NCBI GenBank assembly: GCA_902538445.1
Contig: CACBFE010000001.1
Location: 82,793-146,792 of the forward strand
Direction: 5' to 3'
Length of the DNA stretch: 64,000 nucleotides
From: an uncultured Pelagibacteraceae bacterium
GTDB taxonomy: Bacteria; Pseudomonadota; Alphaproteobacteria; Pelagibacterales; Pelagibacteraceae
Part shown: piece after piece, positions 1-64,000 of the stretch
How positions within the stretch are numbered: the stretch's first letter is position 1
Layout of the letters: the number at the start of each line of letters is the position of its first letter
Translations under genes and position numbers: made by a program
Notes under the pieces: generated by a model
What the model was told of the DNA's origin: nothing
What the model saw: the letters and a program-made list of their open reading frames with translations, nothing else
Databases searched by the model: none

Positions 1-36
1 CAAGTTAAATTTTAACTTAATAACAAAAGGAAAAAT

Positions 37-1116
37 ATGAAAAACATAATCAAATCTTTAATCGTTATGTTATCTTCAGTTTCTTTATTCGCGTCAGCTA
101 ACGCAGGTGAATTAAGTGTATCTGGTACAGCAAAAGCCACTTACAACATTCTAAGCGGAAAAACTAACGTAGGAAAAGGACTTGGTGTAACAAACGAATT
201 AAATTTTACTGCATCTGGTGAGTTAGACAATGGTTACACATGGTCTTACTCTATGGAGTTAGATCCTAATGGTGTTTCAGCTGGAACAACAGCTGCTGCA
301 CAATCAGGCGCAGAGAACGATGATACTAAATTAACACTTGGAACTCCTTACGGAACTTTCGGTGTATTTATATCTGAAGGTGGATTAGACGTAGAAGATG
401 CGGCTTCTCAATCAGCTTACGCAAGACCAACTGATATGGGTGACCCTTCATCAACATCTGACAACTTTACAATCGATTCTTACAACAACGTGCAGTACCA
501 CACACCTGCAGACTTGTTACCTTTCGGAACAACATTCAAAGTTGCATACGCTCCAAACATAGCTGATGTAGCTGCTGGTGCTTCTGGAAATAACGCTGGT
601 GCTGTGAATACAATAGCAACTACTAATACAACAGGTAATAACGCAACGGAGATGCAAGTTAAAACTGCTCCGATTGACGGTTTAGCACTTGGTGCTTCTT
701 ACTTTGAATTTGATGGTAGTGGTTTAGCTAAGTCTGACCAAGAAGGTGAATCTGGTGCATACTACGCAACATATGCAACTGGTCCAGTTTCTATCGGTTA
801 TTCAAAAGCTTACAAAGCTCCATTCATAGTAAATGGTGGTTACGCAACTACAACTAACGTTGACTACTATGACCAAACTAACTACTCGATAGCTTTCGTA
901 GCTAGCGATGATTTAACTGTGTCATACGAAAGAGAAACGTCAGAAGCAAACTATGTAAACGACAGTTCAGTAGAGCAAGAGTCTTCTGCTGTACAGGTTG
1001 CTTACACAATGGGTGGTATGACAGTAGCATTATCTCATGGATCACATGATAATAATAATTACACTGATGGTGCTAACCAAGACCAAACATTATTTGCTGT
1101 AACTATGGCGTTCTAA
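37..1116 (+). CDS. Outer-membrane porin
   Basis: Signal peptide MKNIIKSLIVMLSSVSLFASANA followed by beta-rich porin-like sequence ending in F; AAAGGA SD upstream; strong terminator downstream. Confidence 0.8.
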   Translation: MKNIIKSLIVMLSSVSLFASANAGELSVSGTAKATYNILSGKTNVGKGLGVTNELNFTASGELDNGYTWSYSMELDPNGVSAGTTAAAQSGAENDDTKLTLGTPYGTFGVFISEGGLDVEDAASQSAYARPTDMGDPSSTSDNFTIDSYNNVQYHTPADLLPFGTTFKVAYAPNIADVAAGASGNNAGAVNTIATTNTTGNNATEMQVKTAPIDGLALGASYFEFDGSGLAKSDQEGESGAYYATYATGPVSIGYSKAYKAPFIVNGGYATTTNVDYYDQTNYSIAFVASDDLTVSYERETSEANYVNDSSVEQESSAVQVAYTMGGMTVALSHGSHDNNNYTDGANQDQTLFAVTMAF

Positions 1117-1134
1117 TTAGTTAGATAGTAAATA

Positions 1135-1707
1135 TTATAAAAGCCGGCTAAATATTTTAGCCGGCTTTTTTTTTACCTCTGATAAAAGGGCAAAACCCTC
1201 ACCGAATACATTTTTAAGTTGATTTAAATTGCTATTTTTAATTCCTCCTAAAGGAACTATTTTTTTTGAAAATTTCGATAAATTGTTAAATTTTACAATA
1301 CCTAAAAAGGGGGCTTGTTTATCGTAATTTACCATAAAAAGTTTGGATAATAATATAGAACTACAACCTTGTTTGATCTTAAATTGAATTTCTTTAAAAT
1401 TATGAGCTGAACCTATAATTTCAAAATTTGATTTTTTATAGTTTAAGAACTTTAAGTCCTTAATATAGGCAGACAAATAAATACCATCAGAATTTAAATA
1501 AATTGCCAACTTAAAATTATTAGCTACGAAAAATTTTATCGATTTTAATTTACACTTTTGCCTAAAACTTAATAAATCTTTTAAATTATCTATTTTACTT
1601 TTGTTTCTGTAAATTATAGAAAACTTATTACGAATTTTTATGTTTTTTAAATCAATATCTTTGATAGTTTCAATTAATAAAAAATATTTATTTTTATTTA
1701 TGAACAT
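1135..1707 (-). CDS. Thiamine-phosphate synthase-like (ThiE/TenI family), divergent
   Basis: TMP synthase-like segments (SAHNFKE, FLGIVKFNNLS, VPLGGIKNSNL, GFALLSEV). Confidence 0.6.
   Translation of the reverse strand: MFINKNKYFLLIETIKDIDLKNIKIRNKFSIIYRNKSKIDNLKDLLSFRQKCKLKSIKFFVANNFKLAIYLNSDGIYLSAYIKDLKFLNYKKSNFEIIGSAHNFKEIQFKIKQGCSSILLSKLFMVNYDKQAPFLGIVKFNNLSKFSKKIVPLGGIKNSNLNQLKNVFGEGFALLSEVKKKPAKIFSRLL
1139..1174 (+). terminator. Intrinsic terminator of the porin gene
   Basis: Perfect 10-bp stem GCCGGCTAAA(1143-1152)/TTTAGCCGGC(1156-1165), 3-nt loop, flanked by AAAA and a 9-T tract. Confidence 0.92.
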
Positions 1708-2358
1708 ATGAGCTCAATAGTTGAAAGATTTAAAAAAATACAATTAAATATTACTTCTTTAAAGCTGGATAAACCAGTTAATATTATTGCAGTGAGTAAA
1801 ACATTTCCTTTGGATTACATTCAACCTTTAATAGATCACGGTCACATTCATTTTGGAGAAAATAAAGTTCAAGAGGCTTTTTCAAAATGGTCAGAACATA
1901 AAAAAAGTAATCAAAAAACAAAATTACACATGATTGGAAAGTTACAAAGCAATAAAGCAAAAGATGCTGTAAAATTATTTGACTATATTCATTCTCTTGA
2001 TAATCAAAAATTAGCTGATGTTTTAGCTAAGCAACAAAAAAAAATAAGTAAATCACTTAACTATTTTATCCAGGTAAATATTGGAAATGAAATTCAAAAA
2101 TCGGGTATACCAGTGAATGAATTAGATGCTTTTTATAATTATTGTGTTAATGAAATCGACTTAAAAGTAATAGGGCTCATGGTGATACCACCAAATGATA
2201 ATAATACCGAAAAATATTTTAAATCTATGAATGAATTAAATAAATCACTTGCTCTTGAAAATTTAAGTATGGGTATGTCCGCGGACTATACAACAGCTTT
2301 AAAGTACGGGTCAAATTTTGTGAGGATCGGAAGTTCTATTTTCGGCTCTCGATCATAA
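1708..2358 (+). CDS. yggS: YggS/PROSC family PLP homeostasis protein
   Basis: IIAVSKTFP, HFGENKVQEA, LHMIGKLQSNK, GLMVIPP, LSMGMSADY...AL..GSNFVRIGSSIFG motifs. Confidence 0.93.
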   Translation: MSSIVERFKKIQLNITSLKLDKPVNIIAVSKTFPLDYIQPLIDHGHIHFGENKVQEAFSKWSEHKKSNQKTKLHMIGKLQSNKAKDAVKLFDYIHSLDNQKLADVLAKQQKKISKSLNYFIQVNIGNEIQKSGIPVNELDAFYNYCVNEIDLKVIGLMVIPPNDNNTEKYFKSMNELNKSLALENLSMGMSADYTTALKYGSNFVRIGSSIFGSRS

Positions 2359-2836
2359 CTTTGGTATTTTTTTTAATCTCTTTAACGATTTTAAGAAGAT
2401 CTCTCTTTTGAATTGCAACACATCCTTCAGTTTTTTTAAAATTTTTTTTTGAAACATGAATAAATATTGCACTACCTTTGTTTTTTTTTATTGGTCTCAT
2501 ATTGTAATTTAGAACAAGAATAATGTCGTATATATTTTCTTTTTTAAAAAGTTTTTCATGTTTATAATTGGATGGTAATTTTATTAATTTATTATAGTTT
2601 CTTGATCTTGGATCATCACACCATCCCATATTTTTCTTAATTTTAATTATCTTCATTTCTGACTGTATTTTTTTAATCCTATCTTTCCTGTAAAGGATGT
2701 ACTTTACCTTGTATTTCCCTCGTGGTGTTATTAAGTCACCTTCTTTTTTTTTACTTCCAATTCCCTTTTTACCTATAGCGCATTTTGCTTTATAATTTTT
2801 AAAAGTAAGGTATTTTTGATTAATAAAAATATGCAT
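2336..2836 (-). CDS. L,D-transpeptidase catalytic domain (YkuD-like) protein
   Basis: TPRGKYKVKYILYR, GSAIFIHVSKKNFKKTEGCVAIQKRDLL (HxnxxxSxGC-like motif). Confidence 0.75.
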   Translation of the reverse strand: MHIFINQKYLTFKNYKAKCAIGKKGIGSKKKEGDLITPRGKYKVKYILYRKDRIKKIQSEMKIIKIKKNMGWCDDPRSRNYNKLIKLPSNYKHEKLFKKENIYDIILVLNYNMRPIKKNKGSAIFIHVSKKNFKKTEGCVAIQKRDLLKIVKEIKKNTKVMIESRK

Positions 2837-3436
2837 AAGTTAAATGTTTTAATTTTAGGCTCATCATCATTTATTAATACTTTAAATGAACTTAAAACTC
2901 ATTTAAAGTTTAATCCTTTATCAGCAGGATCGAAGAATTATCATGACGCTATTTTATTCCAGGATGAGGTTTTAAAAGACAAAAAGCAAAATAATATAAT
3001 TATGAATAGTAGCGCAATTAAAATCTGTGTTTCCAAAAAAAAGGAGAAATTAAGTATTTATGACAGCAGTGTTGAATTGCCGTCAACATTAAAGGAAATA
3101 AATTCAGTTGTAGAAAATATTGCAGCAAAAAAAAAATTTAGTAAAAATTCTTCGATAGAAATTAAAGGTTATTTATTAGATAAAAATGAAAAGAAACTAT
3201 CTAAGTTTCAAAATCATATAATTCTTACAGAAAAAGAAATCCAATTATTAGAACTATTTTTAAAAAGTAGGAAGCCTGTTACAAAAAATGAGATACTTTC
3301 CTCTGTTTGGAAGTACGTTGCGGAGACTGATACTCATACCGTTGAGACTCATATTTATAGATTAAGGAAAAAAATAAGTGATAAGTTTATGGACGAAAAA
3401 TTTATAATCAATAATAAGAACGGTTACTCTTTGTGA
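2831..3436 (+). CDS. OmpR/PhoB-type winged-helix regulator with divergent N-terminal region
   Basis: C-terminus ILTEKEIQLLELFLKSRKPVTKNEILSSVWKY...DTHTVETHIYRLRKKI is a Trans_reg_C domain; N-terminus lacks obvious receiver acidic motif. ATG at 2831 preferred over the TTG at 2816. Confidence 0.75.
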   Translation: MHKLNVLILGSSSFINTLNELKTHLKFNPLSAGSKNYHDAILFQDEVLKDKKQNNIIMNSSAIKICVSKKKEKLSIYDSSVELPSTLKEINSVVENIAAKKKFSKNSSIEIKGYLLDKNEKKLSKFQNHIILTEKEIQLLELFLKSRKPVTKNEILSSVWKYVAETDTHTVETHIYRLRKKISDKFMDEKFIINNKNGYSL

Positions 3437-3540
3437 AAAAGAGGAATAAGTTTGCAAAAGATCTTTTTACAGCGAAGTATAGAAAAAGAGTTGTAAAACC
3501 AAAAAAAGGTAAAGGAAGTTTTAAAAGAAGAAAAAAATAA
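3433..3540 (+). CDS. arfA: ArfA-like alternative ribosome-rescue factor (35 aa)
   Basis: GTG start overlaps the upstream TGA (GTGA). Translation MKKRNKFAKDLFTAKYRKRVVKPKKGKGSFKRRKK carries the ArfA LF..RV..KKGKGS(Y/F).R signature. Not in the supplied ORF track (too short). Confidence 0.8.
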   Translation: MKKRNKFAKDLFTAKYRKRVVKPKKGKGSFKRRKK

Positions 3541-4473
3541 TTAACTATTCAGTCTCGCACCAATAATTTGAATTACTTTAGAAGACATATTTGTTCCAAT
3601 CTCTAAACTTTCTTTAGTAGATTTATTGTTAATTAAGCCGTGTAAAAAGCCACCAGCAAATAAATCTCCTGCACCTGTTAAATCTTTTATTTGGAGATTC
3701 TCTTTTGCAGAACATTCCTCAATTTCATTTTTATTTATTGCGATTGCACCTTTTTCTCCACGCGTAATAATAATTAATTTCTTTGTTTCTTTTGCAAAAC
3801 TAATAACATCATCGAATTTTTTGACATCAATTAAAGACATTATTTCTTGCTCATTTGTAAATGTGATATCTAATTTATTTTTAACTAATCCTAAAAAATT
3901 TGGTTTATGTCTCTCTACACAGAACAAATCTGATAATGACATTGCAACTTTATTTGCATTACTTATAGCTTTTTCGAACGCTTTCTTTGGTTCACCTTCA
4001 TCCCAAAGATAACCTTCTAAAAACAAGATTTCACTATTCTTTACCGCACTCTTATCAATATCGTTTTCATTAATTTTACCTGCAGTACCAAGAAAAGTTA
4101 CCATTGTTCTTTCAGAGTCAGGCGTAATTAATATTAAACAAGTTCCCGTTGGAATTATCTCTTTTTTCTTTGAATAAAAGAACTGTACATTTTCTTTTTT
4201 CAATCCTTCTTCATACTTATTACCTAAATCATCATCGCTGACCTTCCCTATAAAGCCAACTTTATTTCCAAGTTGCGCGAGACCTACTATTGAGTTTGCT
4301 ACCGATCCACCAGAGACGGTTTCTTCTATTTTAAGTGTAGATAATAATTTTTTAAATTCAGTTTCATCTACAAGCTTCATTGTACTTTTTGTCAGTTTAT
4401 TTTGAGTGATAAAATTTTCTTCAACTTTACAAATTACATCAACGATAGCGTTGCCGATTCCTAAGATTTTCAT
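3541..4473 (-). CDS. PfkB-family carbohydrate/adenosine kinase
   Basis: GGSVANSIVGLAQLG and DLTGAGDLFAGGFLHGL PfkB signatures. Confidence 0.9.
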   Translation of the reverse strand: MKILGIGNAIVDVICKVEENFITQNKLTKSTMKLVDETEFKKLLSTLKIEETVSGGSVANSIVGLAQLGNKVGFIGKVSDDDLGNKYEEGLKKENVQFFYSKKKEIIPTGTCLILITPDSERTMVTFLGTAGKINENDIDKSAVKNSEILFLEGYLWDEGEPKKAFEKAISNANKVAMSLSDLFCVERHKPNFLGLVKNKLDITFTNEQEIMSLIDVKKFDDVISFAKETKKLIIITRGEKGAIAINKNEIEECSAKENLQIKDLTGAGDLFAGGFLHGLINNKSTKESLEIGTNMSSKVIQIIGARLNS

Positions 4474-5127
4474 TTAAGCTTTTTTTGTCTTAATAGGTTT
4501 TTTTCTATTGGGATAACAGTTTTTGCAAATTTTACAAGATATTCCATAACAATCTCTAGCCTTACAATATTCCCTGCCATACCAAATTATTTGGAGATGA
4601 AGTCTGTTCCAGTATTTTTTTGGAAAGACTGCTTTTAAATCTTTTTCGGTTTGCACAACATTTTTGCCATTCGTTAAACCCCATCTTTGAGCTAATCTAT
4701 GAATATGAGTGTCTACTGGAAAAGCAGGAAAACCAAAACCTTGAGACATTACAACACTAGCAGTTTTGTGACCTACGCCAGGCAACTGCTCTAATTCTTC
4801 ATAAGTGCTTGGTACTTTCCCTTTATATTTTTCAACTAAGGTTTTAGATAAATAAAATATACTTTTAGCTTTTACTCTAAATATTCCTATTCTTTTTATT
4901 AATCGCTCAATTTTTCTTCTTCCAAGTTTTACAAAATGAGTTGGTTTATTATATTTTGGGTAAATATCTTTTGTAACATTATTAACATTCACATCTGTAC
5001 ATTGTGCAGAGAGTAATACAGAAACTAAAAGAGTAAAAGTATTTTTGTAATTTAGTGGTATAGGAACTCTAGGATACGTTTTGTTTAATATCCTTAAAAT
5101 AATTTTAGCTTTTTGTTTTTTGTTCAC
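4474..5127 (-). CDS. nth: Endonuclease III
   Basis: LLSAQCTDVNVN, LPGVGHKTASVV, FPVDTHIHRLAQRWGL, C-terminal Fe-S cysteines C..C..C..C. Confidence 0.95.
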   Translation of the reverse strand: MNKKQKAKIILRILNKTYPRVPIPLNYKNTFTLLVSVLLSAQCTDVNVNNVTKDIYPKYNKPTHFVKLGRRKIERLIKRIGIFRVKAKSIFYLSKTLVEKYKGKVPSTYEELEQLPGVGHKTASVVMSQGFGFPAFPVDTHIHRLAQRWGLTNGKNVVQTEKDLKAVFPKKYWNRLHLQIIWYGREYCKARDCYGISCKICKNCYPNRKKPIKTKKA

Positions 5128-5900
5128 TTAAAGTTAAGAAGGTCTCTCATGGAATAAAGACCTGCTTTTTTAGACATTAACCAAGTTGCAGCGGTTAATG
5201 CACCTTCTGAATATAAAGCTCTATCGAAAGACTCGTGGTTAAGTTTTATAATTTCTTTTCCACTAGAAAATCTTACTTCATGTTCACCAATCACCTCACC
5301 TTTACGAATAGAATTAAAATTAATTTTTCTCGCGTAAGGAAATGATCTTTTATTTAAATATTTTCTACCAATTAAATTGTAAAAATTTTTATTTTTCCCA
5401 TCGGCTATTCCTCTACCTAACATCAGAGCTGTGCCTGACGGATAATCAATTTTATGTTTATGATGTACTTCATAGATCTTACTTAAAAAATTATTTCCAA
5501 GAGATTTGGAAGCAATTTCAGTTAAATACATAAGTAAATTTACTCCTAAACTCATATTACCTGCTTTAAGTATAGGAATTTTTCTAGAGTATTGTTTTAT
5601 TAAATTTTCCTCTTTTTTCGAAAAACCCGTTGTTCCAATAACAACTCTTTTTTTTAATTTAGATGCAATTTTTAATATTTCTAATGTACATTTAGGAACA
5701 GTAAAGTCTATTATCACATTTGATTTTTTAAATGCATCAACGCTATTTTTAAAAGGCTTTATCCCTGCAATCTTTTTATTTATTACTCTATTTTCTGTTA
5801 GAGAAACTAATTTAAAATTTTTATTTTTTTTTGAGGATTTAATGAGTTGTTGACCCATTCTTCCCATACATCCAGAAATAGATAAATTTATTTTTCTCAT
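5124..5900 (-). CDS. dapB: 4-hydroxy-tetrahydrodipicolinate reductase
   Basis: ISGCMGRMGQ, VIDFT.P, VIGTTGF, VHHKHKIDYPSGTAL. Confidence 0.95.
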   Translation of the reverse strand: MRKINLSISGCMGRMGQQLIKSSKKNKNFKLVSLTENRVINKKIAGIKPFKNSVDAFKKSNVIIDFTVPKCTLEILKIASKLKKRVVIGTTGFSKKEENLIKQYSRKIPILKAGNMSLGVNLLMYLTEIASKSLGNNFLSKIYEVHHKHKIDYPSGTALMLGRGIADGKNKNFYNLIGRKYLNKRSFPYARKINFNSIRKGEVIGEHEVRFSSGKEIIKLNHESFDRALYSEGALTAATWLMSKKAGLYSMRDLLNFK

Positions 5901-6067
5901 AAACTAATAAAATAAATGATTATAATAATAACCAGCGTAATTATAGCCCAAATAGATAAATTTCTTAAAAATTCTTTTAATTTATAATTTGTAGAAAGAA
6001 AACTAGGTAAGATTAAAATTAGCACTGCAATAAGAAAAATTGCAGACATTATTTGATCAGTGCTCAT
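5897..6067 (-). CDS. Small membrane protein, 56 aa
   Basis: Uncalled ORF between dnaJ and dapB: MSTDQIMSAIFLIAVLILILPSFLSTNYKLKEFLRNLSIWAIITLVIIIIIYFISL; stop overlaps dapB start (ATGA); two hydrophobic segments. Confidence 0.65.
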   Translation of the reverse strand: MSTDQIMSAIFLIAVLILILPSFLSTNYKLKEFLRNLSIWAIITLVIIIIIYFISL

Positions 6068-6072
6068 TTAGT

Positions 6073-7194
6073 TTAAGAATTTCTCCAAAATTTTTTAGCT
6101 TTTTCAAAAAAACTTTTAATGACTGGATCAGGTTTATTACTTTCGATATCATTGAATTCTTCAAGGATCTCTTTTTGTTTTTTAGTCAATGAGGTAGGAA
6201 CTTGAGTATTTATTCTTATGTATAAATCACCAAAGGCATTTCCTCTTAAAACCGGCATTCCCTTTCCTCTAAGTCTAAATTGCTTACCATGTTGCGTTCC
6301 AGCAGGAATTTTAATCTTAGATTTACCTCCATCAATTGATGGGACCTCAACAGAAGTCCCAAGCGCAGCATTGGTAAATGAAATTGGAAGTTCGTAGTAC
6401 AAATTCTCATCGGCTCTTTTAAAGATTTCATGATTGTCTATAGATATAAATAAATACAAATCTCCACTAGAACCACCTTTTGATCCCGCTTCACCTTTAC
6501 CTGATACTCTTATTCTTGTACCATCATCAACACCTTTTGGAATTTTTACAGTTACATTTTCATTTGATTGAACCTTTCCGTTACCGCTGCAACTATTACA
6601 TGGATCATTAATCATTTCTCCATATCCACTACATTGAGGGCAAGTTTGTTGAACGGTAAAAAATCCTTGGTTGGTTCTTACTTTCCCTCTTCCAGAACAA
6701 TAATCACATCTAACAGGTTTTGAACCTTTTGCAGCACCGCTTCCAGAACAAGAAGAACATGTTTTATAAGTAGTATATTTTACGTTTTTTTGAATACCTT
6801 TATAAGCTTCTTCTAAATCTATACTTACATCATACCTTAAGTCGTTACCTCTATTGCTCGATCTTCTAGTGGAACCGCTTCCACCAAAATCACTGAAGAA
6901 GTCTTCAAAAATATCTGAAAAGGAAGACGTATCAAATCCACCAAAGCCTTGACCGCCACCACCACCTCCCTCAAAGGCTGCGTGGCCGAATTGATCGTAA
7001 TTTGCTTTTCTCTTTTCATCTGAAAGTATGTGATATGCTTCACTAGCTTCTTTAAATTTCTCTTCGGAGGTTTTGTCGCCTTTAGTTTTGTCAGGATGAT
7101 ATTTAAGCGCGAGCTTTCTATAAGCTTTTTTAATATCGTCTTTGGATGCGGATCTCGGTACACCTAAGACATCATAACAATCTCTTTTAGCCAC
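6073..7194 (-). CDS. dnaJ: Chaperone DnaJ
   Basis: J domain with HPD, G/F-rich region, four CxxCxGxG zinc repeats. Confidence 0.98.
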   Translation of the reverse strand: MAKRDCYDVLGVPRSASKDDIKKAYRKLALKYHPDKTKGDKTSEEKFKEASEAYHILSDEKRKANYDQFGHAAFEGGGGGGQGFGGFDTSSFSDIFEDFFSDFGGSGSTRRSSNRGNDLRYDVSIDLEEAYKGIQKNVKYTTYKTCSSCSGSGAAKGSKPVRCDYCSGRGKVRTNQGFFTVQQTCPQCSGYGEMINDPCNSCSGNGKVQSNENVTVKIPKGVDDGTRIRVSGKGEAGSKGGSSGDLYLFISIDNHEIFKRADENLYYELPISFTNAALGTSVEVPSIDGGKSKIKIPAGTQHGKQFRLRGKGMPVLRGNAFGDLYIRINTQVPTSLTKKQKEILEEFNDIESNKPDPVIKSFFEKAKKFWRNS

Positions 7195-7214
7195 AGGACG
7201 TCTCCTTTATTTTC

Positions 7215-9149
7215 TTAGGCGCTTTTTTCTTTATCTTCTTCTTTTTCTTTTTCTTTTACGTCTTCAAAATCTGCATCAACTACATTATCTTTGTCGTTAG
7301 GTTTAGCATCTTTTGGATTCTCAGTTTTACCTGCTTCAGGTTTTTGTTGGCTTTTATAAACTGCTTCACCTAATTTCATAGAAACTTGAATTAAATTCTG
7401 CGTTTTTTTCTTTATATCTTCTGAATCTATACCTTCTAAAGATTTTTTAAGATCTGCAATACCGTTTTCGATAGCTTTCTTCTCTTCAGCTGAAATTTTA
7501 TCTCCATGTTCTTTCAAACTTTTTTCTGTTGAGAAAACAAGACTATCTGCTTGATTTCTAGCATCAACATTTTCTCTTTTCTTTTTATCTGCTTCTTTGT
7601 TAGCCTCAGCGTCCTTAACCATTTTATTAATTTCTTCCTCAGAAAGTCCTCCAGAGGCCTGGATTTGAATCTTTTGCTCTTTTCCAGTTCCTTTATCTTT
7701 AGCAGAAACGTTTACAATACCGTTTGCATCAATATCAAATGTAACCTCAATTTGAGGTGTTCCCCTTGCAGCAGGAGGTATACCTACTAGCTCAAAATTT
7801 CCTAAAATTTTATTGTCCGCAGCCATTTCTCTTTCACCTTGAAGAACTCTAATCGACACTGCAGGTTGATTATCTTCTGCAGTAGAAAAAACCTGACTCT
7901 TCTTAGTTGGTATAGTTGTATTTTTTTCAATTAATTTTGTAGATACGCCGCCTAAAGTTTCAATTCCTAAAGAAAGAGGTGTTACGTCTAAAAGCAATAC
8001 ATCTTTTACATCACCTTGAAGTACACCACCTTGTATAGCTGCGCCCATAGCCACAACCTCATCAGGATTAACACTCTTGTTAGGTTCTTTTCCAAAAAAG
8101 GTTTTAACGGTTTCTATAATTTTAGGCATTCTTGTCATTCCACCAACAAGAACTACTTCGTTGATTTCCGCAGCCGAGAAACCTGAGTCTTTTAAAGCAG
8201 TTTTACATGGTTCCAACGTTCTATCGACTAGACTTTGGACTAACGCTTCTAATTTTGCCCTTGTAAATTTTAAATTTAAATGTTTAGGACCTGTTTTGTC
8301 AGCAGTAATAAATGGTAAATTTATTTCTGTTTGCGCTGCTGATGAAAGTTCTATTTTTGCTTTTTCTGCAGCCTCTTTTAATCTTTGCAGAGCAAGTTTA
8401 TCAGATTTTAAATCTATGCCGTTGTCTTTTTTAAATTCACTTGCAAGGTATTCCACAATAGCATCGTCAAAATCCTCTCCACCTAAAAAAGTATCGCCGT
8501 TTGTAGATTTAACTTCAAAAACTCCATCTCCAATTTCTAAAATTGAAATATCAAAAGTTCCTCCACCTAAATCATAAACAGCAATTTTTTTTCCACCTTT
8601 TTTGTCTAGACCGTATGCTAGCGATGCAGCCGTTGGTTCATTTATAATCCTTAAAACTTCTAAACCAGCAATTTTTCCAGCGTCCTTTGTTGCTTGTCTT
8701 TGTGAGTCATTAAAGTATGCAGGAACTGTAATTACAGCCTTAGTTACAGCCTGACCTAAATATTTTTCTGCTGTTTCTTTCATCTTTTGCAAAACAAAAG
8801 CTGAAATTTGGGCTGGAGAGTATTTTTTTCCTTTTCCCTCTACCCAAGCATCACCATTATCTGATTTAATAATTTTGTAAGGAACTTTTGAAATATCTTT
8901 TTGTACTGAAGGTCCATCAAATTTTCTTCCAATGAGTCTTTTAGCAGCAAATATAGTGTCTCCCGCGTTAGTTACGGCTTGTCTTTTTGCAGGTTGACCA
9001 ACAAGTTTTTCTTCATTTTCTAAAAAAGCTACAACAGATGGTGTTGTTCTAGCACCCTCTGTGTTTTCTAATACTTTAGCCTGAGAACCATCCATGATGG
9101 CCACACAGGAATTCGTTGTTCCTAAATCTATTCCTATTACTTTACTCAT
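7215..9149 (-). CDS. dnaK: Chaperone DnaK (Hsp70)
   Basis: [38 protein letters not shown]. Confidence 0.99.
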
Positions 9150-9169
9150 TAATTAAATCCTTTTCGTTA

Positions 9170-9201
9170 CTTTATATGGGTGTTCTTTCTTCATCTACAA
9201 G
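9170..9201 (-). promoter_or_regulatory. RpoH (sigma32)-type promoter of dnaK
   Basis: Minus strand CTTGTAG-N14-CCCATATAAAG located between grpE stop and dnaK start. Confidence 0.6.
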
Positions 9202-9202
9202 G

Positions 9203-9781
9203 CTATTTTTTCTCTTTTTTATCGTTTTTTTCCTCATTTTCAGAAGACTTTCTCTTTGATACACTTACCAGTGCAGGTCTAAGCAGTCTCTCACCTAGCA
9301 TGTAACCAGCTTGAATTTCATTGAGAATAGTTCCTGGATCTTTTACTTCATCTTCTAATTCTGACATAGCCTGATGAAAATTTGGGTCAAATTTTTTGTT
9401 TTGGGTATCAATTTTTTTGATTCTATTTCTTTCAAATATAGAAATTAAGTCCTTTTCTATAATTGTAATATTCTCCAAAAATTTATCTAAATCTTTATTA
9501 ACCTTAAGTTTTTCGTCGTTCTTGATTGCTTCTTTAGCTCTAGCGAGATTATCAAGAATTGCCAAACTTTCTTTCGCAAAATTAAAAGATCCAAATTCAA
9601 ATGCATCTTTTATTTCCTTTTCGAAACGTCTTCTCTGATTTTCTATTTCTGCAAGAGACCTTAATAATTTTTCTTCAGTTTCCTTAAGTTTTTGATCTGG
9701 AGATTTTTCTTTTAAACTTTCTTTGTTCTCTTTAGAACTTTCGTGTTTTTTTTTATTTTCCTGTTCTTGGTTTTTATTCAT
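9203..9781 (-). CDS. grpE: Nucleotide exchange factor GrpE
   Basis: Coiled-coil N-terminus, ENQRRRFEKE, FDPNFHQAMSE, GTILNEIQAGYMLGERLLRPALVSVSK. Confidence 0.95.
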   Translation of the reverse strand: MNKNQEQENKKKHESSKENKESLKEKSPDQKLKETEEKLLRSLAEIENQRRRFEKEIKDAFEFGSFNFAKESLAILDNLARAKEAIKNDEKLKVNKDLDKFLENITIIEKDLISIFERNRIKKIDTQNKKFDPNFHQAMSELEDEVKDPGTILNEIQAGYMLGERLLRPALVSVSKRKSSENEEKNDKKEKK

Positions 9782-9826
9782 TTAACTTGCTATATAGTGA
9801 GTAGTTATTAAATTACTAGTCTTGAT

Positions 9827-10405
9827 ATGAAAAAAATTTTAATTGGCACACATAATAAAGGAAAATTCAAAGAAATTGCTCATTTGGTATCAAGAAAATA
9901 TAAGAAAATTTCACCACTTTCTTTAAATATAAAAAGCCCAAAAGAAACAGGCAAATCATTTATTGCTAACTCAAAACTCAAAGTTCAATTTTTTTCTAAA
10001 TTTGTAAATTATCCCGTACTATCAGATGACTCTGGCATATGTATCAAAGCATTAAACAATAAACCGGGTATTTACTCTGCAAGATTGGCAAAAAAATATG
10101 GAAGTTTTTATAATGCAATGAAATTTATATTAAAAAAATTGAAAAACAAGAAAGATAGAACAGCTACTTTTGTATGTAGTCTCTCGTATAAAACTAACAA
10201 CCAAAAAATAGTTACCGTACAGGGAAAATTGAAAGGAAAAATATCTTCAAGTATAAAGGGAAAAAATGGATTTGGTTATGACCCAATTTTTATTCCTTCG
10301 AACAAAAAAATTACTTTTGGTCAAATGTCTAAAGTTAAAAAGATCAAAATGGACCATAGATTTCTTGCTTTTCAAAAATTAAAGAAAAAAATCAAAACTT
10401 TATAA
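9827..10405 (+). CDS. rdgB: XTP/dITP diphosphatase (Ham1/RdgB)
   Basis: IGTHNKGKFKEI, SDDSGICIKALNNKPGIYSAR, GKNGFGYDPIF, DHRFLAFQKL. Confidence 0.95.
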   Translation: MKKILIGTHNKGKFKEIAHLVSRKYKKISPLSLNIKSPKETGKSFIANSKLKVQFFSKFVNYPVLSDDSGICIKALNNKPGIYSARLAKKYGSFYNAMKFILKKLKNKKDRTATFVCSLSYKTNNQKIVTVQGKLKGKISSSIKGKNGFGYDPIFIPSNKKITFGQMSKVKKIKMDHRFLAFQKLKKKIKTL

Positions 10406-11549
10406 ATTTATTATTTTCTGTTTTATAAATAATTAATTCTTGAGTTACTTTTTTATTTTTGAAGCTAAATGTACCAATTTTTCCTTTTATCTTGTTTTTA
10501 AATGTAAAATCATTAATCGAATTAAGTTGTCCCTTTTTTTTCCAAGCGTAATAAATTAATCCTAAAGCATCGTATGCCAAAATCGTCATATCATTTGGAT
10601 ATAGATTAAATCTCTCAAAATATTTGTTATTGTATTTTTTGAACTCATCATAGTTTACAGACGGATAATACAAATTTTTAATTGTATTTTCGTAAAATAT
10701 ACTTTCATCAAACCATTGATTTATCGTAGTAAACAAAACGGTATCTTGATTTACGTCAGTATATACAAGTGAGGTTAAAACACTTTGTAAATTACTGCCG
10801 AAGTCAATAATTATTACAGAGTCAAAATTTACATTTCCTAATGTATATAGTTGATCTAAACGTTCTAATTCTTTCAGGGATTGTTCATCTTCTTTATCTT
10901 GAAACATTTTTTTCCTTAATTCTAACCTTCTTTTCCTTTCGGCATAATTTGTTAAAACTTCAATTTCACCAGTAAGAACTTCAGGATTAGGACTATAAGA
11001 AAATTTTTTAAAATTATCATTCAAACTTAAAGCATTTATTTTATTTTCTATTAATTCCAAATATTGATTTTTTGGGTACATTATAATTGTTTTTTTTTTA
11101 TTTTGTTTTTTAATGAATTTCATCAAAGCAGTCAGTTGTGACTCAAGACTAACTCCTATACTAATTATATTGTTTGAAAACTCAGGGTTAATATTTGACG
11201 GAGAGATAAAAATCATATTATTATATTTTTGAACTTGTTCGAACTCCTCAAAAGTTGTTGGACCAATAATAATTTTTACGCCAACTTTCTTAAAATCATT
11301 GATTGCTAAACTAATTTTTTCTTCATTATTAAAACCAGAGTCTCTCGGAACGATAACTACATTTTTGTCGTTTATTTCCTCAAGAGCTAATTGTAATGAA
11401 TTTAAAAGAGAATTTCCAATTTCAATGTACGGACCTGAGAGTGGAGCAAGTAAACCAACTTTAAGAATTTTACTATTTTCATCACTTAATAAATTAGAAT
11501 TTAAGCAAAATATTATATAAAATACTATTGAAATAAATTTAATTTTCAT
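10392..11549 (-). CDS. Penicillin-binding protein activator/LppC-like periplasmic-binding-fold protein
   Basis: Signal peptide; KVGLLAPLSGPYIEIGNSLLNSLQLAL, IIGPTTFEE, DMTILAYDALGLIYYAW. Confidence 0.7.
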   Translation of the reverse strand: MKIKFISIVFYIIFCLNSNLLSDENSKILKVGLLAPLSGPYIEIGNSLLNSLQLALEEINDKNVVIVPRDSGFNNEEKISLAINDFKKVGVKIIIGPTTFEEFEQVQKYNNMIFISPSNINPEFSNNIISIGVSLESQLTALMKFIKKQNKKKTIIMYPKNQYLELIENKINALSLNDNFKKFSYSPNPEVLTGEIEVLTNYAERKRRLELRKKMFQDKEDEQSLKELERLDQLYTLGNVNFDSVIIIDFGSNLQSVLTSLVYTDVNQDTVLFTTINQWFDESIFYENTIKNLYYPSVNYDEFKKYNNKYFERFNLYPNDMTILAYDALGLIYYAWKKKGQLNSINDFTFKNKIKGKIGTFSFKNKKVTQELIIYKTENNKFIKF

Positions 11550-11550
11550 A

Positions 11551-12390
11551 ATGAAACTTTTTTCTAATCAGTTATATATTGTTTCTACCCCCATAGGAAA
11601 CCTTGACGACATCACACTGAGAGCTTTAGATGTTTTAAAAAAGTCAGACATAATTCTCTGCGAAGATACCAGACATTCAAGTAAATTACTTAATCACTAC
11701 AAAATAAAACAGAAACTACTGTCCTATCATAAGTTTAATGAAAAAAAACAACTTACAAGTATCATTGAATCTTTTAAACAGGGCAAAATTTTGTCATTGA
11801 TTTCAGATGCAGGAACACCTCTTTTATCTGACCCTGGAAAATTATTAGTTAATACATGCTTGGCAAACAATATTAAAATAGTTCCTATACCTGGTGTGTC
11901 CTCTATAACCACAGCTATGAGTGTTTCGGGCTTTAGAGATCAATTCTTATTTTATGGATTTTTACCCAAAACTGAAAATGAATTAAAAAAAGTATTATCA
12001 TCTCTTTCTTCAAATGACTTCTCACAAATTTTTTTTGTTCCTTCAAAAAAAATTAATTTTTATATTAACATTTTTAAAAAATTCTTTCAGGGAAGAAAAA
12101 TACTAATAGCTAAAGAAATAACTAAAATTCATGAAGAATTTATAAGAGATGATATTGACAAGTTAAAAATATTCAGAATCCCAATTAAAGGTGAACTGAC
12201 AATCGTTATTTCTGAAAATAATAATAAAATTTATAACTATGATGAAAAAAAAATTGTGAATAAAATTAAAAAATATTTAAAAAATTATAGTTTGAAAGAT
12301 ACTGTAAATTTAATACTAGAAACAGAAAGAATAAACAAAAAAAAGATTTACGATTTATGCTTAAAAGTTAAAAATGAAAAAAATTATTAG
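11551..12390 (+). CDS. rsmI: 16S rRNA (cytidine1402-2'-O)-methyltransferase
   Basis: YIVSTPIGNLDDITLRAL, CEDTRHSSKLLNHY, LISDAGTPLLSDPG, VPIPGVSS. Confidence 0.95.
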   Translation: MKLFSNQLYIVSTPIGNLDDITLRALDVLKKSDIILCEDTRHSSKLLNHYKIKQKLLSYHKFNEKKQLTSIIESFKQGKILSLISDAGTPLLSDPGKLLVNTCLANNIKIVPIPGVSSITTAMSVSGFRDQFLFYGFLPKTENELKKVLSSLSSNDFSQIFFVPSKKINFYINIFKKFFQGRKILIAKEITKIHEEFIRDDIDKLKIFRIPIKGELTIVISENNNKIYNYDEKKIVNKIKKYLKNYSLKDTVNLILETERINKKKIYDLCLKVKNEKNY

Positions 12391-12952
12391 TTTTATTTTT
12401 ATATTATTCTTTACATCTTGCACATCAGCTGGACAATTTGGGGCGGGAGTAAACATAACTTTTGACCCAAGAACAATTGGTATGCAAATTGATGATACAA
12501 TTATGCAAAAAAATCTTTCAGCAAGACTAGCACTAGCAGATAAAAAATATTTTCTTTCAATTAAGTCTGAAGTTTTAGACGGAAGAATTTTCTTATCGGG
12601 CAAGGTAGAGGAACCCGAGGAAAAATTAAAAATTACAAAAATGGCTTGGGAAACTAAGGGAGTAAGATCGGTGAAAAACGCTATTACTATAAAAGGACAA
12701 ACAAATTTTAAAAGTACAGCTAAAGATATATTAATTACAAGTCAATTAAGAACTGGATTAATTCTAAACAAAAAAACCAAAGCAAGAAATTATACTTTAG
12801 AAACTGTTAATAAAAATATTTATATTTTTGGCATAGCAATGGATGAAGAAGAAAAAAAAGAAGTAATCAATGAAGCAAATAAAATTTATGATGTAGAGGA
12901 AGTTATACCATCCATTTATTTAGCTACAGAACTGAGTAGAACCAAACTTTAA
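12374..12952 (+). CDS. BON-domain lipoprotein
   Basis: Lipobox-like ILFFTSCTSA; BON-type repeats (LDGRIFLSGKVEEPEEKLK.A, NIYIFGIAMDEEEKKEV). Confidence 0.75.
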   Translation: MKKIISFIFILFFTSCTSAGQFGAGVNITFDPRTIGMQIDDTIMQKNLSARLALADKKYFLSIKSEVLDGRIFLSGKVEEPEEKLKITKMAWETKGVRSVKNAITIKGQTNFKSTAKDILITSQLRTGLILNKKTKARNYTLETVNKNIYIFGIAMDEEEKKEVINEANKIYDVEEVIPSIYLATELSRTKL

Positions 12953-15231
12953 TTTGAATAATCAATTACATCAGAGGAGTAAGCCGCAATCGATGCAAGG
13001 TTCAAAATTTCTGATGTGCTTGCACGCAAAGGCGCAACTTCTATTGGTTGTCCTAAACCAATTAATAAAGGTCCGATGTTTTTTCCCCCACCAAAAACTT
13101 TCATAAGTTTAGTAGAAATCGCTGCACTATGTAATGCTGGCATGATTAACACATTTGCATTACCAACTATTTTAGAAAACGGATAAATTTCTTGGTAGAT
13201 AGGATTTAAAGCGACATCTGGTTGCATTTCACCATCAAAATCGAAATCAACCTTTTCTTTTTTAAGTTTTTCGATAGCTTCCCTTACATGTCTTGTATTC
13301 CTCGATAAAGGTTTTCCAAATGTCGAATGAGATAAGAATGCTACTTTAGGCTCAAAACCGAACAATCGTGCTATACGCACACATGATTTAGAAATATTCA
13401 CTAATCTTTCGGCAGAGGGCAGTTCTGTTACATTAGTATCTGCCACAAGGATTGTTTTTCCTTTAGAAACAATCATTGTCATACCAAAAATTTCTTCACC
13501 AGGCCTTGCTTCCACAACCTTCTTTAGTTTTTCAATGGAAGCTGCATAGTGCCTTATATTTCCAGTGACCATAGCATCAGCATCTTTGCATGCGATCATT
13601 GATGAACCCCAAGCAATTCTGTCGTTTCTTACTAAACGGTCCACATCTCTCTCTAGTTGGCCTTCTCTTTGAAGTTTTTTGTACAAATGTTTAACATATT
13701 TTTTTCTTTTTTCCCTATTGGTAGAGTTAACTATTTCAATATCGTAATTTTCATCTAATCCTATTTTTTTTAATTGTTCTTTAACTCTATTTTCTGCACC
13801 TATTAGTATTGGTACACCTAATTTGTTTTTTCCAAATTCAATTGCAGCCTTAAGCATATTTTCATCTTCCCCCTCTGCAAAAATAACTCTTTTAGGATTT
13901 TTTCTAATTTTTGCATTTATACCTTGCATTATTGACATTGAAGGATCCAATCGATTTGATAACTGATCTTTGTAAATTTCTATATCTTCTATATTTTTTC
14001 TAGCAGCTCCACTTTTAATTGCTGCTTTAGCCACTGCTGCAGGTATAACACTTATTAACCTTGGATCAAAAGTTGAAGGAATAATATAATTTTTCCCATA
14101 TCTCGGACGGTCACCACCGTAAGCTGCAACAACCTCATCAGGAACATTTTCTCTAGCCAATAAAGCGATTGCATTTGCTGCAGCGACTTTCATTTCTTCA
14201 TTAATTGCTTTAGCTCTAACATCAAGAGCACCTCTAAAAATATATGGGAAGCCTATTAGGTTATTCACTTGATTGGGATAGTCAGAACGGCCAGTGGCAA
14301 TAATCGCATCTTCTCTTGCTTCTTGAATTAATTCTGGTTTTATCTCAGGATCAGGATTAGCGCATGCGAATATTATCGGATTATTTGACATTGACTTTAC
14401 CATATCTTTGCTCACCACATCTTTAGCTGACAAACCAAGAAATACGTCAGCACCCCGCATAGCTTCTGAAAGAGTTCTCAATTTTGTATCAATGGCAAAA
14501 GCAGATTTAAACTGATCAATGTTTTTTCTGCCTTTATAAATTACACCTTTGCTATCGCACATAATTATGTTTTCAGTTTTTACTCCTGAACTCTTAAATA
14601 AATTTGCACAAGCTTGAGCCGATGCACCAGCGCCATTTACTACTACTTTCACATCTGAAATTTTTTTTTTAGAGATATCTAAAGCGTTTATTAAAGCCGC
14701 TGTTGTTATAATAGCAGTTCCATGTTGATCGTCATGAAAAACAGGTATATCTAATGTTTCTTTTAATTTTTGCTCAATAATAAAACAATCTGGAGCAGCA
14801 ATATCCTCAAGATTTATTCCACCAAAGGTTCCACTGATATTTTTTATGGTTTCAATAATTGAATTTGTGTCATTATTATCAATCTCAATATCTATAGAAT
14901 CAATATCGGCAAATCTTTTAAATAAAACTGATTTACCCTCCATGACAGGTTTAGATGCTAAAGATCCAAGATTCCCTAAGCCCAATATTGCAGAGCCATT
15001 ACTTATAACTGCTACTAGATTTCCTTTACTAGTGTAATCATACGCAAGTTCTGGATTTTTAGATATTTCTTTAACTGGCGCTGCCACGCCTGGTGAGTAG
15101 GCTAAAGACAGATCTCTCTTTGTTGTAAGTGGTTTTGACGAACCTATCTCAATTTTGCCTGACTTACCTTTTATATGAAAATCAAGTGCTTCTTTATCCG
15201 AATAATGATCTATTTCTGTTTTTTTTGGCAT
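12949..15231 (-). CDS. maeB: Malic enzyme fused to phosphotransacetylase-like domain
   Basis: Malic enzyme motifs (LAYSPGVAAP, HDDQHGTAIITTAALINAL) plus PTA-like C-terminal domain. Confidence 0.95.
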   Translation of the reverse strand: MPKKTEIDHYSDKEALDFHIKGKSGKIEIGSSKPLTTKRDLSLAYSPGVAAPVKEISKNPELAYDYTSKGNLVAVISNGSAILGLGNLGSLASKPVMEGKSVLFKRFADIDSIDIEIDNNDTNSIIETIKNISGTFGGINLEDIAAPDCFIIEQKLKETLDIPVFHDDQHGTAIITTAALINALDISKKKISDVKVVVNGAGASAQACANLFKSSGVKTENIIMCDSKGVIYKGRKNIDQFKSAFAIDTKLRTLSEAMRGADVFLGLSAKDVVSKDMVKSMSNNPIIFACANPDPEIKPELIQEAREDAIIATGRSDYPNQVNNLIGFPYIFRGALDVRAKAINEEMKVAAANAIALLARENVPDEVVAAYGGDRPRYGKNYIIPSTFDPRLISVIPAAVAKAAIKSGAARKNIEDIEIYKDQLSNRLDPSMSIMQGINAKIRKNPKRVIFAEGEDENMLKAAIEFGKNKLGVPILIGAENRVKEQLKKIGLDENYDIEIVNSTNREKRKKYVKHLYKKLQREGQLERDVDRLVRNDRIAWGSSMIACKDADAMVTGNIRHYAASIEKLKKVVEARPGEEIFGMTMIVSKGKTILVADTNVTELPSAERLVNISKSCVRIARLFGFEPKVAFLSHSTFGKPLSRNTRHVREAIEKLKKEKVDFDFDGEMQPDVALNPIYQEIYPFSKIVGNANVLIMPALHSAAISTKLMKVFGGGKNIGPLLIGLGQPIEVAPLRASTSEILNLASIAAYSSDVIDYSN

Positions 15232-15299
15232 TTAATTTATTGAGTATGTAATATAAAAAATAATAATTCACTAAAAATTTATGGCCTAATTAAGAATTT

Positions 15300-16826
15300 A
15301 TGAACCTTCTATCTTCAGCAACAGTATTTAGTTTTTTTACATTAATCAGTAGAATTTTGGGTTATCTACGAGATATTTTAATAGCAATATTTCTTGGAGC
15401 GTCAATTTTTGCCGATGCTTTTTTTGTTGCCTTCAGAATACCAAATACTTTTAGACGATTATTTGCTGAAGGAACATTTAACGCAGCATTTATACCTAGC
15501 TATACTTCTGCTAAAGTTGAGGGTAAAAAAAAAGGAAAAAAGTTTGCCAACGATGTTTTAAGTTCTTTACTGATAATTTTATTATTTTTGGTAACTTTAG
15601 CTGAGATTTTTACCCCATACCTAATTTATATCATTGCACCAGGTTTTTTCGAAGACCAAGTCAAATTTAATTTAGCCGTTGAACTTACAAGAATTACATT
15701 TCCATTTTTATTATTTGTAAGTTTATCATCTTTTTTTTCAGGAATACTTAACTCTAATAATAAATTTGCCGCTGCTGCAGCTGCACCTATTATTTTAAAT
15801 GTAATTTTAATTATAAGTTTAATTTTTTCCTTTGTGCATGGATTAGATTATGCAAAGCAACTTTCTTATGGTGTCACTATGGCTGGTATAATCCAATTAA
15901 TCTTTTTAATATTTGTAACTAAAAAATTTTACAAACCTGCTTTGCATTTTGGATTAAGGTTTAGCAGTAAAGTAAAATTTTTTTTTAAGAAACTTTTACC
16001 AAGCATTTTATCTTCAGGAGTAACTCAAATAAATATTTTAGTAGGAACAATCATTGCCTCTTTTCAATCAGGGGCAGTATCATATTTATATTATGCTGAT
16101 AGAGTCTATCAAATTAATCTAGCTATAGCAGGAATAGCTGTTGGAACTGTTTCTTTACCAGTTCTTTCCAAAGCTTTTAAAATGAAAAATTTAAAAGCAA
16201 TTTCTAATATCCAAAATAAATCATTTGAGCTCTCACTTCTCTTTTCAATTCCTGCAAGTTTTGGGTTAATATTTGCATCCGATGAGATAGTAAATGCATT
16301 ATTTGGATACGGATCCTTTTCTTTGAATGATGTCGAAATGACAGCTGCAGCTTTAAAATTTTTTGGATATGGTGTACCAGCATTTGCATTAATAAAAATT
16401 TTATCTAATTTCTTTTTTGCAAGGGACAACACCAAAACACCTTTCTATATTTCTGTACTTATTGTTTTTTTAAACATTTTAATTAGCATAAGTTTTTTTA
16501 ATGAAATCGGATTCATAATTATTCCAATTGCTACATCGATTTCAACTTGGGTTGGAGTATTTATTTATATTTATTTGTTAAATATTAAAAAAATATTACT
16601 ATTAAAAAATCAATTAATGATAAATTTTATCAAGATGTTGTTTTCGTCAATTATAATGATGTCCATATTGTTATTTTTTTTAGATAAGTTCACAAATTAT
16701 TTAGACTATAATTACAGTTATAAAGCTGTTTATTTAATATTAATTGTTAGTTTTGTTGGTATGCTTTATTTATTATCATGTTATTTATTAGGAATATTTA
16801 AACTTAAAAATTATAAAACAAATTAA
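15300..16826 (+). CDS. murJ: Lipid II flippase MurJ
   Basis: Multi-TM; GYLRDILIAIFLGAS, DAFFVAFRIPNTFRRLFAEGTFNAAFIP. Confidence 0.95.
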   Translation: MNLLSSATVFSFFTLISRILGYLRDILIAIFLGASIFADAFFVAFRIPNTFRRLFAEGTFNAAFIPSYTSAKVEGKKKGKKFANDVLSSLLIILLFLVTLAEIFTPYLIYIIAPGFFEDQVKFNLAVELTRITFPFLLFVSLSSFFSGILNSNNKFAAAAAAPIILNVILIISLIFSFVHGLDYAKQLSYGVTMAGIIQLIFLIFVTKKFYKPALHFGLRFSSKVKFFFKKLLPSILSSGVTQINILVGTIIASFQSGAVSYLYYADRVYQINLAIAGIAVGTVSLPVLSKAFKMKNLKAISNIQNKSFELSLLFSIPASFGLIFASDEIVNALFGYGSFSLNDVEMTAAALKFFGYGVPAFALIKILSNFFFARDNTKTPFYISVLIVFLNILISISFFNEIGFIIIPIATSISTWVGVFIYIYLLNIKKILLLKNQLMINFIKMLFSSIIMMSILLFFLDKFTNYLDYNYSYKAVYLILIVSFVGMLYLLSCYLLGIFKLKNYKTN

Positions 16827-17830
16827 TGAGTAAAAAAAAATTAGTATTTTCCGGAGTTCAACCAACTGGGAATCTTCATTTAGGAAATTATTTAGGAGCG
16901 CTTAAAAACTTTGTTTCTTTACAAAAACAAGTGGAGTGTATTTATTGTGTTGTTGACTTACATGCTATAACTATTTTCCAAGACCCTAATCAATTACAAA
17001 ATAATGTGTTAGAAACCACTGCGAGTTTTTTAGCAACCGGTCTTAATCCAAACAAAAGCATAATTTTTAACCAATCCTCAGTTTCTGGCCACGCTGAGCT
17101 TGCTTGGATTTTAAATTGTGTCTCAAGAATTGGTTGGTTAAACAGAATGACACAATTTAAAGATAAAGCTGGATCAGACAAGGAGAAGGCTAGCGTAGGG
17201 CTTTATATCTACCCTAATCTTATGGCCGCAGATATTTTACTTTACAAAGCTACCCATGTACCAGTTGGAGCTGATCAAAAGCAGCATTTAGAGTTATCTC
17301 GTGATATAGCTCAGAAATTTAATAACGACTTTAATTGTAAAGAATTCTTCCCTTTACCTGAACCATTAATACCTAAAAACATCTCTAGAGTTATGAGTTT
17401 GAGAGACGGAACAAAAAAAATGAGCAAATCTGAGGAGTCTGATTATTCAAGAATAAATTTAAAAGATACAGCCGATGAGATAATAAAAAAAATTAAAAAA
17501 GCCAAGTCGGACTCCAACACAATTCCTGGAGATATAAATGCATTAGAGAGTAAACCAGAAGCTTTAAATCTTTTAACAATATATTCTGAAATAACAAAAA
17601 GTAGTTTAGAAAAAACAATTTCGGAAATGGAGGGTAAAGAGTATTCATTTTTGAAAACAAAATTGGCTGAAGCTTTAATAAATGAAATAACGCCGGTTGG
17701 GAAAGAAATTGAAAAATTGCTGAAAGACAAGTCGCATTTAATAAGTATTTTAAAAAAAGGTACTGAAAAAGCTAACATAATAGCTGAGGAAAACCTTAAG
17801 AATATACGTGAAAAAATAGGCTTGATATAA
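16826..17830 (+). CDS. trpS: Tryptophanyl-tRNA synthetase
   Basis: FSGVQPTGNLHLGNYLGAL, KMSKS motif. Confidence 0.97.
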   Translation: MSKKKLVFSGVQPTGNLHLGNYLGALKNFVSLQKQVECIYCVVDLHAITIFQDPNQLQNNVLETTASFLATGLNPNKSIIFNQSSVSGHAELAWILNCVSRIGWLNRMTQFKDKAGSDKEKASVGLYIYPNLMAADILLYKATHVPVGADQKQHLELSRDIAQKFNNDFNCKEFFPLPEPLIPKNISRVMSLRDGTKKMSKSEESDYSRINLKDTADEIIKKIKKAKSDSNTIPGDINALESKPEALNLLTIYSEITKSSLEKTISEMEGKEYSFLKTKLAEALINEITPVGKEIEKLLKDKSHLISILKKGTEKANIIAEENLKNIREKIGLI

Positions 17831-17842
17831 TATAAATCATTT

Positions 17843-18394
17843 ATGATACAGACTGAAACCACACCCAATCCTGACTCTTTAAAGTTTTTATCTGAAAAGA
17901 AATTGTCAAGCATAGGGACTGAAGAATTTAAAAAGGAAAATGAAAATGAAATTAAAATTCCTTTTGTAAAAGAATTATTAAGTTTTAAAGGAGTTGAATT
18001 AATTCTTTTATCTGAAAAATTTCTTTCTGTTAAAAAAACAAAAGAGGTCTCATGGAATGAGTTAAAACCTATGGTAATTTCTCATTTGAATGATTATTTT
18101 GAGAAAAATAAAGAACCGATACTAAGAGAAAATAAAAAAAAAAATGAAAATGTTAGTAGTAATGATGATACTGTGAATAAAATTATTGAAGTTTTAGATA
18201 CTAAAATACGTCCCGCAGTAGCGAGAGACGGTGGAGACATCAAATTTAAGTCCTTTGAAAATGGTGTGGTAAAAGTTCAATTGCAAGGAAGTTGTTCAGG
18301 CTGCCCAAGCTCTTTAATGACCTTAAAACAGGGAGTGCAAAATCTTTTAAAACATTATGTCAAAGAAGTGAATTCAGTCGAGGCAGTGCAATGA
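17843..18394 (+). CDS. NifU-domain Fe-S scaffold/carrier
   Basis: Nfu N domain (ETTPNPDSLKF) and NifU domain with GSCSGCPSS CxxC. Confidence 0.92.
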   Translation: MIQTETTPNPDSLKFLSEKKLSSIGTEEFKKENENEIKIPFVKELLSFKGVELILLSEKFLSVKKTKEVSWNELKPMVISHLNDYFEKNKEPILRENKKKNENVSSNDDTVNKIIEVLDTKIRPAVARDGGDIKFKSFENGVVKVQLQGSCSGCPSSLMTLKQGVQNLLKHYVKEVNSVEAVQ

Positions 18395-19914
18395 AAAAGA
18401 AATTAACTTACAGAGATAAGCTAATAGAGCTTGCATATATTTATGATGTTAAAGAAATAAAAGACTATGAAAAAAGTAGAAAAAATTTAACTTCTGGGCA
18501 ATTAGAACTAATACTTAAGAAAAATAAAATAATAATACCTAAAGATTTCAAATCTAATTTTTTAAGAGATAATATTGTTAAACCTGTCTCAAAAATAAAA
18601 ACTCAAATAGTTGAATTTAAAGAAAATAGAGTAAAAGATAAAAATAAATTAATTAGAAAAGCAGAGAATTTTAAACATGACACAAACAGAAAAATCGCAA
18701 GATCTTTTAAAGATTTGTGGAACTATCTCGGTCAAATAGGTTTAAATTTTTTAAATATTATTCCAAAACTTGGTAAAGTAATATATGAGTTTTTTGGAAA
18801 CGCCTTCACTGACTTATTTCATGGAATATATACTCAACAAATAGAACCAAAAAAAGCTAAGCGAGTATTAATTGGTATATCAGGTGTTGTAGTAGTTTTT
18901 ACAATAGTTTTTAGTGGGATAAATTATTTTTCAGGTGATGGGCTAAATAAAAAAATTGAGGTAAAAAAAGAAATAAAAAAACCTGAAGTTAAGAAAGAAG
19001 TAAAAAAACCTGAACTTAAAAAAGAAATAAAAAAACCTGAAGTTAAGAAAGAAGTAAAAAAACCAAAAGTTAAAAAAGACAACGAGCCAAAATTAGAAGT
19101 TAAGAAAAGAAGTGTTGATGAAGTAATTCTTCCAGATTTGAATTTGAAAACTGAAACAGTTTTAAATCTTTTTAAAGATGTTGAATATGATTTAGGTCGA
19201 GTCAGAATACAAAAATTGGTCAAACCAATTTATTTTACTCAATTTCCAAAAGACCTCGACGATTTAAAAAGTACCCAATTAAAAAAAGAAACTTTTATTA
19301 AAATAGTATTGCCTTTAGTTGTGGCTGAAAATGAGAGAATACTTGCTGACAGAGAAAAATTAATAATTTTATCTGATAAAAAATTTACTACTGATCCAGA
19401 AAAGCAATGGATAAGACAAAAACTTTTAGAGTACAAAGTTAAAAAAGGAAACTTAAAGGAATTATTAGTGCGTATGGACATTATTCCAACTTCTATAGCT
19501 TTAGCGCAAGCAGCGAAAGAGAGTGGGTGGGGTACATCAAGGTTCGCATTAGAGGGAAATGCAATTTTTGGACAATGGACATGGAGTGGTCAGGGAATCG
19601 CTCCATTAGATAGAGCAAGTAACAAAAATCATAAAATTTTAAAATTTCCCATTTTAAGAGCATCAGTAAAAGCTTATAAAAACAATCTTAACACTCATAA
19701 AAGTTACGCAAAGTTTAGACAAAAAAGATCAAATTTAAGAGAGAAGAATAAGAAAATTTCTGGTTTAGAATTAACAGAAACCTTAAATAATTATGCACAA
19801 ACAGGTTCTGAATACACAAAAATTTTAAATAAAATCATTAGACAAAATAGACTTACAGATTTTGAACCTGTCAGTTTAGTAAATTCGGTTAAAAAAATAG
19901 AATTAAGTTCTTAA
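18391..19914 (+). CDS. Membrane-anchored glucosaminidase-domain (Bax-like) protein with Lys/Pro linker
   Basis: TM segment VLIGISGVVVVFTIVF, KEIKKPEVK repeats, then IPTSIALAQAAKESGWGTSRFALEGNAIFGQWTW. ATG at 18391 overlaps nfu stop (ATGA); track start 18292 lies inside nfu. Confidence 0.85.
   Translation: MKKKLTYRDKLIELAYIYDVKEIKDYEKSRKNLTSGQLELILKKNKIIIPKDFKSNFLRDNIVKPVSKIKTQIVEFKENRVKDKNKLIRKAENFKHDTNRKIARSFKDLWNYLGQIGLNFLNIIPKLGKVIYEFFGNAFTDLFHGIYTQQIEPKKAKRVLIGISGVVVVFTIVFSGINYFSGDGLNKKIEVKKEIKKPEVKKEVKKPELKKEIKKPEVKKEVKKPKVKKDNEPKLEVKKRSVDEVILPDLNLKTETVLNLFKDVEYDLGRVRIQKLVKPIYFTQFPKDLDDLKSTQLKKETFIKIVLPLVVAENERILADREKLIILSDKKFTTDPEKQWIRQKLLEYKVKKGNLKELLVRMDIIPTSIALAQAAKESGWGTSRFALEGNAIFGQWTWSGQGIAPLDRASNKNHKILKFPILRASVKAYKNNLNTHKSYAKFRQKRSNLREKNKKISGLELTETLNNYAQTGSEYTKILNKIIRQNRLTDFEPVSLVNSVKKIELSS
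18967..19074 (+). repeat. Four tandem copies of a 27-nt (9-aa) coding repeat
   Basis: Units KEIKKPEVK/KEVKKPELK/KEIKKPEVK/KEVKKPKVK at 18967, 18994, 19021, 19048. Confidence 0.92.
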
Positions 19915-19915
19915 A

Positions 19916-20971
19916 TTATTTTTCACTTATCACAAATTGCAAACCAAACCAGCGCCAAAAACCACTCGGATCTCTTAATGAGCAATTTATTCTACCTCTT
20001 TCTCCAACGAATTTTTCTCCAATGTTAATAATTAATGAATTATCATTATCAAATTTTATATTTGATTGTCTCCATTTATCACCTTCGTTAGAATAACAAG
20101 TAATTGATTTTAAATTTTTAATATTTTCATAAAAATCTATTCTTACTTCTGGCGGATTTTTATTTTTTAATAGATATTTCTCCTCTGGAAAAATTTTCTT
20201 ATATTTTAATGGCAATGTTTTAATTAAAGAATTAAATCTTTTTATTTCTCCATATTTTTCATTAATTGGATATCTTGGAAATTCATAAAAATCTTTTGTT
20301 TCGTCCATTACTCCCGAGTGTTGTCCAAAAGCATATTTAAACCCAAGAGATTTTATAATACTTTTAAATTCCAAACTGTATTCCCCAAAAGGATAAGAAA
20401 AAAAATCAGAATTTTTTCCTAATTCTTTTTTGAAAATTTTTATTGATTTTTTAATATCTGCTGTAATTATTTCACCATTTTCGTCAGCAAGGTATTCATG
20501 AGTATGACTATGATTACCTATTTCAACAAAATCTTCTTGTTCAATCTCTCTTATTTGATCCCAAGTCATATAATTAAATAAACCTACTTCCCGAGTACTA
20601 ATGAATAAAATAAATGGTATTTTCTCTTTTTTCAGTATTGGCCAAGCATTATCATAAAAAGATGAAAAACCATCATCAATTGTTAAAAGTACCTTTCTCT
20701 GTTTTTTATTATTAATCAATTCTTCTTCAAATTTTTTTGGGTTAACAAACTTTATTTTATTACCTTTAATTATTTTAAGGTGATTTTTAAAATCATTCAT
20801 TTTAATATTTGTTGATGGGTATTTGTTCTCTTCAAATCTGTGATACATCAAAGAAATTATGCCAAAATCATCTATATTTTCTAGACTAGAATTTGAATAC
20901 AAATTGTTTTGAAAAGCTAAAATCGCTATAAATAATTTAATGATAAAAAATTTTTTGATTTTGAATTGCAT
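19916..20971 (-). CDS. Polysaccharide deacetylase family protein
   Basis: Signal peptide MQFKIKKFFIIKLFIAILAF; LLTIDDGFSSFYDNAWPIL, EIGNHSHTHEYL, FFSYPFGEYS (NodB homology). Confidence 0.88.
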   Translation of the reverse strand: MQFKIKKFFIIKLFIAILAFQNNLYSNSSLENIDDFGIISLMYHRFEENKYPSTNIKMNDFKNHLKIIKGNKIKFVNPKKFEEELINNKKQRKVLLTIDDGFSSFYDNAWPILKKEKIPFILFISTREVGLFNYMTWDQIREIEQEDFVEIGNHSHTHEYLADENGEIITADIKKSIKIFKKELGKNSDFFSYPFGEYSLEFKSIIKSLGFKYAFGQHSGVMDETKDFYEFPRYPINEKYGEIKRFNSLIKTLPLKYKKIFPEEKYLLKNKNPPEVRIDFYENIKNLKSITCYSNEGDKWRQSNIKFDNDNSLIINIGEKFVGERGRINCSLRDPSGFWRWFGLQFVISEK

Positions 20972-21323
20972 AGGCAAAAACGATAAAATTGGTTTAAAAA
21001 TTAATAATAAATTTTATATTCATAATTTTAATCTTAAAGTAAATAAAAATGATCAATTAATATCAAACATATTAAATATGATAAAAAAACACAAAGTAAA
21101 TATGAATAATGAATTTTCTTTACTAGTTAATAGCGGTCCGGGGAGTTTTTCTTCTATTAGAGTTTCTTTAGCTGTGGCAAAAGGAATAAAAATAACGAAA
21201 AAAATTAATCTATATGGATATAAAAACTCTGATTTAGGTGAATTTAACCTTGCTAATATTGAGATTTTAATTAAAAAAAAATTAATACAAAAAAATTTGA
21301 TTAAACCTACATATTTAAGTTAA
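20940..21323 (+). CDS. Reduced TsaB-like protein (t6A modification)
   Basis: NSGPGSFSSIRVSLAVAKGI matches the TsaB GPGSFTGLR-type motif; located upstream of fur; only 127 aa. Confidence 0.6.
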   Translation: MIKNFLILNCIGKNDKIGLKINNKFYIHNFNLKVNKNDQLISNILNMIKKHKVNMNNEFSLLVNSGPGSFSSIRVSLAVAKGIKITKKINLYGYKNSDLGEFNLANIEILIKKKLIQKNLIKPTYLS

Positions 21324-21333
21324 ATTAATCATA

Positions 21334-21762
21334 ATGAATTCAATAGAGGAAAAATGCCAAAGAAAAGGAGTTAGACTTACCGATCAAAGAAAAATTATAG
21401 CTAAAGTTTTATCTGAGTCCAAAGCAGTCTATGGATCGAAGGATCACCCTGATGTTGATGAACTTCATAAAAGAGTTTCAGAAATAGATAAAAAAATTAG
21501 CATTGCAACAGTTTACAGAACAGTAAAACTATTTGAAGAGTCAGGTATCTTAGAAAAACATGATTTCAAGGGCGGAAAAGCAAGATATGAACCATCAATG
21601 GATGAGCATCATGATCATTTAATAGATATTAATACAGGAGAGATTATAGAATTTGTAGATAAAGAAATTGAAAAACTTCAAAACGAAGTAGCAAAAAAAT
21701 TAGGTTACAAACTAGTAGACCATAAATTAGAACTTTATGGCTCAAAAATAAAAAAAAAATAA
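21334..21762 (+). CDS. Fur-family transcriptional regulator
   Basis: GVRLTDQRKIIAKVL, ISIATVYRTVKLFEESGILEKHDF, DEHHDHLIDINTGEIIEF. Confidence 0.92.
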   Translation: MNSIEEKCQRKGVRLTDQRKIIAKVLSESKAVYGSKDHPDVDELHKRVSEIDKKISIATVYRTVKLFEESGILEKHDFKGGKARYEPSMDEHHDHLIDINTGEIIEFVDKEIEKLQNEVAKKLGYKLVDHKLELYGSKIKKK

Positions 21763-21763
21763 T

Positions 21764-23098
21764 TTGCAGAAAAAAATTTTCATCAAAACTCTTGGTTGTC
21801 AAATGAACGAATATGATAGTAATCGTATTTTAGACTTTACAAGAAAAATTAATTATTTACCTACAAATAATCTATCCGAAACAAATTGTTATATTTTAAA
21901 CACCTGTCACATCAGAGAAAAAGCAACCGATAAAGTTTACCATGAGATTGGAAGATTAAAAAAGAAATTTAGAAATAAATCAAAGCCTATTGTATTAATA
22001 GCCGGCTGTGTTGCACAAGCAGAAGGAGACATATTATTAAAAAAAGAAAAGTATATAGATGCAGTTGTTGGGCCTCAATCTTACCATCATATTAACAGCA
22101 TGATTAAAAAACTAGAAAAAAATTCACAACCTATTAACTTTACGGAATTTGAGGTAATAGAAAAATTCGATACTTTAAACTCTATTAAAAATACAAATAA
22201 TAATATATCCGCCTTTCTTACAATACAGGAGGGTTGTGATAAGTTCTGTAAATTCTGTGTTGTTCCCTACACTAGAGGTCCAGAATATTCTAGATCTATG
22301 AAAGAAATAATTTCTGAGGCAAAATACTTAGCAGATAATGGAGCAAAAGAAATTAATTTACTTGGACAGAACGTAAATGCTTATAATTTTGAAGGAAAAA
22401 AACTTTCAGATTTAATATTTGAAATTTCTGATATAAAAAAAATTGAAAGAATTAGATATACCACTTCTCATCCTAGGGATTTTACTGAGGATTTGATTGA
22501 AGCACACAAAAATTGTAAAAAACTTATGCCCTTAATTCACTTACCTATTCAAAGCGGATCTAATAAGATATTAACGGCGATGAATAGAAAACATACAGTT
22601 GAAGAATATTTTGAAGTTATAAAAAAAATAATCAAAGTAAAACCTGATATAAAATTTTCTAGTGATTTTATAATTGGATATCCTAGTGAAACTTATGATG
22701 ATTTTAAAAAAACATTACAAATTATGTCTAAAATTAAATTTATTAATTCATTCTCATTTATATTCAGTGCTAGGCCTGGAACTCCGGCTTTTAATTTAAA
22801 TATAATAGATGAAAAAGTGTCTAGAGATAGATTAATAGAATTTCAACAAACTGCAGCAAGTATAAAAACCGATTATAGAAAAAAATTAGTTAATAAAACC
22901 GCTAAAGTACTATTTGAAAATAAGATGAAAAGTGGAAACAAATATTTTGGTAGAGACGAATATTTCAACTCTGTAATCGTTGAAAGTAAGAATAATTTAA
23001 CCGGTAAAATAAAAAATGTTAAAATTTTAAAAGTAAATCAAACCACGTTATTTGGTGATATTGTTCCAAATCTAAATCAAACCGATCATGCTGCTTAA
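21764..23098 (+). CDS. miaB: tRNA-2-methylthio-N6-dimethylallyladenosine synthase
   Basis: IKTLGCQMNEYDS, radical SAM CDKFCKFCVVPYTRG, TRAM-like C-terminus; TTG start. Confidence 0.95.
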   Translation: MQKKIFIKTLGCQMNEYDSNRILDFTRKINYLPTNNLSETNCYILNTCHIREKATDKVYHEIGRLKKKFRNKSKPIVLIAGCVAQAEGDILLKKEKYIDAVVGPQSYHHINSMIKKLEKNSQPINFTEFEVIEKFDTLNSIKNTNNNISAFLTIQEGCDKFCKFCVVPYTRGPEYSRSMKEIISEAKYLADNGAKEINLLGQNVNAYNFEGKKLSDLIFEISDIKKIERIRYTTSHPRDFTEDLIEAHKNCKKLMPLIHLPIQSGSNKILTAMNRKHTVEEYFEVIKKIIKVKPDIKFSSDFIIGYPSETYDDFKKTLQIMSKIKFINSFSFIFSARPGTPAFNLNIIDEKVSRDRLIEFQQTAASIKTDYRKKLVNKTAKVLFENKMKSGNKYFGRDEYFNSVIVESKNNLTGKIKNVKILKVNQTTLFGDIVPNLNQTDHAA

Positions 23099-23102
23099 TT
23101 AA

Positions 23103-24107
23103 ATGTCTGAAATTAGCAAATTAGAACAGAACTTAATTATAAAAAAAATTGATAAACAAACAATCAACTTTTCTATCAATGATAATGAAATATTAATGGC
23201 AATCGTGGGTCAATTTGATCAAAATTTAAAGAGTTTATCTAAACTTACAAGCACAGATGTTTTTTTTAGAGGTAATTCAATAACCTGCAAAGGAGACAGG
23301 GAAAAAATATCTACATTTAGTGATGCTATAAAATTTTTAATAAATAAGTATTTATTAACGAAAATTATTGAAAAAGAAGATATAGTTTTATCAGTGAAAA
23401 AAAATTTTGAAATAGAAGAGTCTAACGTTAAAAATTTTCAGCAGCTAATCAAAACTCCAAAAAAATCAGTTATAGCAAGGTCTGAAAAACAGTCAGATTA
23501 TATTAAAGCTTTGAAAGAAAATGATATTGTAATGTCACTAGGTCCAGCAGGAACTGGAAAAAGCTTTTTAGCAGTATCAGTTGCTATAACTTTATTAATG
23601 GAAAAAAAAATTGATAGAGTAATTTTATCTAGACCTGCTGTGGAAGCTGGTGAGAAATTAGGATTTTTACCGGGCGATATGAAAGAAAAAGTAGATCCAT
23701 ATCTAAGACCTTTGTATGACGCTCTTTATGAACTTTTTGGGGTAGATAAAATAGATAAAAAAATTGAAACGGGCGAGATAGAAATTGCACCATTAGCTTT
23801 TATGAGGGGAAGAACTCTAAAAAATTGTTTCGCAATTTTAGACGAGGCACAAAATGCTACAGAAACTCAAATAAAAATGTTTCTAACCAGAATAGGAGAA
23901 AATTCCAAGCTAGTAGTAAATGGTGATCCAAGCCAAGTAGATTTAATTAATAAAAGAGATTCTGGTTTGATTAAATCAAGAAATATTCTTAAAGATATTA
24001 AAGAAATTAAGATAATCGAGTTTGATCATAATGATGTTGTAAGACATCCACTAGTTACAAAAATCATTAAAGCTTATCAGAAAAAAAGCATTGATGATAA
24101 GAATTAA
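23103..24107 (+). CDS. PhoH-family ATPase
   Basis: LGPAGTGKSFLAVSVA, RPAVEAGEKLGFLPGDM, FAILDEAQNATETQIKMFLTRIG. Confidence 0.95.
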   Translation: MSEISKLEQNLIIKKIDKQTINFSINDNEILMAIVGQFDQNLKSLSKLTSTDVFFRGNSITCKGDREKISTFSDAIKFLINKYLLTKIIEKEDIVLSVKKNFEIEESNVKNFQQLIKTPKKSVIARSEKQSDYIKALKENDIVMSLGPAGTGKSFLAVSVAITLLMEKKIDRVILSRPAVEAGEKLGFLPGDMKEKVDPYLRPLYDALYELFGVDKIDKKIETGEIEIAPLAFMRGRTLKNCFAILDEAQNATETQIKMFLTRIGENSKLVVNGDPSQVDLINKRDSGLIKSRNILKDIKEIKIIEFDHNDVVRHPLVTKIIKAYQKKSIDDKN

Positions 24108-24561
24108 TGTTATTACAAACAATAACAACTGGTTAAAGTATATAAAAAAACCAAATGATTACTTACACAAAAAGATAAGAAGACTTAATTCAAAAACCAA
24201 AGATTTCAAAAAAAATAAAATATTTTGTACATTACTGCTGTCAGGAAATAAAGAAATAAAAAATCTTAATAAAAAGTTTAGAAAAAAAAATAAAGCAACA
24301 GATATTTTGTCGTTTCCATTTCAATCAAAGAAAGAATTCAAGAAAAAATTAAAAAGAAGAAAAGACATTTATTTAGGAGATATAATAATTAATCTAAATA
24401 AAATTAAAAAAAAACATATTAAAAAAAATTTTAAAATTGAATTTGATCGATTATGGATTCATGGATTAGTTCATTTATTTGGTTATGATCACAAGAAAGA
24501 TAAAGATTTTAAAAAAATGTATAATATAGAAAAAAAATATTTTGATTTGGTAAATGGTTGA
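24091..24561 (+). CDS. ybeY: Endoribonuclease YbeY
   Basis: NKKFRKKNKATDILSFPF, GDIIIN, HGLVHLFGYDH. Confidence 0.93.
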   Translation: MMIRINVITNNNNWLKYIKKPNDYLHKKIRRLNSKTKDFKKNKIFCTLLLSGNKEIKNLNKKFRKKNKATDILSFPFQSKKEFKKKLKRRKDIYLGDIIINLNKIKKKHIKKNFKIEFDRLWIHGLVHLFGYDHKKDKDFKKMYNIEKKYFDLVNG

Positions 24562-26110
24562 AAAATATTTGAATAGTCGTTTTATTACCTTGTACGTCAT
24601 TCCTTTTATATTTGGATCGTTGACAATATTATCTTTTGAGCCATTTAATCTTACAATAATAAATTTAATAATTTTCCCCCTATTTTTTTATTTCATAGTT
24701 TATATAAATAAAAAATCAAAATCCGTTTATAGAATAAAACCATATAAAAAAAATTTATTTATTTTCGGTTTAGTTTTTGGTTTCGGGTTTTATTTAAGTG
24801 GGATCTCTTGGATTGCAAACTCTCTTACATTTGATGAAAACTTCAAAAATTTAATACCTTTAGCAATAATATTCATTCCATTATTTTTAAGTTTATTTGT
24901 TGGATTAATTACACTTTTAATTGGTCCATATTTAAAATTAAATTTTGCCTCCTTATTAATATTTTCTGCAGGTTTATCATTTTCAGATTATTTAAGGGCT
25001 CATTTGTTTACAGGTTTTCCTTGGAATCTTTGGGCCTATAGTACAACCTCACTGAATGAAATATTACAAATAATAAATTTAATAGGATTATATTCTTATA
25101 ACCTTATAGTGATCACAATATTCACTTTTCCTGTAATATTTCTTTTCAAAATCAGTAAAATTAAAAAAATACTCAGTACAATATTTATTATACTAAGTAT
25201 TTTCAGTCTCTACATATATGGAAATTATGAGATTAACAAAAATAAAGATACTTTTAGTAAAAGTGAAAAAACATATGTAAAAATTATATCTCCAAATTTT
25301 GATTTAAAGTATGGACTAAATATTAAAGAAATTGAAGATAGGTTTCAAAAATTAGTAAGATACAGCGATCCTGATAAAGAGAAAAAAACATTATTTATTT
25401 GGCCGGAAGGTGTTTTTAGCGGTTACAGCTATGATCAAATTTTAATGTTTAAAGAAGTAATTTTTAAAAACTTTTCAAATAAGCACTATATAATATTCGG
25501 AACCAATACATCAAATTCAATAAAGAGTGGTTTTTATAACAGCATTTTAGTCGTAAATAATAATTTTGATGTAGTACAAAGTTACAACAAAAGAAAACTT
25601 GTGCCGTTTGGAGAATTTTTACCATTTGAAAAGATATTAAATTATTTTGGTTTAAAAAAAATTACAGAGGGTCATGGATCTTTCTTAAAAGGAAAAGAAA
25701 ACAAAAATCTTATAATTGATAATTTAAGTATTCTTCCTTTAATATGTTATGAAGTTATATTTACAGAACTAATTCAAAATTCAGAAGAAAGCACGAATCT
25801 AATTGTTAATATTTCTGAAGACGGATGGTTCGGTAAATCTATAGGACCCCACCAACATTTTGCAAAGTCGATCTTTAGAGCTATAGAGAATAATACTTTT
25901 CTGTTAAGATCTACAAATCAAGGCTTAAGTGCAATAATTGACAATAAAGGTAACATAATTAAAAAAATGAACATAAATGAAGCTGGAAATATCGAGTTTG
26001 AAGTACCGTTAATAAAATCGAATAAAATTAAAAATGATTTGATCTTTTTTATACTTTTAATTACATATCTTTTAGTCTTTTGGATTTATAACAAACAAAA
26101 TGAAAAATAA
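24554..26110 (+). CDS. lnt: Apolipoprotein N-acyltransferase
   Basis: Multi-TM plus nitrilase domain ([51 protein letters not shown]). Confidence 0.95.
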
Positions 26111-27263
26111 TAATTATTTGTTTACCAGCGAGTCAGTTTCTGAAGGTCACCCAGATAAAGTTTGTGACAGAATCTCAGATATGGTTGTTGATGCTTATTT
26201 GAAAAAAGATCCGGTTTCAAGAGTAGCTTGCGAAACATTAACCACTACAAATAAAGTTGTATTAGCTGGAGAAACAAGAGGTCCAAAAATTGATAAAGAG
26301 GAGATTGTATCAAAAGTGAGAGATTGCATAAAAGATATTGGATATGATCAAGAAGGTTTTAGTTGGAAAAATGCAAATATTGAGACATTTCTGCATGAAC
26401 AGTCTGCTGATATAGCTATGGGTGTTGACTCAAAAGGTAATAAAGATGAGGGAGCTGGCGATCAAGGGATTATGTTTGGATATGCTTGTAATGAAACAGA
26501 AGAATTAATGCCGGCCCCAATTCACTACTCACACAAAATTTTAAGATTAATGGCTGAAGATAGAAAAAAAGGAACCTTAAAAGGGATTGAGCCAGACTCT
26601 AAAAGCCAAGTTACAATGTTGTATGAAAATGAGAAACCAATCAAAGTTACTTCAGTTGTAATTTCAACTCAACATTCGAAAAATTTAAATCAAAAACAAG
26701 TGAGAGAAACAATAATACCATATATAAAAAAATCAATCCCGGAAAACTTTCTTACCGATCTTAAATCAAAAGAGATTTATATAAATCCTACAGGACAGTT
26801 TATTATAGGTGGACCAGATGGCGATACTGGCTTAACTGGAAGAAAAATTATAGTAGACACTTACGGTGGTGCAGCACCACATGGTGGTGGAGCCTTTTCC
26901 GGCAAAGATCCAACAAAAGTTGATAGGTCAGCAGCTTATGCTTCTAGATACTTAGCAAAAAATGTGGTAGCGGCTGGAGTTTCAGAAAAATGTTTAATCC
27001 AGCTAGCTTATGCTATCGGAGTATCAAAACCATTATCTATTTTCATTAAATTAGCTAATGGTGATGAGGCAAAAGTAGGTAAAGTAAAAAAATTAATCGA
27101 AGAAAATTTTAATTTATCGCCTAGAGGGATTAGAGAAATGCTCAAGCTAAATAATCCAATATATGAAATCACATCTGCGTACGGACATTTTGGCAGGAAG
27201 CCAACAAATAAAGGGGAATTTACTTGGGAAAAAACAGATAAAACTGAATTATTTAAATTGTAA
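26100..27263 (+). CDS. metK: S-adenosylmethionine synthetase
   Basis: [51 protein letters not shown]. Confidence 0.98.
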
Positions 27264-27316
27264 TCTTGAAAAAACCATATTTTTCTTCTAATAAACATAT
27301 AAATTATTAAAATTAC

Positions 27317-27343
27317 AAAATGGGCAGTAGCCCATTTTTTTTT
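27317..27343 (+). terminator. Intrinsic terminator / candidate attenuator upstream of nusA
   Basis: Perfect 9-bp stem AAAATGGGC(27317-27325)/GCCCATTTT(27330-27338), 4-nt loop AGTA, T tract to 27343; nusA ATG at 27357. Confidence 0.85.
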
Positions 27344-27356
27344 AGGGGGCATTTAA

Positions 27357-28907
27357 ATGTTAAACAAAGGATTAGATAAACTTGAACTTTTGCGAATAGT
27401 AGATGCAGTTGCTAACGAAAAATCTATTGATAAAGAACTTGTGATTGGATCAATGGAAAGTGCCATACAGAAAGCAGCACTTACAAAATTTGGTAATGAT
27501 AACAATATTGAGGTTGTGATAGATAGGGAAAGTGGAGAAATAAGGATTCAAAAAGTTTTAGAAATTGTTGAAAAGGTTGAAGATAGCGCAAGAGAAATTT
27601 CTTTGGAGGAGGCTAAAAAAAATGATCCTCAAAATAAGGACTTAAAAGTAGGTGAAAAGATTTTCGAGGAACTGCCCCAAGTAGATTTTGGACGTATTGC
27701 GGCTCAAAGCGCTAAACAAGTTATAAGTAGTAGAGTAAGAGAGGCTGAAAAAAATAGACAGTATGAAGATTTTATAGATAAACAAGGTCAAATATTAAGT
27801 GGAATAATCAAAAGACTAGAATACGGAAATGTAATAGTTGACTTAGGAAGAGCAGAGGGAGTTATAAAAAAAGATGAATTAATTCCAAGAGAAATTTTAA
27901 AAACTGGTGATAGAGTAAAAGCCTATTGTTATGAAGTTAAAAAAGAGATGAAGGGTCATCAAATATTTTTATCAAGAGCACACCCGCAGTTCCTTGCAAA
28001 GCTATTTTTTCAAGAAGTTCCAGAAATTTATGAGGGAACAATTGAAATTAAATCTGTAGCAAGAGATCCAGGCAGCAGGGCTAAAATTTGCGTTCATTCA
28101 CAGGACTCATCTATTGACCCTGTTGGGGCTTGTGTCGGTATGAGAGGTAGTAGAGTCCAAACAATTGTTAATGAATTACATGGTGAAAAAATTGATATCA
28201 TAAAATGGACGGAAGATTTACCTACTTTAATTTCCGAGTCTTTATCTCCAGCGGAGATACAGCGAGTACTAATTGATCAGGATAATAAAAAGATAGATAT
28301 AATTTTATCTGAGGAAAATTTGAGTAAAGCGATAGGAAGAAGAGGACAAAACGTAAGACTAGCATCTAAATTGACTAATTTTGAAATAGATATACTTACA
28401 GACAAAGAGGACTCAGAAAGAAGACAAACTGAATTTAAAGAAAGAACCGAGACTTTAATAAAAAATCTTGAAGTTGACGAAACACTGGGTCAGCTTTTAG
28501 TTTCAGAGGGTTTTGTATCAATTGATGAAATAGCTCAATCAAAGCCAGAGGATATTTCAAAAATTGAAGCGATAGATGAAGAAACTGCAAAAGAATTAAT
28601 CACTAGATCTAAAGAGACTTTAATAAAAGAAAAAGAGGCAGTTGCTTTCAAACTAAAAGAGTTGGGTGTAGAGGAAAAATTAATTAATCTTAAAGGAATG
28701 ACTCAAGGAATGTTAGTGATTCTAGGTCAAAAAAATATAAAAAAACTTAGTGACTTTGCCGATTTATCTTCGGATGAATTAATTGGTGGGTACGATGAAA
28801 TAAAAGGTAAAAAAATTAGGATAGATGGTTATCTTGAAGAGTTTTCATTATCAAGAAAAGAAGCTGATGATTTAATAATGTCAGCCAGAGAGATAGCTTA
28901 CAAGTAA
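27357..28907 (+). CDS. nusA: Transcription termination/antitermination factor NusA
   Basis: NusA N-domain, S1 and KH domains (DPVGACVGMRGSRVQTIVNEL, AIGRRGQNVRLASKL). Confidence 0.97.
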   Translation: MLNKGLDKLELLRIVDAVANEKSIDKELVIGSMESAIQKAALTKFGNDNNIEVVIDRESGEIRIQKVLEIVEKVEDSAREISLEEAKKNDPQNKDLKVGEKIFEELPQVDFGRIAAQSAKQVISSRVREAEKNRQYEDFIDKQGQILSGIIKRLEYGNVIVDLGRAEGVIKKDELIPREILKTGDRVKAYCYEVKKEMKGHQIFLSRAHPQFLAKLFFQEVPEIYEGTIEIKSVARDPGSRAKICVHSQDSSIDPVGACVGMRGSRVQTIVNELHGEKIDIIKWTEDLPTLISESLSPAEIQRVLIDQDNKKIDIILSEENLSKAIGRRGQNVRLASKLTNFEIDILTDKEDSERRQTEFKERTETLIKNLEVDETLGQLLVSEGFVSIDEIAQSKPEDISKIEAIDEETAKELITRSKETLIKEKEAVAFKLKELGVEEKLINLKGMTQGMLVILGQKNIKKLSDFADLSSDELIGGYDEIKGKKIRIDGYLEEFSLSRKEADDLIMSAREIAYK

Positions 28908-28911
28908 TGTT

Positions 28912-31086
28912 ATGGAAAAAGATAAAAAAAAAACACTTACAATATCGTCAAATTTAAAAAAGAAAATTGATACTACAACTATTTCCACTTCTGGTAAAAA
29001 ATCTTTCTCGGTAGAGAAAAAAAAATCTCATAGACCAAATAAACCATTAGGCAAACCTTCTTCAGCACCTAATATAAATATTGACAATAAGAAAAAAAAT
29101 TTTGCAAGAAAATTTATTGAGCAACAAGCTACCAAAGACTTTATTAAAAAAGATAATAAACCGGCTGGTAAAAGTAAATTAAGGCTCAAAGGTCCGATTG
29201 ATAAACGTGATTTTAAATTAACCGTTTCAAGAGCTTTAAATGTTGAGGAAATAGAAATAAAACAAAGAAGTTTAGCCTCGGTTAAAAGAGCTAGGCTAAA
29301 AGAAAAAAAGAAACCAGATGGAGAAGAAAAAAAAGAATTTAAAAAAGTTATTAGAGAAGTAAAAGTTCCTGAGCAGATAACAATTCAGGAACTTTCAAAT
29401 CGAATGGCTGAAAAATCAAGCGATATTATAAAGTTTTTGTTTAATATGAAGGTGGTTGCAACTATTAATCATAATATAGATAAGGATACTGCCGAATATA
29501 TTGTAAAAGAATTTGGACATAAACCTATACTTGAAGAAAAACCTTCAATAGAGACAAGTAAGTTTAAGGAGAAATTTGAAGGCGAGGTTAAAAATAGACC
29601 TCCTGTAGTAACAATAATGGGACATGTAGATCATGGAAAAACATCTTTATTAGATGCTTTAAGAGATACGAATGTTGTTTCAGGTGAGCACGGCGGAATT
29701 ACTCAACACATAGGAGCATATCAAGTTAAAGCAAGTGATAATAAGTTAATCACCTTTATCGATACTCCTGGACATGCTGCATTTACAGAGATGAGAGCTA
29801 GAGGATCAAAAATAACTGATATAGTTATTTTAGTTGTTGCAGCTGATGATGGTATCAAACCTCAAACAATCGAGGCAATTCAGCATGCAAAAGCGGCTAA
29901 AGTTCCAATAATTGTAGCAATAAATAAATGTGATTTACCTGAAAAAAATATTAGTAAAATAAAAAACGAAATGATGAAGTATGAGTTAATAGCTGAAGAT
30001 TTAAGTGGAGATACACTTTTTGTAGAGGTCTCAGCTTTAAAAAAAATAAACTTAGATAAATTAAAAGAAAGTATTCTTCTTCAGTCAGAAATCTTGGATT
30101 TAAAAGCATCTTATGATGATAAGGCAAGAGGAGTAGTCATTGAGTCAAAAATTGATAAAGGCAAAGGACCAGTTTCTACTATCTTAATTAGTAATGGAAA
30201 GTTAAATAAAGGTGATTACTTTGTATGTGGAGATTCACTAGGAAAAGTGAGAGCTATGATAAACTATGAAGGCAAGATTATAAATGAGGCCCTACCGTCT
30301 ATGCCCGTAGAAATTCTTGGTATGAATACCTCTGCATATGCAGGAGCTGAATTTATAGTTACCAAAGATGAGGATGAGGCGAAGAAATTAACAGAATTTA
30401 GAAAAAATAATTCAAATCAAAATAAAGTTTTAGTTAAAGATAAAACAACTTTATTTGAGAATACAAAAGATAAGCAAGAACTAAATGTTATTATTAAATC
30501 AGACGTTCAAGGTTCAAGTGAAGCTTTAAAAATGGCAATAGCAAAAATAGAACACAAAGAAGTAGAGGCTAAAATAATTTTATCTGATATTGGAATGATA
30601 AATGAAACCGATGTTTCACTGGCAAAAGCATCTAATGCAATACTTATTGGATTTAATGTTAAACCAAACAGAGAGGCAAAAAAATTAGCTGAGGACCAAA
30701 AAGTTGTTATAAAATATTTTAACATTATCTATGAAGCAATTGATCATGTAGAAAAATCTCTATCAGGTTTATTAGAACCCGACATAAAAGAAAAAATTCT
30801 TGGTAGTGCTGAAATTCAAAAAATTTTCAAGGTATCGTCAGCTGGTAAAATTGCTGGTTCAAAAGTTATTAGCGGAGAGATAAAAAGTAAATCCAAGGCT
30901 AGAATTATCAGAGACGGTGTTGTTGTATATAATGGAGAAATATTATCAATCTTTAGAGAAAAAAACCAAGTGAAGGAAGTAGGAACAGGCTTAGAGTGTG
31001 GAATTAGCATTAAGGATTTTATAGATTTTAAAGAAAAAGACGTTATTGAGTCTTATCTAGCAGAAGAGATTCAAAGAACAATTTAG
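28912..31086 (+). CDS. infB: Translation initiation factor IF-2
   Basis: [43 protein letters not shown]. Confidence 0.98.
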
Positions 31087-31488
31087 ATGATGGGCAATCA
31101 AACTACCACAAAAACTTTTAGTCAAAGGCAACTACGAGTTGGGGAATTAGTAAAACAAAATTTAGGAGAACTTTTCATTAGAAATGAGGCGAAAATACCA
31201 TCAATTAACTCCAAACTAATTACTGTTACTGAGGTAAGAATGACACCTGATTTAAAAACAGCCAGAGTTTACGTTATTCCTTTAGGAGGGATAGAAACTA
31301 AAGAAACAGTAAGGATCTTGACGGAGTACTCTCATCTTGTTAGAAAAGCTTTGTCTAAAAGGCTAGATATAAAGTTTCTTCCTAAACTCACTTTTGTAGA
31401 AGATAACTCATTTGAATATGCTGAAAAGATTGAAAAAATAATAAAAAGAAATAAAGAAAATGATAAAGAAAAAAAAAGATACAATTAA
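31087..31488 (+). CDS. rbfA: Ribosome-binding factor A
   Basis: QRQLRVGELVKQNLGELF, TVTEVRMTPDLKTARVYV; position in nusA-infB operon. Confidence 0.92.
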   Translation: MMGNQTTTKTFSQRQLRVGELVKQNLGELFIRNEAKIPSINSKLITVTEVRMTPDLKTARVYVIPLGGIETKETVRILTEYSHLVRKALSKRLDIKFLPKLTFVEDNSFEYAEKIEKIIKRNKENDKEKKRYN

Positions 31489-31720
31489 GACCCTAGCCAT
31501 ACACGAAAAAGACGTTGGTTCTACCGAAATTCAAATAGGGCTATTGACAGATAAAATTACAAAATTATCTTCACATTTCAAAAAATTTAAAAAGGATAAA
31601 CATTCAACTTTAGGTTTGACTAAATCTGTAAACAAAAGAAAAAAACTTCTCACTTACCTTAAAAAGAGAAATGTAGAATCCTATCAAAAGGTCATCAAAC
31701 AATTAAATTTAAGGAAATAA
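31460..31720 (+). CDS. rpsO: 30S ribosomal protein S15
   Basis: [46 protein letters not shown]; 29-bp overlap with rbfA. Confidence 0.95.
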
Positions 31721-33792
31721 TGTTTAAAATATATAAAGAGGAATTAGAAGTTAATGGAAAAAAATTAACTTTAGAAACTGGTAAAGTAGCTCGTCAAGCT
31801 GATGGTGCGATAATCGCTTCTCTTGGAGAAACGGTTGTTATTGCAACCGCGGTAGGTGCAAAAAAATTAAATGATGGACAAGATTACTTCCCGTTATCGG
31901 TAAATTATCAAGAAAAATATTATGCTGCTGGAAAGATTCCTGGTGGATATTTCAAAAGAGAAGCTAGACCTACAGAAGCTGAAACTTTAATTTCAAGATT
32001 AATAGATAGACCTATTAGGCCTTTATTTCCTTCAAGCTTCTTGAATGAAGTACAATTACTCCCAACTGTTTTATCATATGATGGAGAAAATCAGCCAGAC
32101 ATATTATCTATTATTGCATCTTCAGCAGCTTTAGCAATTTCAGGGTTGCCATTCCAAGGACCGATAGCTGCAAGTAGAGTTGGGTATAAAGATGGAAAAT
32201 ATTTACTAAATCCATCTATAGAAGATCTTAAAGAATCAAAATTAGATTTAGTTGTAGCTGGAACAAAAGATGCAGTTTTAATGGTTGAGTCTGAAACTTC
32301 GGGATTATCTGAAAAGATCATGTTAGATGCAGTGAAGTTTGGTCACGAAAAATTCATACCAGTGATTGAAGCAATTGAAAAATTAGCAAAAAAAGCAGGA
32401 AAACCTAAATGGGAAGTCGAAGAAATTGATAATTCTAAAGTTAAAAAGAAAATTTCTGAAAAATTTGAAAAAAGTTTAAGAAGTGCTTTTAAAGAAATAG
32501 ATAAGAAAAAAAGATCTACAGCTATTTCTGAAATAGAAACTCAATGTAAAGAAATGTTTGCAGAAGACGAAAATGTAACTGAAAATCAAGCAATGGCTCA
32601 ATTAAAATCTATTGAAAAAGATATAGTCAGGACAGCAATTTTAAAAGATAAAAAGAGAATAGACGGAAGAGGTCTAGCTGACGTTAGGCAAATTAAATGT
32701 GAGGTAGGTGTGCTTCCTAGAACTCATGGATCAGCTCTTTTCACAAGAGGAGAAACACAAGCTTTAGTAGTGACTACTCTTGGAATGGCGGATGACGAAC
32801 AAAGATTAGAGAGCCTTGAGGGAATGCAGAGATCAAACTTTATGTTACATTATAATTTTCCACCTTTTTCAGTTGGAGAATGTGGAAGAATAGGAACTGG
32901 AAGAAGAGAAATCGGACATGGTAAATTAGCTTGGAGAGCTATTAATTCATCTTTACCTTCAAAAGAAAACTTTCCTTATACTTTAAGAGTTGTTTCTGAA
33001 ATTACAGAGTCTAACGGTTCTTCATCCATGGCTACAGTTTGTGGAACTTCTCTTTCATTAATGGATGCTGGAGTGCCGATAAAAGAGCCAGTAGCTGGGA
33101 TAGCTATGGGATTGATCAAAGAGGGTGAAGATTTTTCAGTTCTATCAGATATTTTAGGTGACGAAGATCATTTAGGTGATATGGACTTTAAAGTTGCTGG
33201 AACAAAGGATGGAATTACATCTCTTCAAATGGATATCAAAATTACAGGTATAACATTTGAGATTATGGAAAAGGCATTAGATCAAGCTAAAGGAGGAAGA
33301 GAACACATTTTAAATGAGATGAACAAAGCGATTAAGACTTCAAGAAAAGAATTTTCTAAACACACACCTAAAATGGAAACCATTAAAGTAGATAAAAAAG
33401 ACATTGCAACAGTAATTGGAAAAGGTGGAGCTACGATAAGAGAGATTGTAGAGATATCCGGTGCAAAAGTTGACGTTAAAGATACTGGCGAAGTGACAGT
33501 TGCAGCACCTGATGAAGCATCTAGAAATAAAGCGATTGAATTCATCAAAAGTTTAATTGCTAAACCTGAAATGGGAAAAATTTACAAAGGAAAAGTTGTG
33601 AAAATTATGGAGTTTGGTGCTTTTGTTAATTTCTTAGGAAAACAAGATGGGCTTGTACATATTTCTGAATTAGCTGATAAAAGAGTTGCAAAAGTTGCTG
33701 ACGTTGTGAAAGAAGGAGATGAAGTTTCTGTTAAAGTCGTTGGATTTGATAGAGGGAAAGTAAAATTATCAATGAAACAAGCTTCAGCTTAA
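31720..33792 (+). CDS. pnp: Polyribonucleotide nucleotidyltransferase
   Basis: Two RNase PH domains, KH ([12 protein letters not shown]) and S1 domains. Confidence 0.98.
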
Positions 33793-34574
33793 GTCATATT
33801 CTTAGGATCAGGCATCCCAACTTTATTATATCCAGCATCTACGTAGTGAATTTCGCCGGTAACTCCAGCTGCAAGGTTACTTAGTAAGTATAAGGCGGAA
33901 TTTCCAACATCATGAATATCTACGTTTCTCTTTAAAAAGGAATGATCCTCATTCCATTTGTACAAAAATTTTGCATCTCCTATAGCAGATGCGGCCAAAG
34001 TTTTAATTGGACCTGCGCTTATAGCGTTAACTCTAATTTTTTTTTGACCGAGATCTCTTGCTAAATATTTTACGCTAGCTTCTAATGCAGATTTGCAAAC
34101 TCCCATAACATTATAATTAGGAATAGCTTTAGTTGACTCATAAGTAAGAGTTAGTAAACTACCACCCTCTTTCATTACTTTACATGCTTCTTTAGAAACC
34201 TCCGTAAATGAAAAGCAAGATATAAGCATACTTCTTAAAAAATTCTCTCTAGAGGTGTTTAAGTATTCTCCAGATAATTCTGATTTATCAGAGAAAGCTA
34301 CCGCATGAACTACAAAATCAATTTCACCCCATTTCGCCTTAATATCCTCAAACAATTTCACTACCTCTTCTTTTTTTTCTACGTCACAACTAAAAGTAAC
34401 TTTTGAATTTAATTTTTCCGCTAAAGGTATTACTCTTTTTTTTAAAGCATCACCAAGATAAGTAAAAGCTAGCTCAGCACCAGCTTCAGCAAGTTTTTGA
34501 GAAATTCCCCAGGCAATAGATCTTTCGTTGGCTACTCCCATGATTAATCCTTTTTTACCTTTCATTAAACTCAT
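33789..34574 (-). CDS. fabI: Enoyl-ACP reductase (NADH)
   Basis: [30 protein letters not shown] fold, C-terminal [10 protein letters not shown]. Confidence 0.96.
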
Positions 34575-34576
34575 AA

Positions 34577-35788
34577 TTACACCTTTTCAAAAATTAAAGC
34601 AGCGTTAGTTCCACCAAAACCAAAACTATTAGACATGACTGTATTAAGTGAAAGCCCTTTTTCAGTTTTAGTTATTATTGGGAATTTTTTGGCTTCATCA
34701 TCCATTTCATTAATATTAGCTGATCCAGCAATAAAATTATTTTTCATCATAATCAAACAGTAAATAGCTTCATGCACTGAAGCCGCTCCTAATGGGTGCC
34801 CTGATAAAGATTTTGTTGAGCTTATTTTAGGAATATTTTCACCAAAAGTTTTTTTAACAGCATTTAATTCTGTAATATCCCCGACTGGTGTTGATGTTCC
34901 GTGAGTATTTATATAATCAATCTTATTTTTAGAAGTAGCCATAGCCATTTGCATACATCTAACTGCTCCTTCACCAGATGGCGCAACCATATCGTATCCA
35001 TCTGATGTTGCACCGTACCCAGTAAGTTCAGCGTAGATTTTTGCTCCTCTTGCTTTTGCATGTTCATATTCTTCAAGAACTAAAACACCAGCGCCTCCAG
35101 CAATTACAAATCCGTCCCTATTTTTATCATAGGCTCTTGATGCGGTTTCAGGTTTATCGTTATATTTTGAAGAAAGTGCTGTCATGGCGTCAAACATTGC
35201 AGTCATAGCCCAATGGACCTCCTCACTACCTCCTGCAAAAATAATATCTTGTTTTCCAATTTGAATTAATTCCATAGCATTTCCTATGCAATGACCACTT
35301 GTTGCACAAGCAGAGCTCATCGTATAATTAGTACCTTTTATTTTAAATGGTACAGCTAGTGTGGCTGAGGCAGTGCTTCCCATTGTTCGTGGAACAATAA
35401 ATGGTCCCATTAATTTTGGAGTTTTTGCTCTAGTTTTGTCTGCAGCAAGAATAACGTTTTCAATTGATGGTCCACCAGAACCCATTATAATTCCAGTTTT
35501 ATAATTACTGACCTCATTATCTTCTAGACCTGAGTCGGTAATAGCCTCTTTCATAGCAATGTAATTATAAGCAGAACCAGACCCCATAAATCTAATTGTT
35601 TTTCTATCAACAAAATCTGAGAGTTTGATATTAGGTTTGCCGTGTATATGACTTTTAAGATTATGCTCTTTGTATTCTTCAGCATAAGAAATTCCTGATT
35701 TTGAATTAAGTAATGACTTGTGAACTTCTTCTTGATTGTTACCAAGACATGACACTATACCAAGACCTGAAATTACAACTCTTCTCAT
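34577..35788 (-). CDS. fabB: Beta-ketoacyl-ACP synthase I
   Basis: [53 protein letters not shown]; downstream of fabA. Confidence 0.94.
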
Positions 35789-36288
35789 GATTTAAATAAT
35801 CCAACTTTTAAATTTTCTGCACGATAAATAATCTTACCATCGGCACTTAATAACCCGTTTGCCAGGCCGACAGCTGTACCCTCTTTTTTTAAAATTCTTT
35901 TCATATTTATTTCATATGTAGCTACTTTTATATTTTTTAAAACTTCACCTGTAAATTTTACAGAATTAACTCCTAAAGCTCTACCTTTTCCTGGTTCTCC
36001 AATCCATCCTAAGTAAAAGCCAACTAATTGCCACATAGCATCTAATCCTAAACACCCCGGCATTACTGGGTCTTTCTGGAAATGACAATCAAAAAACCAT
36101 AAATTATCTTTGATATCAAGTTCTGCTTTTATAAATCCTTTCTTAAATTCTCCAGCATCCTTCTTTATTTCTGTAATTCTGTCAAACATCAACATAGGAG
36201 GCAATGGAAGTTTAGCATTCCCTTCACCGAATAATTTTCCCTCTCCACAAGAAATTAATTCATCATAGTTGTAGCTATTTTTTTGCAT
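35785..36288 (-). CDS. fabA: 3-hydroxydecanoyl-ACP dehydratase/isomerase
   Basis: [45 protein letters not shown]-type motif. Confidence 0.96.
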
Positions 36289-36339
36289 GATTTAGAAACA
36301 GTTTTACTTGATTTAGCAAAAGTTTTATATAGATTTGTG

Positions 36340-36360
36340 TTTAGAATCATTATAAAGTAG
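36340..36360. promoter_or_regulatory. Candidate Irr operator upstream of irr
   Basis: TTTAGAATCATTATAAAGTAG; near-identical copy upstream of katG; imperfect dyad resembling the alphaproteobacterial iron control element. Confidence 0.65.
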
Positions 36361-36380
36361 TAAAATAATTTAAAAAAAAC

Positions 36381-36788
36381 ATGAAAAAAGTAGATATTTT
36401 TAAGAAATTAAGATCATCAGGTTTAAGACCAACTAAACAAAGAGTAGAAATCGCTAAATTTTTGTTTGATAGAGATACGACATTTCATTTTACAATAGAG
36501 AGCCTTGAAAATCATTTAACTAAAAAAACAACATGTAAATTTGCATTAGCAACAATTTACAACACAGTACACGCTTTCAAGAAAGCAGGACATTTAAGTG
36601 AGGTAGATGTTAGAGGAAAAAAAACTTATTTTGATACAAATATCACTAATCACCATCATTTTTATGATAACGAAACTTCCGAATTAATCGACATTGATGC
36701 TAGTGAAATAGTTATCCAAAAAATTCCAAAAGCACCAAATGGTAAGAAAATCAAAAACGTAGAGGTATTTATAAATTTAAAGAATTGA
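36381..36788 (+). CDS. irr: Irr-type Fur-family regulator
   Basis: GLRPTKQRVEIAKFLFDRDTTFHFT, LATIYNTVHAFKKAGHLSEVDVRGKKTYFDTNITNHHHFY (KTYFDTN.T.HHH typical of Irr). Confidence 0.85.
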   Translation: MKKVDIFKKLRSSGLRPTKQRVEIAKFLFDRDTTFHFTIESLENHLTKKTTCKFALATIYNTVHAFKKAGHLSEVDVRGKKTYFDTNITNHHHFYDNETSELIDIDASEIVIQKIPKAPNGKKIKNVEVFINLKN

Positions 36789-36810
36789 CAGTTTGTCGCT
36801 TGTTTTTTAC

Positions 36811-36831
36811 TTTAGAATTATTATAAACTAG
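36811..36831. promoter_or_regulatory. Candidate Irr operator upstream of katG
   Basis: TTTAGAATTATTATAAACTAG; 19/21 identical to the irr site; overlaps a plausible -10 (TATAAA). Confidence 0.65.
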
Positions 36832-39015
<2,184 letters not shown>

Positions 39016-39016
39016 T

Positions 39017-39646
39017 ATGAAAAACGTAGAGACATTAAAAAACGATGAAATTATAAATGAAAATCTTTTTAGAGATTTCCATACAATCCCAAATCTAAAA
39101 TTTGATATTGACAAATTAAGGTCTGACTTAGATAAAATTTTGAAGCTAAAAAAATTTAATTCTTTAGGTATAAAAAATTTTGCTGCAATACCACTTAATC
39201 AAATACCTGGTGACAAGTCTTCTACAGAAGGACATAATGTTAGGGGTACTTATTGGACAATTCCAGATGAAACTGGCAAAGAAGCTAAGAGAGATAAGGC
39301 TATTGATGAGTCAAAATACACAGAACTCGTTCCAGAATTTAAGGGCACATACTTTGAGGAAGTTTTTAATATTTTGAGAAAAAAATTTAAATTAGGGAGA
39401 GTAAGAATACTTTTAAAAGAACCGAGATCTACTTTAAGTTGGCATAGAGACCCTGAGCCAAGACTTCATATCCCAATTATTACAAACAAAGGCTGCAGAA
39501 TGGTTATTGAAGATGTAAGTAAACACATGCCTGCAGATGGAACAGTCACAATAACAAATAATACGAAATACCATAACTTTTTTAACGGGGGTGAGCAAAA
39601 TAGAATACATCTAGTTGCCTGCGTTCTAGAAAATCCATTTAATTAA
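39017..39646 (+). CDS. Aspartyl/asparaginyl beta-hydroxylase-like cupin-fold protein
   Basis: LSWHRDPEPRLHIPIITNKGCRMVIED...YHNFFNGGEQNRIHLVACV; H.D..PR.H and distal HN/R.H typical of 2OG-Fe(II) AspH-type folds. Confidence 0.65.
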   Translation: MKNVETLKNDEIINENLFRDFHTIPNLKFDIDKLRSDLDKILKLKKFNSLGIKNFAAIPLNQIPGDKSSTEGHNVRGTYWTIPDETGKEAKRDKAIDESKYTELVPEFKGTYFEEVFNILRKKFKLGRVRILLKEPRSTLSWHRDPEPRLHIPIITNKGCRMVIEDVSKHMPADGTVTITNNTKYHNFFNGGEQNRIHLVACVLENPFN

Positions 39647-39889
39647 ATGACAGAATTTACACACGGAATTTTTTCAGCAACAAAAAATATTTACGATAAT
39701 AATAAAGGATCGATATTAAGAACAATAATTTACACAATTGGTCACTTTGCTATTGCCATAACTGTTTTAATGTCAGTTGCAAACGTCTCTTTTATAATCG
39801 CTCTCACAGACGCTATTGTTGAGCCACTAGCAAATGCAGTCTGGTATTTTGTTCTTGATAAAGTTTGGACTGCAAAATATAAAAAATAA
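39647..39889 (+). CDS. DUF2061 small membrane protein
   Basis: 80 aa, two TM segments, C-terminal EPLANAVWYFVLDKVW pattern. Confidence 0.7.
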   Translation: MTEFTHGIFSATKNIYDNNKGSILRTIIYTIGHFAIAITVLMSVANVSFIIALTDAIVEPLANAVWYFVLDKVWTAKYKK

Positions 39890-39890
39890 A

Positions 39891-40334
39891 TTATAATAAT
39901 CCCCATAGGCTCTCTTTTTTTAACCATCCCTTAAAATCTCCAGAAATAGCTTTACACCAATTATCATTACATTTTTTTATCATAACTAGTCTACCTTTTT
40001 TAAGAAGAGCGATCGGATTTGAATATACTGTTGAATTACTAAACATAATTAACTCATTTTCAACAACAATTGCAGCTTTTTTTTTGGATAATTGAGAAAT
40101 ATGTATCCAACCAGAATTATTTTCATGATCTCTTACTTTTCTAAAATTATTAGAACGGTCTTGAATTAGTACTGGGAGATATTTTTTTTTATAAAAAATT
40201 TTTACTGGATAATCAAATGAGGGGCCTTGACGTAAATTAACTTTTTCATTTCTCAATGTTAAAAAATACTCTTCATTTGAGAATAGGTTTCCAAAATTAA
40301 AAAAAATTATTAAAAAGAAAATTAATTTTTGCAT
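39891..40334 (-). CDS. Bacterial SH3-domain exported protein
   Basis: Signal peptide; EYFLTLRNEKVNLRQGPSFDYPVKIFYKKKYLPV (SH3_4-like). Confidence 0.8.
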   Translation of the reverse strand: MQKLIFFLIIFFNFGNLFSNEEYFLTLRNEKVNLRQGPSFDYPVKIFYKKKYLPVLIQDRSNNFRKVRDHENNSGWIHISQLSKKKAAIVVENELIMFSNSTVYSNPIALLKKGRLVMIKKCNDNWCKAISGDFKGWLKKESLWGLL

Positions 40335-41071
40335 ATATTTTTACAATTTGGATTAATCTGAATTTTTGATTTCCTTATACTCATTTTAAGTGAGTCAAAA
40401 ATTAAAATATTACCATTTAGATCATCTTTCAGATCTAAAATGGTTTTTAATACTTCATTTGCTTGCAGAGAACCTAATATACCAGCAACTGGTGGGAAAA
40501 TTCCTTCTTCATCACAATTCACCTCTTGAATAGGTTGTTGTGGCATGAAACACCTAAAACATGGTATTTTCTTTTTAAAGTTAAATTTAAAAAGATGTCC
40601 GTCAAATTTATTTATTGCAGCAGAAATTAAGATTTTCCTATTTTTTTTACAATAATCATTGATTAATAATCTCGTATCAAAATTATCTGTGCCGTCACAG
40701 ATAATGCCGTATTCATTCAAAATTGTTTTAATATTCTTTTTTGAAATTTTAATTTTAAAAGTCTTTATCTTTATTTGGTTATAAATTTTTTTAATTTTTA
40801 ATTTTGCTTGATTTACTTTATATTTACCAAGATCAGAAGTATTAAATAAAATTTGTCTGTTTAAATTTCCTAATTCTATCTTATCATGATCTACTATTCC
40901 AATATTATTGACTCCAGAAGAAGCCAAATATGTTAGTAATGGACAACCTAAGCCACCCATTCCTATAACTAAAACTTTTGCCTTTTTAATTTTTTTTTGA
41001 CCAGATATTCCAACTTTTTTTAAAATAATTTGTTTTTCAAATCTTTTAAATTCTTTCAGGTTAAATGCCAT
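40322..41071 (-). CDS. HesA/MoeB/ThiF family adenylyltransferase
   Basis: VLVIGMGGLGCPLLTYLASSGVNNIGIVDHDKIELGNLNRQILF, DGTDNFDTRLLINDYC. Confidence 0.93.
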   Translation of the reverse strand: MAFNLKEFKRFEKQIILKKVGISGQKKIKKAKVLVIGMGGLGCPLLTYLASSGVNNIGIVDHDKIELGNLNRQILFNTSDLGKYKVNQAKLKIKKIYNQIKIKTFKIKISKKNIKTILNEYGIICDGTDNFDTRLLINDYCKKNRKILISAAINKFDGHLFKFNFKKKIPCFRCFMPQQPIQEVNCDEEGIFPPVAGILGSLQANEVLKTILDLKDDLNGNILIFDSLKMSIRKSKIQINPNCKNICKN

Positions 41072-41074
41072 TAA

Positions 41075-41518
41075 TTATTTAATTCCCGTAGACCCGAATC
41101 CACCAGAACCACGTTCTGTATTTTCTAAATTTGTAACTTCTTTTAATGTTGCTTTTACAACTGGACATAAAACCATTTGTGCAATCCGCAACCCTTTTTC
41201 TACAACAAAAACTTTATCACTTAAATTAATTAATATTACTTTAAGTTCACCTCTGTAATCAGCATCAATAGTCCCCGGGGTATTTAAAACACTTATTTGA
41301 CTCTTTGCTGCTAGTCCTGATCTAGGCCTAATTTGAATTTCAAAATTTTTTGGTATTGCAACAGCTAATCCCGTTGAAATAATTTCAGATTTTCCCGGCA
41401 AAATTTTAATCTGTTTATCTGTATAAGCTGCCAGGTCTAGACCTGACGAACCATCTGTCTCGTATTTAGGTAAAGCCACGTCTTTTGACAACCTCTTAAT
41501 TAATATTTCTGTCATCAA
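41075..41518 (-). CDS. dut: dUTPase
   Basis: GSSGLDLAAY, RPRSGLAAK, GTIDADYRGEL, RIAQMVLCPV, RGSGGFGSTG. Confidence 0.97.
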   Translation of the reverse strand: MMTEILIKRLSKDVALPKYETDGSSGLDLAAYTDKQIKILPGKSEIISTGLAVAIPKNFEIQIRPRSGLAAKSQISVLNTPGTIDADYRGELKVILINLSDKVFVVEKGLRIAQMVLCPVVKATLKEVTNLENTERGSGGFGSTGIK

Positions 41519-42722
41519 TTATTTTGTCTAATAAAATTTGAGCAATTTTATTGGCGATAAAACTTTTTTTATTTTTTTGTAAAATTTTTATATTTCCTTT
41601 TTGATCTATCATTGAAACTTTATTAAAGTCGGAATTAAAACCAATCTCTTTTTTAGAAACATCATTAGCAAAAATCAGATCACAATTCTTATTTTTCATT
41701 TTTTGTGTAGAATTATTTATTACACTTTCAGTTTCTGCAGAAAAACCAGCAACTATACGTGGTCTATTCTTGTTATTTTTTGATAAAAAACTTAAAATAT
41801 CATTATTTTTAATAAAATTTATTGATTTAAAATTCAATTTATCTTTTTTAATTTTATTTTTACTCTTTGTAATAGGTTTGAAATCTACAACGGCTGCTGT
41901 GCATACGGCTAAATCAACAGGCAAAGTTTTCTTTACCTCAACTAACATTTCATCAGCTGATATTATTTTTTTAACTTTGATACCTTTTGGAGAGGCTAAC
42001 TTTGAAGGCCCGGTTATTAATGTTGTTTTTATACCAAGTTTGTTTAAGGCTATAGCAATTTCATAGCCTTGTTTACCACTAGACTCATTTGAAATATATC
42101 GTATTGGATCAATATATTCTCTTGTGGGACCTGCAGTTACCAAAGCTTTAAGATTTTTCTTTTTAACAATATTCTTTTTGTCAAAATAATTTTTCAAATA
42201 TGCAAAAATTTGTCTTGGGCTTGACATTTTTCCCTCGCCAAACTCTCCACATGCCATTTCACCTTTTTCAGGTCCTATAAATAAATAACCAAAGTCTTGT
42301 AAAATTTTTAAGTTTGACTGCGTTGCTTTATGTAACCACATTCTGACATTCATTGCTGGCACTAAAATAATATCTTTGTCTGCAGCTAATAAAACAGTCG
42401 TAGCCAAATCTTCAGCTTTTCCTAATGATAGTTTGCTCATAAAATTGGCAGTAGTTGGCATTACTAAAATGATATCAGCCCATCTAGAAAGTGCTATATG
42501 ATCTATTACTGCCTCTGACTCGCTATCAAATATATTCTCAAATGTTTTAGACTTAGTCAATGTAGATAAAGACAAGGGCGTAACAAATTCCTTCCCACTT
42601 TTTGTAAGAATGGTTTTTACCTCCATATGATTTTTTTTTAATAATCTAATTAAATCTAGTGATTTGTAGGCGGCTATACCTCCACCTATAATTATTAAGA
42701 TTTTTTTATTTTTTAACGTCAT
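41496..42722 (-). CDS. coaBC: Phosphopantothenoylcysteine decarboxylase/synthetase
   Basis: GGIAAYKSLDLIRLLKK, PAMNVRMW, TAGPTREYIDPIRYISNESSGKQGYEIA. Confidence 0.96.
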   Translation of the reverse strand: MTLKNKKILIIIGGGIAAYKSLDLIRLLKKNHMEVKTILTKSGKEFVTPLSLSTLTKSKTFENIFDSESEAVIDHIALSRWADIILVMPTTANFMSKLSLGKAEDLATTVLLAADKDIILVPAMNVRMWLHKATQSNLKILQDFGYLFIGPEKGEMACGEFGEGKMSSPRQIFAYLKNYFDKKNIVKKKNLKALVTAGPTREYIDPIRYISNESSGKQGYEIAIALNKLGIKTTLITGPSKLASPKGIKVKKIISADEMLVEVKKTLPVDLAVCTAAVVDFKPITKSKNKIKKDKLNFKSINFIKNNDILSFLSKNNKNRPRIVAGFSAETESVINNSTQKMKNKNCDLIFANDVSKKEIGFNSDFNKVSMIDQKGNIKILQKNKKSFIANKIAQILLDKIIDDRNIN

Positions 42723-42731
42723 TTTATTAGA

Positions 42732-44291
42732 TTAAAATACTAACAAGAAGACAATTACAATACCAAAAAAACTTATTACGACATTATTTCTAAAATTTTT
42801 TAGTTTCATCTGTTCCATTTCTAAGTTTTTATTGTTGATGCCTAAATTTAACTTTCCATCAGCCACAAGTTTTAGCGCATATTCTGCCTTATCCATCAAA
42901 CCAGGAAAATCGGGTATTCGTTTAATTATTTCTGCGGATGTATTCAAAGCTGTATTAATTGTTGATCTAGGACTTTTTAAATTTTTTAACCAATCTTCCA
43001 AAACAGGTTTAGACACCTCCCAAATATTAGTTTCCGGGTATAATTTTCTAGCTACCCCTTCAACTACTACCATTGTTTTTTGTAGCAACAATAATGGTGG
43101 CTGTGTTGCCATATTAAATTTCTCTGTGATTTCAAACAACTGTGCAAGTAAATTTCCACCAGAAATATCTTTTATAGACTGGCCGAAAATTGGCTCTCCT
43201 ACAGAGCGTAAAGCTTGGGCAAATTCATCCTTCGATGCATTTTGAGGAACTAATCCAGCTTGAAAATGAACTTCTGCAACTTTAACATAATCCCGTTGTA
43301 TAAACCCATACAAAATTTCAGCTAAAAACTTTCTATTATTTTTATCTAATCTACCCATAATTCCAAAATCTACAGGAACAATATTACCTTTTGGGTCAAC
43401 AAATAGATTACCTTGGTGCATGTCGCCGTGGAAAAAACCATCTCTAACAGCCTGTTTTAAAAAATGTTGAATTAGATTTTCTGCTAAAAGTTTTAAATTC
43501 ACACCCTGCTCTTCAAGTTTTCTTTGCTCTCTAATTGAAACACCGTTTACTTTATCTAATGTGAGTATTTTTTTTGTTGTATAATTCCAATAGATTTTTG
43601 GAACGTTAAATCCCTTATCCAGTTTAGTATTTTCATATAATTCGTTAGCTGCAGCTGCTTCAAATCTTAAATCCATTTCAATATTTGTTATTTCTCTTAA
43701 AAGATGTACAACTTCTACTAACTTCAATCTCTTAGCCTTTGAAATTGTATTTTCAACTATATATGCAAACAACATCAGAGCATCTAATTCTTCATTGAAT
43801 AATTGTTCTATATCTGGTCTTAAAATTTTTATTGCTACCTGTTTTTCTTGATTTTCATTTTTAATTTTAGCAAAGTGAACTTGTGCAATAGAAGCAGCTG
43901 CAATAGGCTCTCCTATTTCAATTATATTTTGGTATTGTTTTTCACCAATTTCCTTTTTAATGACTTTTTTTGCTTCATAAAGCTCAAATGCAGGAACTTT
44001 ATCTTGAAGTTTTTCTAAATCTTTAGCCATCTCTTCACCGATTATGTCTGGTCGTGTAGCTAAAAACTGTCCAAGCTTTATAAATGTTGTGCCCATACCC
44101 TGAAGTGCCTCACAGAGGTTTTGCCCTGGATTATTATTTTGTAAATGAGCATTTTTTGAACCAATAGAAATAAAACTAAAAAATAAATTTATGGGCATTG
44201 GTATTTGATGCAATTGATTTATTGTATGAATTGTGCCTGAAGTAGATAGTTTTCTCGCAATTTTAAATAACTTAAAAATTCTTTTTAACAT
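42732..44291 (-). CDS. ubiB: UbiB (ABC1/ADCK family) ubiquinone biosynthesis protein
   Basis: GTTFIKLGQFLATRPD, AAASIAQVHFAK, DGFFHGDMHQGNLFVDPKGNIVPVDFGIMGRL. Confidence 0.95.
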   Translation of the reverse strand: MLKRIFKLFKIARKLSTSGTIHTINQLHQIPMPINLFFSFISIGSKNAHLQNNNPGQNLCEALQGMGTTFIKLGQFLATRPDIIGEEMAKDLEKLQDKVPAFELYEAKKVIKKEIGEKQYQNIIEIGEPIAAASIAQVHFAKIKNENQEKQVAIKILRPDIEQLFNEELDALMLFAYIVENTISKAKRLKLVEVVHLLREITNIEMDLRFEAAAANELYENTKLDKGFNVPKIYWNYTTKKILTLDKVNGVSIREQRKLEEQGVNLKLLAENLIQHFLKQAVRDGFFHGDMHQGNLFVDPKGNIVPVDFGIMGRLDKNNRKFLAEILYGFIQRDYVKVAEVHFQAGLVPQNASKDEFAQALRSVGEPIFGQSIKDISGGNLLAQLFEITEKFNMATQPPLLLLQKTMVVVEGVARKLYPETNIWEVSKPVLEDWLKNLKSPRSTINTALNTSAEIIKRIPDFPGLMDKAEYALKLVADGKLNLGINNKNLEMEQMKLKNFRNNVVISFFGIVIVFLLVF

Positions 44292-44996
44292 TTAAATTTT
44301 CCACCCAGAATGTATAGCTGAGATACCATTTGAGAGATTTCTGTATTCTACATTAGTAAAACCGTTTTTATCTATTAATTCTACAAGCTGTTCCTGATTA
44401 TAAAAAGTATCTATGCTGTTAATTAAATATTCATAAGGTTTTGATGATCCTACAATATATTTCCCTATAGCAGGTATAGCTTTTGAGTAATTTTTATATA
44501 AAAAATTTAATATTTCGTTATCTATTTTTGAAAATTCTAAACACATAAATCGACCACCTGGTTTTAAAACTCTGTAAGCCTCCTTAAGAGTTTTGTTAAT
44601 ATCAGAGACATTTCTTATACCATAGCTAATAGAATAAAAGTCATACATATTATCTTCGACAGGTAATGTTTCAGCTCCGGATCTGATCCATTTGATATTC
44701 TTAAAATTTACAAGGTTGTTTTTCCCTTTATTAAACATACCTTCATTTGGTTCTACGCAAGTGACCGAGGATGAATTTTTGATTCTTATTGAAAATATTT
44801 TTGCTATATCTCCGGTACCGGATGCGACATCAATCAAAGTGGAATTACGAGATGGATTCATCCAGTCAATGAATTTATCCTTCCAAATGCGGTGAATTCC
44901 TAAAGACATTATATCATTCATCAAATCGTATTTATCATAAACTTTCGAAAATACCGAATTGACTAATTTCGCTTTATCTTGAATAGTACTTTTCAT
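44292..44996 (-). CDS. ubiE: Demethylmenaquinone/ubiquinone methyltransferase
   Basis: YDLMNDIMSLGIHRIWKD, DVASGTGDIA, YGIRNVSDI. Confidence 0.96.
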   Translation of the reverse strand: MKSTIQDKAKLVNSVFSKVYDKYDLMNDIMSLGIHRIWKDKFIDWMNPSRNSTLIDVASGTGDIAKIFSIRIKNSSSVTCVEPNEGMFNKGKNNLVNFKNIKWIRSGAETLPVEDNMYDFYSISYGIRNVSDINKTLKEAYRVLKPGGRFMCLEFSKIDNEILNFLYKNYSKAIPAIGKYIVGSSKPYEYLINSIDTFYNQEQLVELIDKNGFTNVEYRNLSNGISAIHSGWKI

Positions 44997-45007
44997 AATT
45001 TAATTAT

Positions 45008-45877
45008 ATGCCAGAATTACCAGAAGTTGAAGTTGTTAAAAAGTCCTTAATTAACAAAATGCAAAATTTAATTGTTAAAGCAATTAAAATAAATGATGGG
45101 AGATTAAGATACAAAATTGACAGAAACAAAATGAAAAAAATTGTTGGCCTTAAGTTTAAAAAAATTTCTAGAAGGTCTAAATATCTATTATTTTTCTTTA
45201 ATAAGGATATTGTAATGTTAGTGCATTTAGGTATGACGGGTAAATTTTTTTTTGTAAATTCTAAAAAATCGAAACTTAAAACAAGTTTCTACTACGATAT
45301 AAATGAAAATAAAGATCAAAGACATGATCGTGTAATCTTTGATTTATCAAATAATCAAAAACTAATTTATAATGACATAAGAAAATTTGGTTTCATAAAG
45401 TTTATTAAACAAAATGATTTAGAACAAAATGCACATCTTCATCATTTAGGACCTGAACCGTTAAGCACTAAATTTAATGTACGATACTTTAAAAATTATA
45501 TTTTGGGTAAAGGAAGAAATATTAAAAATTTGCTAATGGATCAAAAATTTACAGCTGGGCTTGGAAACATTTATGTAAACGAAATCTTGTTTTTTAGTGG
45601 GATAAAACCTAATAAAGAAATTAAAGAACTTACTGATAACGAAATTAAAAAAATCATTTTGTTTACTAAAAAAGTAATTAAGAAAGCTATAATTCTCGGA
45701 GGTTCCTCTATTAGAGATTTTTCTAGTAGCAGTGGAAAAAAGGGTTTATTCCAACAACAATTTAATGTTTACGGTAAAAAAGGGAAAAAATGCACAAAAA
45801 ATAACTGCAGAGGTATTATAATCAAAATTATAATATCTAATCGATCAACATTTTACTGCGCTAAATGTCAAAAATAA
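45008..45877 (+). CDS. mutM: Formamidopyrimidine-DNA glycosylase
   Basis: MPELPEVEVVKKSL, HLGMTGKF, AGLGNIYVNEILF, C-terminal zinc finger. Confidence 0.97.
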   Translation: MPELPEVEVVKKSLINKMQNLIVKAIKINDGRLRYKIDRNKMKKIVGLKFKKISRRSKYLLFFFNKDIVMLVHLGMTGKFFFVNSKKSKLKTSFYYDINENKDQRHDRVIFDLSNNQKLIYNDIRKFGFIKFIKQNDLEQNAHLHHLGPEPLSTKFNVRYFKNYILGKGRNIKNLLMDQKFTAGLGNIYVNEILFFSGIKPNKEIKELTDNEIKKIILFTKKVIKKAIILGGSSIRDFSSSSGKKGLFQQQFNVYGKKGKKCTKNNCRGIIIKIIISNRSTFYCAKCQK

Positions 45878-45882
45878 TAAAG

Positions 45883-45911
45883 TTGACCGTGTTAAATTGC
45901 ACATATATACA
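45883..45911 (+). promoter_or_regulatory. Sigma70-type promoter of rpsT
   Basis: TTGACC (45883-45888) - 17 bp - TATACA (45906-45911); ATG at 45922. Confidence 0.65.
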
Positions 45912-45921
45912 ATCGTAAATT

Positions 45922-46182
45922 ATGCCTAACACTAAATCAGCAATCAGGAGAGTAAGAAGAGTTAAAAAACAGACTCGAGTAAATAGAATTAGAAAAAGTA
46001 AGTACAAAAACGCTGTAAAACAAATGGATATCTTATTAAAAACTAAAGAAAAAGATAAAGCGAAGAAATATTTTTCAGAATTCCAATCAATTCTAATGCA
46101 GGTTGCTAAAACCGGTATTATAAATAAGAATACAGCTTCAAGAAAAATTTCAAAAATCTCAAAAAGAATTTCTACAAAATAA
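45922..46182 (+). CDS. rpsT: 30S ribosomal protein S20
   Basis: MPNTKSAIRRVRRVKKQTRVNRIRKSK; dnaA neighbour. Confidence 0.96.
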   Translation: MPNTKSAIRRVRRVKKQTRVNRIRKSKYKNAVKQMDILLKTKEKDKAKKYFSEFQSILMQVAKTGIINKNTASRKISKISKRISTK

Positions 46183-46395
46183 CAATTGCAAGTTGATTGA
46201 AAAATTTTTTTCAATCTACATTTAGAATACACTTACTAAATGTTGAAACTTAATTTAAGTAGTTGAACTTTTTTATATTATTCTATCTGAACGATAAGTG
46301 TACAACCTAAAACCAATTTTTTTTTTATTTAAAGAAAAACTTGTTGCAAATTTTTTTAAAAGATCGTTTATAGAATTCTCTAATAAACTTTCTAC

Positions 46396-47787
46396 ATGGA
46401 AAAAAATATAACAAAAAAACAAAATGTTTTTATTTCTGAAGAAGAAAAAACTCTTAATTGGGAAGAAATACAAACTGCATTTAAGAAAACATTTGGAGCT
46501 GAAATTTATACTAGTTGGCTTCAAAAAATATACCTGGTAAAAGAATATAATGATTATTTAATTCTAGGTGTGCCGACTAGATTTTTTAGAGATTGGATTG
46601 TTTCAAGATATTTAGACAAAATCCTAGAGCAAGTAAAAAGTTTTAAACTTAGTTTAAACAGAATTGAGTTTAAAATTATTGAAGAAAATAAGCAAAATCA
46701 GGAGTTTATAAAAATTAATGAACTCAACAAAGTTACAGAAATCAAAGACTCAATTTTAAACTATAATAGACTTAATCCAAATCTTAATTTTGATAGCTTT
46801 ATACAAGGAAAAAGTAACGATATCGCACTATCATATTCTAAAAAGGTTTGTGAACATATTTCTCGTTACAATCCATTATATATATGTGGCGGTGTCGGTC
46901 TTGGTAAAACACATTTATTAAATGCAATCGGATTAGAACTGCAAGATGAAAACAATGTGATGTTTATTTCTGCTGAGAGATTCATGTATCATTTTATAAA
47001 ATCAATAAAAAAAAATGACATGGTCAATTTTAAAGACTTTTTCAGGAAATCTTCAGTTTTTATTATAGATGATATCCAATTTATAAGTGGAAAAGAGAGC
47101 TTGCAGGAAGAGTTTTTTCACACTTTTAATAGCCTTATGGATAAAGGATCACAAATTATTATTTCTGCAGATCGTGCGCCACTGAAATTGGACAGAGTTC
47201 AAGATAGAATAAAATCTAGACTGTCTGGTGGGTTGGTAGTTGATATTGAAACACCTGATTTAGATTTAAAAGCTAAAATAATAAAAAAGAAAATTGAGGA
47301 AATACAAAGTCAATTTAAAGAAAATATAAATTTGAGTGATTCAGTTATCAATTATATTGCCAGCGAAAGTAAAACAAATATAAGAGAATTAATTGGGGTA
47401 TTGAATAGAGTAATAGCATTTAGTAGAGTACATAACAAAGAGCTTGATATCGGAGATTGCAAAAACATCTTAAAAGATGTTTTCAGTCAAATAAGAGTCA
47501 TAACAGTTGATAAAATACAAAATGTTGTCTCAAATTATTTTAACATAGCTTTAAGTGAAATGTTATCTCAGCGAAGATCCAGACCACTTGCTAGACCTAG
47601 ACAGATAGCAATGTACTTAGCTAAAAAAATGACGACAAGATCTTTGCCGGAAATAGGCAGAAGATTTGCAAATAGAGATCACACTACAGTTATTCATGCT
47701 GTAAAAACTATTACTAGACTTTCTGAACAGGATGATGAGATGAAGAAAAATATTAGTCAGATAAAAAGTTTATTATTAGAACAGTGA
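46396..47787 (+). CDS. dnaA: Chromosomal replication initiator DnaA
   Basis: YICGGVGLGKTHLLNAIG, DDIQFISGKE, C-terminal RPRQIAMYLAKKMTTRSLPEIGRRFANRDHTTVIHA. Confidence 0.98.
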   Translation: MEKNITKKQNVFISEEEKTLNWEEIQTAFKKTFGAEIYTSWLQKIYLVKEYNDYLILGVPTRFFRDWIVSRYLDKILEQVKSFKLSLNRIEFKIIEENKQNQEFIKINELNKVTEIKDSILNYNRLNPNLNFDSFIQGKSNDIALSYSKKVCEHISRYNPLYICGGVGLGKTHLLNAIGLELQDENNVMFISAERFMYHFIKSIKKNDMVNFKDFFRKSSVFIIDDIQFISGKESLQEEFFHTFNSLMDKGSQIIISADRAPLKLDRVQDRIKSRLSGGLVVDIETPDLDLKAKIIKKKIEEIQSQFKENINLSDSVINYIASESKTNIRELIGVLNRVIAFSRVHNKELDIGDCKNILKDVFSQIRVITVDKIQNVVSNYFNIALSEMLSQRRSRPLARPRQIAMYLAKKMTTRSLPEIGRRFANRDHTTVIHAVKTITRLSEQDDEMKKNISQIKSLLLEQ

Positions 47788-47791
47788 TTAA

Positions 47792-48907
47792 ATGCAATTT
47801 GTAGTTAAAAGAGATATTTTATTAAAATCATTGAATTTCGTTCAAGGTGTAGTAGAAAAAAAGAATACTCTTCCAATACTTTCGAATGTTTTGATACAAC
47901 TTAAAGATAAAAAACTATCTATAGTAGCGACTGATCTTGATATTATTTTTTATGACGAAATTAGTGAAGTAAAAATTTTAAAAGAGGGAAGCACAACAAC
48001 TTCTGCAGCCATAATCTATGATATTTTGAGAAAGATTTCATCTAATGCAGAACTAAACTTTGAATTAAAATCAGAAAATAAACTTAGTTTAAAAAGTGAA
48101 AATGCAGATTTCAATCTTTTGTGTTTACCTACTGATAATTTCCCAACATTTGCTGATGAATTTGAAGGGCAACCAATTACTTTAAACAATAACAGGTTTT
48201 TGAAGCTTTTAAACAAAACTAGAATTTCAATCTCAAATGATGATACTAGGCACTATTTAAATGGGATATTTCTTCATCTTACAGAGGCTCATGGAAGAAG
48301 TTTTTTAACTGGCGTTGCAACTGATAGCCACAGATTATCCTCCAGTAGTTTAGAAATAGACAATGCTACAAATTTTACATCCTTAATATTACCAAGGAAA
48401 ACCGTGTTTCAACTTTGCTCACTATTATCAGAAAGTAGCGATCAATTAACAATGCAAACAAGTGATAATAAAATCAAATTTAATCTTGGTAATATGAAAT
48501 TAATTTCAAAAGTAATCGACGGAAAGTTCCCAGATTATAAAAAAGTTGTTCCGACAACCAATGAAAAAACTTTAGTTGTTTCCTCTAAAGAATTTATCAA
48601 TTCTATTGAAAGAGTAGCTAGTGTATCACTTGATAGAAAAGAAGGTGTAAAACTGCTTATAAATAAAGATAACGTCCAACTTTCTGTTAATAGCGCAAAT
48701 TCTGGGGAAGGAAATGAAAAAATGAAAGCCCAATTTAATGCAGAAAATTTGAATATAAGTTTTAATTCTAAATATCTCATTGATATTGCCTCTGAAGTTG
48801 AAGATAAAAATATAAAAATTAATTTAAAGGATTCTGTATCTCCAGTTTTGATTGAAGATATATCAGACAAAAATAGTTATTACGTTATAATGCCGATGAA
48901 AATATAG
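47792..48907 (+). CDS. dnaN: DNA polymerase III beta clamp
   Basis: EKKNTLPILSNVLIQ, ATDSHRLS, C-terminal SYYVIMPMKI. Confidence 0.97.
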   Translation: MQFVVKRDILLKSLNFVQGVVEKKNTLPILSNVLIQLKDKKLSIVATDLDIIFYDEISEVKILKEGSTTTSAAIIYDILRKISSNAELNFELKSENKLSLKSENADFNLLCLPTDNFPTFADEFEGQPITLNNNRFLKLLNKTRISISNDDTRHYLNGIFLHLTEAHGRSFLTGVATDSHRLSSSSLEIDNATNFTSLILPRKTVFQLCSLLSESSDQLTMQTSDNKIKFNLGNMKLISKVIDGKFPDYKKVVPTTNEKTLVVSSKEFINSIERVASVSLDRKEGVKLLINKDNVQLSVNSANSGEGNEKMKAQFNAENLNISFNSKYLIDIASEVEDKNIKINLKDSVSPVLIEDISDKNSYYVIMPMKI

Positions 48908-49034
48908 TTTTATTAAAATTTAAAATATTTTTTATTTTTAGCTCTATTATTGTTGGTAATAAATAGTTTTAAGTCATCTCACTCGGAACCGGTTTTATAT
49001 TTGATTAAAAAAATGATATATTAAATTATTCTAA

Positions 49035-51095
<2,061 letters not shown>

Positions 51096-51102
51096 TATTC
51101 TG

Positions 51103-52392
51103 ATGAATCTATCCACTCTTTTTAGAACAAAAGAGAACCTTAACTTAGACAAAAATACCCTTACAATTCTTAGATATATTGCGATTTTTGGCCAATTTTT
51201 TGCTATCAGTGTTGTATATTTCTACCTTAAATTGCCGTTTCCGATTGAGTTAAGCTATTTCATAATTTGTGTAGGTTTGATTACCAACCTCTATTTACAA
51301 TTTGGAATTAAATTTAATCAACTAAAAGATTTATACGCATCAGTTTTTTTAGTTTATGATTTATTACAATTAAGCACTTTGTTATATTTGACTGGCGGTA
51401 TATTTAATCCATTTTGTTTTTTACTTATTATACCAGCAATAGTTTCATCTACTTTCTTAAGTATGGGGACTACTATTATTTTAGGATTGATTACATCATT
51501 ACTTTTATTAATTATTTCATTTTTTCACCTTCCTTTACCTGGAGAAGAAATGAATTTACTTCATTTTCCTAATTTTTATAAAACTGGAATAATTATATCA
51601 ATTTTTATTGGCTTAACTTTTTTGAGCTATTTCGGTATTCGCTTTGCAGGTGAAAAAAAGAAAACTTCTGAAGCGCTAAATAAATTACAAGAAGTAATCT
51701 ACAAAGAGTATGAATTAGAGTCCCTTGGAGGACAAGCAGCAGCAGCAGCTCACTCATTAGGGACTCCGCTGGCTACTATTTCTGTGGTGTCTAAAGAATT
51801 AAGAAAAGAAATTGGTGATAATAGTGAATTTTCAAAAGATATAGATCTATTAGTCAGTCAATCGAAAAGATGTAGTGAGATTTTAAAAAAAATTTCAAAA
51901 AAAGAAATAGAGAAAGATAGATTCTTTAGCTCAGTGAAATTAGAAGATCTTTTAGAAGAAATTTTAGACTCTTTTAAAGAAACATCTTCCAAAGAAATTA
52001 ATTTAAATTTAAAAAATGATATAAACAAAATAAAAGTTAAGAGATCACCAGAGATGATATATGGTTTAAGAAATTTTATAGGAAATGCTGTTAAGTTTTC
52101 AAAAAGCACGGTAAATGTTTTCTTATATAGTAACAGTAATGAAATTAAAATAATCGTAAATGATGATGGGCCTGGTTTTCCAGATGATATCATCCGTAAA
52201 ATTGGTGAGCCTTATATTAAATCAAAATCTGAAGAAATAAATCCAAATTCTGGACTAGGTCTCGGAACTTTTTTAGGAAAAACGCTGTTAGAAAGACAAA
52301 ATGCAAAATTGATTTTTAAAAAAGATAAAAGTTTAGGTGGTGCCTCAGTTATTATCACCTGGTCTCCAAAAAATATTTTACTTAACTCTTAA
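51103..52392 (+). CDS. regB: RegB/PrrB redox sensor histidine kinase
   Basis: Six-TM N-terminus; LGGQAAAAAHSLGTPLATISVV H-box, GLGLGTFLGKTLLE. Confidence 0.9.
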   Translation: MNLSTLFRTKENLNLDKNTLTILRYIAIFGQFFAISVVYFYLKLPFPIELSYFIICVGLITNLYLQFGIKFNQLKDLYASVFLVYDLLQLSTLLYLTGGIFNPFCFLLIIPAIVSSTFLSMGTTIILGLITSLLLLIISFFHLPLPGEEMNLLHFPNFYKTGIIISIFIGLTFLSYFGIRFAGEKKKTSEALNKLQEVIYKEYELESLGGQAAAAAHSLGTPLATISVVSKELRKEIGDNSEFSKDIDLLVSQSKRCSEILKKISKKEIEKDRFFSSVKLEDLLEEILDSFKETSSKEINLNLKNDINKIKVKRSPEMIYGLRNFIGNAVKFSKSTVNVFLYSNSNEIKIIVNDDGPGFPDDIIRKIGEPYIKSKSEEINPNSGLGLGTFLGKTLLERQNAKLIFKKDKSLGGASVIITWSPKNILLNS

Positions 52393-53263
52393 ATTCAAAA
52401 GAATATGAAAGAATTTTATAAGCTAATTTTGCTACTAAAAAATTATATGAATCAAATTTTTTTATTGGCGCGAGTTCATTAATATCAGCGCCAACTATAT
52501 TTGATATTTGACAGACTTTCTTTAATATAAGTAAAACATCGTCCCAAAATAACCCACCTGGTTCTGGAGTCCCTGTTGCTGGCATAATACTTGCATCAAA
52601 ACCATCTACATCAAAGGTTATATAAACTTGTTTATTCAGGAATAAATTTTTTAATTTTTTTAGATCCCAATTTTTTTTATCCTTAGCCCAAAAAATTTCT
52701 ATCCTACTTTTATTCTTATTATAAAAATCCATTTCAGATTTTGAGAGATTTCTGATTCCAAAAGATACAACTTTTAAATTTTTAAAATCGAGACATCTTT
52801 TAATTGCAGAAGCATGAGAAAACTTTTCCCCCTGATAACTTTCTCTTAAATCAGCATGAGCATCAAAATGAAGAAGGACTAATTCTTTATGTCTTTTAGC
52901 AAATGGTCTTATTGATCCTGGAGTGATAGAGTGTTCACCACCTAGGACTAATGGAAATTTTTTTTCAGAAAGGATCTTTTCATTAATTTCTGATAATTGA
53001 TTTAAAGCATCATTTAATTTACTTTTTATTTTAAAAGGTTTTAAAGTTTGAATACCTATTTCTCTGTAGGGCTCTTTGTTTAACTCTTCATCAAATAATT
53101 CAACTTGATGAGAGGCTTTAATTATTTCTTTTGGTCCATTCCTAGTTCCGCTACCGTAACTTACAGTTTTTTCTAAGCCGAACGGCACTACAACTACTTT
53201 TGCTTTATACTTGTGATCTACATCAAATCCCAAAAAGCCTTTTTTCTGGTCTAAGTAATTCAT
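52382..53263 (-). CDS. Agmatinase-family ureohydrolase
   Basis: LGGEHSIT, HFDAHADLRESY, YITFDVDGFDASIMPATGTPEPGG. Confidence 0.9.
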   Translation of the reverse strand: MNYLDQKKGFLGFDVDHKYKAKVVVVPFGLEKTVSYGSGTRNGPKEIIKASHQVELFDEELNKEPYREIGIQTLKPFKIKSKLNDALNQLSEINEKILSEKKFPLVLGGEHSITPGSIRPFAKRHKELVLLHFDAHADLRESYQGEKFSHASAIKRCLDFKNLKVVSFGIRNLSKSEMDFYNKNKSRIEIFWAKDKKNWDLKKLKNLFLNKQVYITFDVDGFDASIMPATGTPEPGGLFWDDVLLILKKVCQISNIVGADINELAPIKKFDSYNFLVAKLAYKILSYSFEFKS

Positions 53264-54313
53264 TCAAGATTTAAAAATTTGTGAAAAATTTCTTTTTGAT
53301 CTTTTTTTCCAATAAGCCCTGTGATAGGCATCACTTGCAATTAATGGCAATACACTCGTAGCCTCAGCAAATACCATTTGTTCTTTTGTAATATCAACTT
53401 TGCCCCACGAGCTAGCTTCTTTCAATGTAGAGCTACTACATGCGCCATCTCTAGTATCTGCAACAGTAATTTGTATAGCATATTTATGCATATCAACCTT
53501 CTTGCCTAATAACTCTGCGCAAACCACTGTGTCTTGAATGAAATTTTTAGGTACTCCTCCTCCAATCATCAGTAACCCTGACTGCTTTGACTGAAGTTTA
53601 ATTTCAGTCAACTCTCTAAATTCCCTTATAGAATCAATTGTTATATGTTTTTCAGGATTTTTTTCTTGGTGCATCACAAGCCCAAAACCTGCCGAGCTAT
53701 CAGTGAAAGCTGGGCAAAATATTGGTACATTATTATCGTACGCAGTCTCTATTAAAGATCCTTTTTTTTTTGAATTATTTTTAAGATATTTTCCCAACTC
53801 TAGAATGAATTCTCTCGAGGTATAAGTTTTAGGTTTTAATGTGTTAGCAATATCGCAAATAGTTTGATCACACGCTTGTAGTTCTTCTTCATCTATATAG
53901 GTATCATAAATTCTATCTACGTAATTATTTCTTAGCTCAGTATCATCTTGAAATTGAGATCCTTGGTAATGTTTGAAGCCTAGAGCTTCAAAAAAATCCA
54001 TATCAATAATAGAGGCCCCAGTAGCTACAATCGCATCGATCATATTATGTTTTACTAAATCAGTATATAAATTCATACATCCGCCTGCTGATGTTGAACC
54101 CGCTAAAGTTAAAAAAATTGAACACTCTTTATCTGCAAGCATTTCATTATAAATAGCCGCTGCTCTGGCTGTATCTCTAGATGTAAAAGACATTTTACTC
54201 ATCCCATCAATAATCTTGCGAGCATCAAAAGATTTGATATCGATGTGTTCGACCGGAGAATTAAGTAGGGATTTTTTATTGTGTCCAATTTTTGGACTAT
54301 TTTTTTTATTCAT
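53264..54313 (-). CDS. Deoxyhypusine synthase-like protein
   Basis: DVHS-type LTLAGSTSAGG, VATGASIIDMDF, CSSSTLKEASSWGKVDITKEQMVFAEATSVLPLI incl. WGK with conserved catalytic Lys. Confidence 0.88.
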   Translation of the reverse strand: MNKKNSPKIGHNKKSLLNSPVEHIDIKSFDARKIIDGMSKMSFTSRDTARAAAIYNEMLADKECSIFLTLAGSTSAGGCMNLYTDLVKHNMIDAIVATGASIIDMDFFEALGFKHYQGSQFQDDTELRNNYVDRIYDTYIDEEELQACDQTICDIANTLKPKTYTSREFILELGKYLKNNSKKKGSLIETAYDNNVPIFCPAFTDSSAGFGLVMHQEKNPEKHITIDSIREFRELTEIKLQSKQSGLLMIGGGVPKNFIQDTVVCAELLGKKVDMHKYAIQITVADTRDGACSSSTLKEASSWGKVDITKEQMVFAEATSVLPLIASDAYHRAYWKKRSKRNFSQIFKS

Positions 54314-55494
54314 TAAGCTACTAACGAACCAACCTTATCATTTGTACTATCGTACATAGATATAATTGGTTTGTCACTTAATTCGTGAATTTCGTTTGAA
54401 TAAAAACCATTAAAGTTTGTTCTGAAAGTAAGACTGTAAGCACCTAGTTGACCTAACTCTATATAGTCACCTTCTTTAATGTTATTTGGTAACAAAAAAG
54501 GACCTTTCATATAATCTAACCCATCACATGTTGGTCCAAAAAAACTAAAAGCAGTTAGCTTTTTAGACTGAACTCTTCCGTCTGTTATCATTCTGGATGG
54601 CAAAACAAAGTTTGGTGCACCAGCATCAAATAAAGATCCATATGTTCCATCATTTATATACAGGCTATTTTTTTTTCTTAAAATAACTTTAACAATTGTA
54701 GATCCACTTTCTGCAACAAGAGACCTACCAGGCTCACAAATTATTTTAGGCAATTTATCGAGTTTTAAATTATTAAGTTCTCTTTTAATTTCATCCATAT
54801 AATTTATTAATGGCTCAGGATTAAGGTCTGGGTAAATAGAGGGGAAACCACCACCGACATTTATTGTGTCTGGGACTATCTTTGTTTTTTTTATTATATT
54901 TCCTATTTCACGAATACCCTTGGAATAAGAAATTTTATGCATACATTGAGAACCAACATGGAAACTTATTCCAAGTTTTTTTGAATGATCTTTACATAAT
55001 CTCACTAGTCCCAATGCTTCAGATGGAAGAGCGCCAAATTTTCTAGATAAATCTATTTCTGCATGTTCATTTGAAATTGCAATTCTTACAAATAATTCTA
55101 AATCTTTTGCCTGATTAGTAGCATCTAAAATTTTTCTTAATTCATCTTTACTATCTAGAGAAAAACTCTTTACACCATAGTTAAAGTATGCTGAAGAAAT
55201 ACTTTCTTTGCTTTTAATCGTATGCATAAAATGCAATTTTGAGTCTGATTTAATTTTTTTAATAAGTTTAATTTCATTTAGAGAGGCAACATCAAATTGA
55301 TTGATGCCATTATTAATTATTTGTTTAATAATTTTTTCATTTGGATTAGTTTTTACAGCATAGAGCACTTCTCCTGGAAAATTTTCTTTAAAAAATTTTA
55401 CGGATTTTTTTATCTCGTTCAACCGTATGCAATATACGGGATAATCTGGTTTTAGTGAGTTAACTAGCTCGTTAACTGACTTAAATTTTCCCAT
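54313..55494 (-). CDS. Fold-III PLP decarboxylase (ornithine/lysine/arginine decarboxylase-like)
   Basis: LYAVKTNPN PLP lysine, SFHVGSQC, INVGGGFPSIY, CEPGRSLVAESG, FGPTCDGLD. Confidence 0.88.
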   Translation of the reverse strand: MGKFKSVNELVNSLKPDYPVYCIRLNEIKKSVKFFKENFPGEVLYAVKTNPNEKIIKQIINNGINQFDVASLNEIKLIKKIKSDSKLHFMHTIKSKESISSAYFNYGVKSFSLDSKDELRKILDATNQAKDLELFVRIAISNEHAEIDLSRKFGALPSEALGLVRLCKDHSKKLGISFHVGSQCMHKISYSKGIREIGNIIKKTKIVPDTINVGGGFPSIYPDLNPEPLINYMDEIKRELNNLKLDKLPKIICEPGRSLVAESGSTIVKVILRKKNSLYINDGTYGSLFDAGAPNFVLPSRMITDGRVQSKKLTAFSFFGPTCDGLDYMKGPFLLPNNIKEGDYIELGQLGAYSLTFRTNFNGFYSNEIHELSDKPIISMYDSTNDKVGSLVA

Positions 55495-55521
55495 TTCATG
55501 TGTCCCTCGTTATTTTACACA

Positions 55522-55580
55522 AAGGTTTTTTAAAAAATTTAGAAAAAAAACCTTAATTAATTCGCGTTTAAGGTTTTTTT
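55522..55580 (-). promoter_or_regulatory. Candidate cis-regulatory leader of the polyamine operon
   Basis: Three mutually complementary arms: AAGGTTTTTT (55522-55531), AAAAAAAACCTT (55543-55554), TAAGGTTTTTTT (55569-55580); middle arm can pair with either flank. Confidence 0.5.
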
Positions 55581-55652
55581 GACTTCATGTAAAGAAAAAA
55601 AAGCTATACTTAGACATTGTAATTTTACTCACAACACCCATATAAGTCCCGT

Positions 55653-56225
55653 ATGAGAGCACAAAAAAATATTCCAGAACAGCTAAAGTTGTCTGATTTT
55701 GCTGATAAATCACTACTCATCTTGGATGATGACGATCCACTGAGGGGACGACTTGCTAGAGCTATGGAAAAGAAGGGTTTTCAAGTAAAAGAGGCCAAAA
55801 CCGTGGCTGAAGGCCTCAAGATTGTGAAGGCCACACCACCGACGTTTGCCTGTGTCGATTTGAGACTTGAGGATGGCAGCGGCCTAGATGTTGTTAAAGA
55901 GCTATCTATAAATAAAAAAGAGGCCAGAATTGTGATGTTAACGGGATACGGGAATCTACCTACGGCTGTAGCAGCAGTTAAGGCAGGTGCTATAGATTAT
56001 ATAGCTAAACCAGTAGATGCGGACGACGTTGAGTCGGCGCTATTAGCATCTCCTGAGTCAAAAGCTAAACCACCAGAAAATCCAATGTCTGCAGACAGAG
56101 TTAAGTGGGAACATATTCATCGTGTATTTGAATTATGCAATAGAAACGTTTCAGAAACGGCTAGAAGATTAAAAATGCACAGAAGAACTCTTCAAAGAAT
56201 TCTATCTAAAAGATCTCCAAGATAA
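55653..56225 (+). CDS. regA: RegA/PrrA/ActR response regulator
   Basis: LLILDDDDPLRGRLARAMEKKGF, CVDLRLEDGSGLDVV, Fis-type HTH NRNVSETARRLKMHRRTLQRILSKRSPR. Confidence 0.95.
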   Translation: MRAQKNIPEQLKLSDFADKSLLILDDDDPLRGRLARAMEKKGFQVKEAKTVAEGLKIVKATPPTFACVDLRLEDGSGLDVVKELSINKKEARIVMLTGYGNLPTAVAAVKAGAIDYIAKPVDADDVESALLASPESKAKPPENPMSADRVKWEHIHRVFELCNRNVSETARRLKMHRRTLQRILSKRSPR

Positions 56226-56780
56226 AGTTTCTTTATTTAATAAAGTAACAACAACTGATAATATTGAAATTTTTAAAATTTCTGCAGGCAAGAAGGGCAA
56301 AGCTCCAAAAGCCAACAATTGATCTGCTTGAACAAAGTTGTTTAACCAAATCAAACCAAAAATATAAATAAAAGAAACTGAAAAAGAATACAGCGCGAAA
56401 TTTAAAATAAAACGGACAAATAAATTATATTTAAAGTCAACTCTTAATAACCCAGAAAAAAATACTGCTGGGATGAATCCAATGAGATATCCCATTGTTG
56501 GTCCTGTAAAATAAATCAAACCAATTCCCTTTTCCGGTGTCCCCGCAAACACTGGCAGTCCAATAATACCTTCAAACAAATATAAGATTATTGTTGCGAT
56601 ACCAAGTTTCCAACCAAATAAAACTCCGATAACCAATACAGCTAGAGTTTGCATCGTCATTGGTACTGGATAGAAAGGAATTTTAATTTTTGAGGAAACA
56701 GCTAATATTATACTCCCTAAAAGAGCCAAGAAGGCATATTTAATTATTTTTGATTGTTTTAAACTTTTTACTAATTCCAT
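56202..56780 (-). CDS. bioY: Biotin transporter BioY
   Basis: KIPFYPVPMTMQTLAVLVIG, GLPVFAG...GPTMGYLIGFI. Confidence 0.93.
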   Translation of the reverse strand: MELVKSLKQSKIIKYAFLALLGSIILAVSSKIKIPFYPVPMTMQTLAVLVIGVLFGWKLGIATIILYLFEGIIGLPVFAGTPEKGIGLIYFTGPTMGYLIGFIPAVFFSGLLRVDFKYNLFVRFILNFALYSFSVSFIYIFGLIWLNNFVQADQLLAFGALPFLPAEILKISILSVVVTLLNKETLSWRSFR

Positions 56781-56811
56781 AAGATTAAATAAACATTTTT
56801 TTGATTAAAAT

Positions 56812-57741
56812 CTAGTGCTTTGTTAATTGGACAAATACATCTTCTAAATCACCATCGTCAGTAGAAATGTCATCAATTTTTAAGTTGTTTTGGTTAAAAT
56901 AACTAATTATTTCACCAAAATTTAAAGAATTTTTTTCATAAGTAGCAGTAATTAGGTTTTTTGAAATAATTTTAAATTGTATTCCTTTCATATGTAAAGA
57001 TAAATTTAAATCTACTGCTTTTACTTTAAAATTGATTTTTTTAGTTTTTATTCTATCTAAAAGTTTCTCAGTTGTATCTAAAGCAACTAAATTACCTTTA
57101 TTAATAATAGCTATACGATCACACATTTCTTGTGCTTCTAAAAGATAGTGAGTAGTTAGAATTATTGTAACTCCTTCTTTGTTAAGTTTCTTAACATTAT
57201 TCCAAAGGTTATTTCTAAGCTCTACATCCACTCCTGCTGTTGGTTCATCCAAAATCAATATCGGAGGTTGATGAACCATTGCTTTTGCAATCAAAAGCCT
57301 CCTTTTCATACCACCAGACAGACTTCTTGAATACGCATTAGCTTTATTTTCTAAAGAAACCATTTGTAGAATTAAGTCAGTGATTCTATCTTTTTTGGCA
57401 ATTCCATAAAGTCCGGCTTGTAGTTCTAATAATTGTTTTGGACTAAAAAAAGCATCTAAGTTAACTTCTTGAGGAACTATCCCAATAGAAGCTTTAACTT
57501 GTCTTGGGTTTTTATCTAAATCGAAACCCCATACATTAACAAGTCCAGATGTTTTAGAAACAGTTCCGCCTAAAATACTTAAAAAAGTTGTTTTGCCAGC
57601 ACCATTTGGCCCAAGAAGCCCAAACACTTCTCCCTCTTTAACATTAAAAGTTAAATCTGTAATAGCTTTAGTTTCTTTTTTTGTTTTGGAGTTCAAATAG
57701 ATTTTATTAAGATTTTCAACAGTTAAAGCATTATTAGGCAT
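56812..57741 (-). CDS. ABC transporter ATP-binding protein (ABC-2 exporter type)
   Basis: LLGPNGAGKTTFLSIL, SRSLSGGMKRRLLIAKAM, LILDEPTAGVDVELR. Confidence 0.95.
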   Translation of the reverse strand: MPNNALTVENLNKIYLNSKTKKETKAITDLTFNVKEGEVFGLLGPNGAGKTTFLSILGGTVSKTSGLVNVWGFDLDKNPRQVKASIGIVPQEVNLDAFFSPKQLLELQAGLYGIAKKDRITDLILQMVSLENKANAYSRSLSGGMKRRLLIAKAMVHQPPILILDEPTAGVDVELRNNLWNNVKKLNKEGVTIILTTHYLLEAQEMCDRIAIINKGNLVALDTTEKLLDRIKTKKINFKVKAVDLNLSLHMKGIQFKIISKNLITATYEKNSLNFGEIISYFNQNNLKIDDISTDDGDLEDVFVQLTKH

Positions 57742-57783
57742 AATTTTTTAATCTAAGTTAAGAATTCAATGTAATATGTATAT

Positions 57784-60549
57784 ATGAGTTCAATAAAAAA
57801 AACAGATCATTTTTATCTCATAGATGGATCAGGATACATCTTCAGAGCTTATTATGCGTTGCCGCCTTTATCTAGAAAAAGTGATGGACTACCCACAGGA
57901 GCTGTAAGTGGTTTTTGTTCAATGCTTTTTAAACTCTTAGAGGATGCTAGATCTGATGACTCAAAAAATAAACCAACTCATTTTGCTGTTATATTTGACT
58001 CAGCTAGAAAAAATTTTAGAAACGAAATTTATAGTGATTATAAAGCTAATAGAGCTGAAGCACCTGACGATTTAGCGCCTCAGTTTGAATACATCAGAAA
58101 ATCAGTCGAGGCTTTTAACTTACCTTCTATCGAACTTTTAAATTATGAAGCAGATGATCTTATAGCTACTTATGCAAAAAAAATATCAGAAGCTGGAGCT
58201 AAGGTTACTGTAATTTCATCGGATAAAGATTTGATGCAGTTAGTATCGAATAAAATTAGACTTTATGATCCAATGAAAAGTAAAAATATAGGGGAGAAAG
58301 AAGTTATCGAAAAATTTGGGGTTAAACCAAGTCAAGTAATCGATGTACAAGCACTTGCTGGAGACAGCTCAGATAACGTACCAGGAGTTCCAGGTATTGG
58401 TATTAAAACAGCAGCAGAACTTATAAACAAATATAAAACTTTAGAAAATTTATTAAATAAAGCATCAGAAATACCTCAGAATAAAAGAAGAGAAACATTA
58501 TTATCAAATAAAGATAAAGCTATGATAAGTAAGCAATTAGTAACTTTGAAAAATGATGTCCCGCTCAAGAACGATGCAACTGATTTCATCATTAAAGATA
58601 TAAATAAAGATAAACTATATGATTTTTTAAGAGATATGGAGTTTAATAGGCTGCTAAGCCAAGCAATTAGTTTTTATGGCGAGCCGACAAATAAAAATCT
58701 TAACGAAAAAACTGTAGTAAAAAAAAATAACAAGATAAATACTAAGACCTACAAAACTATTTCAAAAGAAAAACAACTTGACGAATTAATAAAAAAACTA
58801 GATGAAAAATCAGTTATAGCGGTTGATACTGAAACGTCCTCACTAAATCCACAAGAAGCTGATCTTGTGGGCGTATCAGTATGTTATGAGCCAAACGAGG
58901 CATTTTATATTCCAGTAGGTCATAAAGTGAGAACGGAACTAAAAAAGGATGTAGTTTTAAAAAAACTTAAACCAATTTTAGAAGACCCAAGTATAAAAAA
59001 AGTCGGCCAAAATATAAAATATGATTTTATTATATTTAAAAATCACAATATTGAATTAAGCTCAGTAGAAGATACGATGTTGCTTTCGTATACATTAGAT
59101 GCTGGAAATAATAGACACAACATGGATACTCTATCTGAATTGCATCTTGGCCATAAAACTATTTCGTATAAAGATTTAGTAGGAACTGGAAAAAAACAAT
59201 TAAATTTTGCAGAAGTAGATATTAAACTAGCCACCGAATATGCTGCTGAAGATGCAGACATAACTCTAAGATTATATGAAATTTTATCTGAAAGAGTATC
59301 TGAGGAAAAGTTAGAAAGAGTTTATGAGGAGTTCGAAAAACCAATGATCAAAATCCTTTCAAGGCTTGAGATGAATGGCATAAAAGTTGATGACGCTTAT
59401 CTTAAAATACTTTCTAAGAAATTTGAGGTAAGATTGACAACAATTGAAAAAGAAATTTACAAAATATCAGGTAAAAAATTCAATATCGGTTCACCAAAAC
59501 AACTAGGAGAAATTATTTATAATGATCTAAAGATAGCTAAGTTAAAAAAAACAAAAAAAGGTAGTTTAGCTACAAGTGCCAAAATTTTAGAAGATCTAGC
59601 ACTTACTGGGCACAAATTTCCAAATTTGGTTTTGGAATGGCGGCAGGTTTCAAAACTAAAAAGCACTTATACAGATGCTTTACAGGAACACATAAATACA
59701 AAGACAAACAGAGTACATACCTCTTTCTTACTAGCAGCAACAAATACTGGCAGACTTGCTTCCAGTGACCCCAATTTACAAAATATTCCAATAAAAACCT
59801 CTGATGGAAAAGAAATAAGAAAAGCCTTTGTAGCAGATAAGAATAATATACTAATTTCTGCAGACTATAATCAAATAGAAATGAGAATTCTTGCTGATAT
59901 GGCTGATGTAAAAGAATTAAAAAAAGCTTTTAAAAATAATCAAGATATTCACTCTTTAACAGCAAGTCAGGTATTTGATGTTCCTATAAATAAAGTGACA
60001 GAGGATTTTAGAAGAAAAGCAAAAGCAATAAATTTTGGAATTATTTATGGAATAACACAATATGGACTTGCAAAACAAATATCAGTGTCTAATGAAGAAG
60101 CTTTAAGCTTTATTAATGCATATTTTAAAAAATTTCCTGAGATAAAAGACTATATGAATACGACGATTAAAACATGTAGAAGACAAGGATTTGTTACAAA
60201 TATTTTTGGAAGAAGAATTCACCTTAGAGGAATAAATGACAAAAATTTTAGTGTGAGATCATTTCAAGAAAGAGCAGCTATAAACGCGCCAATACAAGGA
60301 TCAGCAGCAGATATTATAAGATTAGCAATGATTAAAATAGATGAAATTCTTGATGAAAAAAACAAAGCAAAAATGCTTTTACAAATACACGATGAACTTA
60401 TTTTTGAATGTTTAAAAAAAGATGAAGGTGAAGTAAAAAAAATTGTTAAGGAGGCAATGACTTCAATTGCTAGTTCAGACCATCATATGTTTTCAATACC
60501 TCTTGAAGTAAGTATTAATTCAGGCAACAATTGGGGTGAAGCACATTGA
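57784..60549 (+). CDS. polA: DNA polymerase I
   Basis: 5'-nuclease, 3'-5' exonuclease-like (AVDTETSSLNP) and polymerase domains (SADYNQIEMRILADMA, QIHDELIFE). Confidence 0.98.
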   Translation: MSSIKKTDHFYLIDGSGYIFRAYYALPPLSRKSDGLPTGAVSGFCSMLFKLLEDARSDDSKNKPTHFAVIFDSARKNFRNEIYSDYKANRAEAPDDLAPQFEYIRKSVEAFNLPSIELLNYEADDLIATYAKKISEAGAKVTVISSDKDLMQLVSNKIRLYDPMKSKNIGEKEVIEKFGVKPSQVIDVQALAGDSSDNVPGVPGIGIKTAAELINKYKTLENLLNKASEIPQNKRRETLLSNKDKAMISKQLVTLKNDVPLKNDATDFIIKDINKDKLYDFLRDMEFNRLLSQAISFYGEPTNKNLNEKTVVKKNNKINTKTYKTISKEKQLDELIKKLDEKSVIAVDTETSSLNPQEADLVGVSVCYEPNEAFYIPVGHKVRTELKKDVVLKKLKPILEDPSIKKVGQNIKYDFIIFKNHNIELSSVEDTMLLSYTLDAGNNRHNMDTLSELHLGHKTISYKDLVGTGKKQLNFAEVDIKLATEYAAEDADITLRLYEILSERVSEEKLERVYEEFEKPMIKILSRLEMNGIKVDDAYLKILSKKFEVRLTTIEKEIYKISGKKFNIGSPKQLGEIIYNDLKIAKLKKTKKGSLATSAKILEDLALTGHKFPNLVLEWRQVSKLKSTYTDALQEHINTKTNRVHTSFLLAATNTGRLASSDPNLQNIPIKTSDGKEIRKAFVADKNNILISADYNQIEMRILADMADVKELKKAFKNNQDIHSLTASQVFDVPINKVTEDFRRKAKAINFGIIYGITQYGLAKQISVSNEEALSFINAYFKKFPEIKDYMNTTIKTCRRQGFVTNIFGRRIHLRGINDKNFSVRSFQERAAINAPIQGSAADIIRLAMIKIDEILDEKNKAKMLLQIHDELIFECLKKDEGEVKKIVKEAMTSIASSDHHMFSIPLEVSINSGNNWGEAH

Positions 60550-60589
60550 ACGCCTAAATTTTGACAACATAATTAAGAAAATAATAAAT

Positions 60590-61288
60590 ATGACTCAAAC
60601 AATAGCTTTAGTTGATGATGATAGAAATATACTGACAAGCATAAGTATGGCTTTAGAAAGAGAGGGATTTAAAGTTCAAACTTATATTGACGGAGAGTCA
60701 GCCTTGATTGGATTAAGCAGAAATCCACCTGATCTAGCGATTTTAGATATTAAAATGCCAAGGATGGACGGCGAAGAGCTACTTAAGAAACTGAAAAAAA
60801 AGATGTCAATTCCTATAATATTTTTAACTTCAAAAGACGATGAAGTTGATGAACTACTTGGATTAAAACTAGGAGCTGATGATTTTGTAAAAAAATCAGG
60901 AGGTTTTTCTACAAAAGTTTTAATAGAGAGAATAAGAGTTCAACTAAGGAAAAAAACTAATACAGTTGATGACACAAAGAACATAATTACTCATGGAAAA
61001 TTAAAACTAGACCCAGCTCAATTAGAATGTGAGTGGAATGGCAAAGCTCTACCTGATAAACTCACCACTACAGAATTTTTAATTGTTAAAGAGTTAGCTA
61101 AAAGGCCTGGAGTGATAAAAGAAAGAGGCCATTTAATGGATATAGCTTATAAAGAAAATACAGAAATTGAGGATAGAACGATCGATAGTCACGTGAAGAG
61201 AATAAGAAAAAAGTTTAAAAAGGTTGATGAAAAGTTTTCTGCAATTGAAACTAGATATGGAAGCGGGTATAGATGGAATGTTAGCTAA
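60590..61288 (+). CDS. chvI: ChvI-type response regulator
   Basis: MTQTIALVDDDRNILTSISMALEREGFKV..., OmpR-type C-terminal domain; paired with chvG-like kinase. ATG at 60590 preferred over track start 60536. Confidence 0.88.
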   Translation: MTQTIALVDDDRNILTSISMALEREGFKVQTYIDGESALIGLSRNPPDLAILDIKMPRMDGEELLKKLKKKMSIPIIFLTSKDDEVDELLGLKLGADDFVKKSGGFSTKVLIERIRVQLRKKTNTVDDTKNIITHGKLKLDPAQLECEWNGKALPDKLTTTEFLIVKELAKRPGVIKERGHLMDIAYKENTEIEDRTIDSHVKRIRKKFKKVDEKFSAIETRYGSGYRWNVS

Positions 61289-62808
61289 TGAAACAAAAAA
61301 AATCAACTTCTATCTTAAAGAAGTTTTTAATTATTAACCTCACGGTATTTTCTGTTTTAGGAATTTTTACAATCATATACCTTGAAGCAATCCAACCAAC
61401 TTTAGTAAAAGAAAGATCCGATAATCACAAAATAGTAATAAATAACACTAAGGATAATCTTGAAAGACTTAATGTAGACTACAGTAAAGAGGGAATTAGA
61501 GACTTCTTGCTTTCTACAAGATTCTTGTTTCAAAGTTTAGATCGCGTTCAGTTCTACGATTTGTCCGGCAATCTTATTGCGGATACAAATATTTTAGATT
61601 TAGATCAGAGTGTATTCACAGGATCAGACATAATTTTTGAAGAAACATTAGGAACTGAACCAATTACCCCAGAGTTTCAAGAAAGACTTGAAGAGGAAGA
61701 AAAAGATGAAATCAAAGATATAATTACAAATAAGTACAATGATGAAATAATGACTTTTACCAATGACGAAAAAAATAATTTTTTTGTTAGTACATTAAGT
61801 AAAATTAAATTCCAAGATAGTGAAATTGGATATATTGTTGTCTCGGAGCAGGCAAATGATATCATTACTGCTGTAAAGGAAAGAAAAGCATTTATAATAA
61901 GAACTATGATTGCAGTTGCAATTGTAATATTAATCTTTTCACTTTTTTTAAACAAATATATTTTAAAACCTATCGGTCTTCTGGTTAAATTTAGTGAAGG
62001 AATAAAAAGGAAATCTAATCAAACAATCGACATTAACAAAGTTTTTATCAGAGACGATGAAGTAGGAAAATTAACTCAGTCAATAGATGAAATGACAAAA
62101 GAACTACAGCAACGAACAAATAGAGCAGAAACATTTTCAAATGATTTAGCTCATGAAATAAGAAATCCACTTGCATCTTTAAAAAGTGCTTCAGAACTTT
62201 TAGATAAAACTACTGAAAAAAATGAAGGAGAAAAATTACTTAAAATAATAAATCATGATGTAGAACGAATTGAAAGATTGATAACAGATTATACTCAAAT
62301 GCTTAAAGATGAAGCATCTTTATCTCGTGAGAAAATGAGTAAAATAAACTTAATTGAAATTATTAATGGCGTGGTAGAAGATTTTAACCAAGATCTAATT
62401 AATCAAAATAAAAAAATTGAGATAAGAGTTATAAACAAAATAAAAACTAAAAATGGACATTACATATTTGGCATAAGCAATAGATTAGAACAAGTGATTG
62501 CCAACCTTTTAGATAACTCAATTTCATTTAGTCAGGATAATCAAAAAATTGAAATCACCCTTGAAGAAATTTCAAGCAATCTATTACTATCAGTTAAAGA
62601 TGAAGGACCCGGTTTTGCTGAAACATCACCTCAGAAAATTTTTAAACGTTTTTATAGCAATAGACCTGCGAGTTTTGGAAAACATTCCGGCCTTGGCTTA
62701 AATATTGTAAAAAATATTGTTCAATTACATAAAGGCACGATAGCAGCCTCAAATAGGCTTAATGCAAAAGGAGCACAGGTTGAGGTTTTACTTCCTAAAT
62801 TATCCTAA
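61288..62808 (+). CDS. chvG: ChvG-type sensor histidine kinase
   Basis: ChvG N-domain, HAMP, H-box FSNDLAHEIRNPLASLKSASELL, GLGLNIVKNIV. Confidence 0.88.
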   Translation: MKQKKSTSILKKFLIINLTVFSVLGIFTIIYLEAIQPTLVKERSDNHKIVINNTKDNLERLNVDYSKEGIRDFLLSTRFLFQSLDRVQFYDLSGNLIADTNILDLDQSVFTGSDIIFEETLGTEPITPEFQERLEEEEKDEIKDIITNKYNDEIMTFTNDEKNNFFVSTLSKIKFQDSEIGYIVVSEQANDIITAVKERKAFIIRTMIAVAIVILIFSLFLNKYILKPIGLLVKFSEGIKRKSNQTIDINKVFIRDDEVGKLTQSIDEMTKELQQRTNRAETFSNDLAHEIRNPLASLKSASELLDKTTEKNEGEKLLKIINHDVERIERLITDYTQMLKDEASLSREKMSKINLIEIINGVVEDFNQDLINQNKKIEIRVINKIKTKNGHYIFGISNRLEQVIANLLDNSISFSQDNQKIEITLEEISSNLLLSVKDEGPGFAETSPQKIFKRFYSNRPASFGKHSGLGLNIVKNIVQLHKGTIAASNRLNAKGAQVEVLLPKLS

Positions 62809-62856
62809 CATTATTTCTTGCTATGGTTTATTTATGTTGATAATAACTCCTTCATT

Positions 62857-64000
62857 ATGGATCAAGATTATAAAGTAAAAGACATCAGTCAGGCAAAATT
62901 TGGTAGAAAAGAAATTTCTCTGGCAGAAACAGAAATGCCAGGACTTATGGCTTTGAGGAAAGAATATAAAGGCAAAAAACCTTTAAACGGTTCAAGAATA
63001 TTAGGTTGCCTTCACATGACAATACAAACTGCAGTTTTAATTGAAACATTAGTTGAATTAGGAGCAGAAGTCAGATGGTCTTCATGCAATATTTTCTCAA
63101 CGCAAGATCACGCAGCAGCAGCAATAGCAAAAGCGGGTATTCCTGTATTTGCTTGGAAAGGCGAGACAGAAGAGGAGTATTGGTGGTGTATTAAACAAAC
63201 TATTGAAGGAAATAAAGATTGGAAACCAAATATGATTTTAGATGATGGTGGTGATCTTACTGCTTTAATGCACAAAGAATATAAAAATTTATTAAAAGAT
63301 GTTAAAGGGGTTTCAGAAGAAACTACAACAGGTGTTCTAGCACTTAAAAAAATGGAATCTAATAAAGAATTATTAATACCAGCTATAAATGTAAATGACT
63401 CAGTAACTAAATCAAAATTCGACAACCTTTATGGCTGTAGAGAAAGCTTGGTTGACGGAATAAAAAGAGCAACAGATATTATGATGTCAGGCAAAGTAGC
63501 CATAGTAGCTGGGTTTGGTGATGTTGGTAAAGGAAGCGCTGCCTCATTACGTCAAGCAGGTGCAAGAGTTATGGTAACAGAGACAGACCCAATATGTGCT
63601 TTACAAGCTGCAATGGAGGGTTACGAAGTCGTTGTTATGGATGAAGCCATCAAAGATGCCGATATAGTTGTAACTGCAACAGGAAACAAAGACATAGTTA
63701 CAGCAGATCATATGAGAAATATGAAAGACAGAGCAATACTTTGTAACATTGGCCACTTTGATAATGAAATTCAAGTTGAAGCGTTAAAAAATTATAAATG
63801 GGATGAAATAAAACCTCAAGTTCACGAAATTGAATTACCAAGTAAAAAAAGAATTATTCTTTTAGCTGAGGGAAGATTAGTAAATTTAGGATGTGCTACA
63901 GGGCATCCTAGTTTTGTGATGAGCGCTTCATTTACAAATCAAGTAATTGCTCAAATTGAGTTATGGAACAATTCAGATAAATATGAGAAAAAAGTTTACG
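62857..64000 (+). CDS. ahcY: S-adenosylhomocysteine hydrolase (partial, runs off window)
   Basis: Open frame from ATG 62857: [31 protein letters not shown]..., [37 protein letters not shown]; no stop before 64000. Confidence 0.96.

Follow-up and report, generated by a model that had tools for sequence, protein, structure and literature searches.

The 64,000-nt stretch of DNA analysed here (the window) is part of a SAR11 genome, and the public contigs of its relatives are titled Pelagibacteraceae. Three genes of polyamine metabolism form a tight operon on its minus strand, in which the second is included because it overlaps the end of the first by one base:

54313..55494, minus strand: ornithine (or lysine/ornithine) decarboxylase (ODC), the putatively regulated gene (Pfam Orn_Arg_deC_N and C-terminal domain)
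53264..54313, minus strand: deoxyhypusine-synthase-like gene, probable homospermidine synthase (Pfam DS)
52382..53263, minus strand: arginase/agmatinase family gene of the same operon (Pfam Arginase)

The ODC gene is separated by an intergenic region of 158 nt from a divergent gene for a RegA-like response regulator (55653-56225, plus strand). A gene for a RegB-like histidine kinase with an AHSLGTPLATI box (51103-52392, plus strand) lies beyond the other end, and the polyamine operon is therefore flanked by the two regulatory genes, one per side.

An earlier note on this DNA had placed a structured leader upstream of ODC, in which an arm B' (AAGGTTTTTTTT, 55554-55543) could pair with either C' (AAAAAAACCTTA, 55580-55569) or A' (AAAAAACCTT, 55531-55522), preceded by two mini-ORFs, MSKYSFFFFT* (55617-55585) and MKSKKP* (55588-55568), joined by an ATGA overlap, and followed by a GAGGGA Shine-Dalgarno (SD) sequence and the ODC start at 55494. 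All these elements lie on the minus strand exactly as described, and the presence of a conserved, structured 5' leader before ODC is borne out by the leaders of 92 relatives. The main sample comprised 92 distinct ODC leaders from SAR11 relatives with 97-70% ODC identity, and a second sample 66 ODC leaders from a sister genus of the Pelagibacteraceae; further ODC leaders were compared from other alpha-proteobacteria. Genus-level counts refer to 84 leaders, the 8 of 92 that are of sister-genus type being left out. The features of the promoter and leader, in the direction of transcription, are the following:

55588..55593, minus strand: promoter -35 element TTTACA; CTTTAC in essentially all 92 leaders
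55565..55570, minus strand: promoter -10 element TAAACG, overlapping the C' arm; TAAATG, TATATG or TATATA in relatives
55555..55561, minus strand: predicted transcription start, ~55558, placed from the position of the -10 element
55545..55554, minus strand: 5' arm of hairpin H1, AAGGTTTTTT (B' of the earlier note), with compensatory changes
55522..55531, minus strand: 3' arm of H1, AAAAAACCTT (A' of the earlier note), with compensatory changes
55517..55521, minus strand: 5' strand of hairpin H2, TGTGT; 98.5% of cells paired, and MFE fold in independent leaders
55504..55508, minus strand: Shine-Dalgarno GAGGG in the H2 loop; GRGGR conserved in leaders
55499..55503, minus strand: 3' strand of H2, ACACA; its final A doubles as the first base of the uORF AUG
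55464..55499, minus strand: uORF MKWENLSQLTS*, 11 codons plus TAG, overlapping ODC in another frame; starts as AUG-AA-AUG
55471..55476, minus strand: 5' arm of hairpin H3, GTTAAC, in ODC codons 7-8; 97.4% of cells paired
55459..55464, minus strand: 3' arm of H3, GTTAAC, in ODC codons 11-12; uORF stop at the border of loop and arm

The promoter and the proposed attenuator

The promoter of this genome reads TTTACA-N17-TAAACG. Across the main sample, CTTTACAT is followed after 16-17 nt by TAAACG, TAAATG, TATATG or TATATA in 87 of 92 leaders, and CTTTAC with a -10 element at 15-18 nt recurs in 60 of the 66 sister-genus leaders. The ODC leaders of the Sphingomonadaceae carry TATATGCGCG at the corresponding position with respect to the leader. 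The site was not called by a generic consensus promoter scan, and its -10 element is a poor match to the consensus. Judged from this element, the start of transcription is expected near 55558, within the device that had been proposed as an attenuator. Because the -35 and -10 positions are conserved there, the C' arm would correspond to promoter spacer and -10 element, and it is therefore expected to be absent from the RNA, rather than acting as a competing arm; a start at ~55558 would likewise leave both mini-ORFs untranscribed.

The comparison of leaders separates the two proposed pairings. In the arm-swap test on divergent leaders the B'-A' duplex is supported by covariation and the C'-B' duplex is not, the latter being no better than arm-swapped pairs (146 of 1000 permutations), with about half of these leaders left at 2-7 kcal/mol, so that competition between C'-B' and B'-A' was rejected. 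The two mini-ORFs, also rejected as leader elements, are not conserved: MSKYSFFFFT occurs in this genome alone among 96 upstream regions, and the ATG of the second is present in 4 of 92 leaders. No intrinsic terminator was called here by a terminator scan, no conserved terminator hairpin with a U-tract was found inside the transcript together with an antiterminator, and neither hairpin behaves as a conserved attenuator.

Two further observations concern this segment. In close relatives, the C'-B' pairing with its T8 tract (55543-55580, minus strand) could terminate minus-strand read-through from upstream. Furthermore, a GC-rich discriminator (CGCG, TATATGCGCG) after the ODC -10 element (55564-55570 and relatives) is common to SAR11 and the Sphingomonadaceae; a GC-rich discriminator is often a sign of promoter control by growth rate or ppGpp.

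Leader hairpins and the overlapping reading frame

In divergent leaders the B'-A' duplex has a mean energy of -8.32 kcal/mol, versus -5.83 +/- 0.35 for arm-swapped pairs, and none of 1000 permutations reaches the value of the leaders' own arms. In both the MAFFT and the structure-aware alignments, H1 shows 39-50 cells with compensatory changes against ~16 +/- 5 in shuffles (0 of 500) and 5-6 pairs with double changes; the covariation score is 0.280 versus 0.150 +/- 0.011 in the structure-aware alignment, which is itself fitted to the model. The arms shift between sequence classes yet match in each of them (AAGG/CCTT, AAGAG/CTCTT, AAGC/GCTT, AATGG/CCATT, GCTTC/GAAGC). Unaided RNAalifold returned both H1 and H2 on the structure-aware alignment; unguided on the MAFFT alignment it found H2 alone, H1 being missed because the U-tracts misalign. 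As judged from these substitution patterns, the B'-A' hairpin is kept by covariation to a greater extent than chance would allow.

For H2, covariation is silent because its strands are nearly invariant. The ACACA strand is retained in most leaders that lack the AUG, and the Shine-Dalgarno lies 4 nt before the first AUG and 9 nt before the ODC AUG. The full-length window MFE prefers a pairing of CCUUUGU with ACGAGGG, which is not conserved among leaders. The pairing of A' with the Shine-Dalgarno that this fold predicts was rejected, since in the divergent set the leaders' own arms gain nothing over exchanged ones (149 of 1000).

The proposal that a small ORF forms part of the leader holds in general terms, although the ORF concerned is neither of the two that had been named: it is an 11-codon ORF, missed in the earlier note, whose start lies 5 nt ahead of the ODC AUG. 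An AUG at -5 of the ODC AUG is present in 78 of 84 leaders, the next commonest offset reaching 8/84 and 6/84 lacking this AUG, whereas an ATG occupies -5 in 2 of the 51 long ORFs of the window. Among 79 distinct uORFs, 77 have a length of 11 codons. In the sister genus, ATG is absent from -5 in 55 of the 66 leaders, and the same 11-codon open length is found in 34 of 66, mostly without a start; the length was accordingly rejected as stand-alone evidence, half of the sister-genus leaders sharing it. The ODC Leu10 codon, which makes the TAG stop of the uORF, is YTA in 86 of 87 cases versus 62% at other leucines, and the sister genus has YTA in 43 of 65 (Fisher p 1e-8, kinship ignored). Measured against background codon usage, the uORF stop codon is thus, to judge from the alignments, under selection.

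Synonymous entropy over ODC codons 2-11 amounts to 0.20-0.23 bits versus ~0.97-1.0 in the rest of the gene, and none of 366-371 other codon windows is as low. By the same measure, the first codons of neighbouring genes give 0.60 (DHS), 0.72 (regA), 0.43 (bioY) and 1.06 (arginase). Low synonymous variation near starts is common, and the constraint on Phe4 (TTT) and Val7 (GTT) is not attributed to the uORF because the sister genus has it too. In a single leader (L084), the sole exception at Leu10, the uORF reads ATG TAA and the Leu10 codon is now TTG, the two losses being correlated.

The stop of the uORF coincides with a likely third hairpin, H3, whose arms lie within the ODC coding sequence and whose 6-nt loop contains most of the stop codon. 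When its partner is slid along the sequence, at most 50% of cells pair. Two pairs show double changes, which are carried by two genomes (GCTAAC/GTTAGC and GTTGAC/ATCAAT), and Asn8 is AAC in 77 of 77 cases, AAT dominating at most other asparagines; the shuffle control is modest (6 of 500). A role of H3 as a genome-wide operator was rejected, the exact GTTAAC-N6-GTTAAC occurring at one site of the genome, in the ODC gene. The arrangement as a whole is specific to this gene: the SD-H2 pattern occurs in 20 of 26 genomes, once in each and at ODC wherever checked, and in 12 of 13 genomes a covariance model of the SAR11 leader gives one strong match each, again at ODC. The leader is an ODC element and not a dispersed motif.

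Control by start choice and its rivals

These features are best accommodated, with a probability of roughly 0.6, by a region that consists of the promoter of the ODC-homospermidine operon and its short 5' leader of ~65 nt, and that controls the initiation of ODC translation. In this scheme, RNA polymerase would start just upstream of B', and the predicted ~65-nt RNA would carry H1, then H2, whose loop holds the Shine-Dalgarno, then AUG-AA-AUG. H2 would present the Shine-Dalgarno in its loop, or hide it when tight, with the first AUG at its base, and this single Shine-Dalgarno would serve two AUGs 2 nt apart. A ribosome taking the first AUG would make a wrong-frame 11-residue peptide and block the ODC AUG meanwhile, lowering ODC synthesis as a decoy, and one taking the second AUG would make ODC. 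The stability of H2, together with the speed at which the decoy ribosome clears its stop codon at the H3 hairpin within the ODC coding region, would determine the ratio of starts and thereby the output of ODC. The level of polyamine or ornithine would be the presumed signal. A bolder and rather doubtful extension is that polyamine or ornithine is sensed through the 11-residue peptide as it emerges, or through slow termination near H3, with the result that the ODC start is jammed, and that tandem start and uORF constitute an ancient core of alpha-proteobacterial ODC control set in unrelated folds in SAR11 and the Sphingomonadales.

The closest rival, unlikely though deserving of attention, is that H1 is a plain 5'-terminal mRNA stabiliser, H2 incidental ribosome-binding-site sequence and the upstream AUG tolerated noise, with no regulation at all. 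A hairpin of changing sequence at the very 5' end has the look of a stabiliser, sister genera retain some 5' hairpin with all else altered, and the AUG is lost from some leaders; a selected stop codon together with the AUG within the same genus is harder to reconcile with noise, as is the same start geometry in the odc1 element of the Sphingomonadaceae, where both starts are used. Somewhat less probable again is a translational riboswitch in which H1 and H2 form a small aptamer that masks the Shine-Dalgarno through direct binding of polyamine or ornithine. The metabolic position, the tight H2 sequence and the Shine-Dalgarno inside the fold would suit it, and compact riboswitches such as SAM-V are known in SAR11 (PMC2704228), but the H1 loop is U/A-rich, H1 drifts freely, few unpaired bases beyond the Shine-Dalgarno are invariant, and for a different alpha-proteobacterial ODC the speF leader bound neither polyamines nor ornithine (PMC1273637).

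The two remaining rivals are far less probable. The inverted repeat near the start site, adjoined by the divergent gene for a RegA-like regulator, could be a DNA operator with a repressor binding the B'-A' dyad at ~+4 to +37, which is very improbable given that the repeat, unlike a fixed operator, shifts through the AAGG, AAGAG, AAGC, AATGG and GCTTC classes with its complementarity kept. Least probable of all, by a little, is the transcription attenuator of the earlier note, with competing C'-B' and B'-A' hairpins governed by the two mini-ORFs: C'-B' plus T8 is terminator-shaped in this genome and its close relatives, and a longer transcript would form it, but C' falls between the conserved -35 and -10 elements, the pairing is absent from about half of the divergent leaders, and neither conserved mini-ORFs nor a called terminator accompany it.

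Translational control of ODC by start choice, as a SAR11 variant of the odc1 kind, stands as the best reading. SAR11 are among the most abundant bacteria of the ocean and are thought to exert little transcriptional regulation over such pathways. Setting polyamine synthesis by the choice of start within a 65-nt leader would, if true, be a compact example of post-transcriptional control.

Comparison with known leader elements

Covariance models of known families do not recognise the SAR11 leader; speF and all other Rfam families were rejected for want of a match. The speF model (RF00518), a divergent form of which had been considered in the earlier note, finds nothing in the window at E<=10, nor in the genome as a whole; as a positive control it matches in other alpha-proteobacteria (at least in genomes G205, G234 and G283), where the downstream decarboxylase belongs to a different clade and is 31-33% identical. 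The speF element needs ~400 nt (PMC1273637), and it is excluded both by the lack of a match under this control and by an intergenic region of 158 nt that is too short for it. Both elements lead alpha-proteobacterial COG0019 decarboxylase genes, but a 153-position model and a ~400-nt leader contrast with the predicted ~65 nt of SAR11. In the enterobacterial speF system the leader is long and its ORF lies well upstream, whereas the SAR11 ORF overlaps the ODC start. That system has leader elements with a small upstream ORF that likewise control an ODC gene (PMC6386406). SAM-V and other SAR11 cis-RNAs are likewise compact 5' structures in SAR11 mRNAs, unlike the ODC leader in sequence, structure and gene, and the survey that describes them mentions no ornithine or decarboxylase leader (PMC2704228).

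The ODC leaders of the sister genus (L183-L242) carry a hairpin resembling an intrinsic terminator followed by U8 (e.g., AAACTTGCATA..TATGCAGGTTTTTTTT), which lies a few nt downstream of the predicted transcription start and is followed by GTTAAATTTTTTTT and the Shine-Dalgarno. This hairpin is possibly an attenuator, different from the arrangement in this window.

The closest parallel is odc1 (uORF-25-1), a little-understood control element in other alpha-proteobacteria, which combines a stem masking the Shine-Dalgarno with a pair of UUG codons spaced by 2 nt and a uORF that invariably encodes 11 residues (PMC8632094); lacZ fusions of the Sphingomonas echinoides element in E. coli showed that both starts are used (PMC8632094). 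The element was recovered in the Sphingomonadaceae as SD-N4-UUG-N2-UUG, with 11 codons and a stop at ODC codon 10/11. A covariance model built from 19 Sphingomonadaceae leaders matches this family at E 1e-12 to 1e-20 and other alpha-proteobacteria weakly (L117 at E 6e-4, L137 at 0.08), with zero matches among the SAR11 leaders; an Rfam search with the Sphingomonadaceae members gave no match, odc1 being apparently absent from Rfam 15. The weak matches fall at ODC starts in other alpha-proteobacterial families (L117 1440-1497, L137 1456-1494, L121 2647-2695), where tandem AUG/GUG starts are seen (ATGAAATG, ATGAGGTG and GTGAATTG, respectively), in L137 also with an 11-codon uORF; these leaders are possibly intermediates between odc1 and the SAR11 form.

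The differences between the two elements lie mostly in sequence and fold. SAR11 uses AUG/AUG where odc1 uses UUG/UUG, lacks the conserved odc1 nucleotides (CCGCUGCC...GGCAGC, GGUCCCUUG), has the additional coding-region hairpin H3, and carries two serial hairpins in place of the pseudoknotted P1; in a search for an odc1-type pseudoknot between 5' end and P1 loop that was not exhaustive, serial hairpins were the best-supported SAR11 fold. The likenesses, on the other hand, concern position and geometry. Both elements stand at the start of an alpha-proteobacterial ODC gene, begin right after the promoter and engage the Shine-Dalgarno and start in a stem, and the SAR11 form reads SD-N4-AUG-N2-AUG, with 11 codons and a stop at the same place in ODC. 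By analogy, the best reading is that the SAR11 leader would work like odc1, and common descent of the two is plausible. The geometry that they have in common suggests that the conserved functional core consists of the pair of starts and the decoy ORF, and not of the fold around them.
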